Positions 1-64,000 of a stretch of DNA of 64,000 bases are shown here, piece after piece. The translations under genes were made by a program, and so were the position numbers. Numbering within the stretch: the stretch's first letter is position 1; every line of letters begins with the position of its first letter. The notes under the pieces are model-generated. The model ran no database searches. It saw only the letters and a program-made list of their open reading frames with translations, and had not been told where the DNA came from. This DNA is from Porphyridium purpureum (lineage: Eukaryota > Rhodophyta > Bangiophyceae > Porphyridiales > Porphyridiaceae), in the NCBI GenBank assembly GCA_008690995.1, contig VRMN01000010.1, positions 372,001 to 436,000 of the forward strand, in the 5' to 3' direction.

Positions 1-574
1 TTGGCCCTTGGTCCTCAGGTCTCGGCCGATGAAACCAACGCGCTCAACAGGCGCTGTCGAAATCGTGCGTGCCTATTCGACTATGTCAACGCAGCAGCAT
101 GTCCATCTCTGCGCGTGTGCCCTTTGGATTTGGGACGCGGTGAAGATGCGGCATGTGAGCCGCAGTCGTGATGCGGAGGAGGACGGACTGGGAATGCGGC
201 GCGGCGACTCGCGCGGGGCTCCGTTTGCGCGGCAGTGCAGACAGTCACTTTCAGCGAAAGATGCAACGGTGAGTGCGTGGAAAGCGTGCAGAAGCCGGGG
301 AGAGAGGCAACACACAACGAAAGGACGGCATGGCGAAGCGTGGCGTCCATGGTTTGAGATGCAAGAGGCAAGGCCACCCTTCAAAGATGTGAACGGACGT
401 ATGGTCCGTGTATATAACATGCAGCGGGCGATGGGTGCAAGGATGCAGTGGCTTTGATCAGATGCTAAGCGTCAGGTGAGTTGAGGTATAGGAGAGAACC
501 GCGAGGCCGACTGGAAGCGGACTTCAGTAGTGCAGACGGGAACCCTGAAGACTCGAAAAAGTGCTGAGAATTCT
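1..574. other. Left-edge non-coding stretch with possible TATA element
   Basis: No convincing gene. Reading frames on both strands lack a credible ATG start or family signature. One minus-strand frame is open from the left edge to about position 72, but it is too short to judge and could be the end of an exon lying outside the window. A TATA-like sequence TATATAA lies at 411-417, about 158 bp before the ATG of the next gene, and is a plausible core-promoter element for it. Confidence 0.35.
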
Positions 575-1711
575 ATGATGATGAGGCTCGTGGCTTGCGG
601 CGTGGCCGTACTGATGGCTTTGTTCTGCATGTGCAGCGCAATGCCCACGAAAACTGATCTTCCGTTGGATATAATGGGCCACGTGGGTTCGATTTGGGAT
701 TACCCGATTGAGCGCTTCGTGACACTCAAGGAGCTTGGCGACGGGCAGCCGCTCAACGGCCCGTGCGAGGATGTGGAGTTCTCACGTGAACACTTTGCGC
801 AGTTCCTCGAGCTCGAGGTCGAGAGCTCTTTCTCGAGCGCGCCGGACGATGAGATTAAGGATTTGGTGGCCCACACTGTGATGAAGTTCTGGAAGAGGAC
901 GGCCATGAATGAGACGCACGTTTGCATCTCAACCAAGCAAATGCAGTCTTACTTCAACCAGCATAGCTTGGAAGGGCGCGAAATGCGCCGCATTGCGACG
1001 GGTGCGAAGACGCCGGCCATGCGCTTTGTTCAGCACATGAAAGAGCAGAAGGACAAAATGATGCTGGAAGAGAACACGACAATGCGCGGGACCGGAGGCT
1101 TGCCCCTCAAGCCGGCATACAATCCAATCTGGCATGAATGGGGCACAACTACGCGCGCTAACGACGTTTGGAAGTGCCAGTCGATGTTCATGTCATACCC
1201 GACTGTGGTGGTGGAGCGCGCCAGCAAGTACGATACACGCTACCCGCACTACTATGAAAAAGGTGACTCGATCTGGGCAGTGCCGCCCAAGTATTGCAAA
1301 CCGTCAGCTTTGTACGGGAGCCGCGAGTGCAAGGTGATCATGAATAACGGCTTTATCCTGCGCTCGATCCCCGGTATCTCGTGCCCTTGGTTCCGGCAGG
1401 CATTCAGCGACTTGGGGTGCCACAGCACCGGATGCGACATGGAGCTGATTTTCAGGCACATGTGCACGTACATTGATGAGTACGGGGTAATCTTCGACTC
1501 GTATGCAGACTCGTTCTGCTACTCCAGCCCAATGAGCCATATCCAGCCGTTCCAGACGCGCAATGCATGCTTCACAGGCTACCAGGTATACTATCTGCTT
1601 GACAACTTGATCTTTGGGTCGTACGAGCAGAACAAGTTTTGGTATGACAACCTGGGCTTCTTCGGTAACATGCTGTCGTTCTACACCCCGTACGAGAGGC
1701 ACTGCGAATAA
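575..1711 (+). CDS. Secreted Cys-containing protein of unknown function
   Basis: A 378-residue protein whose family I do not recognise. The ATG at 575 is followed directly by a typical signal peptide (MMMRLVACGV then a hydrophobic stretch ending near CSA), so the protein should enter the secretory pathway; the open frame extends 15 codons further but only from a GTG. The mature part is mixed charged and aromatic, with Trp- and Tyr-rich segments in the C-terminal half, about ten scattered cysteines that could form disulfides, and N-glycosylation sequons (NET, NTT) in the first half. No membrane anchor is seen after the signal. It stands alone, with a non-coding 1.5 kb on its right. Secretion is well supported; function is unknown. 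Confidence 0.7.
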   Translation: MMMRLVACGVAVLMALFCMCSAMPTKTDLPLDIMGHVGSIWDYPIERFVTLKELGDGQPLNGPCEDVEFSREHFAQFLELEVESSFSSAPDDEIKDLVAHTVMKFWKRTAMNETHVCISTKQMQSYFNQHSLEGREMRRIATGAKTPAMRFVQHMKEQKDKMMLEENTTMRGTGGLPLKPAYNPIWHEWGTTTRANDVWKCQSMFMSYPTVVVERASKYDTRYPHYYEKGDSIWAVPPKYCKPSALYGSRECKVIMNNGFILRSIPGISCPWFRQAFSDLGCHSTGCDMELIFRHMCTYIDEYGVIFDSYADSFCYSSPMSHIQPFQTRNACFTGYQVYYLLDNLIFGSYEQNKFWYDNLGFFGNMLSFYTPYERHCE

Positions 1712-3252
1712 GCAGACAAGCTTGGATCGCGTTTCATGACGATGAAAGTCGGCCAGCCTTTGTGCGATTCGGCGACATGGCCGATCACGTTTTCCCCAAT
1801 TTTCTTTTTCTCTTCTTTTCTTTCGCAGTTGTCCATGAGCTCGGGTTGACTGGCTTGTAGTCTTGGAGCCAGACAAACTAAGACAACAAGTGATAGCATG
1901 CGTACCGAGTTTCAAGTAAATTTGTTTTCTGGAAAATGCAGCTTGGTTCGCGTCGGACATGATTCTGCTTCTGCACTCAAAGTTGATTGGGACACATTCT
2001 CACGATTGCAATACTCGATTATAGTTTCGTCAAGCCTGGATGCACTTTCCAGGTCTGACATTGACCTACCGTATGTCTTTGAGGAATCTAGGCCGTGTCG
2101 ACTTTATGAGACCATGAAAGCACAAAAGCTTCAGGGCTATGGCCGTGTCATTTTCATCAGAGGCGGTCCTAGTAGAATCAATACTTCTTCCTCGTTCCCT
2201 TTAAATCCTCTTTCTCGGCATTCTTCTTTCCAAAAAGGCAAAAGCACGAGACCGGCGTATCCCGAATTGTGACCGCGTGCTGAGGTGCATCGTTTCGGTC
2301 CAAACGTCGATTCTGACTGACGAGGTGCGACCGTGCGATGTCGGTGGATCGGTACGACGTGCTCGACACGACACTGACACGTCCACTCACTTTCACTGCG
2401 ACGTGGAAGGGCACGGCTCTGTCATAATTGGATGAGAGGGATTCTGTGCTATCAGTCCACCTGTGAGGGTGAGAATACAGGCTGATGCGATCCATGTGGC
2501 TTGCACAAGTGATTGGATTTTGGGGACAGGTTAGAGGCGGGGCATGTATCGGATCCATTTGCATCGGCAGAATTATCTCACAAGGGAGTGTATTCGAGCC
2601 CGACAGTGCGTTTCTTCGATTTCACCTAAGACTGGCCGGAGGGCCTGTCAGAAACAGTCTCGCCACCGATAGGCTAGCAGAAAGCTCTGGCTGAGAAGTT
2701 CATTCTTTCGCACGATTTCCATGAAGTACGCCTGATGGATACAACAAAGCAGTCAACTCTTTGCAACCAAGCCCATGTGTATCTTCAAGCACGATTTGAA
2801 ATCATCGTCGATCCCCGAATGACGCTGTCCGCGACCTGCTAGTCGTCGGATTCGAACACAGGGACGAACTCTATGCGGTCCAAGTGTAGCGCTACAGCAA
2901 AGCCAGCCTTGCTTGGCCAACACCAAGTCACCTGGAAAGGAATCGATTTTGTGCAAGGTAGGCTCTGACAGCAGGCCTTCACGTCTCCGCGGCGTCAGTA
3001 ACCTTTCCGTGTCGAACGGACCAGTCTGCGCGGACCGGGTGGACGCAGAGAATGCAGAGCTACTTTGCACGCAGCACTACGAATTCTGAAGAGATGCAAC
3101 TCTTGCGAGCTTGCTCACAGATGCTTTCACCGTTTTCTTGGCTTTTGGAATACGTCACGCTGTTCCGCCCTCGGCGAATCTTGGAACCTAAAGATGTTTT
3201 GCACGCTCGTGCCGCCCGCTGAAATCCAAGTCTGATCTACGGACGTTCTACT
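1712..3252. other. 1.5 kb without a supported gene
   Basis: Follows the secreted-protein gene and runs to the end of the cysteinyl-tRNA synthetase gene. The only ATG-started frame of note is 1898-2272 (+), 124 residues with no recognisable domain and ordinary composition, which I consider more likely chance than a gene. No repeats, tRNA or promoter boxes of the kinds seen elsewhere in the window were noticed. Confidence 0.4.
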
Positions 3253-5361
3253 CTATTCAATGTTGTACTTCTTTCGTAATTGCGCGTGCTTCTTGAGTTC
3301 CTTCTCGAGATTTTTCCTTTGAGACTTTGTGATTTCCGCGCCCTGCGCGTCTGCCACCGGGACACCAGTCTCATCATCCCACTTGGAATACAATGCTGCA
3401 CGCTCCCCCGTTCTGAAGTACTCAGTGGGCGGAATCTGAGCGAGATCTTTCTCCTTCTTTTCTTTCTCCAACTCTTGCTCTTTGCGCAACGCCTTTGCCC
3501 GTTGGCGCTCCTCCTCCTGCTGCTTCTTGCGCTCAATCTCCTGCAGCAAGGCTTTGGCATCCTCCACTTTGACGACAGATTCACCGTTGGCTCGATCCTC
3601 GAGCCGAATACCGAGCGGGGGAAGTGCTTCGTCGCGAACATTGTCACAGCATTGCATCACAAAATCAGCGAGCCCAGCCGCATCTTGAATGTCATGCGTG
3701 CTGCCGCTCTTTTTGACCGCGATCGCCTTGTTCCGCAAATCTGCTCGGAAGGCCGCAAATACATCTGATACGTCTTGAACAAGCGCGTTGCTGCCTGCAC
3801 CGCTGCCATTTGAGTCCGAGGCAGCGGCGCTCACACCAAATACATTCATCATGAACACAACGTAGTCCAGAACTGCCTCTACAATAGGATGGTTCACCGC
3901 CATCTTTTCCTGCTCTGCACGACCAACGTAGGTATTTGTCTTATTGACCAGATCTAGGATCGCCGCCAGCGCGTCCGGTGTTTTGAAATTGTCATAGAGC
4001 GCATTGCGAACCGATTGCTTTGTGCGTTTCAATTCGTTCAACATCTCCAAGTCCACAGGACTGGGATGCAAGCGAACAGGTCCTCCAGAGTGAGCTCCGC
4101 TCTCGCGTTTCTTGGTAGCGCGCAAAATCGACTTCATGGTGCCCAAAAAGTCCACCAACTTGCGGTGATTAATGACAGCCTCTGTCATGATATCTTCCGA
4201 GTAGTTCATCGGCGCGTCGTACTTGTGCTGGAGAAAGAAAATGCGCAATTGAGCTGCCGAGTACCGTTCCAGGCACGCGTCGATCGTGATGAAATTTTTA
4301 AGCGACTTGCTCATCTTGAGCCCTTCAATATGCAGATGCCCACTGTGTAGCCATATACGCACCCATTCGTGACATTTGTGGAACGCCTCGGCTTGCGCGA
4401 TCTCATTATCGTGGTGCGGGAATTTGAGGTCGACACCGCCAGAGTGCAAATCGATTGGACAACTGCCCAGTTCTTCTGCCATGGCTGAGCACTCGATGTG
4501 CCAGCCAGGTCGGCCCGGATGGGAGCTCCATGGGCATTCCCAATATGGCTCGTTGGGCTTGGACGCCTTCCAGAGCGCAAAGTCTGCCGGGTTTCGCTTT
4601 TCACTCGTGACACTGGCGTTCGAACCGTCCGCCAAAACACCTTCGCCTTCCTGCAGCAGCGCAATATTCCCGACCGAATAAGGTTCCAGCTTGGCGTACG
4701 TGTAGCCAGCGCTTTTGAACGCTTGAGTGTCAAAGTACACTGAGCCCGAATCTACGCTGTAGGCAAACCCGTGCGAAATGATTTTTTGGATGTAGCTGCA
4801 TATCTCTGGAATATACTCAGTGACGCGGGTGACCAGGGTGGGCATGCGGCAGTTGAGGTTTTCCAGATCCTTCATAAAGGAGCGCTCCATTCTTCTAGCC
4901 AGCGTTTCAAAAGGCTCCTGGTTCTCGATGGAGCGCTTGATGATCTTGTCATCGATATCTGTAATGTTCATCTGGTAGACAATATCATAGTTAAAGTAGT
5001 CCTCCAGAATCCTGCGAATCAAGTCAAAGCTCACGTAATTCCGCGCATGCCCGATGTGCGACACGTCGTACACTGTCGGTCCACAGATGTACCACGTCAA
5101 CGCCTTGCGTCCGTTTGCATTCAGCAGCGGCACCTTTTGCATCCCAATACTATTCACGACATGTGGCACATCGCCGCCGTCCAGACGGACCGCGCCGAGC
5201 TTCTCTGCCACGCCGTGCATCCTCGCGACGTGCACACACGCCGACCGCAACCACACACGCGAGCCGAGCTCCCACCCAGATCCACGCCGCCGTGCTCCCG
5301 AGTCAAACGAAGCGCGAAGTACAGTCCTTGCAGCCAGTTTCACGCACGAGGCGCGTCGCAT
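3253..5361 (-). CDS. cysS/CARS: Cysteinyl-tRNA synthetase
   Basis: Class I aminoacyl-tRNA synthetase that charges tRNA-Cys. The 702-residue protein has the HIGH signature as SHIGHARNY (residues 101-109), preceded by the zinc-ligand Cys of ICGPTVYD, the further zinc-site residues in WHIECSAMAEE and FPHHDNE, and the KMSKS loop at 349-353. The C-terminal third is a long charged, coiled-coil-prone extension ending in KKYNIE, as in eukaryotic cytosolic enzymes. The ATG at 5361 is followed by about 65 Arg/Ser/Ala-rich residues before the catalytic core. This could be an organelle presequence, and a second Met at residue 48 would give a cytosolic form, so one gene may serve two compartments (inference). 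It is transcribed leftwards; the 5' region holds an 11-bp AT-rich array. Confidence 0.95.
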   Translation of the reverse strand: MRRASCVKLAARTVLRASFDSGARRRGSGWELGSRVWLRSACVHVARMHGVAEKLGAVRLDGGDVPHVVNSIGMQKVPLLNANGRKALTWYICGPTVYDVSHIGHARNYVSFDLIRRILEDYFNYDIVYQMNITDIDDKIIKRSIENQEPFETLARRMERSFMKDLENLNCRMPTLVTRVTEYIPEICSYIQKIISHGFAYSVDSGSVYFDTQAFKSAGYTYAKLEPYSVGNIALLQEGEGVLADGSNASVTSEKRNPADFALWKASKPNEPYWECPWSSHPGRPGWHIECSAMAEELGSCPIDLHSGGVDLKFPHHDNEIAQAEAFHKCHEWVRIWLHSGHLHIEGLKMSKSLKNFITIDACLERYSAAQLRIFFLQHKYDAPMNYSEDIMTEAVINHRKLVDFLGTMKSILRATKKRESGAHSGGPVRLHPSPVDLEMLNELKRTKQSVRNALYDNFKTPDALAAILDLVNKTNTYVGRAEQEKMAVNHPIVEAVLDYVVFMMNVFGVSAAASDSNGSGAGSNALVQDVSDVFAAFRADLRNKAIAVKKSGSTHDIQDAAGLADFVMQCCDNVRDEALPPLGIRLEDRANGESVVKVEDAKALLQEIERKKQQEEERQRAKALRKEQELEKEKKEKDLAQIPPTEYFRTGERAALYSKWDDETGVPVADAQGAEITKSQRKNLEKELKKHAQLRKKYNIE

Positions 5362-5808
5362 CGCCAGATCTAGACCTCAACAGATCCGACGGCTCTGTTC
5401 TCCGCCGTTCTCCTTGCCTCTTCCTTTCCTCTCTCCCTCGCTCTGCAGCCTCGTCGCGCCGCGCGTGCCGAAAAGTTGAACGCGTGAAAAAAGATATTAA
5501 ACATATATTAAACTAATATTAATCATATATTAAACATATATTAAACATATATTAAACAATCAAAAAATACATGCGAGAGACCTTAAAAAATATTTCCATG
5601 AAAATAGCCGATTTTAGTAGAATAAATGTACAGTGAGTACTGTTTTCTGACCGTACCTTTGAGTTCAGGAGGAAGGAAGGTGGTTGGATGCGACTTACCG
5701 AGGAACAGCAGCGGCAGCAAAAGAAGCAGACGCAGACGCAGGAGTTGGTGAGAAGCTGAAGGATGTGGGTTTGACGGTCGACTAGCAGGCTGAGAAACGC
5801 GCTGCGCT
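5362..5808. promoter_or_regulatory. Upstream region of the Cys-tRNA synthetase gene
   Basis: 447 bp between the synthetase start codon and the end of the upstream minus-strand gene. It holds a pyrimidine-rich stretch next to the start codon (about 5395-5445), an AT-rich 11-bp tandem array at 5502-5556, and a GTACAGT box (TGTACAGT, 5627-5634). No coding frame has a plausible start. Confidence 0.5.
5502..5556. repeat. 11-bp AT-rich tandem array (CATATATTAAA, 5 units)
   Basis: Five head-to-tail units of 11 bp: four exact CATATATTAAA (5502, 5524, 5535 and 5546) and one diverged unit at 5513. It lies 141-195 bp before the synthetase ATG, in the position where the AT-rich core promoter would be expected. 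A related single element (ATTAAACATA) sits at a similar distance before the RRM gene near 61138. Confidence 0.85.
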
Positions 5809-8808
5809 TTATAGTTCTGTCGCAAGCGCAAGCTCGCGCCGATGTGACGCACGAGCGTTGAATAATGCAATGTCGTCGTCCCAGTCTCCTCTCGGATATG
5901 GCGCTGCGTCGCCCGCTGCGGGGTCGGGCGTACTGGCGTGGTGTTCAAAACGATGAGCTGATCCTGTGTCTTGCCGCTTGGACGCATCACGCGACAGCTG
6001 ATGGAAGCGACGGCGAAGACGTCTGATCAGTAGCACCACCGAGTCACTCGCGAGAAACCGGTTGCGTAAGATGCCTTGCTCCATTTTCTCGCTCACGTAT
6101 TCGAGCTGGTCCGCGGTCACGTTGGACTTGCACGCCAGAAGCACGTTGGCAAGAGCAGAATACACGGAGAAAATCGAGTCGGGCTCGTACGTGAGCTCGT
6201 TTTTCATCCGCTCGTATATCTGAAACGCCTCACGGACGCCGGTGTCTCCCGTATTCGTGCACGCAACAATACACGAGCGGTAAATTTTGAGGCTACGCGA
6301 GAAGCACAGCTGCTGATTGAGCAACACGACATGGCGCATGCTGTCCCCATGCAGCTTACGAGCATGCTGACGACTCGAGCCAGTCAGCTTTCGTCGCTTG
6401 CGCTCAACCTCATCCAGCCGCGACAGCACGTGAAAACAAGCATCCAGGTCGCGGTCGCGCGCGTACCAAAAGATGAGCGCTTGAGCCATGTAAAGATCCA
6501 ATTCCAGGCCTGAAGTCCAAAAGTCTTCCATGACAGTGCGCGGCACAGCATCAAAGAGGTGCGTCCGATGCTTCGCCAAGCCCACTAACAGGCACGTGTA
6601 TGAGCGCAAACTCGGCCTCACGCCCCACGCTACACTGCGCTTGTGCAGAACGATCGCCTGTGCTAAGGTCAGCGTCTCTCTCTGCTGCACGAGGTACGAC
6701 AAGAGTCGTGTGATATGCACTGGTGTCACCTCCCATGACAGGTGCACCGGTGAATCTCCAGCCTTTGTCCCAGCTACCTTTTCTTTGTCAGTCAAATCGG
6801 AATCGAGTCGCCCAAGAGCGTCACATGAATCCGACTCACTGACATGCATTCGATCCATCACGAGCTTTCGCGCAAACTCGACCTCACCTGTGCGGATTGA
6901 AAGCTGCACCATGCTCTCCGAGGCGAGCGTAATCTTAGAGACTCCATATTCATTCAGCATGGTGCTGAAGACATGGTGCCACATCACCCAGTCACCTCTT
7001 TGGGCAATGGCACGCAAGAGCTCAATAAACATGCATTCGCCTGCTGTTCCCAACTGGTAACGCTGCAGCAGAAACAGCGTAAGCAGCAAGGTGCGTGAAG
7101 GGTCCAACCGGTGGGCTGCGGCCCACAGAAGCGTGGTCGGCAGGTGGCGAGCGAGCGGACGGGATTTCTTTTTGCCCTCCGCGGCAAAAGACTTATCGTC
7201 AACGTTCGACCACACAGCCGCATCTTTTGCGCGCAAAAAAACGTCCATCATTTGCAGTGCATCCTCAATGCTGTTCATCCGCGCCCGAATAATCAATGCC
7301 TTGTTGAGTAAGAAGACGACATTTTCCCATGTAAACCTCGTTGTTCCCTGCCAGTCATGCACGATAGCTGCGATCTGCGCAATGGCTTGCGACTGCTCGA
7401 CACGTCCAAACTCAGTCACCCAATCTATTCCGCCACCCTGGAGTACTGTTTGTACATGGGAGCGAAGATACATCGCATCGGGCGCGTTAGCAAGGGTCCT
7501 GTCCAGGTCGACTTTTCCCCCGGCGTGCGGATCATACGTGAATAAAAGAAACTTCGCGAGTCGCTTCGCATCGGACACGTTCACAAGAGACAAGTCTCGA
7601 TCAAAAGACGTGGGTCCCTTGACCGCAGCCCTGGTGTGCGGCTTGGAACCGGTCGCCCAAAGTCGGCGCACTGCAAACGCCATATCATCCATCCTGGCGT
7701 TCTCCAATAAGTTCTGGAGCGTAGAAAACTCCGCCTGCTTCATGTGCTGCAGTTCCGGGGCCGGCAATGAGGCCAGCCGGCTCCCCCTTAAGAAAAAGGC
7801 TTGAATACTCTGCTTGCAGTAATGGACCACGTCGTCCCTTTGTAATTTACCTTTCCGAACCGGAAACGCGTCCCCAGACAGCCTCACCGAAGTGTTCATT
7901 GCTTTTTGCCCAGTCTTCTCCGCGTTTGGCCGGCCATTTTGCTCAAGCTTGCTCAAGCCCGGCACTACACGTTTCCGAACGGACAAGGCATGTTCCGACT
8001 GCCTCATAGACGTCACCGGCACCTTTGTTTCCTCTGAGCTTGCACGCAGACCCTCTACGGGTTCCATAGATTCCATGCAAGTGCGACGCTGTGCCAAAGC
8101 TGACTGCGCAGGTTGCATCGCCGCGGGATCCGGTGTTGCCATGGTCTTTGTTAGTTGCTGTGCATCTTCTCTAAGATCTGTTCTTGCTGTCGCTACCCGC
8201 TCTCGAACAGCAAATGCGCGCCCGACAGCGCGTCTCACCGGCATACTGTCACTCCAGGGCGCCGCCTCGTTTCCGTGCGCATGCACGTCTTCTTGACTTT
8301 CGCGTGGTGCGTCTGACTGTGAGCGTTGCCTCATGGCAAATAACCGACTTTTCGGCCGCACCACCGTGCGCGCAGCAGCCTGCGACGAAGTAAGCTGTTG
8401 GTCCACGCCGGCTGGACGCGCCGCGTCTGTGTTTTGGTTCGCTTCCACGACTGCGGGGCGTGCCATACCAGGCGCGGACCGCGTATTGGACAAGGTGGGC
8501 CGTGTGTGACCGATATCAACATGCCAGCCGACATACTGTCCCTCAGCAAAACTATCATGCTCTTCACCTGCGTCCTTCCTTCTGCGCTCCTCCTCCTGCA
8601 GGCGCCACAGCAGCCGCGTCAGCAGCGGCTGGCCGCGCAAACTCATTGCGGAACTCGCGACGTCTTCCACATGCTGCGCGTGCTGCGCATTGACCTGGCT
8701 ACCGGGCCGCGCCGCCCTGAAGTTTCTACGCGCGACGCGCGCAGCGACTGACGTACCAACAAACCTCGCATACACCACCATCCCCACCTCCTGCGCCTTC
8801 TCCCTCAT
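5809..8808 (-). CDS. Helical-repeat protein, PPR-like, probably organellar
   Basis: A 999-residue protein. The N-terminal 330 residues are Arg/Ser/Gln-rich and disordered, beginning with a basic, possibly mitochondrial or plastid presequence (MVVYARFVGTSVAARVARR). The remainder, from about residue 380, is alpha-helical with degenerate repeats of about 35 residues, for example the segments around WGVRPSLRSYTCLLVGLAK, LDACFHVLSRL and VREAFQIYERMKNE, which read like pentatricopeptide (PPR) units with weak consensus. Known PPR proteins bind organelle RNA and act in processing, stability or translation; that role is inferred. The ATG at 8808 is the first in frame, and a second Met follows at residue 10. 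It shares a divergent promoter region with the oxidoreductase gene at 9564. Confidence 0.6.
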   Translation of the reverse strand: MREKAQEVGMVVYARFVGTSVAARVARRNFRAARPGSQVNAQHAQHVEDVASSAMSLRGQPLLTRLLWRLQEEERRRKDAGEEHDSFAEGQYVGWHVDIGHTRPTLSNTRSAPGMARPAVVEANQNTDAARPAGVDQQLTSSQAAARTVVRPKSRLFAMRQRSQSDAPRESQEDVHAHGNEAAPWSDSMPVRRAVGRAFAVRERVATARTDLREDAQQLTKTMATPDPAAMQPAQSALAQRRTCMESMEPVEGLRASSEETKVPVTSMRQSEHALSVRKRVVPGLSKLEQNGRPNAEKTGQKAMNTSVRLSGDAFPVRKGKLQRDDVVHYCKQSIQAFFLRGSRLASLPAPELQHMKQAEFSTLQNLLENARMDDMAFAVRRLWATGSKPHTRAAVKGPTSFDRDLSLVNVSDAKRLAKFLLFTYDPHAGGKVDLDRTLANAPDAMYLRSHVQTVLQGGGIDWVTEFGRVEQSQAIAQIAAIVHDWQGTTRFTWENVVFLLNKALIIRARMNSIEDALQMMDVFLRAKDAAVWSNVDDKSFAAEGKKKSRPLARHLPTTLLWAAAHRLDPSRTLLLTLFLLQRYQLGTAGECMFIELLRAIAQRGDWVMWHHVFSTMLNEYGVSKITLASESMVQLSIRTGEVEFARKLVMDRMHVSESDSCDALGRLDSDLTDKEKVAGTKAGDSPVHLSWEVTPVHITRLLSYLVQQRETLTLAQAIVLHKRSVAWGVRPSLRSYTCLLVGLAKHRTHLFDAVPRTVMEDFWTSGLELDLYMAQALIFWYARDRDLDACFHVLSRLDEVERKRRKLTGSSRQHARKLHGDSMRHVVLLNQQLCFSRSLKIYRSCIVACTNTGDTGVREAFQIYERMKNELTYEPDSIFSVYSALANVLLACKSNVTADQLEYVSEKMEQGILRNRFLASDSVVLLIRRLRRRFHQLSRDASKRQDTGSAHRFEHHASTPDPAAGDAAPYPRGDWDDDIALFNARASHRRELALATEL

Positions 8809-9563
8809 CCCTTCTCCTTCTCCCCCCCGCGCGCGCCCGCATCGCGCAATCCGTCTTTATCTCAACTGTACCTTATGACTCATTATCAGCTTAACGGTTA
8901 ATAGTCAAGTACAGTTAAAATCATCAAACGACTCTTTTTTTCTGAGAACTCGTCGGATGGTCTCGCTATCATGAAACGATGCTGTTTCAATAGACTATCT
9001 ATTAAATCAGTCGCGTTTACAATAAACAAAACTGGTTCATTAAGCCGAATCCGACACAATTCGGGTTTAAAGCGATTGACTCGACACGATCCAAGCGTGG
9101 ATGAAACCCGACGAGCGCCACGCCGCAGTTGCTCAAGGTTCGGTTCGCAGTGTCACACATAGACTGCTGGATGCTCAAGCTCTTAGATCTACCGCAAGGT
9201 CTACCGCAATGCCTTCGCATGACGACAAAGGAGGGCTTCATGAAAAGGCGTACCAGGCGCACAGAAACAGGTTGATGCAAGCGGTTTCGCGGTTCAATTT
9301 CCGCGGCTCGACGCGAAGAATCTATTTAAACCGTTAAGAGATGATCATAGTAAAATGATGTTATTTGAATGAACGCGAGAAACCCTAGACCGTAACCGAT
9401 AAAGTGGGAAATCTATTTAAACCGTTAAAGAAAAAGCATATTAAAGTGCTGCTCTTTAGTGATAAGAGAGAAACCCTAGCTTGTAACCGATAAAGTGGGA
9501 GAAGGTGTGAGTGGCGCGTGTGGGGGCTGGTGGTGCAGGTGGTGGTGGTGGGTGTGAAGAGGG
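8809..9563. promoter_or_regulatory. Divergent promoter between PPR-like and DAO genes
   Basis: 755 bp serving two head-to-head genes. Close to the PPR-like start lie ACTGTACC (8865-8872; GGTACAGT on that gene's coding strand) and GTACAGT (8909-8915). TTAACGGTTAA lies at 8890-8900. On the other side is the 91-bp tandem duplication described separately. The middle is AT-rich and non-coding. Confidence 0.6.
9319..9500 (+). repeat. Two-copy 91-bp tandem promoter duplication
   Basis: Copy A spans 9319-9409 and copy B 9410-9500, exactly 91 bp each. Three blocks are conserved: AATCTATTTAAACCGTTAA at the start, GAGAAACCCTAG (9377-9388 and 9468-9479) and GTAACCGATAAAGTGGG near the end. The sequence between blocks has diverged strongly, which suggests old duplication with selection on the blocks. 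Copy B ends 64 bp before the ATG of the DAO-family gene. AAACCCTA resembles the plant telo-box. Function as promoter modules is inferred. Confidence 0.85.
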
Positions 9564-11336
9564 ATGGTGGCGACGGTAAGATGGCGCCGGCTTGTCGGGA
9601 TCGTCACAGCCTGCGTGGTTGGGATCAAGGCCGTGGAGAATGTGCGGCTGCGGTGGAAGCGGGAGAAGGAGCTGTCGCGCGCGATCGAGCGGTATGGCGC
9701 GCTGGACTCGATGGCGATGATTGGTGCTGACGGCTCCAGCGCACGCCACACTCGACACAGCGCGGTTGTGATTGGAGCGGGCGTCGCTGGCATCACAAGC
9801 GCATACGAGTTGGCGCGGCAGGGATACTCGGTGCTTGTGCTCGACGCTGCCGCGAAAGTGTCCTCGGAGTGCAGCGCCGCGCCGGCTGGTGGCATGCAGA
9901 AGATGAACCCCAATGTCGACTCCAGTATGTTTCTGGCCGTGCTCAAGTCATTTCTGCCACGTTGGTCCTCGCTTTTTCGTTGGCGCAGCGGGTCGCATGA
10001 GCAGGACGAGGACCACGGAAACCCAGAGGACCGCCCACGCCAGAATTCTCGCATGATCGCTCGTCAGAACGAATCTGTCAACGTGGCTAGCGCAGGCGCT
10101 GACCAGCAAAAAATGGTGAAGAGAGAGCGAGGCGGTGAGGAGGCCTTTCAATTTTTCCGTATTTCGCTTTGGAATACGCTCACAGATGTGCACTTTTTGC
10201 GCTGGTTCGTATGGTACGCATACAGCTCGGTGATCGAGGACGCGTGTGTGCGCGAGTACAGGCAGCGTCACATGCTTGCATTCACCTGCTGGGCCATCGA
10301 TGATTTGATTTCACTCATGAAGCACTCTCATTTTGGTACGATTGCACGGAAGGCGGGCCTTGTTCAAACAGGCGCCCTCAAGCTGCTTGACGACCCGGAA
10401 GAGTTCCAGGCACTACTTGACCGGAAAGCAGAGAATAAGCCCATCGGGTGGTCTGACGCGCGTGACATGGAGCCCACAGAGCTCATCGATCGGGCGAAGC
10501 TATTCAGTATGGAGCCCTGGCTCGCGCGATCCCGTCACGCGCGACATCTCGTCGGTGCTATTTTCCAGACACAAGCCGCGTCTGCCAACTGCGAGTCGCT
10601 CACCGAGGAAGTAGCTAAAATTGCGGTCAAGAAACACGGCGTTCAGATCGAACTGAACACTCATGTCACCGGATTCCGTGAGGAGAACAGCACCATTGTC
10701 GCCATCGAGACCTCGCGTGGCGAGATTCTGGTCGATGAAAATGTATCCGTTGTTGTATGTGCGGGCTCCTGGACACCTGTCCTCTTGCGCAAGCTGAACT
10801 TATTCGTACCGCTGTATCCGCTCAAAGGCTATAATATTGTCATGAACAGTGCGCGATACAAGGCACACGACGTGCCGAAACGAATTATCGCCGACAAGTG
10901 GACTTACGCCACGCATTTTCACAACGAGCTGCGCGTGACTTCGATCGGCGAGCTGAATGGGTGGTGCACTGATCCAGATCCCAATACTGTGCGCAGCGTC
11001 CGAAGCCAGGCCACCGCACTTTTCCCCGAGCTAGCGACACCACTTGCTGAGAGCAGCAAAGTGGTTTGTGGTTTGCGGCCCTTTGTCTTTGACGGAGTGA
11101 TGCTAACAGGCAAAGTGCGGCCATTTGAGAATCTGTACGTCAATGCTGGTCCAGGATTCAATGGCTGGAAGTGCGCATCAGGCGCAGCCAAGCTACTCGC
11201 GGCTTCAGTGATGGGAAATGCGCCCAGCAGTATTCCAATTCCGCGCGACTTTGATGCTGCGATATTTGACCCGAACGGGAGGATTGTGTATTCGAGGTGG
11301 TGGTGCTGGCTGGCCAGTCTCTGGTCGGCGCAATGA
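9564..11336 (+). CDS. FAD-dependent oxidoreductase, DAO / D-amino-acid dehydrogenase (DadA-like) family
   Basis: A 590-residue flavoprotein of the DAO superfamily (Pfam DAO), whose members oxidise D-amino or secondary amines with FAD. The dinucleotide-binding GAGVAG loop lies at 71-76, followed by the acidic strand end LVLDAA; the C-terminal substrate/FAD region has GLRPFVFDG and AGPGFNGW (528-535). The arrangement matches the small subunit of bacterial D-amino-acid dehydrogenase more than peroxisomal D-amino-acid oxidase. Before the flavin fold there are about 60 extra residues with a hydrophobic stretch (LVGIVTACVVGI), which may be a membrane or organelle signal. A hydrophilic insert of about 70 residues (roughly 130-200) interrupts the fold. 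Substrate is not readable from sequence. It is preceded by the duplicated 91-bp promoter unit. Confidence 0.85.
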   Translation: MVATVRWRRLVGIVTACVVGIKAVENVRLRWKREKELSRAIERYGALDSMAMIGADGSSARHTRHSAVVIGAGVAGITSAYELARQGYSVLVLDAAAKVSSECSAAPAGGMQKMNPNVDSSMFLAVLKSFLPRWSSLFRWRSGSHEQDEDHGNPEDRPRQNSRMIARQNESVNVASAGADQQKMVKRERGGEEAFQFFRISLWNTLTDVHFLRWFVWYAYSSVIEDACVREYRQRHMLAFTCWAIDDLISLMKHSHFGTIARKAGLVQTGALKLLDDPEEFQALLDRKAENKPIGWSDARDMEPTELIDRAKLFSMEPWLARSRHARHLVGAIFQTQAASANCESLTEEVAKIAVKKHGVQIELNTHVTGFREENSTIVAIETSRGEILVDENVSVVVCAGSWTPVLLRKLNLFVPLYPLKGYNIVMNSARYKAHDVPKRIIADKWTYATHFHNELRVTSIGELNGWCTDPDPNTVRSVRSQATALFPELATPLAESSKVVCGLRPFVFDGVMLTGKVRPFENLYVNAGPGFNGWKCASGAAKLLAASVMGNAPSSIPIPRDFDAAIFDPNGRIVYSRWWCWLASLWSAQ

Positions 11337-11468
11337 ACCCAAGGACGCGCTACACAATGAAATCGCGCTGCGTGTAATAATAGAAACAAAGGAATGTATA
11401 ACACACACCAGAAAAGTAATTCACCGGGCACCAGCTTGATCGGACGATGTTATACGCGTGATGATGGG

Positions 11469-12266
11469 TCAGATATTGAGCGTCGCAAGAAAGGCTTTAA
11501 AGTCTTGCGGCCCATCGAGCTGCGTGGGAAGCTGGTCCTTGTCAATGTGAGCGGTAAGAGCACCAGCCGAGTCGAAATCAATTTTGGCAGCCGTGCCTTG
11601 GTCCACCCATGGCGAAATGATGCTCCAAAAGCCTTTGAAAATGGACGGCGCCCGCACGATGTGTAGCTTGGCAAGGCGTTCAGGAAACGCATCCGATAAT
11701 AGTTGCAGGAGTGATTTAACCATAGACTGGTCCATAGTCTTCAATCCAAAGAAAAACAGGTCAAACACAATCGTAATTTGCTCGTGCCCGTGCTTCTGAC
11801 TCTTCTGAATCGCCAACATGATCATGTAGATTGCGAGCTGCGTTGTGCGTTCCAGGTTGCGCTTGTTTTTGTCGTAGTGCTCCACGTCGACATACAGCAC
11901 CGCTCTGCCCACTTTATCGTACCCACAAATCCAACCGAGACCAGACCTGATTTCATCCACAATGTTCTCAGCGTCCACGGGCGTGTTAGCAACGGTCCAT
12001 TTTTCGGACGTCTGCAGCAGCGCGAACGCCAGATCAACGTCATAATGTCTTGCTCTCAGAAACCGATGCAAGTCCTCATCTCGGAGCGCAGAAAATCGCG
12101 CGCTGCTCGCCACAAACCCATCTGCCTTGACCCGCAATTCAGCCAACGCTGCCTCCTCCACTTCTAGCGTTCGCTCCGACGACAACACCACCGTGCCATC
12201 TGCGTTCTTGGCGAGCGAATTGGACCGCGTGTGGCCGCGACTCAAGATCTTTGGCGTCCAGCTCAT
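11469..12266 (-). CDS. CRAL-TRIO (Sec14-like) lipid-transfer protein
   Basis: A 265-residue Sec14-type protein, which in known members binds a phosphatidylinositol or other hydrophobic ligand and moves or presents it between membranes. The CRAL-TRIO N-terminal helical region includes LRDEDLHRFLRARHYDVDLA (about 62-81), and the lipid-binding lobe covers about 105-250, with VGRAVLYVDVEHYD, ITIVFDLFFFGLK and the gate region AFPERLAKLHIVRAPSIF followed by SPWVDQGTAAKI. No GOLD domain or signal is present, so it is probably cytosolic. The length is close to a minimal Sec14 domain. It converges tail-to-tail on the DAO-family gene with a 132-bp gap and diverges from the sulfotransferase gene, sharing a promoter of only about 160 bp. 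Confidence 0.9.
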   Translation of the reverse strand: MSWTPKILSRGHTRSNSLAKNADGTVVLSSERTLEVEEAALAELRVKADGFVASSARFSALRDEDLHRFLRARHYDVDLAFALLQTSEKWTVANTPVDAENIVDEIRSGLGWICGYDKVGRAVLYVDVEHYDKNKRNLERTTQLAIYMIMLAIQKSQKHGHEQITIVFDLFFFGLKTMDQSMVKSLLQLLSDAFPERLAKLHIVRAPSIFKGFWSIISPWVDQGTAAKIDFDSAGALTAHIDKDQLPTQLDGPQDFKAFLATLNI

Positions 12267-12370
12267 TTCCCCTCCTTAACGTTGCGAACAAAAGTCCATC
12301 GACCCGGACAACACCACCTGACGGCAGCGAGGCATCGTTCGCAGGTGCTGGACGCGCTGAGGTGAACTAG

Positions 12371-12424
12371 ATGGGTATGGGCTCCTCGCCGTGGCATCAA
12401 GTGACAGAGAGACGCAGAGTGTGA
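12371..12424 (+). promoter_or_regulatory. Upstream ORF before the sulfotransferase
   Basis: ATG at 12371 opens a 17-codon frame closing with TGA at 12422-12424, five bases before the main ATG at 12430. If the transcript begins upstream of it, ribosomes would meet this start first, and reinitiation over five bases is normally poor. It may damp translation, or transcription may start inside it. Seen in sequence; the effect is inferred. Confidence 0.5.
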
Positions 12425-12429
12425 GCGCT

Positions 12430-13473
12430 ATGGCCGACGGCAAGCACAGAGGTCAACATTTTGTTGCCGTGATAGCTGCACTCGTGCTGCTGTTGCTTTG
12501 TGCACAGCGATGCGCTAGTTTGGGAGAGGTGACACGTCAGGACGCGGCACAAGATGCAGCTGTGGCTACGCCAGAGCATGTCGGGGGGCTCGAGCGCGGA
12601 CTGAACTTTACGTGCGATGGCCAGCACGCGGTGGAGTATCCTGTGGTGATCAACCTGGCGTTTGGGAAATCCGGCACCTCGAGCTTGCAGCGGACGCTGT
12701 CGTTGATGGGTTTCGGGGCGCTGCATTGGAAGGTGCCGGACGCGCTGTTCCGCAGCTTGGTCGCCACGGGCAACAGTCATTTGCTCTTGGATCGCTGGGA
12801 GACAAGCGTCGAGGACAGGAGGATGCGTCGCCCAGGAAAAACGACGCAGTTCCTTGGTCACCTGGTGCTGAACATGGTCGACTTGAACCAATCGTTGAGC
12901 ACGCTAGAGATGCTTCATCCAAAAGGCGGGCGTTATCGCGCATTCACAGAAATATCATGCGCAGAGTGGGTTGACCCGAACACCAGTATGTGCGTTTTGC
13001 CGCAGGTCTCGCATGTCAGTGGTCTGGCGCGCTGCAACCCCCAGGCCAAGTTTGTGCTGACGAAACGCGACTTTGATAGCCACATTGACAGCATGGTGCG
13101 GTGGAGGGACATGGCGACGCGCTTTTCCCAATGTGTTGGAATCGAGCATCCGGGCGAGGACTTTAATCAGTCACTGATGCACTGGATGCAAGATGCGTAC
13201 GTGAACGCCAAGTTCATTCTGAAGCAGTACGGCCTTTCGCTCTTGGAGCTGGACGTCGCGTCAGATCCGTTGTCAAAACTCGTATGGCACCTATTTCCTG
13301 ACGGCCGTTTGCCGCCGGATGTCATGAGCGTCCTCAAGCGGAGCAATAACCGCTTCCCGCACGAGAATCATAATGATGGCCACCTTTTTGAAGATGCCAG
13401 ACAGAGAGACCGCGAGCGCGAAAAAAATGCAGCAGCACGACAAAGTGAAGCGCGCCGAAGGATAAAAAAATAA
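12430..13473 (+). CDS. Membrane-anchored sulfotransferase
   Basis: A 347-residue PAPS-dependent sulfotransferase-like protein. A short basic N-terminus is followed by one hydrophobic segment (about residues 10-27, AVIAALVLLLLC), fitting a type II Golgi anchor or signal peptide. The phosphosulfate-binding loop reads FGKSGTSSLQ (78-87), and a 3'-phosphate-binding segment reads TKRDFDSHIDSMVRW near residue 210, with the expected Arg and Ser. The C-terminus is lysine/arginine-rich and ends RRRIKK. Such enzymes sulfate glycans; in a red alga the likely substrate is cell-surface polysaccharide, which is inference. The in-frame extension to 12391 uses GTG, so the ATG at 12430 is chosen. It meets the trehalose-phosphatase gene tail-to-tail with 22 bp between stop codons. 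Confidence 0.8.
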   Translation: MADGKHRGQHFVAVIAALVLLLLCAQRCASLGEVTRQDAAQDAAVATPEHVGGLERGLNFTCDGQHAVEYPVVINLAFGKSGTSSLQRTLSLMGFGALHWKVPDALFRSLVATGNSHLLLDRWETSVEDRRMRRPGKTTQFLGHLVLNMVDLNQSLSTLEMLHPKGGRYRAFTEISCAEWVDPNTSMCVLPQVSHVSGLARCNPQAKFVLTKRDFDSHIDSMVRWRDMATRFSQCVGIEHPGEDFNQSLMHWMQDAYVNAKFILKQYGLSLLELDVASDPLSKLVWHLFPDGRLPPDVMSVLKRSNNRFPHENHNDGHLFEDARQRDREREKNAAARQSEARRRIKK

Positions 13474-13495
13474 GTGCGGGTACGCACTCCAATAT

Positions 13496-14557
13496 TCAGT
13501 CCCAGGCATTCGCCCGTACAAAGGAGTCATCGTAAAGCAGGCGCTCGAGAAAGGCATGTACTTGCTTTGGATCGTGCAAGGTAAAGTCTGCATGCGTGGA
13601 TATTCTGGTCGTGTCCACGTGCGGATCATGCACGACGATACTCAATCCCGTTTTCGTGCGACGAATGTATGAAAAGGCGTCCTCGTCTGTCACGTCATCA
13701 CCTATATACAAGGGGAAGCATTGTACTGGATCCGAGTTGGTCTTCGCATCGCGCGCGCTCATAGCTGAAACTTGGGCACCGTGCGTAGCCACGTGATTCA
13801 ACAGAAACTCCACAGCATAACCCTTATCCCAATCAATGCGCGGGCGTATCTCCGCCACCATTTTGCCTTCTGCTCTTCGTAGTTTCGGCAGCTCAGAGAG
13901 CACCAACGAATCAATGGCCTGAAGCAGCTCTGGCACGCGGCTCGGCTCGTTTGCAGGCAAGCTTCCGAGATACTGCCGATAATGGACGCTCAGGCTAAAT
14001 ACATTATCTTCGATCAAAAGCTCTGGTACCATGTGTAATCCAGGAAGCACCGAGTCTTTGAGCAGAGCTGCGGCCTTCTGCAAGGCCGGTAAACAATCCT
14101 CCGCTGCGCAATAGTACAGCGCGCGGCTCTTATCAATGGCGCGCCCTCCGCAAGCAGTTCGGTCGGTGCCGTTTTGCTGCTCAGACCCTGCATCCGATGC
14201 TTGCGCGCCGCTGAACGCAAAGGGCCCTGCAATTTCAAAGCCATGCGAGCCGGCGTAATACACCGAATCCAGCTGCACAAACTGATACAACTTGATGAGC
14301 GAGCGGCCAGACACGACAGCGACGGGGAAGAAACGCGCGAGCGCACGCAGCAGGTCTCGCGTCTCCTCTGAAATGTGCGCGGCGCTCGGGTCCTGGACAA
14401 TGGGCGCCAAGGTGCCGTCGTAATCCACCATCAAGTAAATCTGCTTTCCGCGGCAACGCTCCTTCAACAGCTGCATCTGCTTTTCTTCCAGCGCGTGCGC
14501 TAATGTGCCCACATCCCGCGCTTCATTCTCGCGCCCGTCTTGCGTGTCTTCGTCCAT
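13496..14557 (-). CDS. otsB-like: Trehalose-6-phosphate phosphatase (HAD family)
   Basis: A 353-residue HAD-superfamily phosphatase that dephosphorylates trehalose-6-phosphate to trehalose, or a close sugar phosphate. Motif I is DYDGTLAPI (D45 and D47 catalytic), motif II is VVSGRSL, the conserved Lys is in DKGYAVEFLL, and motif IV is GDDVTDEDAF, the hallmark of the OtsB/TPP branch. There is no fused TPS domain. The first 35 residues are acidic and disordered, without a clear targeting signal. The frame extends upstream only to a GTG, so the ATG at 14557 is used. A dense cluster of GATGAC/GTCATC elements lies about 200-330 bp upstream. Trehalose or related compatible-solute metabolism is expected; red algae also make other glycosides, so the exact substrate needs assay. 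Confidence 0.88.
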   Translation of the reverse strand: MDEDTQDGRENEARDVGTLAHALEEKQMQLLKERCRGKQIYLMVDYDGTLAPIVQDPSAAHISEETRDLLRALARFFPVAVVSGRSLIKLYQFVQLDSVYYAGSHGFEIAGPFAFSGAQASDAGSEQQNGTDRTACGGRAIDKSRALYYCAAEDCLPALQKAAALLKDSVLPGLHMVPELLIEDNVFSLSVHYRQYLGSLPANEPSRVPELLQAIDSLVLSELPKLRRAEGKMVAEIRPRIDWDKGYAVEFLLNHVATHGAQVSAMSARDAKTNSDPVQCFPLYIGDDVTDEDAFSYIRRTKTGLSIVVHDPHVDTTRISTHADFTLHDPKQVHAFLERLLYDDSFVRANAWD

Positions 14558-14769
14558 GGTCTTTCTTGTCCTCGTGTTGTTGTCGTCGTTTGTCGTCGTT
14601 TGTCGTTGTCGTCGTGTCTTCTCCCAGTCAGACACTCAGTCACTCCTGTCCATCCTTCCCCCAAAATTATCTCCCATCGCTGCCCCCTCCTTTTTTTCTC
14701 GAATAAATTCCCGCAAAATATGCTTAAAAGGCATTGAAAAATCACAGAAAATAATTCCCGTTTGTTGAA

Positions 14770-14895
14770 GATGACAATGTTCAGATTGTCATCAGGGACC
14801 CTTTTAATCATGTCATAATATCATCTTTAACCTCAAACGATGTCACATTGTCATGTTTAAATGATTTATCATCTTTAAAGAGTCTCAAAGATGAC
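14770..14895. promoter_or_regulatory. Cluster of GATGAC / GTCATC elements
   Basis: A perfect 9-bp inverted repeat GATGACAAT - 6 nt - ATTGTCATC lies at 14770-14793. Further TGTCA/TGACA cores follow near 14811, 14841, 14849 and 14890. A 12-bp direct repeat TATCATCTTTAA occurs at 14819-14830 and 14867-14878, 48 bp apart. The core resembles bZIP-type half-sites, but no factor is known from the sequence. Confidence 0.6.
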
Positions 14896-16299
14896 GCCCT
14901 GCCAACAGGATTCGTCGCGCGACACAAACGAGACAACAGCGGGTTTCTGCACAAGGCGACTCGGCCAGATTGTGAGCGCACCCGCTGTGCGCGCCACGGT
15001 GCTTGGCCACTGCTGTGCGTACCGCTGTGCAAGTGCCAGCAGTCTATACCGCGACTCAAAATGCCTTGTTGAAGCGCAGGTTTATGACGTGCCTTCGTTT
15101 TGCAATTTCTGATTCCCACAGTTCAAGGTAGCTCCTGCAGAACGATGCAGCCGACTGACTCTTTTACTCGACTCCCAAGTCTAGCCTCGCCGCGCACGTG
15201 CGCATTTCGGGTGGCCGGTATATCACAAGCCGGGTCTGCTGCGCCGAAAGCTTAGGCGGCTCCTGCGACGAACCGTTCGACATGTGTCGGAAGAAGCAGT
15301 GTCCACCGAGTTGCCGTCTCGAATGAGGTGGCTGACAAAAGCGGACACGAGTGTTTGAAAAGTGTGTGCGACACCAAAGGCACAGAACTGCACGTCGAGA
15401 GAGATTGCACAAGAAACCTAAACTTGTCCAGGACAACACGCTCGCGCGTTGTTCGCCCATGCGCGAGGAAGAACAATAGTGCACTATGATACTTGGGCGC
15501 AGAATGTTCTAGCGGCAATATTTCCAAGAACAAAAAGAAGAGATGTCAGTGCAGAAAAAATCGTTTTGCCTCTTTCAAACAGTACTGAACATTGAGTGAC
15601 GCGGTCCTCCTTTGCACTGCCATCCTAACGGGCCGACCAGTGTCCAGAGGCGGACGCTATTGAGGATCAGGGTGATCCTACCTGGCGTCGACGTGAAGAG
15701 ACTGCTAGCTACCTAACAAAAACGAGAGCTGCTTTGGTGAAAAGATTGTTGACCTGTTATCTAGCATAGAATGGAATGTTCCCAAGCAAACAGGTCGGCA
15801 CACTCAGGCCTACGTCACAATGCGCATCACTGTTTCGAGTGTTCTCTGCTCATCCATCGGCAGTAGTCCGTCAAGGCTGTGCAGCCCTGCAACGCTCCTA
15901 TCACGCGCAGCACCAGCCTGAGTTCCTTCACGTTCCAGCTTGTCACTCGCAGACCAGATAGCCTGCTCATTCACCGGACGAACCGGCGAGCGGGCGAACC
16001 GACACGGCAACGGCACTTCAGACGTTCCCACATGCCGCGGCGCCACCACCGTCCCGTTCACGCGGCTGATGCGCTCAACCGCGCGCTGCACATGCGGCAA
16101 CCCGCTGGGCGCGTGGAAGGGAGTCTTCGTTGTCCGTGGCTGCCGGCAGTTGGCAGAATGGCCGCGGCATCGACTGTCGCCGCGGCTCGCAAGCGGCGAG
16201 CACGTGGCAGGAAATCGGGGCGAAGCGTTTTTTTATATTAAATTGAGCGTGGTTTACTATGAAAACCTGAATCTGGCGTGATGGTTGCTGAGCAGGAAG

Positions 16300-16302
<3 letters not shown>

Positions 16303-16330
<28 letters not shown>
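16303..16330 (+). repeat. (AG)14 microsatellite
   Basis: Twenty-eight bases of pure AG, about 190 bp before the carrier start codon. Similar purine/pyrimidine tracts precede the UBX, glycosyltransferase and EF-hand genes, always pyrimidine- or purine-rich on one strand close to the start. Confidence 0.95.
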
Positions 16331-16335
<5 letters not shown>

Positions 16336-16516
16336 AGGAGTAAGAGCAAGTAGAGGTTGACGAGGCGGGAGTGAGCAGTACAAAAGCGCGTCCAGTCGTA
16401 CGTGCGGCGCTGAGATCGGGTGGTAATTGCTTCCGGTGTCTTGTTGTGCGGAGGTTTGTGTTTGGGGGATCCCGGACGCGAGGAAGCTCGGGCGCTTGGT
16501 GCCAACCTGTCATCCA

Positions 16517-17596
16517 ATGCAGAGACTGTTTGTGTACAGTCGCAAAGAAGAGCATGCAGCTGCGGCAGCCGCGCCCGCTCCGCAGCTGCCGTTGTGGAGG
16601 AAGCTGATCTACTCGGGCGTGTCTGGCGCTATAGCGACAACATGCATTTATCCGCTCGACTTTGTCAAGACGCAGCTCCAAGATCAGCGCGGCGACACAT
16701 CGGCGGGTGGTCGGGCGGCGCCGCCTCCTGCAGGTGTGAAGAGCACGAGCAATGGTACCGGCACTGCACCGTCGCATAGGATACCTCACGCACAGCCTCC
16801 AAAGTATACCGGGCCGCTGGACTGTGCACGCAAGATCGTACAAGCCGACGGATTGATGGGGCTGTATCGCGGCTGGCCACCAAACGTCATTCTGGTGATG
16901 CCGGAGAAGGCGCTCAAGATCACCGCGAATGACTACTTCCGCTCTGTGCTGGCGCCGGCCGACGGCAGCACGCCCAGTATGGGGCGCCAAATGCTGGCCG
17001 GCGCGCTTGCTGGATTCATTCAAGTGTTTGTGACCAACCCGATGGAGCTGCTGAAGATCCAGGGCGCGACCATGAAGAAGAAGTTTGCCGCGGGCGAAAT
17101 TTCACACATGAAGAGCTATTCGCAGCTGGCCGGCGAGCTCGGTATGATGGGACTATACACGGGCGTCGTGTCGACGTGGATGAGAGACGTGCCTTTCTCC
17201 CTCATCTACTTCCCCCTCTACTTTGAAGCAACTCAGCGGATCAAGGCAAAAGCCGCCGCGCTTGATCGCAATATGTCTGTGACCGCTACGGCACTCATCG
17301 CTGGAACTGTGGCCGGAACATTTGGAGCCGGGCTCACAACGCCACTGGATGTGATCAAAACGCGGGTGCATTCGCAAGCACTGGCGAGCCGCGCTGCAGC
17401 CGGCGGCTCGCAGCCAAGCTTGGGTGCCTTCCTAGTCCGCGAGGTCGCACTGATCCGTACCAATTTTGTTGAGATTTTGCGCACCGAAGGGCCAACGGCG
17501 TTTTTCAAGGGCGTAGTTCCGCGCGTCCTCATCATCAGTCCTCTGTTCGGTATCACGATGACCGCGTACGAGAACTTTGTCAAAGTGTTTGGGTAA
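16517..17596 (+). CDS. Mitochondrial solute carrier (SLC25), glutamate-carrier type
   Basis: A 359-residue inner-mitochondrial-membrane carrier with the three-fold repeat of the family. The signature P-x-[DE]-x-x-[KR] occurs as YPLDFVKTQ, NPMELLKIQ and TPLDVIKTR, one per repeat, followed by the expected glycine-rich second helices (for example MGLYRGW, FFKGVVPR). The second signature NPMELLKIQ resembles that of mitochondrial glutamate and aspartate/glutamate carriers, so glutamate/H+ symport is the best guess. No N-terminal EF-hands are present, which argues against a full calcium-regulated carrier. The first 30 residues are Ala/Pro-rich. Upstream in-frame codons reach only a TTG, so the ATG at 16517 is used. 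It ends 27 bp from the PEX3 gene, tail-to-tail. Confidence 0.92.
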   Translation: MQRLFVYSRKEEHAAAAAAPAPQLPLWRKLIYSGVSGAIATTCIYPLDFVKTQLQDQRGDTSAGGRAAPPPAGVKSTSNGTGTAPSHRIPHAQPPKYTGPLDCARKIVQADGLMGLYRGWPPNVILVMPEKALKITANDYFRSVLAPADGSTPSMGRQMLAGALAGFIQVFVTNPMELLKIQGATMKKKFAAGEISHMKSYSQLAGELGMMGLYTGVVSTWMRDVPFSLIYFPLYFEATQRIKAKAAALDRNMSVTATALIAGTVAGTFGAGLTTPLDVIKTRVHSQALASRAAAGGSQPSLGAFLVREVALIRTNFVEILRTEGPTAFFKGVVPRVLIISPLFGITMTAYENFVKVFG

Positions 17597-17623
17597 GAGG
17601 CTCATTCGCATGTCTGCTTCGAT

Positions 17624-19132
17624 TTATTGCGTCCCTAAAGCTTGCAATAAGTTTGTCAGCGCATTGGCTTGCATAGCGTCGTCCCCGCGGCTATCTGGAG
17701 CTGCCGGCTCGGGGTTTTGGGCAGCGTCGTTGTCTTCTACAGAAAGCATAATCAGCTTGCTGAATCGGTCTCTGGTTTCCAGCGCAAGCAAACTGGCGTC
17801 AAAGGTGCTGAAGTGCTCTTCGACAGCATCCGTCGTATGTACGGGATCGAACAAAGTGCGGGCTGCGGCGCGTTCCAAATGCGCAATCGCGTTGGCGAGC
17901 GGCATCGAGATGGCTGTGGCCGTCTTCATTTCTGGCTCAATTTCATCGTTGTCTTGCTTTTGAGGTATCGGCATAATCTCTTGGTGACCGAGCTGCTCTT
18001 GAAATGCCGTAAATGCGACAGAAAACGAATCCTGTAGCACTCGAATAAAGTCATTGTGATCGCAGAGATCTTGTAATTCTAGAATCATGCGCTGAATATT
18101 TGATTCCTGTCGTTGCCCGTGCTGCAGCTGATCGCCGTCGGTTTCAGCGCCTCTTGGAAACGTGTGAGATACAATGGATGCCTGTAGAAACGACGACAGT
18201 TCACCATTCTCAAGCAGTAGGTCGCAAATTCTGCGGATCTTTGACACCAGGTCTGCATCTGATACCGAATCAGAGAGCCTGTCTCCTTTCAGAGCAACGT
18301 CCACGCGCTCGCAAATGAAAGCAGCAATCTCGTCGTTCCACGACAGGTCCTCGAGCAGTTTGAGAAAGGCGTGCTGCTCTTGCGGCGTCAACTCAGCGAC
18401 ATTTTCGTTTCGTGTTCCGGAAGCAGATATGTTTGAAGACGATGATCCATCGTTAGCTCCACGAAAGAGCGCGAAGAACGCCGCCTCCGCCTCGTCCTGT
18501 TGGGTGGACGCCCTCTTGCGTCCACTGCGTGCCGCAGCAGCCAACATAGATAGCTGGACATGCAGTAGCACGTCAGTGAAGACCACGAGCACGAGACCCC
18601 CGACAACGCGTGCAAACACGTACCGCATAATCTGTGTCCACGTTCTGCGTTTCTTTTGATTGACCGTACGCTGCTGCTCTCTGGCCTCATTGTCACCTTG
18701 GCCTTCTCCGGTTACGGCATGATGATGTCTTTTTGCTGCTTCTGATTCTACTGGCGGCGCATTCGTCACGACACTACTCGACGAGCCGACCGCCTTGAGC
18801 TCGGCCACCAGCGTGTCCGAATCAAACGACGTCCAAACGCGCCTTTTCAACGCCTTTTCATCGATGCGCATTTGCCTCAGACACTGGTCAGCGAGCTGCT
18901 TGCACAGCGCACTCCGCTCTTCCAGCGACACCTGCTGCCTCAACTTCAACTGCTGCTCATCCTCATTCTCATCTGCTGCCCACTGTCCCATCTCCTTGAG
19001 CGCCGCCTCAATGTGCGACGCCGACTCGCGTAGCTTCCAAGCCGCATACCCGACAATCCCGCATCCAGTCAAGCCCACTACGCATCCTACCGCAAGGATC
19101 TTGTACTTGTGCCGTCGTATCCATGCCCTCAT
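17624..19132 (-). CDS. PEX3: Peroxin-3, peroxisome membrane biogenesis factor
   Basis: A 502-residue protein matching PEX3, the membrane anchor that docks PEX19 and inserts peroxisomal membrane proteins. It begins with a short basic segment (RAWIRRHKYK) directly before a Gly-rich membrane helix (about 11-32), as in PEX3 of other eukaryotes. A second conserved hydrophobic region (170-200) contains the diagnostic DVLLHVQLSML, equivalent to the LLRVQLN motif of animal PEX3. The rest is acidic and helical. It is longer than human PEX3 (373 residues) owing to linkers around 110-165 and 205-225. The ATG at 19132 is chosen because the membrane anchor follows at once; longer in-frame sequence upstream would overlap the divergent gene. 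It shares a 124-bp promoter with the acetyltransferase gene. Confidence 0.85.
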   Translation of the reverse strand: MRAWIRRHKYKILAVGCVVGLTGCGIVGYAAWKLRESASHIEAALKEMGQWAADENEDEQQLKLRQQVSLEERSALCKQLADQCLRQMRIDEKALKRRVWTSFDSDTLVAELKAVGSSSSVVTNAPPVESEAAKRHHHAVTGEGQGDNEAREQQRTVNQKKRRTWTQIMRYVFARVVGGLVLVVFTDVLLHVQLSMLAAAARSGRKRASTQQDEAEAAFFALFRGANDGSSSSNISASGTRNENVAELTPQEQHAFLKLLEDLSWNDEIAAFICERVDVALKGDRLSDSVSDADLVSKIRRICDLLLENGELSSFLQASIVSHTFPRGAETDGDQLQHGQRQESNIQRMILELQDLCDHNDFIRVLQDSFSVAFTAFQEQLGHQEIMPIPQKQDNDEIEPEMKTATAISMPLANAIAHLERAAARTLFDPVHTTDAVEEHFSTFDASLLALETRDRFSKLIMLSVEDNDAAQNPEPAAPDSRGDDAMQANALTNLLQALGTQ

Positions 19133-19256
19133 GTCGCCTTTACGTTCGTCCCAGCTCGTTCGGAACTCGAGTGTTCGAGCTTGTCGCAGCGTTCGTCTTC
19201 TCTGCCTGGAGACACAGGGACTTGTCTCGCACCAAAAACTGGGCGGAGAGGCTGGG

Positions 19257-19769
19257 ATGGGAGAATCAAGTGGCATCCGAATCAAGCGCATCGCGCTGGA
19301 CAATCCGGAAGATGTGCGCGGGCTACAAGTGATGATGAATGAATATGCGTCCGACATCAATGGCGGTGGGCAGCTGTTGAGCGAGCAGGTGCTGGCCGCA
19401 TTGCCCGAGACTCTGGCCATGTGTCCGACATATGTGGGCCTGCTTGCGCTAGATGAGAGCAACGGAGATGCACAACCAGAACCGGTAGGACTTTTGAACG
19501 CGTTTTGGAGTGTGTCGACGTTCAAGGCAAAGAGGTTGCTGAACGTTCACGATCTGGCGGTCAAGTCGAGCCACCGTCGAAAAGGCATAGGACGTGTGCT
19601 GTTGAATGAGATTCAGGCCGTGGCCGTGTCACTTGGTTGCTGCAAGCTCACGCTCGAGGTGCTGGAGCATAACCTAGGTGCAAAGAAACTTTACGCGGAA
19701 CATGGCTTTGCGCCATACAAGCTCGATCCGTCGATGGGCGATGCACGCTTTTTGCAGAAGAATTTGTAA
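19257..19769 (+). CDS. GNAT-family N-acetyltransferase
   Basis: A 170-residue acetyl-CoA-dependent N-acetyltransferase. The core GNAT fold is visible: motif A with the pyrophosphate-binding loop SSHRRKGIGRVLLNEI (about residues 100-115), preceded by the strand VHDLAVKS, then motif B with LEVLEHNLGAKKLYAEHGF. These are standard positions for single-domain GNATs. The acceptor substrate cannot be told; similar small enzymes act on amines, amino acids or protein N-termini. The ATG at 19257 lies at the start of the conserved region; the open frame continues upstream over the PEX3 5' end but there without homology. It ends about 160 bp from the malic enzyme gene, tail-to-tail. Confidence 0.85.
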   Translation: MGESSGIRIKRIALDNPEDVRGLQVMMNEYASDINGGGQLLSEQVLAALPETLAMCPTYVGLLALDESNGDAQPEPVGLLNAFWSVSTFKAKRLLNVHDLAVKSSHRRKGIGRVLLNEIQAVAVSLGCCKLTLEVLEHNLGAKKLYAEHGFAPYKLDPSMGDARFLQKNL

Positions 19770-19927
19770 AGTTTGGCTCGAGGAAGAAGAGTTGGTCGGC
19801 CCAATCTGGTGTTTCTTTGCAACGTAAACTGTGTTCGTCTCTTTTCTTTCTTGCATCAAAAAGGACGGCGTCGAAAAATCAACAGAAATGCTGGGGCTCA
19901 GACAGGATTATAGCGCCCTGACCACGA

Positions 19928-21574
19928 CTATTTCTGACTTCCCGCCGGGTTGTAAAATAAGGCTTGGACTTCCTCCACGCTTTTTGGAATCGGGCGAGTC
20001 GCCAAGCCCTGCTTCTCGGCCATTTTGCAGACACGATATGAAATGTGTGCTGAACACTCTTGGACTCGGCTTAAACTTGGGCACACGCACTCAACTGCCA
20101 TATCCTCGTCCGTAATGAGTTCCGCGAGAGTCTTTGCGCTTTCTAGGAACATCTGGTTCGTGACGTGTTTCGCTCCGCACAACGCAATAGCATTGCCGAC
20201 GCCTGGGAAAATGTACGCATTGTTCGCCTGCGCGGGAACTCTCACGCTGCCGTCCGGCATTGTCACGGGATCGAATGGGCTTCCGGACGCGAATATTGCT
20301 TTGCCGTTACTAACCCTGTAGCAAGCCTCAGCCGTGCACTCCGCCTTGCTCGTTGGGTTGCTCAGCGCCATGATCACCGGACGCTCCGAAATCTCGCACA
20401 TGGTCTGGATCACTTCGGTTGTGAACGAGTTTGGAATCGTGGAGACACCGATGAGGATGGATGGGCGCAGCGCCTTGACTGCACTCAAAAGATCCTTACT
20501 CTCAATCTGCGGAGGGTTCGGATGCGCGTACTTGAGCTTCTCAGGCGTCAAACTAGCTCGTCCTTCATAGATGAGCCCCTTTGAGTCCAGGAACCAGCAC
20601 TTGCGTTTGGCTTCCTCGCGCGACATGCCAAAAGCTTCCATGAGGTCATCTACGATCAGGTCGGCAATACCAATGCCCGCTGAGCCAGCCCCATAGAACA
20701 GCAACGTGTGTTTGCTTAGGTCCTTTTCGACACCTGGCAAGCGCAGCGCGCCGAATACACCCGACAGCGCGACACCGGCGGTGCCTTGGATGTCATCGTT
20801 GAAGCAGCAGCAGTCCATCTGGTATTTGTGCAGGAGCCGCGCGGCGTTTGCCTGCGCAAAATCTTCAAACTGGATCAAGCACGCGGTGCCAAAGCGTTTC
20901 TGCACCGCGCGAACGAATTCTTCGATGAAAGCGTCGTACTCGGCGCCGCGAACACGATCCATGTCCAGGCCAAAGTACAATGGGTCCGCACGGATCGACT
21001 TTGTGTCGCATCCCAGGTCCAGCTGGACCGGCAGCGTATGCTCTGGGTACACGCCTCCACACCCGTTATACAACAGCAGCTTTCCCACGGGGATGCCCAT
21101 ACCCCAGCATCCCAGGTCACCCAAGCCCAGAATGCGCTCACCATCGGTGACAACAATCACTCGAACATCATCTGTGGGCCAGTTCTCGAGCACCTCGAGT
21201 ATGCTGCCCTTCTGTTTGTACGAGATGTACAATCCGCGCGGGAACTGCAGAATATGACCCCAGTTCTGACACGCCTCGCCGACTGTGGGAGTGTACACGA
21301 CGGGCATCACTTCCACAATATTCTCGATCATCAGCTTGAAGAACACACGCTGGGTGCGTGCCAGCAGAGCCTGCAGAAACACAAACTTATCCAACGGCGA
21401 ATTCAAGCGCCGCAGCAGCGTCAACTGCCTCTCGACCTGCTGCTCCAACGTCTGCGTGCGCGGCGGCAGCAACCCCACCAACTTGAGCTCCTTTCGCTCA
21501 TCCTCACTGAACGAAACGCCCTTATTCAGCGTCGGATCGCGCAGAACATCGTACCCGACTTTTTTCCCCGCCAT
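19928..21574 (-). CDS. NADP-dependent malic enzyme
   Basis: A 548-residue malic enzyme, converting malate to pyruvate and CO2 with reduction of NAD(P). All catalytic landmarks are present: general-acid Tyr in VVYTPTVGEACQ (Y94), the first nucleotide region GLGDLGCWGMGIPVGK, catalytic Lys in this malic-enzyme segment, the metal-binding NDDIQGTAGVALSG, and the Rossmann loop FYGAGSAGIGIAD. LDSKGLIYEGR carries a Lys typical of NADP selectivity. There is no presequence before the core, so a cytosolic enzyme supplying NADPH is the simplest reading. Length is that of the eukaryotic and bacterial 'large' type. Upstream on the same strand is a 710-bp interval before the UBX gene end. Confidence 0.96.
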   Translation of the reverse strand: MAGKKVGYDVLRDPTLNKGVSFSEDERKELKLVGLLPPRTQTLEQQVERQLTLLRRLNSPLDKFVFLQALLARTQRVFFKLMIENIVEVMPVVYTPTVGEACQNWGHILQFPRGLYISYKQKGSILEVLENWPTDDVRVIVVTDGERILGLGDLGCWGMGIPVGKLLLYNGCGGVYPEHTLPVQLDLGCDTKSIRADPLYFGLDMDRVRGAEYDAFIEEFVRAVQKRFGTACLIQFEDFAQANAARLLHKYQMDCCCFNDDIQGTAGVALSGVFGALRLPGVEKDLSKHTLLFYGAGSAGIGIADLIVDDLMEAFGMSREEAKRKCWFLDSKGLIYEGRASLTPEKLKYAHPNPPQIESKDLLSAVKALRPSILIGVSTIPNSFTTEVIQTMCEISERPVIMALSNPTSKAECTAEACYRVSNGKAIFASGSPFDPVTMPDGSVRVPAQANNAYIFPGVGNAIALCGAKHVTNQMFLESAKTLAELITDEDMAVECVCPSLSRVQECSAHISYRVCKMAEKQGLATRPIPKSVEEVQALFYNPAGSQK

Positions 21575-22287
21575 CCTAATTCCGCGCGTCTAACCGCCAA
21601 CCCCTGCCCACACACACAGGCACAACCTTCTCTCTCCGCCTCTCTTTCACGCAGGAGCACACACAGAGAGAACAAGCCTTTCCCCTATCCACCAAGCCGC
21701 TGAATCAGCGCGACGCCTCAGCGCAACTATCCGTCGCCCGCGGTCTCTCGTCTCGCTCTGCACTCGAATCTGCCAGAGCAGTCGCAGAAGATTCGCCCGA
21801 CAGCGCGGGACAAGAAGAAACTGGGGCTTTCGGTCTGCGCTTACACGGCGCTGAGCGCGGCAGCCACGCAAGCGCGGACATGCAAGAGAGGTACAAGCCG
21901 CGCGGCAACGCTCCGCCCGCAGCCGAGCGTGCGGCATGCGCGCGGGAAATGGGCAGTAGATGTGCTCGCACATGGCAGGAACGCCAAGGACTCCGACAAA
22001 ACAGGGCTTCCGTTTATACCCGCCCCATGGCATAGGCGTGCACGGACAAGGCGTGACTGCCAAGCGAGGCCGCAAGCGTCGTCATTCGAACGATACGCAC
22101 CTAAAGGTCAAGACACGCGGAGCAGGTCATGTTGTTCGCCATATCCGCAAGCGTGAATGCTGAAGAGCATGCATCGGCAGCCACGCCACTTAAGGCGCCT
22201 GCCAGGATGCGCGCATGGCGTTCGCCCCCGTGTTGTTATTATTGTTGTTCGCTTTCGTTTCTATCTTTGCTGGTTCAAGGGCGAAGC
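21575..22287. other. Intergenic region upstream of malic enzyme
   Basis: 713 bp between malic enzyme start and UBX gene end, both on the minus strand. It contains a CT-rich segment next to the malic enzyme start (about 21620-21660) and one small plus-strand candidate gene at 21972-22163, listed separately. No GTACAGT box was noticed here. Confidence 0.45.
21972..22163 (+). CDS. Possible small basic protein (63 residues)
   Basis: ATG-started frame of 63 codons encoding a strongly basic, Gly/His-rich peptide, with segments such as VTAKRGRKRRH and HVVRHIRKREC. The composition resembles small ribosomal or nucleic-acid-binding proteins, but I cannot assign it to a family. It lies on the strand opposite its neighbours in the malic enzyme upstream region. 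It may be a chance frame. Confidence 0.3.
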   Translation: MAGTPRTPTKQGFRLYPPHGIGVHGQGVTAKRGRKRRHSNDTHLKVKTRGAGHVVRHIRKREC

Positions 22288-24360
22288 TTATCTTTTGCGC
22301 ACAGTGAGCAAGCCATTGGGTACGAGGCCTGCTTGTTCGAGCGTGAGCTGGTGGGTGGCAGGTAGAACTTTCTGAGGAAATCCGGACACCAGATCGAATT
22401 CGGACTCTTCTAGTCCTGTCTCGCTGATGACAAAATCGTACACGTTGCGCACGGTGTTGCGCGCCTCGAAGCGCCGAAGCCGTCTTGACCCGTCCAACAT
22501 TCGCACGGCCAGCTGCGTTACCGTGCCTCCGCTGCCTGACGACGCTGGCGGGGGCTCTAACGGTACCTCGGCACGTTTCGTCTGTTTGCGTACCTCTTGT
22601 TCGTTCAATGCGCGCTCACGCTGCATCGACTCTAGCCTCGCCCGTTCTTCGGCTTCGCGCGCATTCTCCTCGCGTGACCGGTCCATCGCTAGCGCCATCG
22701 CATACTCCTCATCTTGCTCACGGCGAATATCTCGTGCCTCGCGAAGCACTGGGTCAAGGTTGCCTTGCGGCGGCGGTACGTACCGTGGCGGACCATAGTC
22801 GAACGCACTTGCCGCACTCGAATGCGCATTCGCGCCCACGGCGGGCGCTGCGTTCAAGGTAGCCGAAGTCACAGCTACAGCATCACCAGATTCCTCACTC
22901 TCGTCCATGGCATCGACGTCAATCTCCACGGATGATGAAAGCGGCGCTGCCGTTTGCTCCAATGACGCAGCAATGGCCGCGGCCATCTGCGCATCCTCAT
23001 CCATCAAGACATCGTGATCTGAGAAATGGTTCGCAGCTCCGTGCGAAGCTGATTGGCTCGCGACGACATCAGCCGCCGCGGCAGCGTCTGCGGCGCGCTT
23101 TCGAAGCGCATTTGAACGTCTCCGGTGCGCTGGACCGGTGGCGTTGCCTTCCAATGAATGGGAATCCAAAAATTCCATAAGATTCTCAAGAAGAGCACTT
23201 TTGCTTAGGCTGTCCATGTCTTCCACCCCACTGCTGTTCCACTCCACCAGTCGCTCACCACTTCGCGGGTCCAACAGGGCAACGTGAGGCAAGCAGGAAA
23301 AAGGGTAATAGGTTCGATACTGCTCACCGTCGGCAGACACTGAGTATCGCTGCCACAAGAGAAAAGAAGCCTTGACGAGCTCCTGCACAGTCTCGTCGTT
23401 CCACACATCGCTGTTGAGCACATGGCTACGAAAATCATCATGACCTTGAATATTGACCAGCACCCATTTCCTGTCGCGCTGCCCGGCCTCGAGCGCCCGC
23501 TCCAAGGATCCGTAGAACAGCATCTGGCTGGGAGGTCTGTACATGTTTGTTAGTGATGACGTGAACCGCCGCTCATTTGGAGCCAAACTCTCCGCTTGTG
23601 CCTGCGCGTGCGCTTGAGCTTGTGCAAGTGGATTGAAAACGCCATCGGCATCACTTACCACTGCAGTGGCAGCGCGATCGCGAAATGACGGCAGTGGAGC
23701 CATTAGCCGAGACCTCGCTTGCTGGGCCGCGCTTCCACTCCTGTCTGGCAAACCGAGTGCGGGTCCGGGCGGTGACTGCCGGGAAACGGGCGGCTCATCG
23801 GCATGTATGTCGAAGGCGGCGCTGAAGCCGTGCCTTAGAGCCATGCGCTCTGACGCGCTGTGCGCGCTTTCTGGGACATTATCAACAAGCCGCTGCACGC
23901 GCTGCTGCATTGGTGGCCTCACAAAATCGCTGTCCAAAGCGCCAACTCCGGTAGCATCACGGTCGCCGGGCAGAGAGGGCCGTCGAGCACGCTGTCGTTG
24001 TCCGCGCCTCGACACGTTGCCCGCCGTCACCGCCGAGTCCGACTGTGCTATACTAGCTCCGGCGCCTTGTTCCTCTGCCAGCGAAGCTGCCAACGCGGCG
24101 TCCAAATCCGCCTCCTCTTGCGGCGCACCCTCATGGTGCTGAGCGTCCGAATGTGCGGCGCGCGGTCCTGCCGCCGGCGCTGCGTCGTGCGGCACGCCGC
24201 CGCCGGCGTCCTGAATGGCGAAATGCTGCGCAAGCGACTGCTCCAGATCCAGTCCCGCGGCATTCAGCATATCCTTCGCGTAGTCCTCACTGGTGACGCC
24301 CGTGATGCTCATAAACTGCGCGACGACCTCTGCGTCGGCCGCAGACATGGACACCGACAT
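22288..24360 (-). CDS. UBXN7-like: UBA-UAS-UBX protein, UBXN7/Ubx5-like p97 cofactor
   Basis: A 690-residue adaptor of the AAA ATPase p97/Cdc48. Domains in order: a UBA-like ubiquitin-binding helix bundle (about 6-46, ending SLAQHFAIQ), a UIM-like helix (84-97, DLDAALAASLAEE), a disordered linker, a thioredoxin-like UAS domain (about 272-400, from MLFYGSLERALEAG to LLENLMEFLDSH), a second UIM-like helix (AQMAAAIAASLEQ), a charged coiled-coil region, and a C-terminal UBX domain (about 612-690). UBXN7 links p97 to ubiquitinated substrates of cullin ligases. The ATG at 24360 opens directly into the UBA-like domain; an ATG at 24546 in the same frame would add residues encoded by a (TC)n tract and is more likely 5' leader. 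Confidence 0.88.
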   Translation of the reverse strand: MSVSMSAADAEVVAQFMSITGVTSEDYAKDMLNAAGLDLEQSLAQHFAIQDAGGGVPHDAAPAAGPRAAHSDAQHHEGAPQEEADLDAALAASLAEEQGAGASIAQSDSAVTAGNVSRRGQRQRARRPSLPGDRDATGVGALDSDFVRPPMQQRVQRLVDNVPESAHSASERMALRHGFSAAFDIHADEPPVSRQSPPGPALGLPDRSGSAAQQARSRLMAPLPSFRDRAATAVVSDADGVFNPLAQAQAHAQAQAESLAPNERRFTSSLTNMYRPPSQMLFYGSLERALEAGQRDRKWVLVNIQGHDDFRSHVLNSDVWNDETVQELVKASFLLWQRYSVSADGEQYRTYYPFSCLPHVALLDPRSGERLVEWNSSGVEDMDSLSKSALLENLMEFLDSHSLEGNATGPAHRRRSNALRKRAADAAAAADVVASQSASHGAANHFSDHDVLMDEDAQMAAAIAASLEQTAAPLSSSVEIDVDAMDESEESGDAVAVTSATLNAAPAVGANAHSSAASAFDYGPPRYVPPPQGNLDPVLREARDIRREQDEEYAMALAMDRSREENAREAEERARLESMQRERALNEQEVRKQTKRAEVPLEPPPASSGSGGTVTQLAVRMLDGSRRLRRFEARNTVRNVYDFVISETGLEESEFDLVSGFPQKVLPATHQLTLEQAGLVPNGLLTVRKR

Positions 24361-24504
24361 GCTGCCGCGTCGCCGCGCGCTGGCATGCAGCTCCCTCCTC
24401 TCCCCGCGCGCACACCCTTGTTCTCTTTCACCACCGCCGCCGCCGCTGCCGCTGCCGCTGCCGCCGTAGGTATTCTCCACCACCTCTATCCTTCTGTTTC
24501 CTTG

Positions 24505-24526
24505 TCTCTCTCTCTCTCTCTCTCTC
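24505..24526. repeat. (TC)11 microsatellite
   Basis: Twenty-two bases of TC just upstream of the chosen UBX start; it would lie in the 5' leader of that transcript as (GA)11. Confidence 0.95.
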
Positions 24527-24724
24527 CCATGCAACCGCCAGCACATCAACCTCCTTAACCCAAACCCCGCGCGTGTGTTTCCCGGTTCCTTAACCGTTAA
24601 ACCTCACAAAAGTACACTAATTCACGCCCCATTTTTCTTATTATTAAAACCACTCCGTTTTACTAGACTCTAGAACCGTCCCTCACTGTACCTTCACACA
24701 CATCCAAACCGAACCGCCTTGTGA

Positions 24725-24788
24725 CCGAATAGCCGAATAGCCGAATAGCCGAATAGCCGAATAGCCGAATAGCCGAATAGCCGAATAG
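24725..24788. repeat. 8-bp tandem array CCGAATAG x8
   Basis: Eight identical head-to-tail copies of CCGAATAG, then a broken ninth (CCGAA). About 80 bp further on are two TAACCGG and three TACCCGA units, so the CCGA theme continues in diverged form to 24886. A related 8-bp array lies at 33221-33263. Both sit beside GTACAGT boxes in promoter regions. Confidence 0.95.
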
Positions 24789-25219
24789 CCGAACCGTTGC
24801 ATAGTAAGACGCGTGTAAATTTGAAGCGGCGCATCAGACGGTTCTCCCCAGTAACCGGTAACCGGTACCCGATACCCGATACCCGATAAGAAAGTCGCCG
24901 CTTGGATGCGCGAGTTGCGGATGTGGCAGGTGCCTTGCGACGGCCTATGGTCCGAGTGGCACGCCGCGCTGGACCACGTACGCATTACCGCGCGACGTCC
25001 CATCTGGTGTCGTACAGTGAGAGTCGATGTGGCAATAAGGTGGAAAGGAGGAATGAAACCAAGACGGTTGGACTCGGCACACTTCACAAGGATTGCCGAC
25101 TCTTCGGGTCGCGCTCAGCCTCGCCGCCTCAACCCAGTGGCAGCACGCGTTAAAGTTGCGCGTTGTTTCATCCTCAAGCCCCATGAATAAATATCAATAA
25201 TTAACACAAAAAGTGTGGC

Positions 25220-25406
25220 GTACAGTGGATGTACAGTGGATGTACAGTGGATGTACAGTGGATGTACAGTGTATGTACAGTGGATGTACAGTGGATGTAC
25301 AGTGGATGTACAGTGGATGTACAGTGGATGTACAGTGGATGTACAGTGGATGTACAGTGGATGTACAGTGGATGTACAGTGGATGTACAGTGTATGTACA
25401 GTGTAT
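25220..25406 (+). repeat. 11-bp tandem array GTACAGTGGAT x17
   Basis: Seventeen units of exactly 11 bp (187 bp). Fourteen read GTACAGTGGAT and three (25264, 25385 and 25396) read GTACAGTGTAT. Each unit contains the GTACAGT box found singly upstream of other genes in this window, in the same orientation as the CNOT4 gene that starts 247 bp downstream. Because 11 is not a multiple of three, all frames stay open through it; this is not coding. Confidence 0.97.
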
Positions 25407-25653
25407 ATGAAGTGTGTCAAGGTTGCCCTATTTGTATATGAAGGTGTCTGTGTGTGTGTGCTAGGAATAAAAGGAAGAACGTGGGTTTTTGTTATGAAAG
25501 GGGAGAAGCCGAAGAAGAAAGGGTTGACAGGTCGAGTGGGTGGGAGAGAAGGGGACAGAAGAAGAGAGCAGAAGAGGAGAGGGAGGGAGAAGAGCGACGA
25601 GGGGAAAGAGGCAAGGGGGGGAAAGAAGAGGGGGTGAAGTGTGAGCAGTTGCG

Positions 25654-28239
25654 ATGGAGCGGTTTGAGGAGGATGAGGACGGCGTGCCGGAATGTCCGCT
25701 GTGTCTGGAGGAACTGGACACAACCGACCTGTCGCTCAAGCCGTGCCACTGCGGCTACCAGGTGTGCTTGTGGTGCTTGCATCATATCCGCGAGCAGCTC
25801 AACGGAAAGTGCCCGGCGTGTCGGACGCCGTACGCGGAAGAGAAGTTTGTCAAGGCAGAGATCGATCCGGAGGACGCAAAGCGCGCCGCGCGCGAGCGCG
25901 CCGAGGCAAAGCGCGAGCGCGAGCGAAAGGTCAGGCTGCAGAGGCTCGAGAAGGAGCGAGAAGAGGCTAGTGCACAGGCGCAGGCGCTTCCTAAACTGAT
26001 ACTCAAGCAGGCGCGCATTCTTTGTAAAAGCCTCGTCTACGTCAATGGGCTGTCACCCACCTTGGCGCGAGAGGAGGTGCTACGCAGACATGAGCTGTTC
26101 GGGCGGTTCGGGACGATTGAGCTCGTGCTGCTGAATCATCGCAGCTCGGCCCTTCGCGCCAGTAATAATGGACCAGGAGGCCCGTCCATGTCGGCCTACA
26201 TCAAGTTTGTCAAGGATACAGACGCGGCGCACGCCGTCCGCGCCGTAAACGGTGAGATCATGGACGGCCGCGAACTGCGGTGCGCCATCGCAACGACCAA
26301 ATACTGCGACTCTTTCATAGAGACTAATTGCGCTGAAAACGGCGACAGTGGGCTGCTGGTTCCGTGCGAATTGGAAAATTGCCTTTACCTTCACGCGCTC
26401 GCCGAGCCGGAAATCGTTATCTCATCGGCAGAGGACATGCTCGTAACACAGCTTGGGCCCCCGCCACCGGGCCACCTGTTTCCGCGTCTGCCGTCGGCAC
26501 AACCGGTAGCAGAGTCGCATCAGATGGGCAAGATTGTGTCAAACGCAGAGAAAGCCGTGCGCAGCGCACGCCAGAGCAGCACAGGAAAACCACGAAGTGT
26601 TGCGGGCCCTTCTTTGTCGGTTTCTCTCAATACTCAGCGACAGCAGCATTCTGCGGGTGTGAGCAGCACTTCTCTGGTTCCACTGGACCAGCTTGCGCCC
26701 CACCAGAACGGTGTGCATGCAAGTGGTGCTTTCTCAGACACGAGCCGGTCAATATCGGGAGGCAGCGCAATACTGTTTCCGTCGGGTTCCGTCTCAGTTT
26801 CGAGCGCGGGAGCCGGGACTGGGGCGGGTGCAGGGGTGTCGACCTTCTCGTCGTCCCTTTATCCTGAATCGACGACGACCGCCTTTAGTGCCGACTCTCC
26901 GCCGAAGCACAACAAGGTGTATCCGCCCGGGTACGTCGATCCGTTTGACGAAGAGAAGCCTCCAGCACTGGCGTCTGTCTCGGTCTCTTTGCGAAGCGTT
27001 GGCGCGACTATATCCAGTACCGCGAATAGTAGTGGTAGCTACAGCGGGCTTTATGGCAGCGCCAATGAGACAATGCGCACGAAAGGAAGTCAAGATAGTT
27101 CGGTGGCACCGGACAGAGCGTTCAGCGCCTCTCCAATCGTACCACCACCTGGCTTCGAAACATTCAAGATGAATGGTTCACTTGCGCAGAAGGGCGATTC
27201 CATACCACCGCCTCGGTCAGGGGGAGTGCCTGGAACGGAGAGTGGTGCGGAGTCAGACCACAGTAGCCAAGAGAGGGCCGCTACTGGGGGCACACATACC
27301 CAAGTATTGCCAGACGTGTCGGCGGAGATCCAAGAAATTTTGATGGGTCTGAACGGAACGGTGCAATCTCTGTCCTTGGGTGAAAGACAGGAATCTCAGC
27401 CACCCGGCATCACGCCAGCAGTTGGAATGACGCACACCACAGACGCGGCAGCCCCCGCAATGGCGGCTGCCGTGCAGATGCAGATGCAGATGCCACCTCT
27501 AATGACAGCGGAGCATGCGTATCCGTACACGAGTCGAGAGTACTCGCGTTTTGGGTTTGCGCGGGGTGGAAGCGGGGTACCTTCGGTGGATAGCCGCACC
27601 GTGGAATATCAGTCGAGTGCCGGACCGGCCGCTAAGGCGGTCACGGCAGCGACGGTGGCGCCTGGTCAGCATGCTCTTCCAGAGTCCTTCTATGGAGTGA
27701 GCATGTATGAGTCCTCGAGCCAGAATCAGAACGCTTCGTCTAGTATTCTGAGCATGATTCTAGGTGCAAACCAGAACCATAAAGCGGCGGCGCCGGTGTC
27801 GCATGTCGTGAGCGCAGCAGAGCTCGAGTCAAATATCTCGAGGTACAGCAGGAACATGAATGTGAACGCCGCGCCAGAGGCAAGCGCAAAGCTGCCGGTA
27901 CAGCCATCACTTCAGCAACCGATCAACATGATGCCTCCTGGTTTCACACCATTCGCTGCCGCGACCCATGCACAGGGCATGCCGAATGGAGGCGGTTGGG
28001 CGGCTCTGGACTCGGTCTTGATGCGTGGTAGAAACGCCAGCAGCGGAATCACGGATGGCGGAAGCGTGATTGGTGAAGCAGCAGGCGCGAGCTCGTCAGG
28101 TGGAAGTACAGGCCAACCACCGGCTTCTGGCGAGTTCGGTGCGGGAGTCGCAAACCACTCCTCGCCATTTCTGCACCATTCGTATCGCGCAACGTCTTCC
28201 AACGCCTACGCTTCGTCCGAATATATGGCGTGGCCGTAA
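25654..28239 (+). CDS. CNOT4: CNOT4-like RING-RRM E3 ubiquitin ligase
   Basis: An 861-residue protein with the architecture of CNOT4/Not4, the E3 ligase of the CCR4-NOT complex that ubiquitinates ribosomal proteins and stalled translation products. The N-terminal C4C4 RING has cysteines at 14, 17, 31, 33, 38, 41, 53 and 56, the spacing specific to CNOT4 (CPLC, CHCGYQVCLWC, CPAC). A charged coiled-coil follows (about 75-105), then an RRM (about 118-205, VYVNGLSPTLA to ELRCAIATTKYC), and a CCCH finger (TTKYC to CLYLH) that carries an extra 13-15 residues compared with animal CNOT4. The C-terminal 600 residues are Ser/Gly/Pro-rich and disordered, as in other Not4 proteins. The start codon lies just after a purine-rich leader. 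Confidence 0.93.
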   Translation: MERFEEDEDGVPECPLCLEELDTTDLSLKPCHCGYQVCLWCLHHIREQLNGKCPACRTPYAEEKFVKAEIDPEDAKRAARERAEAKRERERKVRLQRLEKEREEASAQAQALPKLILKQARILCKSLVYVNGLSPTLAREEVLRRHELFGRFGTIELVLLNHRSSALRASNNGPGGPSMSAYIKFVKDTDAAHAVRAVNGEIMDGRELRCAIATTKYCDSFIETNCAENGDSGLLVPCELENCLYLHALAEPEIVISSAEDMLVTQLGPPPPGHLFPRLPSAQPVAESHQMGKIVSNAEKAVRSARQSSTGKPRSVAGPSLSVSLNTQRQQHSAGVSSTSLVPLDQLAPHQNGVHASGAFSDTSRSISGGSAILFPSGSVSVSSAGAGTGAGAGVSTFSSSLYPESTTTAFSADSPPKHNKVYPPGYVDPFDEEKPPALASVSVSLRSVGATISSTANSSGSYSGLYGSANETMRTKGSQDSSVAPDRAFSASPIVPPPGFETFKMNGSLAQKGDSIPPPRSGGVPGTESGAESDHSSQERAATGGTHTQVLPDVSAEIQEILMGLNGTVQSLSLGERQESQPPGITPAVGMTHTTDAAAPAMAAAVQMQMQMPPLMTAEHAYPYTSREYSRFGFARGGSGVPSVDSRTVEYQSSAGPAAKAVTAATVAPGQHALPESFYGVSMYESSSQNQNASSSILSMILGANQNHKAAAPVSHVVSAAELESNISRYSRNMNVNAAPEASAKLPVQPSLQQPINMMPPGFTPFAAATHAQGMPNGGGWAALDSVLMRGRNASSGITDGGSVIGEAAGASSSGGSTGQPPASGEFGAGVANHSSPFLHHSYRATSSNAYASSEYMAWP

Positions 28240-29567
28240 TTTGTGCATGCGTCTGCTTTGGAAAGCTTTCTTCGCTTTCGGTTGTTTCTGTTCGCGCGAG
28301 TGTTGCCTTGCGCCGGTGCTCTGTGTTTGCTTTTCTCGTCTCAGTAGCTCTTGGTTTGTCCGCACGATGCTCTCCATCAGTAAAGGCGAAGCCATGACAG
28401 CTTCACCGCCACATGGTCGAGCGGCGATGGTCGAGCGAGTGCGACGGAAGGCGTCACGGCAGAGTCCGGACATGGTCCGAAAAACTTGCAAGCGGCGCTG
28501 GAAGACGCGGGATGAGACGAATGTTCAAGCCACGCTCGTACGCACGCATTAGCAAAGCAATAATGGAGCACACATCTGATCGGTCTGTGCACAGCGCCGC
28601 TTTAAATGCGACGGTCCAAGCGGCGAGCCTGACACAGATCGCCATGACGGTTCTCCTTCCACAGTAGCCTGTGATATGAAGCCTCATGAGAGTGAACACG
28701 TAGAACAGCGCGTGCATCTCAAAAGATTTGCTGGCAGTAGGATGAGTGCTTCGCGACGCTGGTGCACGCTGAGGTATCAGATCAATGAAATGCTCGTGAT
28801 TGGTGCATCTGCACGCAGTGACTGGTACCTGCTTCTCAAAGACGACGATGGCCGTGCTCTAAAACACGTGGAATGAATTCATGTTCGTTCTCAAAAGAAG
28901 TGCTTTTGCAGAGGGAAGAGAGATACGGCTTGCTTGCATTATGCGGCGCAGATCTACCTCTTGACAGAGTGCGTCATGGTTCATCGATACCCGCAAGCAC
29001 AATAATTTGAAAACTGCCGGTCGCGATTCATGCTCAATGACTCATCGTGATTGATTCCCTTATTCGAGAACGCTGTCACGCTGACCGTAGCAGATTTATA
29101 TTCTGAGATGGCAATGATCATGCTGCACATAACGTTCGATGAGCTCGACGACGCAAGTCTGCGCTGACCCGCTTCTGGCGGAGCCGAATCGGTAGAGAAA
29201 GGCGCGGAAGCAGAGCTGGACAGAGCCAGGCGGGCTTTGCCCTCTAGCTGACTGGGTAAAAGCAGACATCACGGTGTATTTTTTTCAGAACAGACGGGCA
29301 AAGGAAGTGGTGCGTTATTCTCAGAAATGTCCTTCGAGGCAGATCCCATAAATCTCGCCGTACATCCTCAGTATGCTCGCGATCGGGTCTTTGCCGATCA
29401 AGTTCTCCGAGACAAGCACTGAATAAACTCTGCGTGTGTACGAGATCACTCCAGAAGTCGTCCACGTGTGCTGGTATAGTGCTAAAGTTGTGCCATGAGA
29501 AGCGCCCTGTCAATACCGACGCCGTAGTGTGCCGTTGCAGAGGGCTTCGTACGATACGGATAGAAAT
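28240..29567. other. 1.3 kb between convergent genes, no supported gene
   Basis: Lies between the 3' ends of the CNOT4 and glycosyltransferase genes. Frames present are short, without domain or plausible start. No tandem repeats or GTACAGT boxes were seen, which fits a region without promoters. For tail-to-tail genes in this window the gap is unusually long, so a non-coding RNA or an intron-containing small gene cannot be excluded. Confidence 0.4.
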
Positions 29568-32423
29568 CTATATAAAGTGCTCTCCTGCGATCAGCAACTT
29601 GGGTTCCCGGCCCAGACGCACTGCGGCCTCAGTGAATGAGCTCCACCCGCTGCCCCAGATCTCTTTTGTCCTTGCCAGAAGGTATAAATCGGCAACGGCG
29701 TACCGCATGCACATTAGCGCTCTTGAATCGCAATCACGCTTGAGTGTGAATACGCGAGTGGAACCAAACTGCTCCTGAAGCTGCAGCGGAATGTCCTTGT
29801 CGTCTGCGGCCACAAAGAAAGTGGCGGCTGTATTCGTCTGCAGCTCGCTCTGGAGCTTCCTTGCAAATGCCTGGACTGACGCCTTGCTGCGCCACTCGTT
29901 CAAGACGCGTGTCTGCTCCTCGCCGTACTCGCGCACCGGGTCGACGCCTGGGATGTCGTGACTCAAGTCGCGGCTCCGGATGTGCATTCCGACCATGTTG
30001 GAAAAGTCCAGCTCATCAAATTGTGCCATGTAGGCCAGAACCGCGTCGTGAGGGCGCAGCGACTTGACCGCCTTGTTCTCATCTGTCCATCCGGCGTACC
30101 CAGACTCCATCACATAAGCACCTTTGAAATAGATCACGGAGCCCTTCCGGTTCACCACTTTTTTACCCTTGACCGCGCCATCGCCTTCCGCCTCCATGTA
30201 ATTGTAGCTCACCACTTTTTCCCACGCCTTGTCCCACTGCACCTCGTTCGTGAACGGCCACTTGGGCTTGAGGCTGCTGATGACTGCCACGTTGCTCATG
30301 TTGAACAGCAAGTCCATGCTCGTCTGCAGATGCGAGTCCGGCTCCCAAACCACTAATAACCCTCTTCGTGTCGCCTTGGCGAAAGCCATGCCGCTGCTCA
30401 GCGCCCGCATGCGGTTGCCGAGCCCATGCATCACGTGCATGATTAAGATACTTGGTTTGGCGTTCTTATTTTCGTTGTCATCATCGAGAGTCTTCATCTC
30501 TTCCTCATAGAGCATGAGCTCAGCGAGTAGCACCTCGCGCGCGTGGGTGCCCATGCACTGAATCACGCTCCAACCGAGACCATACTCATCATGCAATCGC
30601 CGGCCTAGTCCGAGATCCCACGCCTTCTTGGCGTCTTCCGCGCCGACAATGTCGCTCAGTCGTTGTGGGACGCGGTGCGACTTTAGCGTGAGATGAGGCC
30701 CGTTGCGTGAGACCACGTCGTACTCGCTTGGCTCAAATTTCTCGTCGTTCAAAAAGGCTGGTGTCCACTTGTCCAGCCCTTCGAGCATCAGACGGTTGTA
30801 GTCCACTTCGACTTCGACAAAACGCACGCCACTTTGCGACCGCGCCTTATCACCATGCTCCACGTGGTGCAGCGACCCGTACTTGATGTCTTGGCGCGCA
30901 TATCCCGCCTCCTCAAGCCGTGAGTAAAAGTCTTCATCGTCCCAACCGTACGTCTGGATTCTCTCATCGTAGCCCATCACCTTCCACACTGCGGCCTTGG
31001 GCGCAATCACCATACCATTCAGGTGCACCTCATTCTCGTTTTTCGCATTGCGCCAATTGCCCGAGTAAAACACGCGATCGTCCGCTTTGACAGCGTGCTT
31101 CTCTAGCAAGTCCGGTTCCAATTTGTAGTCGCAGTCCACCCGCAAAACAATGGGTCGTGTGACCAGCGACATGCCCAGATTAAATGCGCGACTGAGCACC
31201 CAATGCGGCTCATTCTCAACTCGCACAATATGCACGCGGGGGTCCTTCTCAACCAGCTTGCCGAGGACTTCCTCCAACGGCGGGTCAGACGACCAGTCCA
31301 CCACAATTATTTCGTCGACGCCCTGAACTTCGAGCCACGTGGGAAGCGATTGCAAGGCCACAGACTGTCTGTTCATGCACACCGCCACCAGCGAGGCTCC
31401 GGTTTTCGCAGTCTCGGCAGTTGCCAGCTGTCCAGTTTTCACCTTGCTTGCGCTTGGCGGAAGCCACGGAATCTGCGTTGTGCTTTCAGACCCTCGCAAC
31501 GCTGCAGAAGCAGCGGCACGAGAAGAAGCTCCTGCAGCTAATCCACCAGCGTCTGCCGCCATACCTGCACCTTGCTCCTTTCCGCTGATGACCGCTGGCG
31601 AATTCACTTGTTGTGCTTTCTCCGACATGGCATCAGATCTAGTGTTCACAGCGCCCGAAAACTCGGGCGCCTCGGTAAAGATGAAAAACATGGCAATAAA
31701 AATCAGTGAGATGTACATGAATTGCGGCAGAGCGGCCCACCAATTCCAAGGCGCCTTGGGAAGCGACGGCATCGCCAAAGTCGATGCACCTGAATTTGCA
31801 CCCAAACCGCTCCGAACGGCGCCTGCATTCATTCCCATGGTCCAGTCATTGTAACCGTACTGCTGCACAGACGCCTTTTGCTCCGATGCTGCTGATGCAG
31901 GCGCTCGACGTACGGGCATCAGTCCCGAGACGCTCAAGCTCGATGGCTGCAGCTGCTGCGGTGGCGGGATCTGCAATGACGGACCAGACATCATTGCGCG
32001 GCGCAGATTAACATCATGGTTGAGCCTTTGCTGCCGCTGCTGTTCATCATACAACATCTGTTGCGGACTGCGACCTTGCTGTGGGTATGCAGCTGCTGAC
32101 GAGTACACCTGGCTCTGCGGGTGAGGCTGTGCTTGCGCCTGAGCGCGAATATGCTGGAACAAGTCATCAGGCACTCTGCCCTGGGCTGGATATGCCTCGG
32201 ACGGCGCCATGGACGCGGATGCCGGATGTTGCGCGTGTGGGTACGCTTGGGTGTGCGATGCGCCCGGAAACGGCGAGCCGCGATATGAGCCGTCTAATCG
32301 ACCACCGGACCAAGCCGCACGCTGCGAGTGCTGTGCTTGAGGCTGAGGCGCCATTTGGGCATCCGCGTGATACAGAGCGCTTGCGCCCGCAGCCTGCGCT
32401 CGTCCAAACATCCGCGGATCCAT
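29568..32423 (-). CDS. Two-domain glycosyltransferase: GT-A (galactosyltransferase-type) fused to fucosyltransferase-like GT-B domain
   Basis: A 951-residue membrane enzyme. A Gln/Pro/Ala-rich cytosolic tail (1-225) precedes one membrane helix (about 230-250, FMYISLIFIAMFFIF), giving a type II Golgi topology. The first lumenal domain (about 343-530) is a GT-A fold with DXD as RVDCDYKLEPD (430-432) and the GWDDEDFYSRL motif of galactosyltransferase C-terminal regions. The second (about 655-951) resembles O-fucosyltransferase/NodZ-type GT-B enzymes: HGLGNRMRALSSGMAFA, VVWEPDSHL, the HxR motif GMHIRSRDLS, and the C-terminal WSSFTEAAVRLG. Both domains keep their signature residues. A role in making cell-surface polysaccharide is inferred. 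The extension upstream of 32423 starts at GTG and is not used. Confidence 0.82.
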   Translation of the reverse strand: MDPRMFGRAQAAGASALYHADAQMAPQPQAQHSQRAAWSGGRLDGSYRGSPFPGASHTQAYPHAQHPASASMAPSEAYPAQGRVPDDLFQHIRAQAQAQPHPQSQVYSSAAAYPQQGRSPQQMLYDEQQRQQRLNHDVNLRRAMMSGPSLQIPPPQQLQPSSLSVSGLMPVRRAPASAASEQKASVQQYGYNDWTMGMNAGAVRSGLGANSGASTLAMPSLPKAPWNWWAALPQFMYISLIFIAMFFIFTEAPEFSGAVNTRSDAMSEKAQQVNSPAVISGKEQGAGMAADAGGLAAGASSRAAASAALRGSESTTQIPWLPPSASKVKTGQLATAETAKTGASLVAVCMNRQSVALQSLPTWLEVQGVDEIIVVDWSSDPPLEEVLGKLVEKDPRVHIVRVENEPHWVLSRAFNLGMSLVTRPIVLRVDCDYKLEPDLLEKHAVKADDRVFYSGNWRNAKNENEVHLNGMVIAPKAAVWKVMGYDERIQTYGWDDEDFYSRLEEAGYARQDIKYGSLHHVEHGDKARSQSGVRFVEVEVDYNRLMLEGLDKWTPAFLNDEKFEPSEYDVVSRNGPHLTLKSHRVPQRLSDIVGAEDAKKAWDLGLGRRLHDEYGLGWSVIQCMGTHAREVLLAELMLYEEEMKTLDDDNENKNAKPSILIMHVMHGLGNRMRALSSGMAFAKATRRGLLVVWEPDSHLQTSMDLLFNMSNVAVISSLKPKWPFTNEVQWDKAWEKVVSYNYMEAEGDGAVKGKKVVNRKGSVIYFKGAYVMESGYAGWTDENKAVKSLRPHDAVLAYMAQFDELDFSNMVGMHIRSRDLSHDIPGVDPVREYGEEQTRVLNEWRSKASVQAFARKLQSELQTNTAATFFVAADDKDIPLQLQEQFGSTRVFTLKRDCDSRALMCMRYAVADLYLLARTKEIWGSGWSSFTEAAVRLGREPKLLIAGEHFI

Positions 32424-32767
32424 TCCACCCCGAACGCAGAACACTCAGACGCGCGGTCTCCCCCCTTGGCCCAGCTCACCCGCCAGCCCCGCCAGCACGA
32501 CCAAGCCAACCTTTCTTCCTCTTCGTCTCAATCACACACGCACTCAGGTCAACCATCCACCATCTGTACCAAGACCGTTCTTCCCTCCCCTTGACTCTTC
32601 CCGTTTTTCCTTGCGTTGAATCTTCTGCAGCGCCGTGTGTCTCCCTCGCTCGCTCGTCCCCTCTCACACACACACAGAGAAATATCACTGCTCGCAGAAC
32701 GCACACCTTCACCCGCACAAACGATGCGCGACTACCCATGCAGCGCGCGTTCAGTGGCCTTGTGCGC

Positions 32768-32770
<3 letters not shown>

Positions 32771-32810
<40 letters not shown>
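32771..32810. repeat. (CT)20 microsatellite
   Basis: Forty bases of pure CT upstream of the glycosyltransferase gene, the longest dinucleotide run in the window; reads (AG)20 on that gene's coding strand. Confidence 0.95.
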
Positions 32811-32816
<6 letters not shown>

Positions 32817-33220
32817 GCCCACCTGTCTGAGCCTGCCCCCTCTCACACACGCAACTGTACCTCCACTTCTCTGCTTTCTCTCTCTCTCTCTCGCGTCCGG
32901 TCGCACATCAATTCCCGCTGTCACACTGTACCCCGGCCCGATTCCACACACGAACCGCACGCGCAGCCAACGCCTCGCGTTTGGCACGGGAAGAACAGAT
33001 AACAGCGCGCCAGAACTCCGAGCACAGGCGGTGTGGACACAAGCACACGGACCGCGCTCCCGCATCACAGCCGCACAGCTTGGAACATGACTGGCCGCAA
33101 TCACCCGAGACATCCGTCGTCTGCAACTTTGCAGGCCTCGCTTGTCTCCCGCACGCAACGATCCATTCATGCCAACCGACTCCCCGCCAACCCTGCATCC
33201 CTTATCGGCTCATACACAAC

Positions 33221-33263
33221 CCGATACGCCGATTAGCCGATTAGCCAATACGCCGATGCGCCG
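33221..33263. repeat. Degenerate 8-bp CCGA array
   Basis: Five units in 8-bp phase: CCGATACG, CCGATTAG, CCGATTAG, CCAATACG and CCGATGCG, then CCG. The two CCGATTAG units differ by one base from CCGAATAG at 24725-24788. A second phased stretch of ACAAGCCG-type units follows at about 33295-33320. Sits 60-100 bp from an inverted pair of GTACAGT boxes. Confidence 0.8.
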
Positions 33264-33537
33264 CCAACATATCATCGCTTCTCGGCTCGCACCCACAAGC
33301 CGACAAGCCGATAAGTCGTTAAGGACTGTACCGTCCGGTGGATATGGTGAAAGGAGGTACAGTTTATCTCGGAGATCGTTTGTGTGTGTGCGTGCAAGTG
33401 ACGAGCGGGAGAAGAGCGGGGGAGAGAAGAGAAGAGAGGGAAGAGAGAGAAGACACGGACAGAGATGTGGTGGTGATGGTAGGTAGGTGAACGTATCGTT
33501 CGTGGTCTGCAGTGGCAAGGTACGCGTGGCAGCGAGA

Positions 33538-34611
33538 ATGATGTTTGTGTCGTCTGTGGCGGAATGGGCAGGTGGGAAGGCCTGCGCGCGGCGTGGAATC
33601 GAACGGGACGTGAGACGAGGTGATGTGGTAGACGTGAGAGATGCGGCAATCGCGGTGGGCACGGAGAGAAGAAGGAGGAGCAGGAGTAGATGCGTGGCTG
33701 TGTTTCAGAAAAGAGATCTCCACGCGGGTGAGCGGATGTCCTGCGTTGAAGGGTGCGATGCGGGCGGAACGAGTCGAAGACAAGTCGTCGTGAAGGGACT
33801 GGAGGGTTTGCTCGTCGCGGCGTTCGCGATGGGCTTGTCTAACAGCCCAGCGCTCGCGAATATTGGCGGAACAGAGCGCTGCGACGCGCTGCAAGTCGAT
33901 GCGGGGTGTGCATCGAATGGCGTGAAACTGCGTGATATCACCGTGTACCCCATCGCCCATTTTGATGCTGCGGCCGGCGCCGAAATCACAGACAAGGTCT
34001 TTCTGGATATTTCGTCGGTCGGTCGCGAGCTTGGCCGCATAGAAATCGGACTGTTCGGCAGGCTCGCGCCAAAAAGCGCGGCGGTTTTCCGCTCGATGTG
34101 CGAAGGCAAGTACGATCAGGGCAACGCGCCCCTCGGGTATGCAGGCAGTACCTTGTTTCGAGTCAATTTGAACGAAGCTCTGTATATGGGTCGGCTAGCA
34201 AAAGGCGCCGCAGTGCGCACAGAAAATTACATCGACAACACCGGGCGCGTGCGAGCGCGCAGGCTCAGTGCTGCCGATAGCACGCTCAATGGTGAGGAAG
34301 AATCTTTGCCTATTGACCAAGCGGGTCTCTTGCTCATGAAGAAAGGCGGCGGCACGTTCGAGTTTGTCATCAAGCCAGCACCCGGGTCTCCTAAATATCT
34401 GGTGGATGATTATTTGGTGGTGGGCCAGGTCACATCCGGCATGGATGTGATTGCGAGGCTCAACTTTTTGCCGGTGAACCAGCCAACGCCATATAAGGAC
34501 TCCTTTATCCTTGCGGGCAAACTGATCAAGGATAAGCGGGCCACAGCTGCTGCGGATGACGTTAACAAGCCACTGACCAAAACGGTGATTCGTGGAACAG
34601 GCTTAATCTAG
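33538..34611 (+). CDS. Thylakoid-lumen cyclophilin-type peptidyl-prolyl isomerase (Tat-targeted)
   Basis: A 357-residue protein with a bipartite plastid signal. An Arg/Ser-rich transit region (1-75) is followed by a twin-arginine lumen signal: RRQVVVKG (RR at 80-81), a hydrophobic core and the SPALA|NIGG cleavage site near residue 107. The mature part holds a cyclophilin domain (about 135-340), recognisable by VFLDISSVGRELGRIEIGLFG, PKSAAVFRSMCEG, FEFVIKP and VVGQVTSGMDVI. The usual FHR-x-I active-site strand is replaced by STLFRVN, so isomerase activity may be weak. The known lumenal family assists photosystem assembly. ATGs at 33538 and 33541 are adjacent; the GTG further up is ignored. The 3' end lies 156 bp from the nucleoporin gene end. 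Confidence 0.82.
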   Translation: MMFVSSVAEWAGGKACARRGIERDVRRGDVVDVRDAAIAVGTERRRRSRSRCVAVFQKRDLHAGERMSCVEGCDAGGTSRRQVVVKGLEGLLVAAFAMGLSNSPALANIGGTERCDALQVDAGCASNGVKLRDITVYPIAHFDAAAGAEITDKVFLDISSVGRELGRIEIGLFGRLAPKSAAVFRSMCEGKYDQGNAPLGYAGSTLFRVNLNEALYMGRLAKGAAVRTENYIDNTGRVRARRLSAADSTLNGEEESLPIDQAGLLLMKKGGGTFEFVIKPAPGSPKYLVDDYLVVGQVTSGMDVIARLNFLPVNQPTPYKDSFILAGKLIKDKRATAAADDVNKPLTKTVIRGTGLI

Positions 34612-34767
34612 GCAAACAAACGGAGGAAAACTTGAGACCTGCCGTGGTGCGGATGCTCACACCTCTCTGCGTTGCTTTCCCCATTTGACCCTCGTGCACA
34701 GGCTTTCAAGCCAACAAGAGAAAGCGTCCACTAAAACGTCTAGCCGTTTCTTACCGAATGGCGCTCG

Positions 34768-37287
34768 TCACTTTAACGCAGTTTGCAGACTGACCCGGTC
34801 CAAACGCGCGGCCAAGCTCGTACTTTGCTCGTGTAGAGCTGCGAGCGTCTCGCTGTGCTCGACCATGGCTTTGTGCAAGCGGCGCTGATCGTCCCATCGC
34901 ATTTCGAGCGTGCGGCGTTCACTACGTTGCGGCGTCAGATCCGCGCGACGCTTCTGCTCAGAAGCCTGGGACTTCACGGCCATGGACACTTGCTCTATCC
35001 TCTGCCTGAGCGCGTCCACGCTTCCCTTCTTGTCTCGTATCGTCGCTGCAAAGTCCGCATCGGCAGTTTCGGGACTCCCTCGAAGCCTGCGTACGCGCTC
35101 GGCCACCTGAACAAGCCGCACATCGAGCGCTCGCCGCTTAATCTGCAGTCTCTCTATTGCCATCGATGAGCGCTCCAAACCTATTTCTACATCTTCAACG
35201 TGCGCTCGCACCTGAGCTATCGCCTCCAGCTGGCGCTTCTCTACGTCCACGAGATATGCGGAGCGCTCTTCCAGCATCGTGTGCATTTCCCAGAAGGGCT
35301 TTGCGTGTGCATTTTGGACCTGCTCAAGCAGCAATTGCACGTACCCAAAAACCGCAGAGACAGTTTGCTTTTTCGACAGCGCGTGAGTGCCTGAGCCCCT
35401 CCCGAACAAAAGCCGCGGAATCGCCTCAATTTCTGCAAAGTGCTGTCGCACCCTAGCCTCAAACGCGCTCGCCGAGCCCGCTCGGGTATCGCTGCTTTGC
35501 ATGGTACCTTCCATATCCCTGCTCTGCGCCGTTGAGATGGCCGGATTTGCCTTGTCAATGATGCCCACCTGTGACGACAAGAACGCGCCTCGCAACGACT
35601 CGACGCCGACACGCCAGTCTTGTGATAGGTAGAGCGCAAAAAACTCATTCTGCAGGCATCCGAACGTGACGCCGCGGATCGGATTCGTCGGGTCCGCCAG
35701 CAGCAGCGGATGGATCTGCGATGGCGGTGATTGCAAAAGCTGGGAAGCGTCATCGCGCGCTAATGGTGCTAGCCAGTCCATGTTCAACACACACACGCCC
35801 GCATTGCTTCGCAGAAACGCTACACCGAGCGCCTTTACAAGCGAAGATGGGCACTCGATCTGAGCGCCTTGTGCAGGCGCAGCAATGGTCTCGAATAGAA
35901 TCAGCTCCGGAGCATAATCTGTCTCGATCCCCACATGTATCTCGTCATCAAAGTCTGCATGCCAGTGAGGACGGGGTGTTTCCGGACAGACAAGCAAGCG
36001 AACTTGTGTCGAGGTCTGATGACTCTCAAACAGAACCGGAGGACCCGGAGGATATTCCAATAGAGTTAACGACCGCGGACCACAGGACGACCGGGCTGTG
36101 GCCTGCGCTTGCTGCGATGTGATTTGAGACTGCTCTTCGCGCGGCACCGTTGCTTCGTTATGATTGCTGACTATTCTGCACGGCCCCTGAGGACAAGGGC
36201 GACATTGATTCAAACCAAAAGCGCGACAAACCACAATGTGAGAGGCATCATCCACCAGATGCTCTGCGAAATCAACCACTTCCTGTCCAAACGTTTCGGA
36301 CAGCCACTGCCACTGCAGATGCTCTTGCTGGGAACGAGACGAAGCATCAGCCGGGCGCGACGTGTCTGAAACGGCCGCAGGACGAAATGACGAAGACGCT
36401 GCTGCTCCAGCACCTTCAAAGCTTAATCTACGCACGTGGGGCTCGGGATGGGGAGGCTTTTCTAGCACACGAGCATGATGTTCTGGCGCAGCGTCCTGCA
36501 TGTGTTCCTTTGCGTCCAGAACAAGTGACACAACGAGATGCTTTGGCACTGTCATTCCATACGGTGCGACAGGGCACAAGACGTACAAGTTTCGCGCATG
36601 ATCAGTAAAGTACACGCTGAATGTGTCCCATCCTCGGCCGTACGCGCCTGTCACAAAGCCCGTCGGGCACGCGCTTCCTTCTCCCAGGCCGACACGAAAG
36701 CTCTGCTCCTCGTGAATGGTGCTCTTAGAGACATCGATGATCCAGAAGCGGGCGTCTGCGGTGAGCAACATGACATGACCATCGGACATGGGATGCCACG
36801 ACACTTGGGTGATCTCGCGGATCTGGACGTCCTGCTTGCCCAGAATTGTCTCCGCCAAAGTGCAACTTTTCAGCACAATGGTTGGCGGTTGCTGCACGTG
36901 TGCTGTCCGATTGTTTGACCTCTTCTGCGAATGCGCAAACGAGGCGCCCAAAAAGCGCGTCGTGTCCCACTGCACCAGCGCGATGCGCAGCCGATTGTAC
37001 AGGAGCAAAAGGCCGCCACCCGGGGACACACACAATGCGTCTGGCTGAAAATCCAGCGGCTGAGCCAGCGAGCATTCCCGCACGATGGACGGATCCTTGA
37101 GATCCACAGCGACGAGCTTCCCGCGCGCATCCAGCGCTAGCAGCACGCGGTCCCCGACCAACTCCACGCGCTGCTGGTGCATCCGCCCGCTCTCGTGCGC
37201 ACCTTCATGCACACCATCATTCAGCCCTTTCGCAGACGCGCCAAGCGCCGCGCTCAGACCACTCAACCCAGACACCCAGCCCTTCAT
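34768..37287 (-). CDS. NUP88-like: Nucleoporin Nup88/Nup82-like protein
   Basis: An 839-residue protein with an N-terminal beta-propeller (about 35-560) and a C-terminal coiled coil (about 645-835), the layout of Nup88, the cytoplasmic-face nucleoporin that works with Nup214 in mRNA and CRM1 export. Blade-like strands include VLLALDARGKLVAVDL, LLLLYNRLRIALVQWD and ITQVSWHPMSDGHVMLLTAD followed by FWIIDVSK, which parallels the Nup88 consensus 'evrWHPlSd.hlvvLtsD..lrvydv'. The C-terminal region has heptad-rich segments ending SLAARLDRVSLQTAL. The first ATG (37287) lies shortly after a CT-rich leader and four GTACAGT boxes. Family assignment rests on architecture and this one motif, so it is less certain than the enzymes here. 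Confidence 0.68.
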   Translation of the reverse strand: MKGWVSGLSGLSAALGASAKGLNDGVHEGAHESGRMHQQRVELVGDRVLLALDARGKLVAVDLKDPSIVRECSLAQPLDFQPDALCVSPGGGLLLLYNRLRIALVQWDTTRFLGASFAHSQKRSNNRTAHVQQPPTIVLKSCTLAETILGKQDVQIREITQVSWHPMSDGHVMLLTADARFWIIDVSKSTIHEEQSFRVGLGEGSACPTGFVTGAYGRGWDTFSVYFTDHARNLYVLCPVAPYGMTVPKHLVVSLVLDAKEHMQDAAPEHHARVLEKPPHPEPHVRRLSFEGAGAAASSSFRPAAVSDTSRPADASSRSQQEHLQWQWLSETFGQEVVDFAEHLVDDASHIVVCRAFGLNQCRPCPQGPCRIVSNHNEATVPREEQSQITSQQAQATARSSCGPRSLTLLEYPPGPPVLFESHQTSTQVRLLVCPETPRPHWHADFDDEIHVGIETDYAPELILFETIAAPAQGAQIECPSSLVKALGVAFLRSNAGVCVLNMDWLAPLARDDASQLLQSPPSQIHPLLLADPTNPIRGVTFGCLQNEFFALYLSQDWRVGVESLRGAFLSSQVGIIDKANPAISTAQSRDMEGTMQSSDTRAGSASAFEARVRQHFAEIEAIPRLLFGRGSGTHALSKKQTVSAVFGYVQLLLEQVQNAHAKPFWEMHTMLEERSAYLVDVEKRQLEAIAQVRAHVEDVEIGLERSSMAIERLQIKRRALDVRLVQVAERVRRLRGSPETADADFAATIRDKKGSVDALRQRIEQVSMAVKSQASEQKRRADLTPQRSERRTLEMRWDDQRRLHKAMVEHSETLAALHEQSTSLAARLDRVSLQTALK

Positions 37288-38162
37288 CCTTCCGCGCTCT
37301 TCCCTCTTCCCTCCCTCCCCCTCCTCTTCTCCGTCTTCTCTCTCCTTGTCTCGCTCAACCCGGTCCAGCGCCGGGTCACCTCACTAAGACTTACTGTACC
37401 TTATACCGGGTCAGCACGTTCAACTTGTGTACAGTTCGGCAACTGTACCGCATAGTACAGTTCAGGCCCGCACGATGTCGAACTTTGGGTTGGCGGGTCA
37501 AAGGTATTGTGGTGAAGGGATGGACGGCTTGGTGCGGTCTGGCGTGCGGTCTGCGGAGCCAGCGCGCACACGGAGTCGCTCGCCGAGCTGATGTGACTCT
37601 ATTTCGAACGGCAGGTCTGGATTGGTGCAGTTCGGCACGACTGTGTTGGGTTGACGTTCAGTGGTACGACGGACGGCTACCAGGCGCGGTCACCAGAGTG
37701 TGAACGTGCCAAACGTCACTTGGCGATTGTTAAATGGGGTGAGAGCACGATAATTGCGGGAATGTCAGAGGGCAGATTGCGGCTGCTTCTATGGCGGCCG
37801 TTCGGGAACCCGTGCCAGACCGTTTCTCAAGCGCAGATTGCGATTCGTGTCGGCTTGCATTAAAGGCTAGCGTTCGACTCGCATGCCAAATTTTTGGCGT
37901 TGCTGGCGAGCGTCTGGTCCACAAGCTCCCGCCTGGCCACAAGATGACCCATTGGTGATAACGCAAATAATGTCAAACTGAACTTGTGTATGACGGCATG
38001 TAAAGATCCAATGCATTGGACGAGTTTAATCAGGCACACGTAGAACCACGAGAGTTCTTGCGTAGAACTAAAGAGTCAAGCGATGCTAGAAGGGATCATG
38101 GCAACAGCACAATCGAACCATGTCAGCCCAAGAGTCCAAATTCATTCGTATCTTTCTCCGCA
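37288..38162. promoter_or_regulatory. Upstream region of Nup88-like gene with four GTACAGT boxes
   Basis: Within 69 bp (37393-37461) four boxes alternate in direction: ACTGTACC (37393-37400), TGTACAGT (37428-37435), ACTGTACC (37442-37449) and GTACAGT (37455-37461). The nearest is about 106 bp before the nucleoporin ATG. The rest, to the end of the Cys-rich gene, shows no gene I can support. Confidence 0.6.
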
Positions 38163-38756
38163 TTACATTGGCAAGATCGCCACACAATCCGCGGACGCTC
38201 CGCAGCAGCAGAAGCGACGCAAGTTCATCCCCGAGGCGGCACACGTGGAAGTCATCGGTGCGTTCGGATACGCGCAGTTGCTAGACGTGGACGAGATCGA
38301 GGGGTTCGTCGTAGGATTGGACGAGACCACGTTGGCGCAAGACTGGTCAAACAAGGTCTCGGCCAAGAACATCATTTGTGAGGCTGTCTGGACTGCGTTA
38401 TTGCCGGCATCGTTGCACGGGGCTCCACTTGCCAAGCAGACTGCGTCGCACGACTGGCCCTCAAGGCCAAACTGCCATATTCCTGCAGGCGCGGGGAGCA
38501 ACCCCGTGCACTCGATGGGCGTGCAAAGCATGCCATCTGGCTTGTTGCACAGCGTCGAAAACTCGAGACATTCCAATGGCCCCGAATCGGACGCTACATA
38601 GAGTGCGACGCCGTCGTCCACGCACGGATCGCCCCTGGACATTGTCTCGGCGCACGGAATAAACTGAGCGTCCATCGCTCCGGCCACAAGCGCAAGCGCC
38701 ACGGCGACCACGGCCACATTTGCGGTGGCAAACCCAACCACACCCGTGCGCACCAT
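38163..38756 (-). CDS. Small secreted Cys-rich protein
   Basis: A 197-residue protein with a hydrophobic signal sequence (about 5-30, VVGFATANVAVVAVALALVAGA) and a mature part with about 16 cysteines. The C-terminal 110 residues contain a distinctive block: WQFGLEGQSCDAVCLASGAPC and, at the end, MNLRRFCCCG. A 'W-x-x-G-x-x-G-x-S-C-D-x-x-C ... RRFC-C' layout occurs, as far as I recall, in uncharacterised secreted or membrane proteins of diverse algae, but I know no assigned function. It may be an extracellular or wall protein. Upstream in-frame extension uses GTG; the ATG at 38756 places the signal sequence directly at the N-terminus. Acidic Ser/Thr/Asn-rich linker suggests glycosylation. Confidence 0.72.
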   Translation of the reverse strand: MVRTGVVGFATANVAVVAVALALVAGAMDAQFIPCAETMSRGDPCVDDGVALYVASDSGPLECLEFSTLCNKPDGMLCTPIECTGLLPAPAGIWQFGLEGQSCDAVCLASGAPCNDAGNNAVQTASQMMFLAETLFDQSCANVVSSNPTTNPSISSTSSNCAYPNAPMTSTCAASGMNLRRFCCCGASADCVAILPM

Positions 38757-40380
38757 CTCGATTTCCCTGCACGTCCCGCAGGAACCACCACCATCTACCT
38801 TTACATTCCCTCCCCTTCTCGCCACGCTCCCACCGCCTCCAGTCCTTCACCAATCTTTTATACTCCCACGACTCAGACACGCGCCTTGGTCCACCATGTG
38901 CGCTTTGGCTGCGAGAGAAGCGCTGTGTGCGTCGCTATGCCAACGCGCGCGCTCTGCGACGCTCATTGTGTGTGTTGGTGGCACGCGTGTCCGTCCACCA
39001 GGTTTTTGCATCGCACAAGCTGGCGCACACCTATTCCTTCATCCATAGCACAAAACCCCACATCCAAATCTGTTGGCGCTTTCACATAAGCACGCACCCC
39101 GCGCGCACGCGCGCGTGTCCGTCGTGTGAGCAGCAACCGATGTCTCGGTGCTACCCTGCCGGTCCATGAAAACAAGCGCCATTTTCTACGACAGAATTGA
39201 GATCATCCTCACTTCCCTCTTCTTCCCCCTCCTCCTCCCACACTCGCTAGATAAATCAACAGCGTGACCGCGTAGAAAAGGGAACTTGTATCGAAAAAAA
39301 AGGCAAAAAATAAGAAGGAGAAGAAATAAACTGGGAATCTTCCAAATTGGACGCGCTGTACCTCTGCACAAGTTGGTGGGTGTTCTGGAGGTACAGCACA
39401 TGTACCTCTGAAGAAGGACGAGGGTCAGTGGCGCTAGTGGCAGAAGGGCTTTTCGTCCTGCGGGGCATGTGCACATGTCTGCGGAGGAATGCCCGGAATG
39501 TCTGGGTTGGGATGGGATGGTCGTTGCTCCGGCGACGTGGCGCGACGCAAAGACATGTAGTGATTCGGGCAGCTTCTGTGTTGGGTAGAGCGGGCTCGCG
39601 CGGTTTGCGGGCGCAGCGCGAATGGCATTGGGAGATGAGGCATGAATTGGCTGGCGTCGGGGTTGTACAACCGATTTGCATGGTCTGTGCGCTCTGACGA
39701 AAGTGCTGGCTGGAGCTTACACATTCAAGCACTTCTGCTTGTTTGATTTTCAAGGCAGTGACTTTCAAAACAAAAGTCTAGTGTGTCCCGACGAGCGCAA
39801 ATATGTGCGCGCGCACGTGACGCGTACGCGCTGTGCGATGAGTCTTGTCGGCTGTTGATGACGGTGCGATCCGCGTCGACGTCGGCTGGCGTTGGACTGA
39901 ACATGTCTTGCTTTATTCATCGTCGTCGGAAAATCGCGCGGATCCAGAAAGTCTGTAGCGTTTGTCAATCCAAGGTGGATCGCGAAGACAGGTTTGGACG
40001 GTGCCTCAGCAACTTCACATTCCAGTTGTGCGCCGCCTTGCGGTGATGTTCGACTTGGTGGGGCATCTCGAAGGTGCTTGCCGCATCAGCCACGATTCAT
40101 GGCTTTCCGAGCCACTCTCGAATGAGTGGGTCTACAGCCCGGGATCATGTGGGTCTGTTTTCTCTTTCTCGTAGCATCCCATAATAATTCAATTGCGCCG
40201 GGCGCGGTGGCAGTGCCTTTTGCAATTAACACGAGCTCTTCAGACGAAATGGGTCTCTCCTGAGGGTTTATTTAACAGCGCAAACAGTTCACATGGCCGG
40301 CATAACATTAAACTGCTAGACTAATGAGAGTGCTTTGCTTGCACCGGCGATCAGGACTGATCCACCCTGTCGGAATCGCA
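38757..40380. other. 1.6 kb without a supported gene
   Basis: Between the Cys-rich gene start and the Rpt2 gene end. A set of box-like sequences lies at 39355-39405: GCTGTACC, GGTACAGC and ATGTACCT. They are in promoter-like arrangement but no convincing gene follows on either side: frames downstream on the plus strand (about 39430-40050) lack ATG-started, domain-bearing proteins. An unannotated non-coding transcript is possible. Confidence 0.4.
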
Positions 40381-41688
40381 CTAGAGGTAAAGACCCGCAG
40401 GAACGTCCTGCGTTTTGCGGAACATCGTGCTTTCAAAGCCCTTCTTAAAATCCTCGTGCACGACTTTCATTCGGCGCTCCCGAAGCGCCATAAGCCCTGC
40501 CTCGCTGCAGATCGCCTTGATATCTGCACCACTGATCGACGCCTTGGACATCACAAACTCCTCCAAGTTGACGTCCTTGTCGAGAGTCATTTTGCTCGTG
40601 TGAATATTAAAAATGCGCCGCTTGGTCTTTTCGTCCGGTAGAGGAAACTCGATCTTGCGGTCAATACGGCCAGGACGAAGCAGCGCCGGGTCCAATGTTT
40701 CAATGCGGTTCGTGGCAAGCAGCACCTTGACATCACCGCGGGAGTCAAAGCCGTCGAGCTGATTGAGCAGCTCCAACATGGTGCGCTGAATCTCGCGCTC
40801 ACCACCAGACGTCGCCTCGTACCGCTTGGTCCCGATCGCGTCAATCTCATCAATGAATACAATCGACGGCGCAGACTCCTCGGCAACTCGGAAGAGCTCC
40901 CGGACCAACTTGGGCCCATCGCCCAAGTATTTTTGAATCAGCTCGGAGCCTACCACACGCAGGAATGTGGCCGCGGTACTATTTGCCACTGCCTTGGCCA
41001 GGAGGGTCTTGCCGGTTCCGGGTTCACCGTACAAAATGACCCCCTTTGGAGGCCGGATCCCAATATCTTCGTACAGTTCTGGATGCGTAAGGGGCAGCTC
41101 GACGGCCTCCTTGATTTCCTGGATCTGGTCCTCCAGCCCTCCCACGTCGGCGTAACTCTCCAGCGGCGCCTTATCTACCTTCATCACTGACACCATGGGG
41201 TCCGCGTCGTCGGACAGAATGCCGATCACGCTCATCACCTTGTTGTGCAGCAGCACTGACGAGCCTGGCTCGAGCTGATCCTTATCAACAAACGAGCAGA
41301 TACTCACGTAGTACTCAGGCCCGATCGCGCTAGATACAATCGCATGGTTATCGTCGACGATCTCCTCCAGCGTCCCCACGCCCATGGGCGTGCCGCGGAT
41401 CTCATCCACCTTGGCGCGCTCCTCCTCCGCGCGCTCCTCACTGGGCTTGATCTTTTCCTGATTCGAGATATACTCCTCCTCCAGCAGCAGATAATCCTTC
41501 ACGCGCTCCAGCTTCAGCTGCCTCAGCTTACACCGCGTGCTCGGCGTCACGGTGGGCAACTTGGTGTCTGGCTCGCCGCCACGTCTCTTCTTCTTCTTCC
41601 CCACGCGCGACGGCGCCGGCGGCGGCTCATACTTCTTGCGCTCTTTCTTCTTCCCGCCGTCGCCCTGCTGCGACTGATTCTGCCCCAT
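40381..41688 (-). CDS. RPT2: 26S proteasome AAA-ATPase subunit Rpt2 (PSMC1)
   Basis: A 435-residue subunit of the hexameric ATPase ring of the 19S particle, which unfolds substrates and opens the 20S gate. The start [19 protein letters not shown] is the Rpt2 hallmark, with Gly2 positioned for N-myristoylation. An OB domain follows (about 95-165), then the AAA+ module: Walker A GEPGTGKT, pore-loop YLGDGPK, Walker [12 protein letters not shown], and the SRH region with [19 protein letters not shown]. The C-terminus GLYL supplies the HbYX motif that docks into the alpha ring. The frame continues upstream for 40 codons of low-complexity sequence, but the Gly2-containing start at 41688 is clearly right. 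An AT-rich patch at about 41820-41870 may be its core promoter. Confidence 0.97.
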
Positions 41689-41889
41689 CCTCCTCCACAA
41701 CCTCCCTCTCCAACCACCCGCGTCCCACTCCCCACACTCTCCAAACTTTTGCTCTCCCCCCTCCCTCTCCCTGTCCTCTCTCGACTCCCCTTCTCCCTCT
41801 ATTTCCAACTTGCCAGCAATAACTTACTCCACCAAACCTAGCGCAAGTGAATTATTATATTTCAATTTCCGCCTCTCACAGCCATCAAT

Positions 41890-41963
41890 GTCTCCTTAGC
41901 TCAGTTGGTTAGAGCACCGTGCTAATAACGCGGGGGTCAGCGGTTCGAGCCCGCTAGGGGATA
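41890..41963 (+). tRNA. tRNA-Ile (anticodon AAT)
   Basis: A complete 74-base cloverleaf without intron. Acceptor stem GTCTCCT pairs with AGGGGAT (with G-T wobbles at two positions), D arm GCTC...GAGC around AGTTGGTTA, anticodon stem CCGTG/CGCGG with loop CTAATAA (anticodon AAT, decoded as IAU), five-base variable region, T arm AGCGG-TTCGAGC-CCGCT, discriminator A. The D-arm and TTCGAGC blocks match eukaryotic A and B boxes. CCA is not encoded. It lies about 200 bp upstream of Rpt2 on the opposite strand. Confidence 0.95.
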
Positions 41964-42380
41964 CTTCGGCGGGGAAGCCCAGGAGGTTTATTTTCTTTTG
42001 CACTTTTCAAGCTCGTTGCACACGTGCTTGCGTGCAATCTTGCATTGTGAGGAGGATGACTTTGTGTCTGGTCTAGTCTTCTCTTTTTCGTCCGCCACCA
42101 GCTCAACCAATCTCAGGCACGCAGATTCGTGTTCTAGTGAACATTGTTCGTGGGTTGTGGAGACAAGGCATCTTCGAAGAATATTGCAGCTGGTTGTAGG
42201 ATGCTGACGATGCCAAACACTCCTGAAGATGGTAATCAGGTTGTTGCTTGATGTGCAAATAACCGAGAGTTTTATTTCGCTGATGTTGCGCGTTTGGTCT
42301 GTGCGCCATCTGCGCGTCCTTCTGCGTGCGGGTCTCTCTGAGTTTCGTCATTGGGAGTTGATCAGCCGAAGACGTCAATC
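41964..42380. other. Interval between tRNA-Ile and polyQ gene
   Basis: 417 bp. A short T run (TTTATTTTCTTTTG, about 41987-42000) about 25 bases after the tRNA could serve as RNA polymerase III terminator. I see nothing else that can be named. Confidence 0.35.
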
Positions 42381-43349
42381 TCACCGCGGGGAACGGGAGG
42401 TGGACATTTCTTTCGAGGTCGAGGTCTTGGCGGTGGCTTTGGTCTGTTCATGCTCATGAATAAAAGATTCCGTGTATTCACGCAGAGACCGCACCAGCGA
42501 ACGAATGTCTTCTGCCGTGAAAAGGCGAGTCTGATCCACAGATGGACGCGGTTGGTTGGCCGCCTCTGTCTCCTGCTGCCGCTGCTCTAGCGCTTTGATT
42601 TTCTCCTTGGCTACTTGAAGCTCGCTTTCTAATTCGTTCACTCTTAAGACATGCGCACAAGTGTGCTCGCTGCCGCACGACACGGATTCTGGCTGCGGCT
42701 GCGGCCTTGGCGGCACTTTTCGAACCTTTGCGGCTCCGTGGTCGCTCCCCTCCGCGTCCGAGGGTCCGGCGGGATGGGTTCGTTTCGGCCTTGATGAGGA
42801 CCCTCCATCTCGCTTGGTCAGCGGAGTGGGCGTTCTTAGATCCTCGCCCACGCGGTCCGCGTGGACTTTTCGCAAGTGCACTTTCAGTGACTTGGTGCTT
42901 CCTCCGCCTTTTGCACTGCAATCCAGAACATACCATCCTTGTTCAAGTTCTGTACAATAAATACATCGCACATACACCCCACCGCATGTCCCTTCAAACC
43001 GCTGACAATGATCCCAAACCCACCCAGTCGCCATTGCGGGCTTCCCCGTGAGTCTCGCATCTTTCAACTGCTTTCCCATAACTGCGTATCTGAGCAAATC
43101 TGCGGCGCCAAACCTTGGCCACTGCTGCGGCGATTCCCGTTGCTGTTGTTGTTGATGTTGCTGTTGCTGCTGTTGCAGTTGTTGCTGCTGTTGCAGTTGT
43201 TGTTGTTGTTGTTGTTGTTGTTGCTGTTGCTGCTGCTGCTGTTGCTGCTGCTGTTGTTGCTGCCTTCTGCCAACCGCACCAACATCCACATTCCCATCTT
43301 TGCCTCGCTCATGCCCAACAGCGCTCTTCCCTCCATCTTTCTCTGCCAT
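42381..43349 (-). CDS. BED-like zinc-finger protein with polyglutamine tract and coiled coil
   Basis: A 322-residue probable nuclear DNA-binding protein. A 41-codon Gln-rich run (residues 30-70, two Leu and one His interruption) is followed by a region with a C-x2-C ... H-x4-H finger (C129, C132, H158, H163; CIYC and HLRKVH) preceded by WVWDHC and a Gly-rich turn; this resembles BED-type fingers of chromatin and transposase-derived proteins. A basic Ser/Arg segment then leads into a C-terminal coiled coil (about 230-300, LESELQVAKEKIKALEQ), suggesting dimerisation. I see no transposase catalytic region. The mix of CAG and CAA codons should make the tract fairly stable. The ATG at 43349 is the first in frame. 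DNA target and role are unknown. Confidence 0.72.
   Translation of the reverse strand: MAEKDGGKSAVGHERGKDGNVDVGAVGRRQQQQQQQQQQQQQQQQQQQQQQLQQQQQLQQQQQQHQQQQQRESPQQWPRFGAADLLRYAVMGKQLKDARLTGKPAMATGWVWDHCQRFEGTCGGVYVRCIYCTELEQGWYVLDCSAKGGGSTKSLKVHLRKVHADRVGEDLRTPTPLTKRDGGSSSRPKRTHPAGPSDAEGSDHGAAKVRKVPPRPQPQPESVSCGSEHTCAHVLRVNELESELQVAKEKIKALEQRQQETEAANQPRPSVDQTRLFTAEDIRSLVRSLREYTESFIHEHEQTKATAKTSTSKEMSTSRSPR
43140..43262 (-). repeat. CAG/CAA polyglutamine-coding tract
   Basis: 123 bp, 41 codons, inside the zinc-finger gene. Mixed CAA and CAG codons, interrupted by CTG (twice) and CAT (once). The opposite strand reads as poly-Leu/Val/Ala in open frames, which are artefacts. Confidence 0.95.
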
Positions 43350-44280
43350 ACCATGCCACGTCTCGCGTGTCCTTCCTACCTCTCTCCCCGCACTTCCACA
43401 GCCTTGACACCCAGTTCAAACAAAACCGCTCCACACCACAAACGCAACTTTCTCACGACCCAATCCCATCCAATTCTCGCTCCCAGCTAGATTCCGATTG
43501 TTCCTGGCACCTCAATCACGGTTCGCGAGACGCGGCAGAGTACGCAAGACACCCGCCGCTTCGTCAAATGCCACTCCACAATTCACCTCATCAACTCCAC
43601 ACCACACACGCACGCACGCACGCACGCCGCGTACTCTACGGCACCCAACTCTCCTCACCTCTTTCACTCGCACTCACGCAGCTGCTCAAAATCTCGGCGT
43701 TGTTTAAACCATTCTTTAAGCACTTATTTAACTCATTGTTTATCCCTTTTTTCACGATTCATCGGTTGCCACAACATCTCACACAAAAAGACTATCAAAA
43801 CGCACGCCAATTGTTGCAAAAATAACATTGCTATAAAAGCAAATCTGTTTTGATATGCATTCTCATCTGCCCCGGGAACCTCCAAAGAAACCAATAAACC
43901 GCTTTTCGCTTTCTATCTAAAATGCGGCCAATTTAATAGTCTTTCGCTCGTGCTGTCGGTCTAAACCGAATTATCCGTTAATAGGAAAAGGATGAGGTAC
44001 AGTGTGTGAAGAGATGAGTAGTGTACAGTATTTAATCTGAGTGGGAGCCTGTCAATTTTCAAAAATTTGAAATGTGGCGTTTGGTTTGATGTCTTTGGGC
44101 GTGAGGGAGAAGGGAAGAGGAACAGCAGCAGGTGGAGAGGCGGGAGGTTTTGCGACGGGAAGGAAGCGGCGCGTGGAGAAGTGCGGCGTGCAAGTTCCTT
44201 TCTTGGCATTCAAGGGGAGCAGAAGGATTCAAAGTGCTCCAACGTGTTGAAAGGGTTTCGATAGGAGCGAATGATCGACG
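43350..44280. promoter_or_regulatory. Divergent promoter of zinc-finger and coiled-coil genes
   Basis: 931 bp. It becomes AT-rich from about 43690 to 44050. Near the coiled-coil gene lie GGTACAGT (43996-44003) and TGTACAGT (44022-44029), 26 bp apart and both in the direction of that gene, preceded by AACCGAATTATCCGTTAATA (about 43965-43984). A CACG repeat lies near 43608-43630. Confidence 0.55.
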
Positions 44281-44294
44281 ATGAGTGCGTTTGA
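44271..44294 (+). promoter_or_regulatory. Overlapping upstream ORF before the coiled-coil gene
   Basis: ATG at 44271 opens a seven-codon frame ending TGA at 44292-44294, overlapping the main ATG at 44281 in another frame. Initiation here would bypass the main start, so either the transcript begins after 44271 or leaky scanning is required. Confidence 0.45.
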
Positions 44295-47200
44295 AGATTC
44301 GTGGAATCGTCGCGCGTTGACGTCGGAAGAGACCATGTCGCGTGATCAGTTGGAGGAGTACTTGGGAATTACAGATAAGCCGTTTGATGTGATTGAGAAT
44401 GGATCGTATAAGCAGCAGCAGGAGTGGATGCGAAAGAAGGAAAGCGATAATTTGACCTTGCGCGTAGAGAATGCGCGTCTTAAGAAAGAGCTGGAAGAAC
44501 GCGACCAGGCGGCAGCAGCAGCGCCAGCAGCAGGCGGGAAAGTTGTAGCTGTGGCGACACAGTTGATGGATCCCTCGAACGCTGAGGCGATGGATCGCGA
44601 CGTGGCCGACCTCACAACTAAACTTGAAGAGGCGCAACGGGAGCTGCATGACAGAAACGAGCTCCATCGACTGTATTCCGAGCAAATGGAAGACCTGCGG
44701 GAGCTGGAGGACAGAGAGGACGAGTTGAGACATCAGCTTGTGGAGTATGTAGAAAGAAATCAGGCTCTAGAGGACCAGCTCAGCAGCGTGCTCAATGACA
44801 GGGACGACGCATGCGCCATGTACTCTCAAAAGGAGCGGGAACTTCAAGACATACACGTTCAGTATGACCAACTCAAGAGAGAGTTTGAAGTGCAGGCTGA
44901 AAATTATGTTGTGATTCACGAGCAGCTTGACAAAGCGCGGGCTGAACGAGATGACGCTCGTGCGCAATGTTCGGAAAGGGAAAGAGAAGCAGAGCAGACA
45001 AAAATTGAGCACATTCAGCTTACGCAGCAACTCACCGATCAAGTTCAGCACTCGCAGGCTCTTCAGGAGCAGCTCAAAGGTATCTCGAGTGAAAGAGATG
45101 AAATTCAATCGCGGTTGGCAGAAAAGGACGAACAAGTGGAGCATGCCAAGCGCCTGGAAGAACAGCTGAGGACTGAGCTAAAGGAGCAGATGGAATGGAA
45201 TAAGGCTACTCAAGATCAGCTGAAAGAGGTGTCGTGCAAGAGAGATGAGGCAGCAAAGATTTGCTCATCCAAGGATGACGAAATCGAAAGCCTCATATCG
45301 AGAGCAAGTGAGTACACCATGAAGCAAGAAGAACAAGCGAAAGAAATTGAGAGTCTCCGTGATCAGCTTCAGTGCGCACTGGCAGCCCAGGACAATGCCC
45401 GTGCCCTTTCTTTGGCAAAGGAAGAAGATTTGGATCAGAGCGAAAGTGAGCTGAACAACGTGAAACATCAACTGGCGGAAGAGACAGATAGCAGGCTGTC
45501 GTTGCAGGGACAGCTTGATAGCGCCTTGGCGACTGTTGAGAAGTTTCAGACACAATGGTCAACAAGTACGGAGCGTTTGGAAAAAGCTGAAAACGATCAC
45601 GAGCAGCTCGAACGTGAGCTCGTGGCAAAGGCCAAAGTAATCGAGAACTTGCAAAAGCTGCGGGATGATGCACTATTTGAGCAAGAAAATCTCAAAGGAC
45701 AGCTGTCGGAGCACATGAACAACCATGAGAGTGCGCAGCATCAGCTTCAAACCGCCCTTGCTGCAAACGACGACGCTTTCGCCCTGTCGATAAGACGAGG
45801 GGAGGAACGAGAACAAACGCTTGTGAAGGAGCTGGCGGGCTTCCAAGAGCGAGACATTGATATTGGCGCTGCTCTTTCTGCAAAGGACGCAGCCATTGCA
45901 GCTGCGCGCATCGAGTGCAAGCTTATTGAAGACAATTGCGCAGAGCTGAGGCACAGGAATGAGGAGCTGCAGGTCGAGCTGCAGGATATACAAATCCAAC
46001 TGCAAGGGGAACGCGACATGTACGCTCGTGCGCTTGACCAGGAAAGGCAAAGAGCCGAAGAGATGAATGAGAGGCTGCTGGATGCTCGCAAGGAAAATGA
46101 CGAGCTGCAAGTCCTGCGCGCTGCGGAATTGGAAGCAGCAGATCTGCAGGCGAAAGAGATGCAAGAAAAGCTAACTCAGCTTGAAAAGCATTGCTGCAGG
46201 TTGTCGGCCCAGGCACAGGAGATGAGCACTGACGCTACGGCGCAGCAGGAATATATTGCTCGTCTCAAAGAGCGAGTTTCCACCCTGGAGAGTGAAGCCC
46301 AATCTCTGTGTGCAGAGAATGCTGGTCTGCGGGCAAAACTTGAGGAACTCACAGATGTTGTGCAAGATGATTCAAGCGGACATCCTACAGGCAATGAAGT
46401 GTCTCGGGATTCCAAGATTCAGCAGCTTCAGCAGGCGCTTGACGAGAAGGAAGAGCTGTTCAGCAGCATGGAGGATGCGTTGGCGACGCAAAAAGAGCGC
46501 TGTGAAGAACTTCATGATAAAGTGGCCGAGGCAGAAGCAACCATCCAAGCCATGCAGGATTCGTTGGACGCCCAACACGACCTTGCTTGGGAGACTGAGA
46601 AAGAGAAGCAGCATGAGATTTCAATACTGCGCGCATCGTTGGAGGAAAAAGTGGATCAATATGGCGGTCTTTCCAAGAAGCACGAAGAATCGGAGAATCG
46701 CGTCTTTTGTTTGGAACGCACGCTCGCCTCGTTGCAGGCTGACTTGAGCAGCTCGGAAGAATCGAGATTCACGCTCGAGAGCGAGCTGTCTCGTGCCCGA
46801 GCGCGTGTGCAAGAGCTCTTATCATCCGCGCAAGATGCCGCCATGGCGTCGCAGGTCGTTGGGACTCTGACACAAAAACTTCTCGCGGAGGAAGCGGCAA
46901 GTCGCCGACTCCAAAGCGACCTTGACAAATTGACGAAACGCCTCAGTGAGTCGCAGGATGCACGAACGAGTCTGCCAAGCCAGCCAGCCGAGCTCCCAAC
47001 CTCCATGGACGAGCCGTGGAAGTCGATTTTGGCGGCTCTGAGCCGTCGCGTGGACGAAGTTGAGGTGAGTATGGGACAGGAGTACTGGGCCGTGCTGGCG
47101 TTGCGTCAAATGGAGAGCCACGCGTACGAGTACTTTGAAGTCCTACGAGCCGCAGTAGTGCGTATCAACGAAATGCTTGACAAGCATGCAGCGCGGCAGT

Positions 47201-47340
47201 TGTCGCATGGGACAAAGGCTAAGAAGGGCAGCCGTAAGGTGCACAGACCGCGCGCGCTCCAACATCAACCTGAAAACCAGTCAGAAAACCACCCAGACAA
47301 GCTCCACGTGTCTGCTGGAAACTGGTCAGCAATCATGTAA
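44281..47340 (+). CDS. Large coiled-coil protein
   Basis: A 1019-residue protein that is almost entirely heptad-repeat coiled coil from about residue 45 to 935, rich in Glu, Gln, Leu, Lys and Ala. It recalls golgins, myosin tails or centrosomal scaffolds in composition, but no terminal domain (GRIP, GRAB, motor) is seen. The short N-terminus is non-helical (MSAFEDSWNRRALTSEE). The C-terminal 80 residues leave the coil: a conserved-looking helical segment (EEVSMGQEYW-type, YEYFEVLRAAVVRINEML) and a basic Gln/His-rich tail. Coiled-coil composition alone does not give orthology, so function is open; a structural tether or cytoskeletal role is inference. Preceded by two GTACAGT boxes; the next gene follows after 93 bp on the same strand. 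Confidence 0.85.
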   Translation: MSAFEDSWNRRALTSEETMSRDQLEEYLGITDKPFDVIENGSYKQQQEWMRKKESDNLTLRVENARLKKELEERDQAAAAAPAAGGKVVAVATQLMDPSNAEAMDRDVADLTTKLEEAQRELHDRNELHRLYSEQMEDLRELEDREDELRHQLVEYVERNQALEDQLSSVLNDRDDACAMYSQKERELQDIHVQYDQLKREFEVQAENYVVIHEQLDKARAERDDARAQCSEREREAEQTKIEHIQLTQQLTDQVQHSQALQEQLKGISSERDEIQSRLAEKDEQVEHAKRLEEQLRTELKEQMEWNKATQDQLKEVSCKRDEAAKICSSKDDEIESLISRASEYTMKQEEQAKEIESLRDQLQCALAAQDNARALSLAKEEDLDQSESELNNVKHQLAEETDSRLSLQGQLDSALATVEKFQTQWSTSTERLEKAENDHEQLERELVAKAKVIENLQKLRDDALFEQENLKGQLSEHMNNHESAQHQLQTALAANDDAFALSIRRGEEREQTLVKELAGFQERDIDIGAALSAKDAAIAAARIECKLIEDNCAELRHRNEELQVELQDIQIQLQGERDMYARALDQERQRAEEMNERLLDARKENDELQVLRAAELEAADLQAKEMQEKLTQLEKHCCRLSAQAQEMSTDATAQQEYIARLKERVSTLESEAQSLCAENAGLRAKLEELTDVVQDDSSGHPTGNEVSRDSKIQQLQQALDEKEELFSSMEDALATQKERCEELHDKVAEAEATIQAMQDSLDAQHDLAWETEKEKQHEISILRASLEEKVDQYGGLSKKHEESENRVFCLERTLASLQADLSSSEESRFTLESELSRARARVQELLSSAQDAAMASQVVGTLTQKLLAEEAASRRLQSDLDKLTKRLSESQDARTSLPSQPAELPTSMDEPWKSILAALSRRVDEVEVSMGQEYWAVLALRQMESHAYEYFEVLRAAVVRINEMLDKHAARQLSHGTKAKKGSRKVHRPRALQHQPENQSENHPDKLHVSAGNWSAIM

Positions 47341-47433
47341 AGTCGCACGAAATAAAGGAAGCATTCTGTCCTGACAGCGAGCGACAAGTGTTTGTGGAAG
47401 AAGGTTGACGATTCTTGCGCGCCGCTTGCGAAC

Positions 47434-47877
47434 ATGTTGAAGCTGTGTTTGCTCGCTCCAGCGCCAGAGACCGACCTGCGCGCGCTCAAGACGCGCAGCG
47501 CAGGGCACTCGTACCTGCTTGCGCCAGACGGGGTGGCGGATGCATGTGACCCGCCAAAAGATGGCACCGCGCCCGTGTTCGGAGTCAGTGCGGCGCGGCT
47601 CGCAGAGGTGGTCAAGGCAGTGATGGCGGAAGAGACAAACACGGTGTGCAAGAGCGACAGGGAGGAGGGTGGGAAGCGCGTAAGCAGCTACGTGTGCCGG
47701 ACAAAACTCATAGGATATCCTGACTTGCTGATGTTTGAGGTGATTCCAGTCGACGACGCAAATGCGACGCTGGCAATCTACAGCCGTAGCGTGTACGGCT
47801 TTGGCGACTGGGGAGTGAACAAGGCGCGCGTTGACCGCCTCGTGGATTTGATAGGAAAGCGCTTGACGCCCGCGTAA
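47434..47877 (+). CDS. DUF1499 family protein
   Basis: A 147-residue protein of the DUF1499 family, found in bacteria and in plastid-bearing eukaryotes; no biochemical function is established to my knowledge. The conserved C-terminal part is clear: YPDLLMFEVIP, the IYSRSVYGFGDWGVNKARVD block, and VDRLVDLIGKRL. The N-terminal 45 residues look poorly conserved and could carry a short targeting signal. Codons upstream of the ATG (47434) extend the frame only to a TTG. It follows the coiled-coil gene closely (93 bp) in the same direction, so its promoter must lie in or just after that gene's 3' end; it meets CofG tail-to-tail after 112 bp. Confidence 0.75.
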   Translation: MLKLCLLAPAPETDLRALKTRSAGHSYLLAPDGVADACDPPKDGTAPVFGVSAARLAEVVKAVMAEETNTVCKSDREEGGKRVSSYVCRTKLIGYPDLLMFEVIPVDDANATLAIYSRSVYGFGDWGVNKARVDRLVDLIGKRLTPA

Positions 47878-47989
47878 AAGCTTAGGAGCAGGCCGCATGC
47901 AGAGCAGACGAGGCGTCGGTTCGTCGCTGCCTTCCCCGTTTTTCGTCGGTGTGTGGGTTAGTTGGTCGGCTAGTTAAAGACGTAAATGT

Positions 47990-49021
47990 TTACGGCACGT
48001 GGAGGAGCGTTGCTGATTGTTGTATGCGCTCGTGCCATTCGCGCACAAGTTCACTTACGCGGGCTGAGCGACACCAAGAGTAGAACGACTTGTGCACCGG
48101 CAAGCGCATGCCGAGCTGAAATCCGCGCACAGCCAGAGCATTGGACAATGAGCTCATCGAAGGAAACGCGTACAATGGATTAACTTCATCCCGAACAATC
48201 CCAAGTCCACCCAAATCTGATGCGCCGAGCTCCACGCACTGGACAATCTGGCCCAGGTCCATCAGATTGGCAGGTACCTGGATTGCAACACTCTCTGGCA
48301 GCAACGCGCGTGCCAAGCGCACAGTTTCGAACAGGTATTCGGCGTCAATCTCGGACATGCGCGGCGTCATTGGACTGCGTTGGTCCGCGCTTGAGGTTTC
48401 TGCGCGCGAAGACTGCCCCGGCTGGAACGGCTGCAGGATAATTTCTTGGATATGAGAATACTCTCTGTGCACTTGAGCTATGTATTGCAGCGAGTCTCGC
48501 GTGTCGCGTTCGCGGTGCTCACCTATATTCAGCAGTAAACCTGTGGTGAACGGAACACGCAGCTTACCCGCCTGCTCGAGCTGTTGTTTCCGCAAAGCGA
48601 CATCTTTGCTGGGAGCGCGAAAATGCGGACCGCCCTTCAGCTGCAGCGCAGGACTTGTTGACTCCAGCATAAGCCCCATACTGGCATTCACGTGTGCCAA
48701 CTGGTCCATTTCGGCCCAGCTGAGCGGACCGACATTTGTGTGCGGCAACATGCCATGCTTCAGAGCCTGATCACAAACATTCAGCACGGTCTTGAACCAC
48801 GATTCACGTTGTGCAGAGCGCGGATGCACCTCACCGCTCAACACCAAAATCTCGCACACGTCTTGCGCCCGTGCCGCGCGCAGCTCGGCGGCTACCGCAT
48901 CGGCGCCGATCAATGCGAGAGCGCCGTCCTGCCGGAACGTGCAGTACGTGCACCGATTGAAGCAGAAGTACGTCGGCACAACAGTGTGAGCGACAGAGTA
49001 GCTCACCACGGCCCTTGCCAT
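47990..49021 (-). CDS. cofG: 7,8-didemethyl-8-hydroxy-5-deazariboflavin synthase, CofG subunit (radical SAM)
   Basis: A 343-residue radical-SAM enzyme matching CofG, one half of FO synthase. With CofH it joins tyrosine to a flavin precursor to form 8-hydroxy-5-deazaflavin (FO/8-HDF), known as the antenna chromophore of some algal and animal photolyases. The [4Fe-4S] motif CFNRCTYC has cysteines at 20, 24 and 27. Other CofG segments are EILVLSGEVHP, HGMLPHTNVGPLSWAEMDQL, LMLESTSP, TTGLLLNIGE, QEIILQPF and VQVPANL-type IQVPANLMD. No CofH domain is fused, so a separate CofH gene is expected elsewhere. The ATG at 49021 is chosen; upstream in-frame codons start at GTG. With so short an N-terminus no organelle signal is evident. 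Divergent from the ankyrin gene (216 bp). Confidence 0.93.
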   Translation of the reverse strand: MARAVVSYSVAHTVVPTYFCFNRCTYCTFRQDGALALIGADAVAAELRAARAQDVCEILVLSGEVHPRSAQRESWFKTVLNVCDQALKHGMLPHTNVGPLSWAEMDQLAHVNASMGLMLESTSPALQLKGGPHFRAPSKDVALRKQQLEQAGKLRVPFTTGLLLNIGEHRERDTRDSLQYIAQVHREYSHIQEIILQPFQPGQSSRAETSSADQRSPMTPRMSEIDAEYLFETVRLARALLPESVAIQVPANLMDLGQIVQCVELGASDLGGLGIVRDEVNPLYAFPSMSSLSNALAVRGFQLGMRLPVHKSFYSWCRSARVSELVREWHERIQQSATLLHVP

Positions 49022-49237
49022 CACTCCAGGAGCGCCGGGGCTCGGCGGAGGTCGAGGTAGCGCCCCGGCTGTCACGCGCTGCGGTCCCGAACGCCCTTTG
49101 AAGACGGTTGCTGGTGTTGCTCTGCCGTGCGATCACGTGCGCACGAGGCCGAGCGCAACTGCGAGCGAGTCAGAGCCAGAGTTCGATCAACGGGAGAGAG
49201 TGTGAGACGGAGGTTGAGCTTGCCTGAGTGGGTCGGT

Positions 49238-50263
49238 ATGGAGAATCAGGGACCGAATCAGCCGGCAAAGCGCGTCAAACGCAACGAGCGACCGGAAAGC
49301 GTAGCCGAAATGATGTCGGCGGCGTGGAATGGGCAAGCACATGAGCTGATGCGTCTCCTCGACTGCGGACTGTGTGCGAATCTGCGCAATGAGAAAGGAC
49401 AGACGCCGTTGCTGCTGGCCGCGTCGCAGGAGAACGAGGATTGCGTGCGCCTGCTGATCGCACGCGGCGCTGATGTGAACGCGGCAGATCCGGACGGAAG
49501 CACGGCGCTCATTCTCGCGGCTCAGAACGGTAATGATGATCTAGCGCGGCTACTGGTCCAGCACGGTGCCAAAGTGAATGCCTCGAACCAATTGGGCGTG
49601 ACAGTCTTGATGTGCGCGGCAGCATGGGGGCGTGAATCATGCGTGCAAAAGCTCCTGTGGTGCGGCGCGGATGTGAACCCTACAGATGACCATGGATCCA
49701 GCGCGCTTATGTATGCCGCGGAAGCTGCGAGCGCCGAGGCGGTTAGCGTGCTTGTTTACCATGGAGCGAACGTGGCAGGAATCAATGCGTATGGGTGCAA
49801 TGCTCTTCACTTTGTGGCCAAATCATCGCCGTTGGAATCGAGTGCGCGCGTCGCGGATACAGCCAGGGATTGGAGCGTCTTAAACACTGTCCATATGCTT
49901 GCTAGACACCGTGTGTCATTTAACGCAGCGGACGAGAATGGGAATACTCCGCTCGACTATTTCGCTCTGCATGAAACCCGTTCGGCGCAGCAAGCATCGG
50001 ATGTGTTTGAACTTCTGGTGCTCGATGGCGCCGACATCAACCGCAACGCAGAGAACAAGAACAGGGTGACGGCTTTGATGCTGCTTTTGAGGCGAGACCA
50101 AAGTGAAGATTTTTTGGCTGCCCACAGTGTTGAAGCCACGCTGGTGCTAAATGCCGGTCGGCTCAATCGCGCGCATGTCTCGCGCTCACTCACGGAATGG
50201 CCCCTGCGGAGAAGTGAGGATCGTCTTGGAAACACTGCGTCAAATAACGAGATTATGTCTTGA
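49238..50263 (+). CDS. Ankyrin-repeat protein (paralogue A)
   Basis: A 341-residue protein with a basic N-terminal stretch (PAKRVKRNERP, possible nuclear signal) and about seven ankyrin units. Good consensus units include GQTPLLLAASQENEDCVRLL, GSTALILAAQNGNDDLARLL and GVTVLMCAAAWGRESCVQKLL; later units are degenerate. A C-terminal block reads FELLVLDGADINRNAENKN, followed by MLLLRR. A protein-interaction role is typical of the family, and the partner is unknown. The same architecture and C-terminal block recur in the protein at 57701-58690. Start is the first in-frame ATG (49238); codons upstream begin at GTG. Confidence 0.85.
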   Translation: MENQGPNQPAKRVKRNERPESVAEMMSAAWNGQAHELMRLLDCGLCANLRNEKGQTPLLLAASQENEDCVRLLIARGADVNAADPDGSTALILAAQNGNDDLARLLVQHGAKVNASNQLGVTVLMCAAAWGRESCVQKLLWCGADVNPTDDHGSSALMYAAEAASAEAVSVLVYHGANVAGINAYGCNALHFVAKSSPLESSARVADTARDWSVLNTVHMLARHRVSFNAADENGNTPLDYFALHETRSAQQASDVFELLVLDGADINRNAENKNRVTALMLLLRRDQSEDFLAAHSVEATLVLNAGRLNRAHVSRSLTEWPLRRSEDRLGNTASNNEIMS

Positions 50264-52677
50264 TCTTCTCCTCCGTGCCACCAAAGAAGTTCAGGGAGTC
50301 TTCATGCCCCAGGACGGTTACCTATGACCCACGATTTTATTTTATTTTTCACTTCTTTGAGAGTCGCGGCGATCTGGCTCGATGTATCCTTTTCCCGCAT
50401 TTTGAGTGCTGCCTTTGTGCGCGGGATTTGAGTTTTCAAGAGATTCAGAAAAGGCGATTCAATATCTGCGCGGCCGCCAAACAATCCTCAGGAATTTCAG
50501 TCGAGCAGGAAAGAACATATACCAGCTCCTTAGAAGCACTTGCACGAGTCTCGCGAGTGGGAGTCATGTTTACCATGTTACACGATGCCCCACTGAAGCC
50601 ATTGAAATCTTCACTGGCCGTACGCGAGCGCCAGTCTACTACAGAGCGTATCAGACTTTAAGCTCTTTCGCATGCTTCCAGGGCCGCTTCATCGATTGGC
50701 GCGGTCCCCGACTTTTGCACTGCTCTGCCATCCGAGCTTGAATTTGGGGAAAGTGTCGGGGTCATACTCGAGTCTGACCAAAAAATCATAAGAAGTATGG
50801 TATTTTCTGTGCGTCGCGGACCTTACGGACTAGGTCTAAACGATGCATTCGACAGTTGAAGTAGGGCGTTTACATTTGCGTCCGACGGAAAGACTTGACG
50901 CACGAGTGAATCAACTTTTGTGCATCCTTGACAGTTATTTTATCTATGCAGGCAAACCCACCACGTGCAAGGTCAATCTCAATTGGATTCTCGGCCAATG
51001 CACCGGAAAGAAAGTCGGCTTGCGCCATGCGCAAGCATCAGACACTCGGTACAGCTCAACCCATCGCAACCGCACGCTGCGATTCCTTTTCCCACTGTTT
51101 ACGCCGAACCCGACAGCGTGAGCTGAGCAAAGTTCAAGTAGAACTTGTCATGGACAGCGAGATTCAGAGGTTGAGGTTCGGCATGATGTGGATTAGGATT
51201 GGCACGGTCAAGTGCGCGGCGTCTCTTGAAGCCGCAAGCGTCGGCGGGAACATAGAAAGTGAGAAGAGAAAGGCAGTCTGAGATATTCACCCATGCTGGA
51301 CACGCGCATGCTGGCGCTGTTTTGATCAAGGAGACCTTGCCTGTCCTCTTTGATGCTGAGCATGTGCATCACCGTGGCTTTTGCAAACTGCTTGCTCTGC
51401 ACGCTGGAGCTGCTGGATCATGCTCGTGTCGTTATCCATTGGGGTATACTAGACAGTCCCCATTGTATTTGCCCTGCTTCACGTGCGCGGCTTTGTTATT
51501 CCGACTGAACTTTCGGACGTCATTCAAGCATCCCGCTTTTAGTTCGCATGCGCGTTTGGAATGTCTGCTTGATGCTGCGTATCCGTTTTGTCCGAATGTC
51601 ACATCTACAGAGCTGAAATCGTTTGAAGGCTCACGGTCGAAACGAGTAAGAGCCCCAGGAGGAAGAGCGAATTTGAGTGGTCATCCCTTTAAATGGTCTG
51701 TGGACATATATGTCCTCGGGCGAACCGCATTCCGCGATTCCCGCGCAGGATGCCCGAAGGTGTTCATCGAAATCACATGGAAAAGCGCACAGGAAAGTGG
51801 CGCTGAGGGACGTGCCGAGAATAAAAGCGTTATGTCCCGCCGCTTCCTTTGCTGCCTGACGCTGCAAAATATACAGGACACGAAAGGGTCGCTCATTCCT
51901 TTCCTGATCCTGTTCAGTGCCATACCAAGAAGAAGACCGTCTATCACATCTGTGACTCCCGGCGCCAATCCCATTTCTGCGTGCGCCTGCGTGAGGCTGT
52001 GTGCAGTGGAGCACTGCCCATCACTCACCACCAACACATCTGCTCGATGTCCCGGCGCATCAGCAGCAGACAAACGAGACTTGTCCCCCCCCACCTTGCC
52101 CGCACAAACGCCACCCGAAACATTAAAAAAACACGAATCAATCATTTTATAACGAAACCTTAAAATATCCCGAGCAAAGGTATGCACAGGACACACACTG
52201 TACCTCTCTCATGCTGGGTGAGTGTGGCTGAGGTACAGCGTATATTTAGTAGTGTACACTTTCTTAGGGTTCGAGGTTTCATTGGTGTTGTTTTGGTTCG
52301 GTCATCTTTATAGAGAAGCGCGGCGTTTTTATAGGAATGTGAGTGTGTGCATGATGCTAGCAAGCGCGCGTGGTTTTGATAGACGTGCTCGAGGTATTCA
52401 CGCGGTGGTGGCGTTTTAGAAGAAAGGTGTACAGTGTGTACATGCATGGAGAAACCCTACGGATGTGTAAGTTTATGTACAGTATGTACAGTGCGGGCAT
52501 GGAATTTGTTTTTTTGGCGGCGAGTCTGAGCGGCCGAGGGAGTGAACAGAGAGAGAAGAGAGAGAGACGGGGTTGAGGAAGGGAGTGAGTGGAGACGTGT
52601 GGGTTTTGCCGTGATTGCGGTTCGTGTGGGCGGGCTTGTTGCGGCGCGGCACGGCTCGCAAGGAGCGCGGGGGCGGA
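50264..52677. other. 2.4 kb with no firm gene; PP2C promoter boxes at its right end
   Basis: From 50264 to about 51650 nothing coding can be supported. A weak minus-strand candidate (51681-52145) is listed separately. At the right end, boxes occur as ACTGTACC (52197-52204), GGTACAGC (52232-52239), TGTACAGT (52428-52435), and a tandem TGTACAGT pair (52476-52483, 52485-52492). GAGAAACCCTA (52449-52459) lies among them. A purine-rich leader (52540-52580) follows before the PP2C start. Confidence 0.5.
51681..52145 (-). CDS. Weak hypothetical protein candidate
   Basis: An ATG-started frame of 154 codons with no recognisable family. In its favour: ACTGTACC lies 52 bp upstream of the ATG, which reads GGTACAGT in the direction of this frame, as in supported genes; and the composition is not extreme. 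Against: an overlapping plus-strand frame of about 300 codons is also open, no domain is visible, and the surrounding 2 kb looks non-coding. Confidence 0.22.
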   Translation of the reverse strand: MIDSCFFNVSGGVCAGKVGGDKSRLSAADAPGHRADVLVVSDGQCSTAHSLTQAHAEMGLAPGVTDVIDGLLLGMALNRIRKGMSDPFVSCIFCSVRQQRKRRDITLLFSARPSAPLSCALFHVISMNTFGHPARESRNAVRPRTYMSTDHLKG

Positions 52678-54015
52678 ATGAAGTCGATACGGAAGGCGCT
52701 CGGGATGGGTAGTGCTGCCGAAACGGCGAACGATCAGGACGCCGAAGGGGGGCCGCCGGCCGCGGCGACGGCTGCCGTCCCGGATCAGGCTGCTGCGACT
52801 GCGAATGCAGATGCGACAGTGGATACGAAGGATGAAGGTGTGGCAGAAGAGGCTGCGGCTGGAGCGTCCGCGGCGAATGTGGATGGCGACGGTTTCGCTG
52901 AAGAGGAGGAGACGCCAATGGTGGCGAATGAGCGGGAGGCAGGCACCGCGGCCTTTGCGAACGACACCTTGGCGAAGGCGAGCGGCACCTCTGCTGGTGC
53001 GCTGGACGGAGCAGTGGGCGAATTGGACTCGGACGTTGACGTGGATAAGGACGGAGAAGTGGCGGGCACAGAGCTGAATCCAGCGGAAGCGGTGGTCGTG
53101 GGATCGCTGGTGGTGTCACCAAAGGCGTCTGTGGCCAAGGCGTCGCAACCTTCGCAAGGCTATCATAACTACTTGGCAGACAATATGGACGATCTGCATC
53201 ACCGCGGAGGCGTGATGCACGGCAGCTCAATTCATAGCCTGGGCTTTACGGAGGACGCCAATCCGCGCTTCCGGCCGACAATGGAAGACGGCCATGTCAT
53301 CGCTGACGCGTTCCGTGGGATAGAGAGCGAAGGCTTTTTCGCCGTGTATGACGGGCATGGCGGTAGACAGGCCGTGGAGCTTGTGAACAAGCATCTGCAC
53401 GGTCTTTTTGCGGAGCAAATTTCAAAGTGCGGCGAGATCTCCGGCAACTCGCTGCCGCGCGTGTTTTACGAGGCGTACACGATGACAGATAAGATCCTTG
53501 CGCAGCACAAATGCCACTACGTAGGTACCACAGCAGTCACAAGTTTCATCACGCAGGAAGCACCAGGCGTGCGATGCGTCTACACGGCAAACGCCGGCGA
53601 CGCACGTGCTGTGCTGTGCTGTGGGCCGACGTCCAAGCGGGTATCGTACGACCACAAGGCCTCCGACACGGCTGAGCTGCAGCGCGTGTCGAATGGCGGC
53701 GGCTTTGTTGCAGCCAAGCGAGTGAATGGCGTTCTCTCAGTTTCAAGAGCGCTGGGAGACCACGCGATGAAGGACGTGGTGATCTGCGCGCCGCACGTCA
53801 CCCGCGAGCTCGTGGACCAACCCAACACGTACCTAGTTCTGGCGTGCGACGGGCTTTGGGACGTGATGAACGACGATGAAGTGGCCAAACAGATCCACGA
53901 GTACCACACCGTGAAAAACTACGACGTGCAACAGATCAGCAAACGTCTGGTGCGGCAAGCGCTCGAGCGCGGCTCAACCGATAATATTTCAGTCATGGTC
54001 ATTCGCATTCTGTGA
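52678..54015 (+). CDS. PP2C-type protein serine/threonine phosphatase
   Basis: A 445-residue metal-dependent phosphatase of the PPM/PP2C family. The first 150 residues are low-complexity Ala/Glu/Asp-rich and disordered. The catalytic domain covers about 180-445 with the expected motifs: RPTMEDGHV (M202-E203-D204), VYDGHGG (metal-binding D225 and G226), AGDARAVLC, SRALGDHAMK, LACDGLWDV (D391) and STDNISVMV (D435-N436). All manganese/magnesium ligands appear intact, so it should be active on phosphoserine/threonine proteins. No membrane or targeting signal is clear. The open frame starts at a TTG 21 codons earlier; the ATG at 52678 is chosen. Its upstream region has at least four GTACAGT-type boxes. 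Substrate and pathway cannot be told from sequence. Confidence 0.93.
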   Translation: MKSIRKALGMGSAAETANDQDAEGGPPAAATAAVPDQAAATANADATVDTKDEGVAEEAAAGASAANVDGDGFAEEEETPMVANEREAGTAAFANDTLAKASGTSAGALDGAVGELDSDVDVDKDGEVAGTELNPAEAVVVGSLVVSPKASVAKASQPSQGYHNYLADNMDDLHHRGGVMHGSSIHSLGFTEDANPRFRPTMEDGHVIADAFRGIESEGFFAVYDGHGGRQAVELVNKHLHGLFAEQISKCGEISGNSLPRVFYEAYTMTDKILAQHKCHYVGTTAVTSFITQEAPGVRCVYTANAGDARAVLCCGPTSKRVSYDHKASDTAELQRVSNGGGFVAAKRVNGVLSVSRALGDHAMKDVVICAPHVTRELVDQPNTYLVLACDGLWDVMNDDEVAKQIHEYHTVKNYDVQQISKRLVRQALERGSTDNISVMVIRIL

Positions 54016-54343
54016 TTACGTCTGCGAGAATACTTACTGCAGCGCAGCAGCGAAACAGCGCGACATATCATGTCGCTTGTCGTCGGCACGAATGCTAAAA
54101 GAAGAAGACCAGAAAAAGAAACGGGGATAGCCCGATCACGATGTACATAAAATTTTCAAATTTGAATCGATCTTCCTATCAAAAACCTCTCTTTTGATAT
54201 GAAAAGTGCAAGACCGCAACAAGTCGACCCGTGAAAGGTCGGGCAGAGCACATTGCGGAGGAAAGCGCGGCGTGTGCCAGCCAACGCAGCCGACTGGACG
54301 CAGCGGCCAACAAGGTGCTGCGCTCGGCCATTGAAGAAGAGAC
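54016..54343. other. Short intergenic region
   Basis: 328 bp between two plus-strand genes. No boxes of the kinds described elsewhere were noted. Nothing else visible. Confidence 0.35.
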
Positions 54344-54853
54344 ATGGAGGAGCGAATTGAGCAGCTGACGCAATTTCTGATCGCGTACGGGCACGTGCCT
54401 CTCAGTCGCGCTCCGGCAGCAGGGTCTTCCGACATCGAGTCCACTGCACAGCCCCGCCGATGTGCGTCGGTCGCAGGAGCGTGCTCGGATGCGCAGGTGA
54501 ACGAGTGGATTCGCGGCTGGAAGGAGCGGGATATAACGGCATCTGTTCCCAAAATCACGTGCTGGTCGACAGAATTCGTAGATCTTGACGACGACAACAT
54601 GTCCGAACCGATTGAGGACTTTGAACTGACGCCCCTCCAGAGTTCGCAGACGCCCTCCCCGCCGCCCCACTCAGACATTTTGAATTCTACTGCTGCGTCG
54701 GCAGCAACGGACAAGGCTGGTCAACGCGCCACAGGCGAGTGGATTCAGGACGCGCAGGGTCAGTATGTTAACCTGGATGACATTGAGTTTGACTTGGACA
54801 CGCTCGAAGTACCGGGAAGTCTAACCAACCGGCGCGTGAGCTTGTTCTCCTGA
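54344..54853 (+). CDS. Small acidic hypothetical protein
   Basis: A 169-residue protein without recognised family. It starts with a short helix (MEERIEQLTQFLIAYG), has a Ser/Pro/Thr-rich acidic middle and ends with a block GEWIQDAQGQYVNLDDIEF plus DLDTLEVPG, which has the look of a conserved short linear region. Mostly disordered, no signal or membrane segment. Overlapping minus-strand frames are open too (54136-54714), but they start at GTG or lack any protein-like features, so the plus-strand ATG frame is preferred. It lies between the PP2C and YidD genes on the same strand. Confidence 0.5.
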   Translation: MEERIEQLTQFLIAYGHVPLSRAPAAGSSDIESTAQPRRCASVAGACSDAQVNEWIRGWKERDITASVPKITCWSTEFVDLDDDNMSEPIEDFELTPLQSSQTPSPPPHSDILNSTAASAATDKAGQRATGEWIQDAQGQYVNLDDIEFDLDTLEVPGSLTNRRVSLFS

Positions 54854-55036
54854 CACCGCGGTCGCGTCACACAGATGAGCTAGCCATGCGTCGTCTGCCT
54901 GGTAGAACAGCAAGTGAAAGCGTCACGCGGCGACAGGAACCTTAAACTTGTACACGATAAACAGTTCTTCCCGCCACGTTCTCTTTGGACTTCAATTTGA
55001 AAGTTCTATGGTAGCGCCGCTGAGTTGGGAAAGACA

Positions 55037-55393
55037 ATGTCGATTCGCCCGCGAACTGTCCGACGCGCGCGCGGCAGCGCGCTGATGGCGGCTTGTGTGG
55101 AAGTTCCCAGTAGACCATGGACGGCCGGCCAACACGTCTGTTTCAGCTTTGTATCGGCTTTAATGATCCGCGCGTTGCGCGGGTACAAAACGATTGTTTC
55201 GCCTTTGCTACCTCCGGCGTGCCGGTTTGTGCCTACGTGTAGCACGTATGCGGTGGAGGCGGTGCAGATGTTCGGCCCGCTGAAAGGCGCCGTCCTGATC
55301 AGCTGGCGACTGGCGCGGTGCAGCCCCTTCGGAGGATTTGGATATGACCCACCGCAGTGGCCGCCTCCACACTTCAGGGCACCCCTACGCTGA
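55037..55393 (+). CDS. yidD: YidD family membrane-insertion factor, probably plastid
   Basis: A 118-residue homologue of bacterial YidD, which assists YidC in inserting proteins into the membrane. The YidD core occupies about 40-110 and keeps the family pattern: IRALRGYKTIVSPLLPPACRF, PTCSTYAVEAVQMFGPLKG, WRLARCSPF and the GGFGYDPP end (C62, C68 and C95 correspond to conserved cysteines). Bacterial YidD has 70-85 residues; the additional N-terminal 40 residues are Arg/Ser/Ala-rich and read as a transit peptide, so the protein probably works in the plastid with Alb3 (the YidC homologue), an inference. The ATG at 55037 follows a TTG extension of four codons. Ends 62 bp from the EF-hand gene, tail-to-tail. 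Confidence 0.9.
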   Translation: MSIRPRTVRRARGSALMAACVEVPSRPWTAGQHVCFSFVSALMIRALRGYKTIVSPLLPPACRFVPTCSTYAVEAVQMFGPLKGAVLISWRLARCSPFGGFGYDPPQWPPPHFRAPLR

Positions 55394-55455
55394 GTAGGGC
55401 CGAGTAACGTCGGAGCTGTTCTGGTGGCCCTAGAGAATCGACCTCGTTGCGTTTA

Positions 55456-55962
55456 TTACCTTAGCAGCGCGGCTGCGTAAAAGAACTGCGACTGAGTGAG
55501 ATGGACCGTGCCGCTGCGATGCGGGTCGAACGCGGTGAACACTGAACGCGAAAACGCGAGGAAGCAAGCGAGCGCGAGGTATTCCGACATGGACAGGTGT
55601 TTGTTGTTATCTGGGTCGAAAGAACGGAAGCACTGTTGGAACGCCGGCTCATCCATATGAAATTGGTTCATCTCTAGCGCGCGACGGACCTCGTTCTGGT
55701 CAAGCCATCCATTCCTGTCCGCATCTACGACCAGAAACGACTGCTGCACGCTGGTGATAAACATATGCACCTGCACAAACTCGTCAAAGTTGCACTCGCC
55801 GTCCCGTGTCGCATCATGCATGCGGATCAACGACGCCGCGTTCTCCAGCGTGACGTCCATGCCGGCCTGCGTCAGTGCCTTGTGGAGCTCCACGGCCGAA
55901 ATCTTTCCAGACCGGTCCGTGTCCACATAATCAAAGAATTGCCGCAGCTGACGCGGATCCAT
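55456..55962 (-). CDS. Penta-EF-hand calcium-binding protein
   Basis: A 168-residue calcium sensor with five EF-hand units, as in ALG-2/sorcin/calpain small subunits. Loops in order: DTDRSGKISAVEL (best match), DATRDGECNFDEF, DADRNGWLDQNEV, DPDNNKHLSMSEY and DPHRSGTVHLTQS; the first and third look fully functional, the others partly degenerate, and the last is typical of a dimerisation hand. The N-terminal Gly/Pro-rich tail of animal family members is absent. Such proteins link calcium to membrane repair, ESCRT or vesicle traffic. The ATG at 55962 opens directly into the first helix; codons further upstream start at GTG. A pyrimidine-rich tract lies just upstream (about 55998-56042). Convergent with YidD. 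Confidence 0.88.
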   Translation of the reverse strand: MDPRQLRQFFDYVDTDRSGKISAVELHKALTQAGMDVTLENAASLIRMHDATRDGECNFDEFVQVHMFITSVQQSFLVVDADRNGWLDQNEVRRALEMNQFHMDEPAFQQCFRSFDPDNNKHLSMSEYLALACFLAFSRSVFTAFDPHRSGTVHLTQSQFFYAAALLR

Positions 55963-56758
55963 TTCGCGCTTTATTGCCTTCTCCTTTCCTTCCTTCACTC
56001 ACACACACACTCTCTCTCTTCTCCTCTCTCTCTCCCTCTCTCCTGTTGGCCCCTCTTGTCACCGCCAACCTTCGCCACCCACTTCTATCAAATTCGCTTG
56101 TTCTATTATAAAACCGCTGTACTTCTTCTCCCCCGTTTCGTTTCTGAGCCGGAACCGCAGAAAGGTTGGTTCCTGTCCGAGTGATTTGTCCTCGGACGTA
56201 GCCGAGTGATACGCTTTCAGACGAGGCGATGAACGCGTCGGCTTGAGGAACAGCACACTCGACACACATGCACACACACAGCTTCACAGACACATAGGTC
56301 ATGTGCAGAAACGGGATCTGAACGAAAGCCGACGACGCGCGAGCACAGAGGACACACACACACACATACACACACAGAGAGAGTGCCAAATGCGCGGCGA
56401 AGGAGAAGGAGAATGTGACAAGCGCAAGCGCAAGCCGCAGGCGAGTGCCTTATTGTAAGGCGGGCGCGGTCCACGCAAGCACGGCGTTGGCCGAATAGCG
56501 CGTAGCAGCGGCAGCGCCACCACGTCGATCGCCAACTCGCTTTCGGTCGCTGCAACTTCGCAGCGTTTGGCTGTACACTACGGCATTCGCACTGTACTCT
56601 CTGCCTGTTAGGCGCACCTTGAACGTCCTGACTGCGAGCAGCGTTTACTCTCGTTGCGCAGCTTCGATGCGGATGGAAAGGGAGAAAGGGATTCCCGTGG
56701 CATTGAGCAAGTCGGTCCCACATCTCCACGATATCCTGCAGCCAATTGGCGACGAAAC
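55963..56758. promoter_or_regulatory. Divergent promoter of EF-hand and VOC genes
   Basis: 796 bp. It begins with a CA/CT-rich stretch (55998-56042), probably 5' leader of the EF-hand gene, has (CA)n runs near 56262-56283 and 56351-56376, and single GTACA-type sequences near 56571 (TGTACACT) and 56591 (ACTGTACT). No gene. Confidence 0.4.
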
Positions 56759-57523
56759 ATGACTGCTTATGTAGGCTTTGTAGAACTACTTGGCGGCCGA
56801 GGCAACGATGCTACTGGCGCTCGCATGCAGGATGGGACACTCGGTGCTGCGCGCGCGGCTCGCAGTAAGAGGGTGTGCCGATTCGGGCGTCTTGCGAGGA
56901 TGAGGTCGCTACGTGTAGTGATGTGTGCAGATCGTTTCGGGGGCTCTTTCCAGAGCTCGCGCGGCCGAGGCGAGCTGGAAGGAAAAGACTACGACTTCTC
57001 GCGGCTGCAGGCTGGAGCGCCCAAGCCAGAAGATCCTCATATCCCAGTAAATCTCCGTCGCACGACGCTAGTCGTCTCGGATCTCGATCTGAGCCTCAAG
57101 TTTTACGAGGAGGGCCTCGGCATGACACGCATTTTCGAGAATCGCATTGTCTATCCTCATTCCGCCAAAGATGAAAGTGAGGCGAAGCGCGTGGGTCGCC
57201 TTGTATTTCTGAAGTGCAACCATTCCTTCATTGGTGTGCTTGGGCTCTACCAATATCTGAAGCCCATCCCGCGACAGATTCCCGAGATTAAGGATGCTGG
57301 AGTGTTTCATGGGTGCACATTCTTGATGTTCAGTTCGTTTGACAGCGTGGACGATCGCATCGAACGAATGCTCAAGGTGCCGGGCACTTCTCTGGCTGAA
57401 GAGCCAGAATTGATGCAGTACCCGGGCTACGCACCAGGCAGCACAATCTTTGTGCGAAAGGCGCTCTTACGGGATCCTGACGGCATCTTTGTCGAAATTA
57501 ATCAGGTCTTGAACGACTTTTGA
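56759..57523 (+). CDS. VOC superfamily (glyoxalase/bleomycin-resistance fold) protein, probably organellar
   Basis: A 254-residue protein. Residues about 110-250 form a VOC module, beginning LRRTTLVVSDLDLSLKFYEE and ending LLRDPDGIFVEINQVL; the terminal Glu (FVEIN) is the usual metal ligand, while the first ligand position is a Thr/Arg rather than the usual His, so glyoxalase I activity is doubtful. VOC proteins include glyoxalases, dioxygenases and resistance proteins. The N-terminal 70 residues are Arg/Gly/Ala-rich with few acidic residues (ARAARSKRVCRFGRLARMRS), a likely transit peptide to plastid or mitochondrion. The in-frame upstream region reaches only a TTG, so the ATG at 56759 is used. 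Convergent with the ankyrin gene (177 bp). Confidence 0.75.
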   Translation: MTAYVGFVELLGGRGNDATGARMQDGTLGAARAARSKRVCRFGRLARMRSLRVVMCADRFGGSFQSSRGRGELEGKDYDFSRLQAGAPKPEDPHIPVNLRRTTLVVSDLDLSLKFYEEGLGMTRIFENRIVYPHSAKDESEAKRVGRLVFLKCNHSFIGVLGLYQYLKPIPRQIPEIKDAGVFHGCTFLMFSSFDSVDDRIERMLKVPGTSLAEEPELMQYPGYAPGSTIFVRKALLRDPDGIFVEINQVLNDF

Positions 57524-57700
57524 TGGTTCTGATTCTCTGCTGAGCCGAGTACGTGCCGTCAAGAGCGTGCTCTGTTGTTCTCAAGACACGCTCTAATAAA
57601 GACTGAATCGAGGAGGCGCGCTCGCCAAGCGTGTTTGCTTTGCTCAGTCCTTGATCGATGATCATCATCACAAGGGCACTAGCTTTGGTAGTTGCGTCCG

Positions 57701-58690
57701 TCAGCTCTGCCGGAGCTCCAGCAAAAGGCATGTTTTCAGTGCGTGTCCAATTGAACAACCATATACGACCAGCACGATCTCTACATCGATAAATGCTGAC
57801 GATCGCGCCGACGCAATGCGCATCAGGGCCGCCATGGGAGTTTGAGTGCGGTGCGCGTGCCTGTTCAGATCTGCCCCAGATCGAACCAACAGCGAGAAGA
57901 GTTCCATGTCGGGTGACGCTACTAGTAGACCATCCGAAACACAGAGGTCAAGAGGCACTATCCCAGAGATATCTTCACAATCAACACTCGCTCCATGCTT
58001 GAGCAGAAGCTGCACAAGGCGGACGGTCTGTTGTCGTGCCTCTACGTCCTCGCTGGCAAAGTACATTCCGTTCTCGACGAGCGCGTACAAGGCGCTCTCT
58101 CCGCGCTTTGAAACTGCATTCACGTGAGCGCCATGCGCGAGGAGAAGTTGTAGACATCCTTCTAGACGTCTCGCAGCGGCCATAATTAAGGGCGTCCGCC
58201 CGTCCTCAGCGCGCGTCGCGTTAGGATTCGCACCGTAGAACAGCAAAACACGCACGCCCGCTTCAAACCCAAAGGATACTGCTGCCATGAGCGCCGTGCG
58301 GCCATCTTCGTCCCTCTGCTCAAGCTGAGCGCCGTGCTGAACCAAGCGACGGACGCACGCCTCTTCTCTGCTCTGAATGGCCTCCATCAGTGCTGTACGT
58401 TCATCACAGTCGGCCGCGTCGACAGGCACACCAAGACCCAAGAGGATATCTACACATGCCACATTCCCCGTGCGCGCGGCAGCTCGAAGCGACTCACCGC
58501 CATAGCCTTCACTTCCGTTCAGAAATCGACCGACGTCGCCACCGGCTTCGCCGTCCGCCACGCACTGCGCGAGCAAGCGAATTTCGTTCGCACCGTCTGG
58601 ACCGTACGCCGCACGGACTAGGAGGTTGCCAAGTTCTTCGGATGTTCGCATATGTTCCCCCGCCACACGTAGTCGCTTCGCTTCCTGCAT
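57701..58690 (-). CDS. Ankyrin-repeat protein (paralogue B)
   Basis: A 329-residue protein resembling the one at 49238-50263. A basic N-terminus (QEAKRLRV) is followed by about six ankyrin units, best in ERTALMEAIQSREEACVRRL, GRTALMAAVSFGFEAGVRVLL and GRTPLIMAAARRLEGCLQLLL. The C-terminal block FSLLVRSGADLNRHAHRTQ and following ALMRIA match the paralogue's FELLVLDGADINRNAENKN and ALMLLL in position and wording. Both therefore seem to belong to one lineage-specific family. Start is the first in-frame ATG (58690); more upstream codons start at GTG. It lies downstream of the two-RRM gene on the same strand (279 bp). Confidence 0.82.
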   Translation of the reverse strand: MQEAKRLRVAGEHMRTSEELGNLLVRAAYGPDGANEIRLLAQCVADGEAGGDVGRFLNGSEGYGGESLRAAARTGNVACVDILLGLGVPVDAADCDERTALMEAIQSREEACVRRLVQHGAQLEQRDEDGRTALMAAVSFGFEAGVRVLLFYGANPNATRAEDGRTPLIMAAARRLEGCLQLLLAHGAHVNAVSKRGESALYALVENGMYFASEDVEARQQTVRLVQLLLKHGASVDCEDISGIVPLDLCVSDGLLVASPDMELFSLLVRSGADLNRHAHRTQTPMAALMRIASARSSAFIDVEIVLVVYGCSIGHALKTCLLLELRQS

Positions 58691-58969
58691 CCCAGCCGCA
58701 GACGAAGGAGTTGGCTTCGCCGAAGCGACCACTTCACCACATGCCGCCGCACTCCGGAAGCACTTGAGCGTTGTCGCTATCGCAACAGCGTGTTGCGGAC
58801 ATTTAATGACGGGGCGAGCTATCTGGGTTTACTCGCGGTCGCGCAAGATGACTATTGTCCAAAAGCAAGGCTGCCACTTCCCGCACTTCCTCACTCGGTT
58901 CGTACGTTCGCGTCCAAGAGTCGGCCAAGAGACAAGCAACATCGAAAGTGCGTGTCTGGTTTTGGCCGC

Positions 58970-60973
58970 CTAGTTGCGCTTGGCGCCAGTGCGGTTTTTG
59001 GCATACATGAGGCGGATGCCGGTCTGGTCCCGGCAGCACGGCAGCTGGTAGCCTTGGCATTGCATGAGCGCCTGTGTTGAGTATACGGTGTCCTCAAAGT
59101 CGGCAAACCCGACAGCACTCTCATTGCCCGAACGTGCTGTCCGCGATATGCGAACGCCGATGAAGCCTTTGAGCTGGCTGAAGAGCGGCCGCAGGTCACC
59201 TTCGGATGTGGAAGGCACAATATTGCCCACAAACAGTGTTGCACAAGGCGGGTTGTCTTCGCCGGAAAATTTGGGAGCGTTTCCACCGCGCCTCGATGAG
59301 ATGGCTTGTGCGCCTCCCGCGCTAGTGTCCATGAGACCGGATGTGTTCATGCCATAAGCGGCGGCGGACAGCCCAGTGCCGCCGCCCATGGCTGAGTATG
59401 CCGCGGAGTTGACGAGCTGAGCATTGTACGGGTCATACTGCTGTGAGCCCAATGGTTGGCCCAGTCCAGGAGTCGCATAGTTGTACGTGGCGTTGACTGC
59501 ATCGGAGACGGCCATGAGCTGCTGGGCGCTGAAACCGGGAAAGCCTGAGGCGGCGGCGGAGGCTGACAAACCAGGCTGTTGTTGCGTTTGGGGATGTGAT
59601 TGCTGCTGCCAGCCCGGCATTGCAGTTGCGGCATTACCGTAAGGGTTGGCCATCATCATCATTTGCTGCTGCTGCTGTAACAAGTCCATGGCAGGCTGGG
59701 CGAACTGTGGTACTGGCGCTTGCTGTTGCGGCGCACTGGAGGAACCTATACGGTCTCGATCGCGATCGCCGCCGCGGCGCCCGCCGCGTTCGCGACCGCT
59801 ATCGGAGCGCTCGCGTCCTCCCGAACGTCCAGTATCAGTGCGTGGGCGCTTACTAGGCATTGAGTCATCGTCAAGCGCTTGGTTCATGCCATCGCGGCGC
59901 CCTCGTTTTGCGCGGGTGTTGGCGCGTGCCCATTCAACTCGGAGCTTCTGGCCAGTTTCCTCGTCGAATACATAGCCGTGGAGGACGCGCAGTGCGTGCT
60001 CAGCCTCACTGCGCAGCTCAAAGAGAGCAAACACGGTGAGTTCCTGGCCGGTACGACTGGTCGTTGTCCGCATGTTGCATCCCTCGTAGCTGGGGAACGC
60101 CACTCGGAACAAGTTGTGCACCTCGCGTTCTCTCGTGTCGGATGGCCAGCCGTTCACGTACAGGGTGCGAACGAGCTTGGCGTCGTTTGTCTCCGAAGGC
60201 GTCTGAGGTGGCTGAAGATCCACTGCTTTGTCTGCGGCTCGGTCGTCCACAGGAGCAGCGGCGGCTACGGCATGCTCTGAAGCAGACAAAACGTCGGTCG
60301 CAGAACTATCTGCGCGGGCGAGATCGTTTACGGCGTTCTGTGAAGGACTTGGATGATCTGTGGCGGCGCCGGCCTCGGCGGCAGCGCTCATGTTTCCTCC
60401 TCCCTGCGCCGCTAATATGGCCTCCTCCTCTGCGGATGCTGCGGGCGGAGGTGGCGGCGGCGGCTGCGGCGACAAGGGGGATTGTGAAGGCGCAAGTTTC
60501 GGAATCTTGCTGTCGTCATCGGAAAGCGCATTTCCATTAAGCATGCTGGTCTCATGTTCCCCATCTGAATGTGCTAAAGGCAGCTGCCCATGAGGACGAT
60601 CCGAAATCTCTTTCTTTTCTACATCGGCTGCCCCTTCTGCTTCGGATTCTACTGGAGCTTCTGCCGGTGGCTGGGGCTCCAGCGCTGACACTTCTCCTCG
60701 TGGCACTTTCTCTTCTCCCTCAACCCCCTTGGGTTCTCCCTCACCCACGACCTGCTCTCCCTTCTCTTCCTTGTCTGCATCCCCACTCCCCCACTCCCCA
60801 GACGTGTCCTCACCATCCGTCTTCTGCGCGCCCTGCGGCGGCTGCTCCTGCTCGTGGTCGTCCCCCTCCATCATCGCTGCCTTCCTCCTCGTCGTCCTCC
60901 TGCGCGGATCCTTCACCACGGCGCCCGCCCCCTCACCAACCGCCGCACCAGCAACTCCAGACTCGCCGGTCAT
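58970..60973 (-). CDS. Two-RRM RNA-binding protein (Whi3/RBPMS-like)
   Basis: A 667-residue RNA-binding protein. The first 270 residues are Glu/Pro/Ala-rich and disordered. RRM1 (about 275-360) has RNP2 RTLYVNGW and RNP1 LTVFALFEL; this weak, insertion-bearing type is seen in RBPMS/couch potato and Whi3. An Arg/Gly-rich stretch (RSGGRERSDSGRERGGRR) and a Gln/Met/Ala-rich prion-like linker follow. RRM2 (577-667) lies at the very C-terminus with RNP2 TLFVGNIV and RNP1 SAVGFADF, closing with RLMYAKN, as in Whi3. The layout suggests an mRNA-binding protein able to form granules, an inference from composition. The ATG at 60973 is chosen over a GTG eight codons upstream. An AT-rich stretch (61125-61175) with ATTAAACATA lies upstream. 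Confidence 0.85.
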   Translation of the reverse strand: MTGESGVAGAAVGEGAGAVVKDPRRRTTRRKAAMMEGDDHEQEQPPQGAQKTDGEDTSGEWGSGDADKEEKGEQVVGEGEPKGVEGEEKVPRGEVSALEPQPPAEAPVESEAEGAADVEKKEISDRPHGQLPLAHSDGEHETSMLNGNALSDDDSKIPKLAPSQSPLSPQPPPPPPPAASAEEEAILAAQGGGNMSAAAEAGAATDHPSPSQNAVNDLARADSSATDVLSASEHAVAAAAPVDDRAADKAVDLQPPQTPSETNDAKLVRTLYVNGWPSDTREREVHNLFRVAFPSYEGCNMRTTTSRTGQELTVFALFELRSEAEHALRVLHGYVFDEETGQKLRVEWARANTRAKRGRRDGMNQALDDDSMPSKRPRTDTGRSGGRERSDSGRERGGRRGGDRDRDRIGSSSAPQQQAPVPQFAQPAMDLLQQQQQMMMMANPYGNAATAMPGWQQQSHPQTQQQPGLSASAAASGFPGFSAQQLMAVSDAVNATYNYATPGLGQPLGSQQYDPYNAQLVNSAAYSAMGGGTGLSAAAYGMNTSGLMDTSAGGAQAISSRRGGNAPKFSGEDNPPCATLFVGNIVPSTSEGDLRPLFSQLKGFIGVRISRTARSGNESAVGFADFEDTVYSTQALMQCQGYQLPCCRDQTGIRLMYAKNRTGAKRN

Positions 60974-63629
60974 GATCGCGACGCAACCTCTACCCACCCC
61001 CTCCGCCGTTCTTCAACTTCAACCACCTCTTCCACCTTCCTCTTCCTCGTCCTTCCCTCCCCGTCCTCCTCGCTCTTCTCCCTCCTCCCACCCCGCATCC
61101 AGGCCGCCACAATCCAAATCACAAAATTAAAAAATAGATTAAACATACATTTAAAAAATAATTCCTCTATAAAGACAACGCTTTTTTGCTATGGACGCCT
61201 CTTGTTTATTTAATTCTTAATTTTAATTTTGTTGGTGTTCTCCTGCAGTGTTGCGGCCTTTCTCCTGCACAGGGAACGCCGGCGCGCTGTAGGCCGTGTT
61301 GTTGCAGTTGCGATGAGGGGCAGTTAACATGGAAGCCGCCGTCTCACCCGCGGGTGCGATCGCACGCACGCGCGCCCCTGACCTTTCTAATTCAAAGAAG
61401 ACAAGCGAGAACTGAAAGCAAAACCATGAACGAAACGAGCCGAGTCATTGCTGTGGTCAATGGTGAGAAGGTAGCTGAGCATGGTGTGGTGCCATCTTGC
61501 TTTTTTCTCGTGCGCATGGCTTTTCTCGAGCATGGGTCGCCGTGCCGTAAAGAATGGCGATCATGTGTTGAAGCTCGTGACGGTCACTTCTTGTGCGCGC
61601 TGCCCCGGTCAACTTGGTGATACCAGGACGAATTCTAATCGAAGGCCGTGCACTCGAGCAGCAGTCGTTACGGATGCCTACAGTATCTTTATGTAGCACA
61701 AGTTCAAGCGCTGCTACCGCCACACTCTGAGAGACATGCAGTCTAGTTTTCTGGCGCTCTTTCGGTTGTCCGTGCTCACGCCATCGGCACAATGCAGTTG
61801 TACATTTGGGAGCATGCACTCGTACAGAAATGCATTCACGTCTGGTTGGCGTGTAGAATCTGTTCTGGTCACGATCGGCATATTACCGACACCGGAATGA
61901 TCCATGCTGTTGAGTGACGTGCATTGATACACGCGTTACGTGAAGCTCGTCGCAGACCAAGCCGCTTGTTGTGCAGTATGCACCACCGGAATACGAGATC
62001 GCCGGCCTTTAGCGCTAAGGCTGTATCCACTTGCCCCACGAAAATTACAAGAGAAAGAGAGAGAGAGAGGGAGAGAGAGAGCCCAGAGATGAGGGGTTTC
62101 GAGGATTGACCCTTATGATGTCGAAGACATGGTGGAGCGCAAGAGCTGGTCGTAGTTCTGCAGAAAGGTTGGGATTGATATGTATCGTCATGATAGGAGG
62201 TGGTTTCTTGTTTATGGCCATCTGTGTGTCTTTATGAAGATAGATTGTCATAGCTCTTACGAGTGCGGTTGGGTAGCTTGTCGCAGTTCTGCTCCTGTAC
62301 GCGGCTCACGCAGATGACGCGCGAGTTGAACTCTGCATCTAAATCATTTTGAGCGGTGATCCATTCGTGGAAGACAAAGTATTCCTGTGTATCCGACCGC
62401 CAAACGGAGCCATTGAATGCATTCTGTTTGGGGTGCCACTTGCAGAAGGCGGAAAGGCTCAACGTGCAGGTCGACGAAATGTTTTAGACATGAAGCTCTG
62501 ATTAGCGGCCTTTTTAACGATTGGAACTGTGGGCGAGTCGTGCGACAAGATCTGATTTGCGGACGGTTCGACGTTCAACTAGTCTGGAAATACCGAAACC
62601 CGGACGCGTGCACAAATGCGAATCATGGCTTAGTTCATTTTCGAGCAGGTGAGCAACACCATTATTTCTTTCAGCTGTGTGGTCGCCGCTTGCGTCTCAA
62701 AGACGACGGGCGACTGTCGTTTTTCTTCACCGAGCGGACGGATGGACTTTGATTGTCATGGTGTTGGGGGCGGGGACAATCGCCGTGTCTGCCATGGCAG
62801 ATCGTCATCTCTTCGTGCGAGTCAGATTTGACGTCGCTTTTGCGTGGATGTTTGCTACGCCAGTTACCACAACCAATCAGTCCCGTCGATGCAAGCGTGC
62901 TCTTTCGATCCGGTCACATCAATTGCATCCGCGGATTCAGTCTCACTCGGCGCGAGTGCAGAAGGCTTGCATTCCACGATTATATTGTAAAAATGACAAT
63001 CTCGCTATTTCTCCCGCGGATTCATGAGTCTGAAAATGTAAACCGCAACTTCTTTCCGCTTGACACTCTTGCCTGTGCGGTGAACCCGAGTCTTTTCCGT
63101 CGAATCACCAATTACCCTCACGAACGACTGCGCCTGCTCTTCTAGCTTTCTTAAACTGTCTTCAACTTTCTTCACCCGTCTCGCCTGCTTGAGATCTTTC
63201 GCATCGACGCACACCCAGCGTTGCCGAGATGTGCAAGACTTCCGCACAGACACCTCGCAGCGGTGCTCAACCGGATGGAGCACAACTGCGTTGCAATCCA
63301 GAAACGGTTTCCCCGTTCCCTGGAGCGAGTAACCGATAAACCGATCTGGGCGATACACAATTCACACGAGAAACCCTGATCCGTAAACCGATCTCCAGAC
63401 CGGTTACAAACCGTTTACCGGCTGTTGCATGCGTTGCCGCGCGGCACGTGAAGGGGCGCAGCGGGACAAGATAAGCGGCAGGAGGCGTCTGCGTCAGGCG
63501 GCGTTTGGTTTGGCTGAGCGCGGCGCCCTGTGAAGGAGGAATGACAGCCCGAAGAACGGGCTTGCGCACGCTGCTGGCTCGCGGATGTGATGCGAAGTGC
63601 GTTCGCGTGGTCCGGTACAAGCAGAAGAA
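60974..63629. other. 2.7 kb without a firm gene; right-hand end is a promoter
   Basis: Head-to-head interval between the two-RRM gene and the partial gene at the right edge. Left end: pyrimidine-rich leader and AT-rich patch (61125-61175). Middle: a purine repeat of AG type (62055-62080) and short frames without domains or good starts. Right end (63320-63430): dense ACCGAT/ACCGTT motifs with GAGAAACCCT (63368-63377), the composite module also found before the DAO gene. At about 2.7 kb this is long for this gene-dense window and could hide a non-coding RNA gene. Confidence 0.45.
63368..63394 (+). promoter_or_regulatory. Third copy of the GAGAAACCCT-N5-GTAACCGAT module
   Basis: GAGAAACCCT, five bases, then GTAAACCGATCT, matching the spacing in both 91-bp copies at 9377 and 9468. 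It lies about 262 bp before the start codon at 63630. Immediately upstream (63328-63346) is GTAACCGATAAACCGATCT, so the second half is repeated there. Confidence 0.7.
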
Positions 63630-64000
63630 ATGAACAGACGGTCGAGGATGCTCGTGGACGTTATGCGTGCGTGCAGGTGGGTGATTGTGCTTCTGCTGCT
63701 GGTCTGCTGCGGTCGCGCTGGAGCAACATCAAACTCGTCGGATTCAAGCGTCGCTCGGCAAGACAACACGCGCCCGGAGCAGGTGGATAATGTGATTTTG
63801 AGTACTTCAGGGCAAAAGGGCACGGCAGATGGAATTTTGGCGGAGCAATCGGTGATATCGCTCACACAATCCGCAGCGGCGCTTGCGAATGAGTCACTTC
63901 AGCACCAGACTCGTCTCCCTTCCAATGTGGGCAAGAGCTGCGATCGTGCGTCGGATTGCAGTCCGAGGAAACGGACATGGACGTCTGCCGAGGCACTGGC
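63630..64000 (+). CDS. Partial gene: secreted or membrane-anchored protein, cut by right edge
   Basis: An open frame from the ATG at 63630 to the window end (123 full codons, no stop). The N-terminus is MNRRSRMLVDVMRACRW followed by a strong hydrophobic segment (VIVLLLLVCCGRAGA), a clear signal peptide or type II anchor. The following 90 residues are Ser/Thr/Gln/Asn-rich, low complexity, with one NSS and one NES sequon, then a pair of cysteines (KSCDRASDCS). That is the usual layout of a stem region before a lumenal or extracellular domain, which would lie outside the window. Function cannot be given. A second in-frame Met at residue 7 is an alternative start. Confidence 0.65.
   Translation, partial: MNRRSRMLVDVMRACRWVIVLLLLVCCGRAGATSNSSDSSVARQDNTRPEQVDNVILSTSGQKGTADGILAEQSVISLTQSAAALANESLQHQTRLPSNVGKSCDRASDCSPRKRTWTSAEAL

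Follow-up and report, generated by a model that had tools for sequence, protein, structure and literature searches.

The UBX/CNOT4 intergenic region and its 17-unit array

The window analysed, a 64-kb stretch of the Porphyridium purpureum genome (GenBank contig VRMN01000010.1, positions 372,001 to 436,000), has a GC content of 55.5% and carries long uninterrupted ORFs. These fit the intron-poverty of this species, for which PMC10866757 gives 235 spliceosomal introns. The ORF downstream of the array, which a first-pass annotation had named CNOT4, was examined using Pfam and found to encode zf-RING_4 (8.4e-20) and RRM_1 (3.5e-5) domains, the NOT4-type RING plus RRM combination. All four of its PDB matches at 1e-5 are CNOT4/NOT4 chains. 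The divergent neighbour encodes a UBA-thioredoxin-UBX protein, whose ORF extends to 24546 but for which an in-frame ATG at 24360, just ahead of the UBA domain, is the likelier start; 24363 was used in the computations. The 1.3 kb intergenic region between the two genes carries 8-bp, ~7-bp and TC simple arrays besides the 17-unit one. The region and its two flanking genes have the following features (coordinates are those of the window).

22288–24360, minus strand: UBA-thioredoxin-UBX protein, divergent neighbour (ORF extends to 24546)
24685–24691, minus strand: single box in the extended form RAGGTACAGT, toward the divergent UBX-domain gene
24725–24793, plus strand: second array, CCGAATAG x 8.6, 100% matches (Tandem Repeats Finder), in the UBX/CNOT4 divergent promoter
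24852–24889, plus strand: third short array, unit of ~7 bp, TAACCGG / TACCCGA
25012–25018, plus strand: single GTACAGT box toward CNOT4, 642 bp upstream of the CNOT4 ATG and 649 bp away from the UBX start used in the computations
25220–25406, plus strand: 17-unit array, period 11, consensus GTACAGTGGAT (unit-by-unit reading and Tandem Repeats Finder)
25264 (unit 5), 25385 (unit 16) and 25396 (unit 17), plus strand: GTACAGTGTAT variant units
25407–25417, plus strand: degenerate 18th unit ATGAAGTGTGT, matching GTACAGTGTAT at 7 of 11 positions (counted by eye)
25500–25653, plus strand: purine-rich stretch before the CNOT4 ATG, read as leader (86% A+G in the last 150 bp)
25654–28239, plus strand: CNOT4/NOT4 homologue, 861 aa, zf-RING_4 + RRM (Pfam; PDB matches 2cpi, 1e4u, 1ur6 and 5aie)

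Seventeen consecutive head-to-tail units of 11 bp were read on the plus strand, as the first-pass annotation had described, and each of the 17 begins with an intact GTACAGT. Its further claim that only three units vary, by G to T at one position, was also borne out: 14 of 17 units are GTACAGTGGAT, and the remaining three (units 5, 16 and 17) are GTACAGTGTAT, which differs at unit position 9. As this variation consists of a single substitution type in about two blocks, the conservation of the box among the units is no evidence of selection. Tandem Repeats Finder reported 16.7 copies with 98% matches and a score of 354, the highest among the 36 rows for the window, and the longest run of exact self-match at lag 11 anywhere in the window was 109 bases, compared with at most 11 in 20 mononucleotide shuffles.

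The array ends 248 bp before the CNOT4 ATG, which places a head-to-tail repeat inside the promoter region. The units had all been said to point towards CNOT4, which is correct for the array and also holds for the lone box at 25012; that at 24685 is turned towards the UBX gene. The array units are of the ATGTACAGT form, whereas the form found once per promoter elsewhere is RAGGTACAGT. An AT-rich stretch (25185–25215) adjoins the array.

A coding reading of the array was rejected. All three plus-strand frames are open throughout, but a period of 11 bp changes the frame from unit to unit, and translations begun at ATGs in the array stop at 25410, 25441 or 25637, before CNOT4. Searches with an exact double unit found no match in prokaryote genome contigs or viral contigs, as expected for a eukaryote, and no Rfam match was found at gathering scores.

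GTACAGT in the upstream regions of the window

The gene set comprised 27 ORFs chosen by hand (24 in the clustering and purine analyses), of which 20 have good Pfam matches. No Pfam match was obtained for orf1, orf38, orf42 and orf54, and the names Nup88-like, Nup54-like and PPR-like derive from matches below Pfam cut-offs. An ORF at 51681–52145 (no Pfam match) was counted as a gene only in the orientation test, and divergent gene pairs share one upstream region in the assignment of boxes to genes. A small ORF near 47.4–47.9 kb was left out; a coding-like plus-strand stretch there (~47.4–47.9 kb) lies in frame after the Nup54-like gene, with stops between. A possible intron in the Nup54-like gene, considered as a sample of a splice donor, proved to be two ORFs in one frame split by stops, and no donor was obtained from it. 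The Rpt2 proteasome ATPase in the window has as its closest PDB chain 8amz_I, which we take to be a plant (spinach) proteasome chain.

GTACAGT occurs 40 times in the window, 17 times in the array and 23 times outside it, against 2.91 (sd 1.74) expected, and none of 100 dinucleotide shuffles reached 40. Outside the array, 20 of the 23 copies are within 800 bp upstream of the 27 ORFs, three are in coding sequence and none is elsewhere. With only two array units retained, 25 copies were counted, 22 of them upstream by the same definition, three coding and none in the other 10.6 kb (p = 3e-13). The word then ranked first in upstream enrichment among 5,509 7-mers with at least five occurrences, six other simple arrays having been trimmed too before counting; by this measure the array unit contains a word used at other genes.

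The enrichment was also seen in noncoding DNA alone, where 22 of 22 copies are within 800 bp upstream of the 27 ORFs (55% expected, p = 2e-6). It was weaker when only the 20 Pfam-supported genes, a set without the Nup88-, Nup54- and PPR-like genes, were used with noncoding DNA (16 of 22 within 800 bp against 43% expected, p = 0.005), and was not significant for this set at 300 bp (7 of 22, p = 0.19). Convergent intergenic DNA contains no GTACAGT in 6,413 bp, divergent intergenic DNA contains 17 in 8,019 bp (two being array units), and tandem intergenic DNA five in 5,380 bp. The sequence is strict: the 21 one-base variants each have 0–5 upstream copies against 22 for GTACAGT, and the 630 arrangements of the same letters have a mean upstream count of 1.0 (sd 1.5).

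Fourteen of the 27 ORFs have GTACAGT in their upstream region. The box had been noted before at least eight other genes, and the upstream regions of the CysRS, PPR-like, DAO, UBX, GT2, cyclophilin, Nup88-like, Nup54-like, PP2C, EF-hand and glyoxalase genes were each found to hold at least one copy outside the array. The distance from the nearest box to the ATG is loose, at 57–655 bp. It is strongly supported that GTACAGT is a promoter-region word within the 64-kb window.

Arrangement and orientation of the boxes

Beyond the UBX/CNOT4 region, boxes occur singly, in tandem and in outward-facing pairs, as follows.

5628–5634, plus strand: single box upstream of CysRS, pointing away from CysRS
8865–8915: outward-facing pair ACTGTAC ... 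GTACAGT, 44 bp apart, PPR-like / DAO
32854–32931, minus strand: two boxes toward GT2
33325–33363: outward-facing pair, 32 bp apart, GT2 / cyclophilin
37393–37461: four boxes before the Nup88-like gene in alternating orientation, an outward pair 36 bp apart and two more at 13-bp steps
39355–39397: outward-facing pair of GTACAGC boxes, 36 bp apart, with no well-supported gene in the stretch
43997–44029, plus strand: two boxes toward the Nup54-like gene, 26 bp apart
52197–52239: outward-facing pair ACTGTAC / GTACAGC, 36 bp apart, upstream of PP2C
52429–52492, plus strand: three boxes toward PP2C, the last two a 9-bp tandem pair
56591–56597, minus strand: single box between the EF-hand and glyoxalase genes, toward the farther gene (EF-hand)

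No gene was found on the side that the box at 5628 faces. The copies are clustered: with the array counted as one, the 21 sites form 11 pairs separated by no more than 60 bp, where 1.9 would be expected (p = 5e-5). Orientation was examined in seven regions taken as divergent, one with a weak ORF. Of 13 mixed pairs there, 12 have the minus-strand copy to the left of the plus-strand copy (permutation p = 0.01); of 20 copies, 15 face the nearer ORF and five face away. The extended form RAGGTACAGT occurs seven times, once in each of seven upstream regions and always toward the ORF on its own side, though one of these seven ORFs is weak.

Homotypic clusters of binding sites are a known general arrangement, and the several copies of one word within 9–80 bp at a number of promoters here are alike; the array differs from them in its perfect regularity and in having 17 copies at a single gene. 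Outward-facing GTACAGY pairs within 80 bp number seven, spaced 13, 32, 36, 36, 36, 44 and 62 bp. The recurrence of 36 bp gave p = 0.007 under a crude uniform null, the spacing having been noticed post hoc. The three pairs concerned are 37393/37429, 39355/39391 and 52197/52233, and the arms of those at 39355 and 52197 extend to CTGTACCTC...GAGGTACAG. Bidirectional promoters with paired inverted elements are a known kind, which the back-to-back copies between divergent genes resemble, but the 36-bp spacing was found here at three places only, and two of these pairs include the GTACAGC variant. A wider generalisation, in which a so far undescribed, near-invariant directional element, set as 36-bp outward pairs in divergent promoters, would be present at about half of the genes in a red-algal lineage, CNOT4 having a 17-fold tunable version, is considered unlikely.

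The regular spacing had been taken as evidence that bound factors would sit on one face of the DNA, 11 bp being about one helical turn. However, a turn is 10.5 bp, so an 11-bp spacing drifts. Neighbouring sites do share a face (~17 degrees apart), but over the whole array the sites wind round the helix (~274 degrees).

The position of the boxes relative to purine-rich sequence was also considered. Eight genes have a box within 300 bp, and in all eight the nearest one is located 5' of the 40 bp richest in purine, a count for which no null was computed. A 40-bp window with a purine content of 88% or more occurs in the last ~300 bp at 9 of 12 box-bearing genes. Such windows were seen on the sense strand near the ATG in 12 of 24 genes, among them CNOT4, the Nup88-like gene, Rpt2, and the EF-hand and RRM genes. 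If transcribed, the array would bring 16 ATGs into the CNOT4 leader, with three more downstream. These observations are suggestive only, and the array is probably upstream of the CNOT4 transcription start.

Probable expansion of the box at CNOT4 and competing readings

The first-pass annotation described the array as a local expansion of a functional cis-element. The part of this that stands is GTACAGT as a promoter-region word, which is enriched, strict, clustered and partly directional, and of which expansion is the natural reading. On the evidence above we consider it fairly probable that a genuine binding site of the CNOT4 promoter has been expanded by slippage, giving a homotypic cluster that raises or buffers occupancy and sets output.

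In this proposal GTACAGT would be a strict, mostly directional, double-stranded promoter element that is bound by a sequence-specific factor and acts at the DNA level, and many genes would carry one to four copies at roughly 60–650 bp from the ATG. At CNOT4, a single copy and its 4-bp spacer (GGAT) would have grown to 17 sites by slippage or unequal exchange, upstream of a transcription start that is probably located in or close to the purine-rich leader. With additional sites, occupancy would be higher or better buffered, and CNOT4 output would be set in this way; the copy number of the array would be expected to vary.

SBP-box factors recognise GTAC-core elements, such as the copper response elements of green algae. 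The GTAC core is common to these and to the box, which here has seven strict bases. Table 3 of PMC4827209 lists no SBP proteins for P. purpureum, and by the same paper C2H2 zinc fingers form its largest family, at 30.2% of transcription factors, hence a zinc finger would be the first guess for the candidate binding factor. Promoter tandem repeats such as those of yeast and the human EGFR TCC/Sp1 repeat, as presented in the review PMC3899988, are likewise short head-to-tail repeats whose unit contains a probable site, and by analogy copy number could set expression here too; the present unit is 11 bp, with a box that has no known factor. A tunable promoter at CNOT4 is plausible. If this is true, the dose of CNOT4, an mRNA-turnover regulator, would be evolvable through repeat length, and the natural contrast of one versus 17 copies offers a ready test of site number against output. 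In addition, a 7-bp word this strict, marking gene starts cleanly within 64 kb, would offer a way into the promoter code of Porphyridium-like red algae; among the open-licence papers listed, none presented a comparable nuclear promoter word for such algae.

The main rival is neutral amplification of a working box, as the array may be neutral even if one box is functional: a promoter prone to slippage would have captured a single functional box, and the 16 further copies would be idle. The same 1.3-kb region is prone to expansion, as it carries the 8-bp, ~7-bp and TC arrays, the unit variation of one substitution in about two blocks is the pattern that slippage gives, and one box is apparently enough at several other genes. 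Against this, a random 11-bp upstream segment would include an intact box in only ~0.9% of cases (22 sites x 5 offsets / 12,800 bp, by hand). This rises to a rough 5–7% when several upstream arrays are allowed for, and is therefore modest evidence. A neutral minisatellite of this type is possible, if rather unlikely.

Alternatively, GTACAGT could be a signal in the RNA: introns in 5' leaders would use it as a strict 5' splice donor (AG/GTACAGT), as in intron-poor genomes with rigid donors. The strictness of the sequence fits, as do the seven copies of RAGGTACAGT, one per upstream region and toward the ORF on the same side. However, a donor would hardly be expected in both orientations or as a 17-fold array, and the box is not confined to the sense strand, given the five copies that face away from the nearer ORF and the one at 5628 that faces away from CysRS. 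Furthermore, the last 60 bp of the leaders are 5–38% pyrimidine, the PPR-like leader is only 63 bp, and a CTRAY branch-like site followed by YAG was found in none of six leaders, though shuffles expect about one in six, so this last point is weak. The splice-donor reading is considered very unlikely.

An initiator function, with CA at the centre of the box as the start site and the array as a ladder of starts, is similarly given very little credence. The inner CAGT resembles Inr, and the directional tendency of the copies is in keeping with this. However, 11 of 12 box-bearing genes would then carry one or more ATGs between the box and the start codon (3 to 19 for CNOT4), an argument weakened by several genes that carry ATGs close before the assumed start codon (some at 10–34 bp), which are either tolerated or mean that starts are misplaced. 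Outward pairs 32–44 bp apart and alternating copies at 13 bp would also lead to overlapping initiation complexes. Orientation, leader content and geometry thus lowered both the splice-donor and the initiator readings. A replication origin, suggested by iteron-like direct repeats beside the AT-rich stretch at 25185–25215, is extremely unlikely, as the same word is found singly before many genes and is absent from convergent DNA.

Other repeats and words were also observed in the window. A second word, AWTAGCCG, was found in three GTACAGT-bearing upstream regions (one of them as the 8-bp array) and once in coding sequence, which is too few to judge. The GT2/cyclophilin promoter has a degenerate CCGATACG array (33221–33263; 5.4 copies, 80%) that resembles the 8-bp CCGAATAG array. 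Upstream of DAO are two copies of a 91-bp tandem repeat (9319–9500), each with AACCGTTA and a CCGATA word; CCGATA-type words showed no clear upstream enrichment in the window. Upstream of CysRS, AATAGCCG starts 25 bp before the GTACAGT at 5628, and another 11-bp array, ATATTAAACAT x 5.9, is located at 5494–5558.
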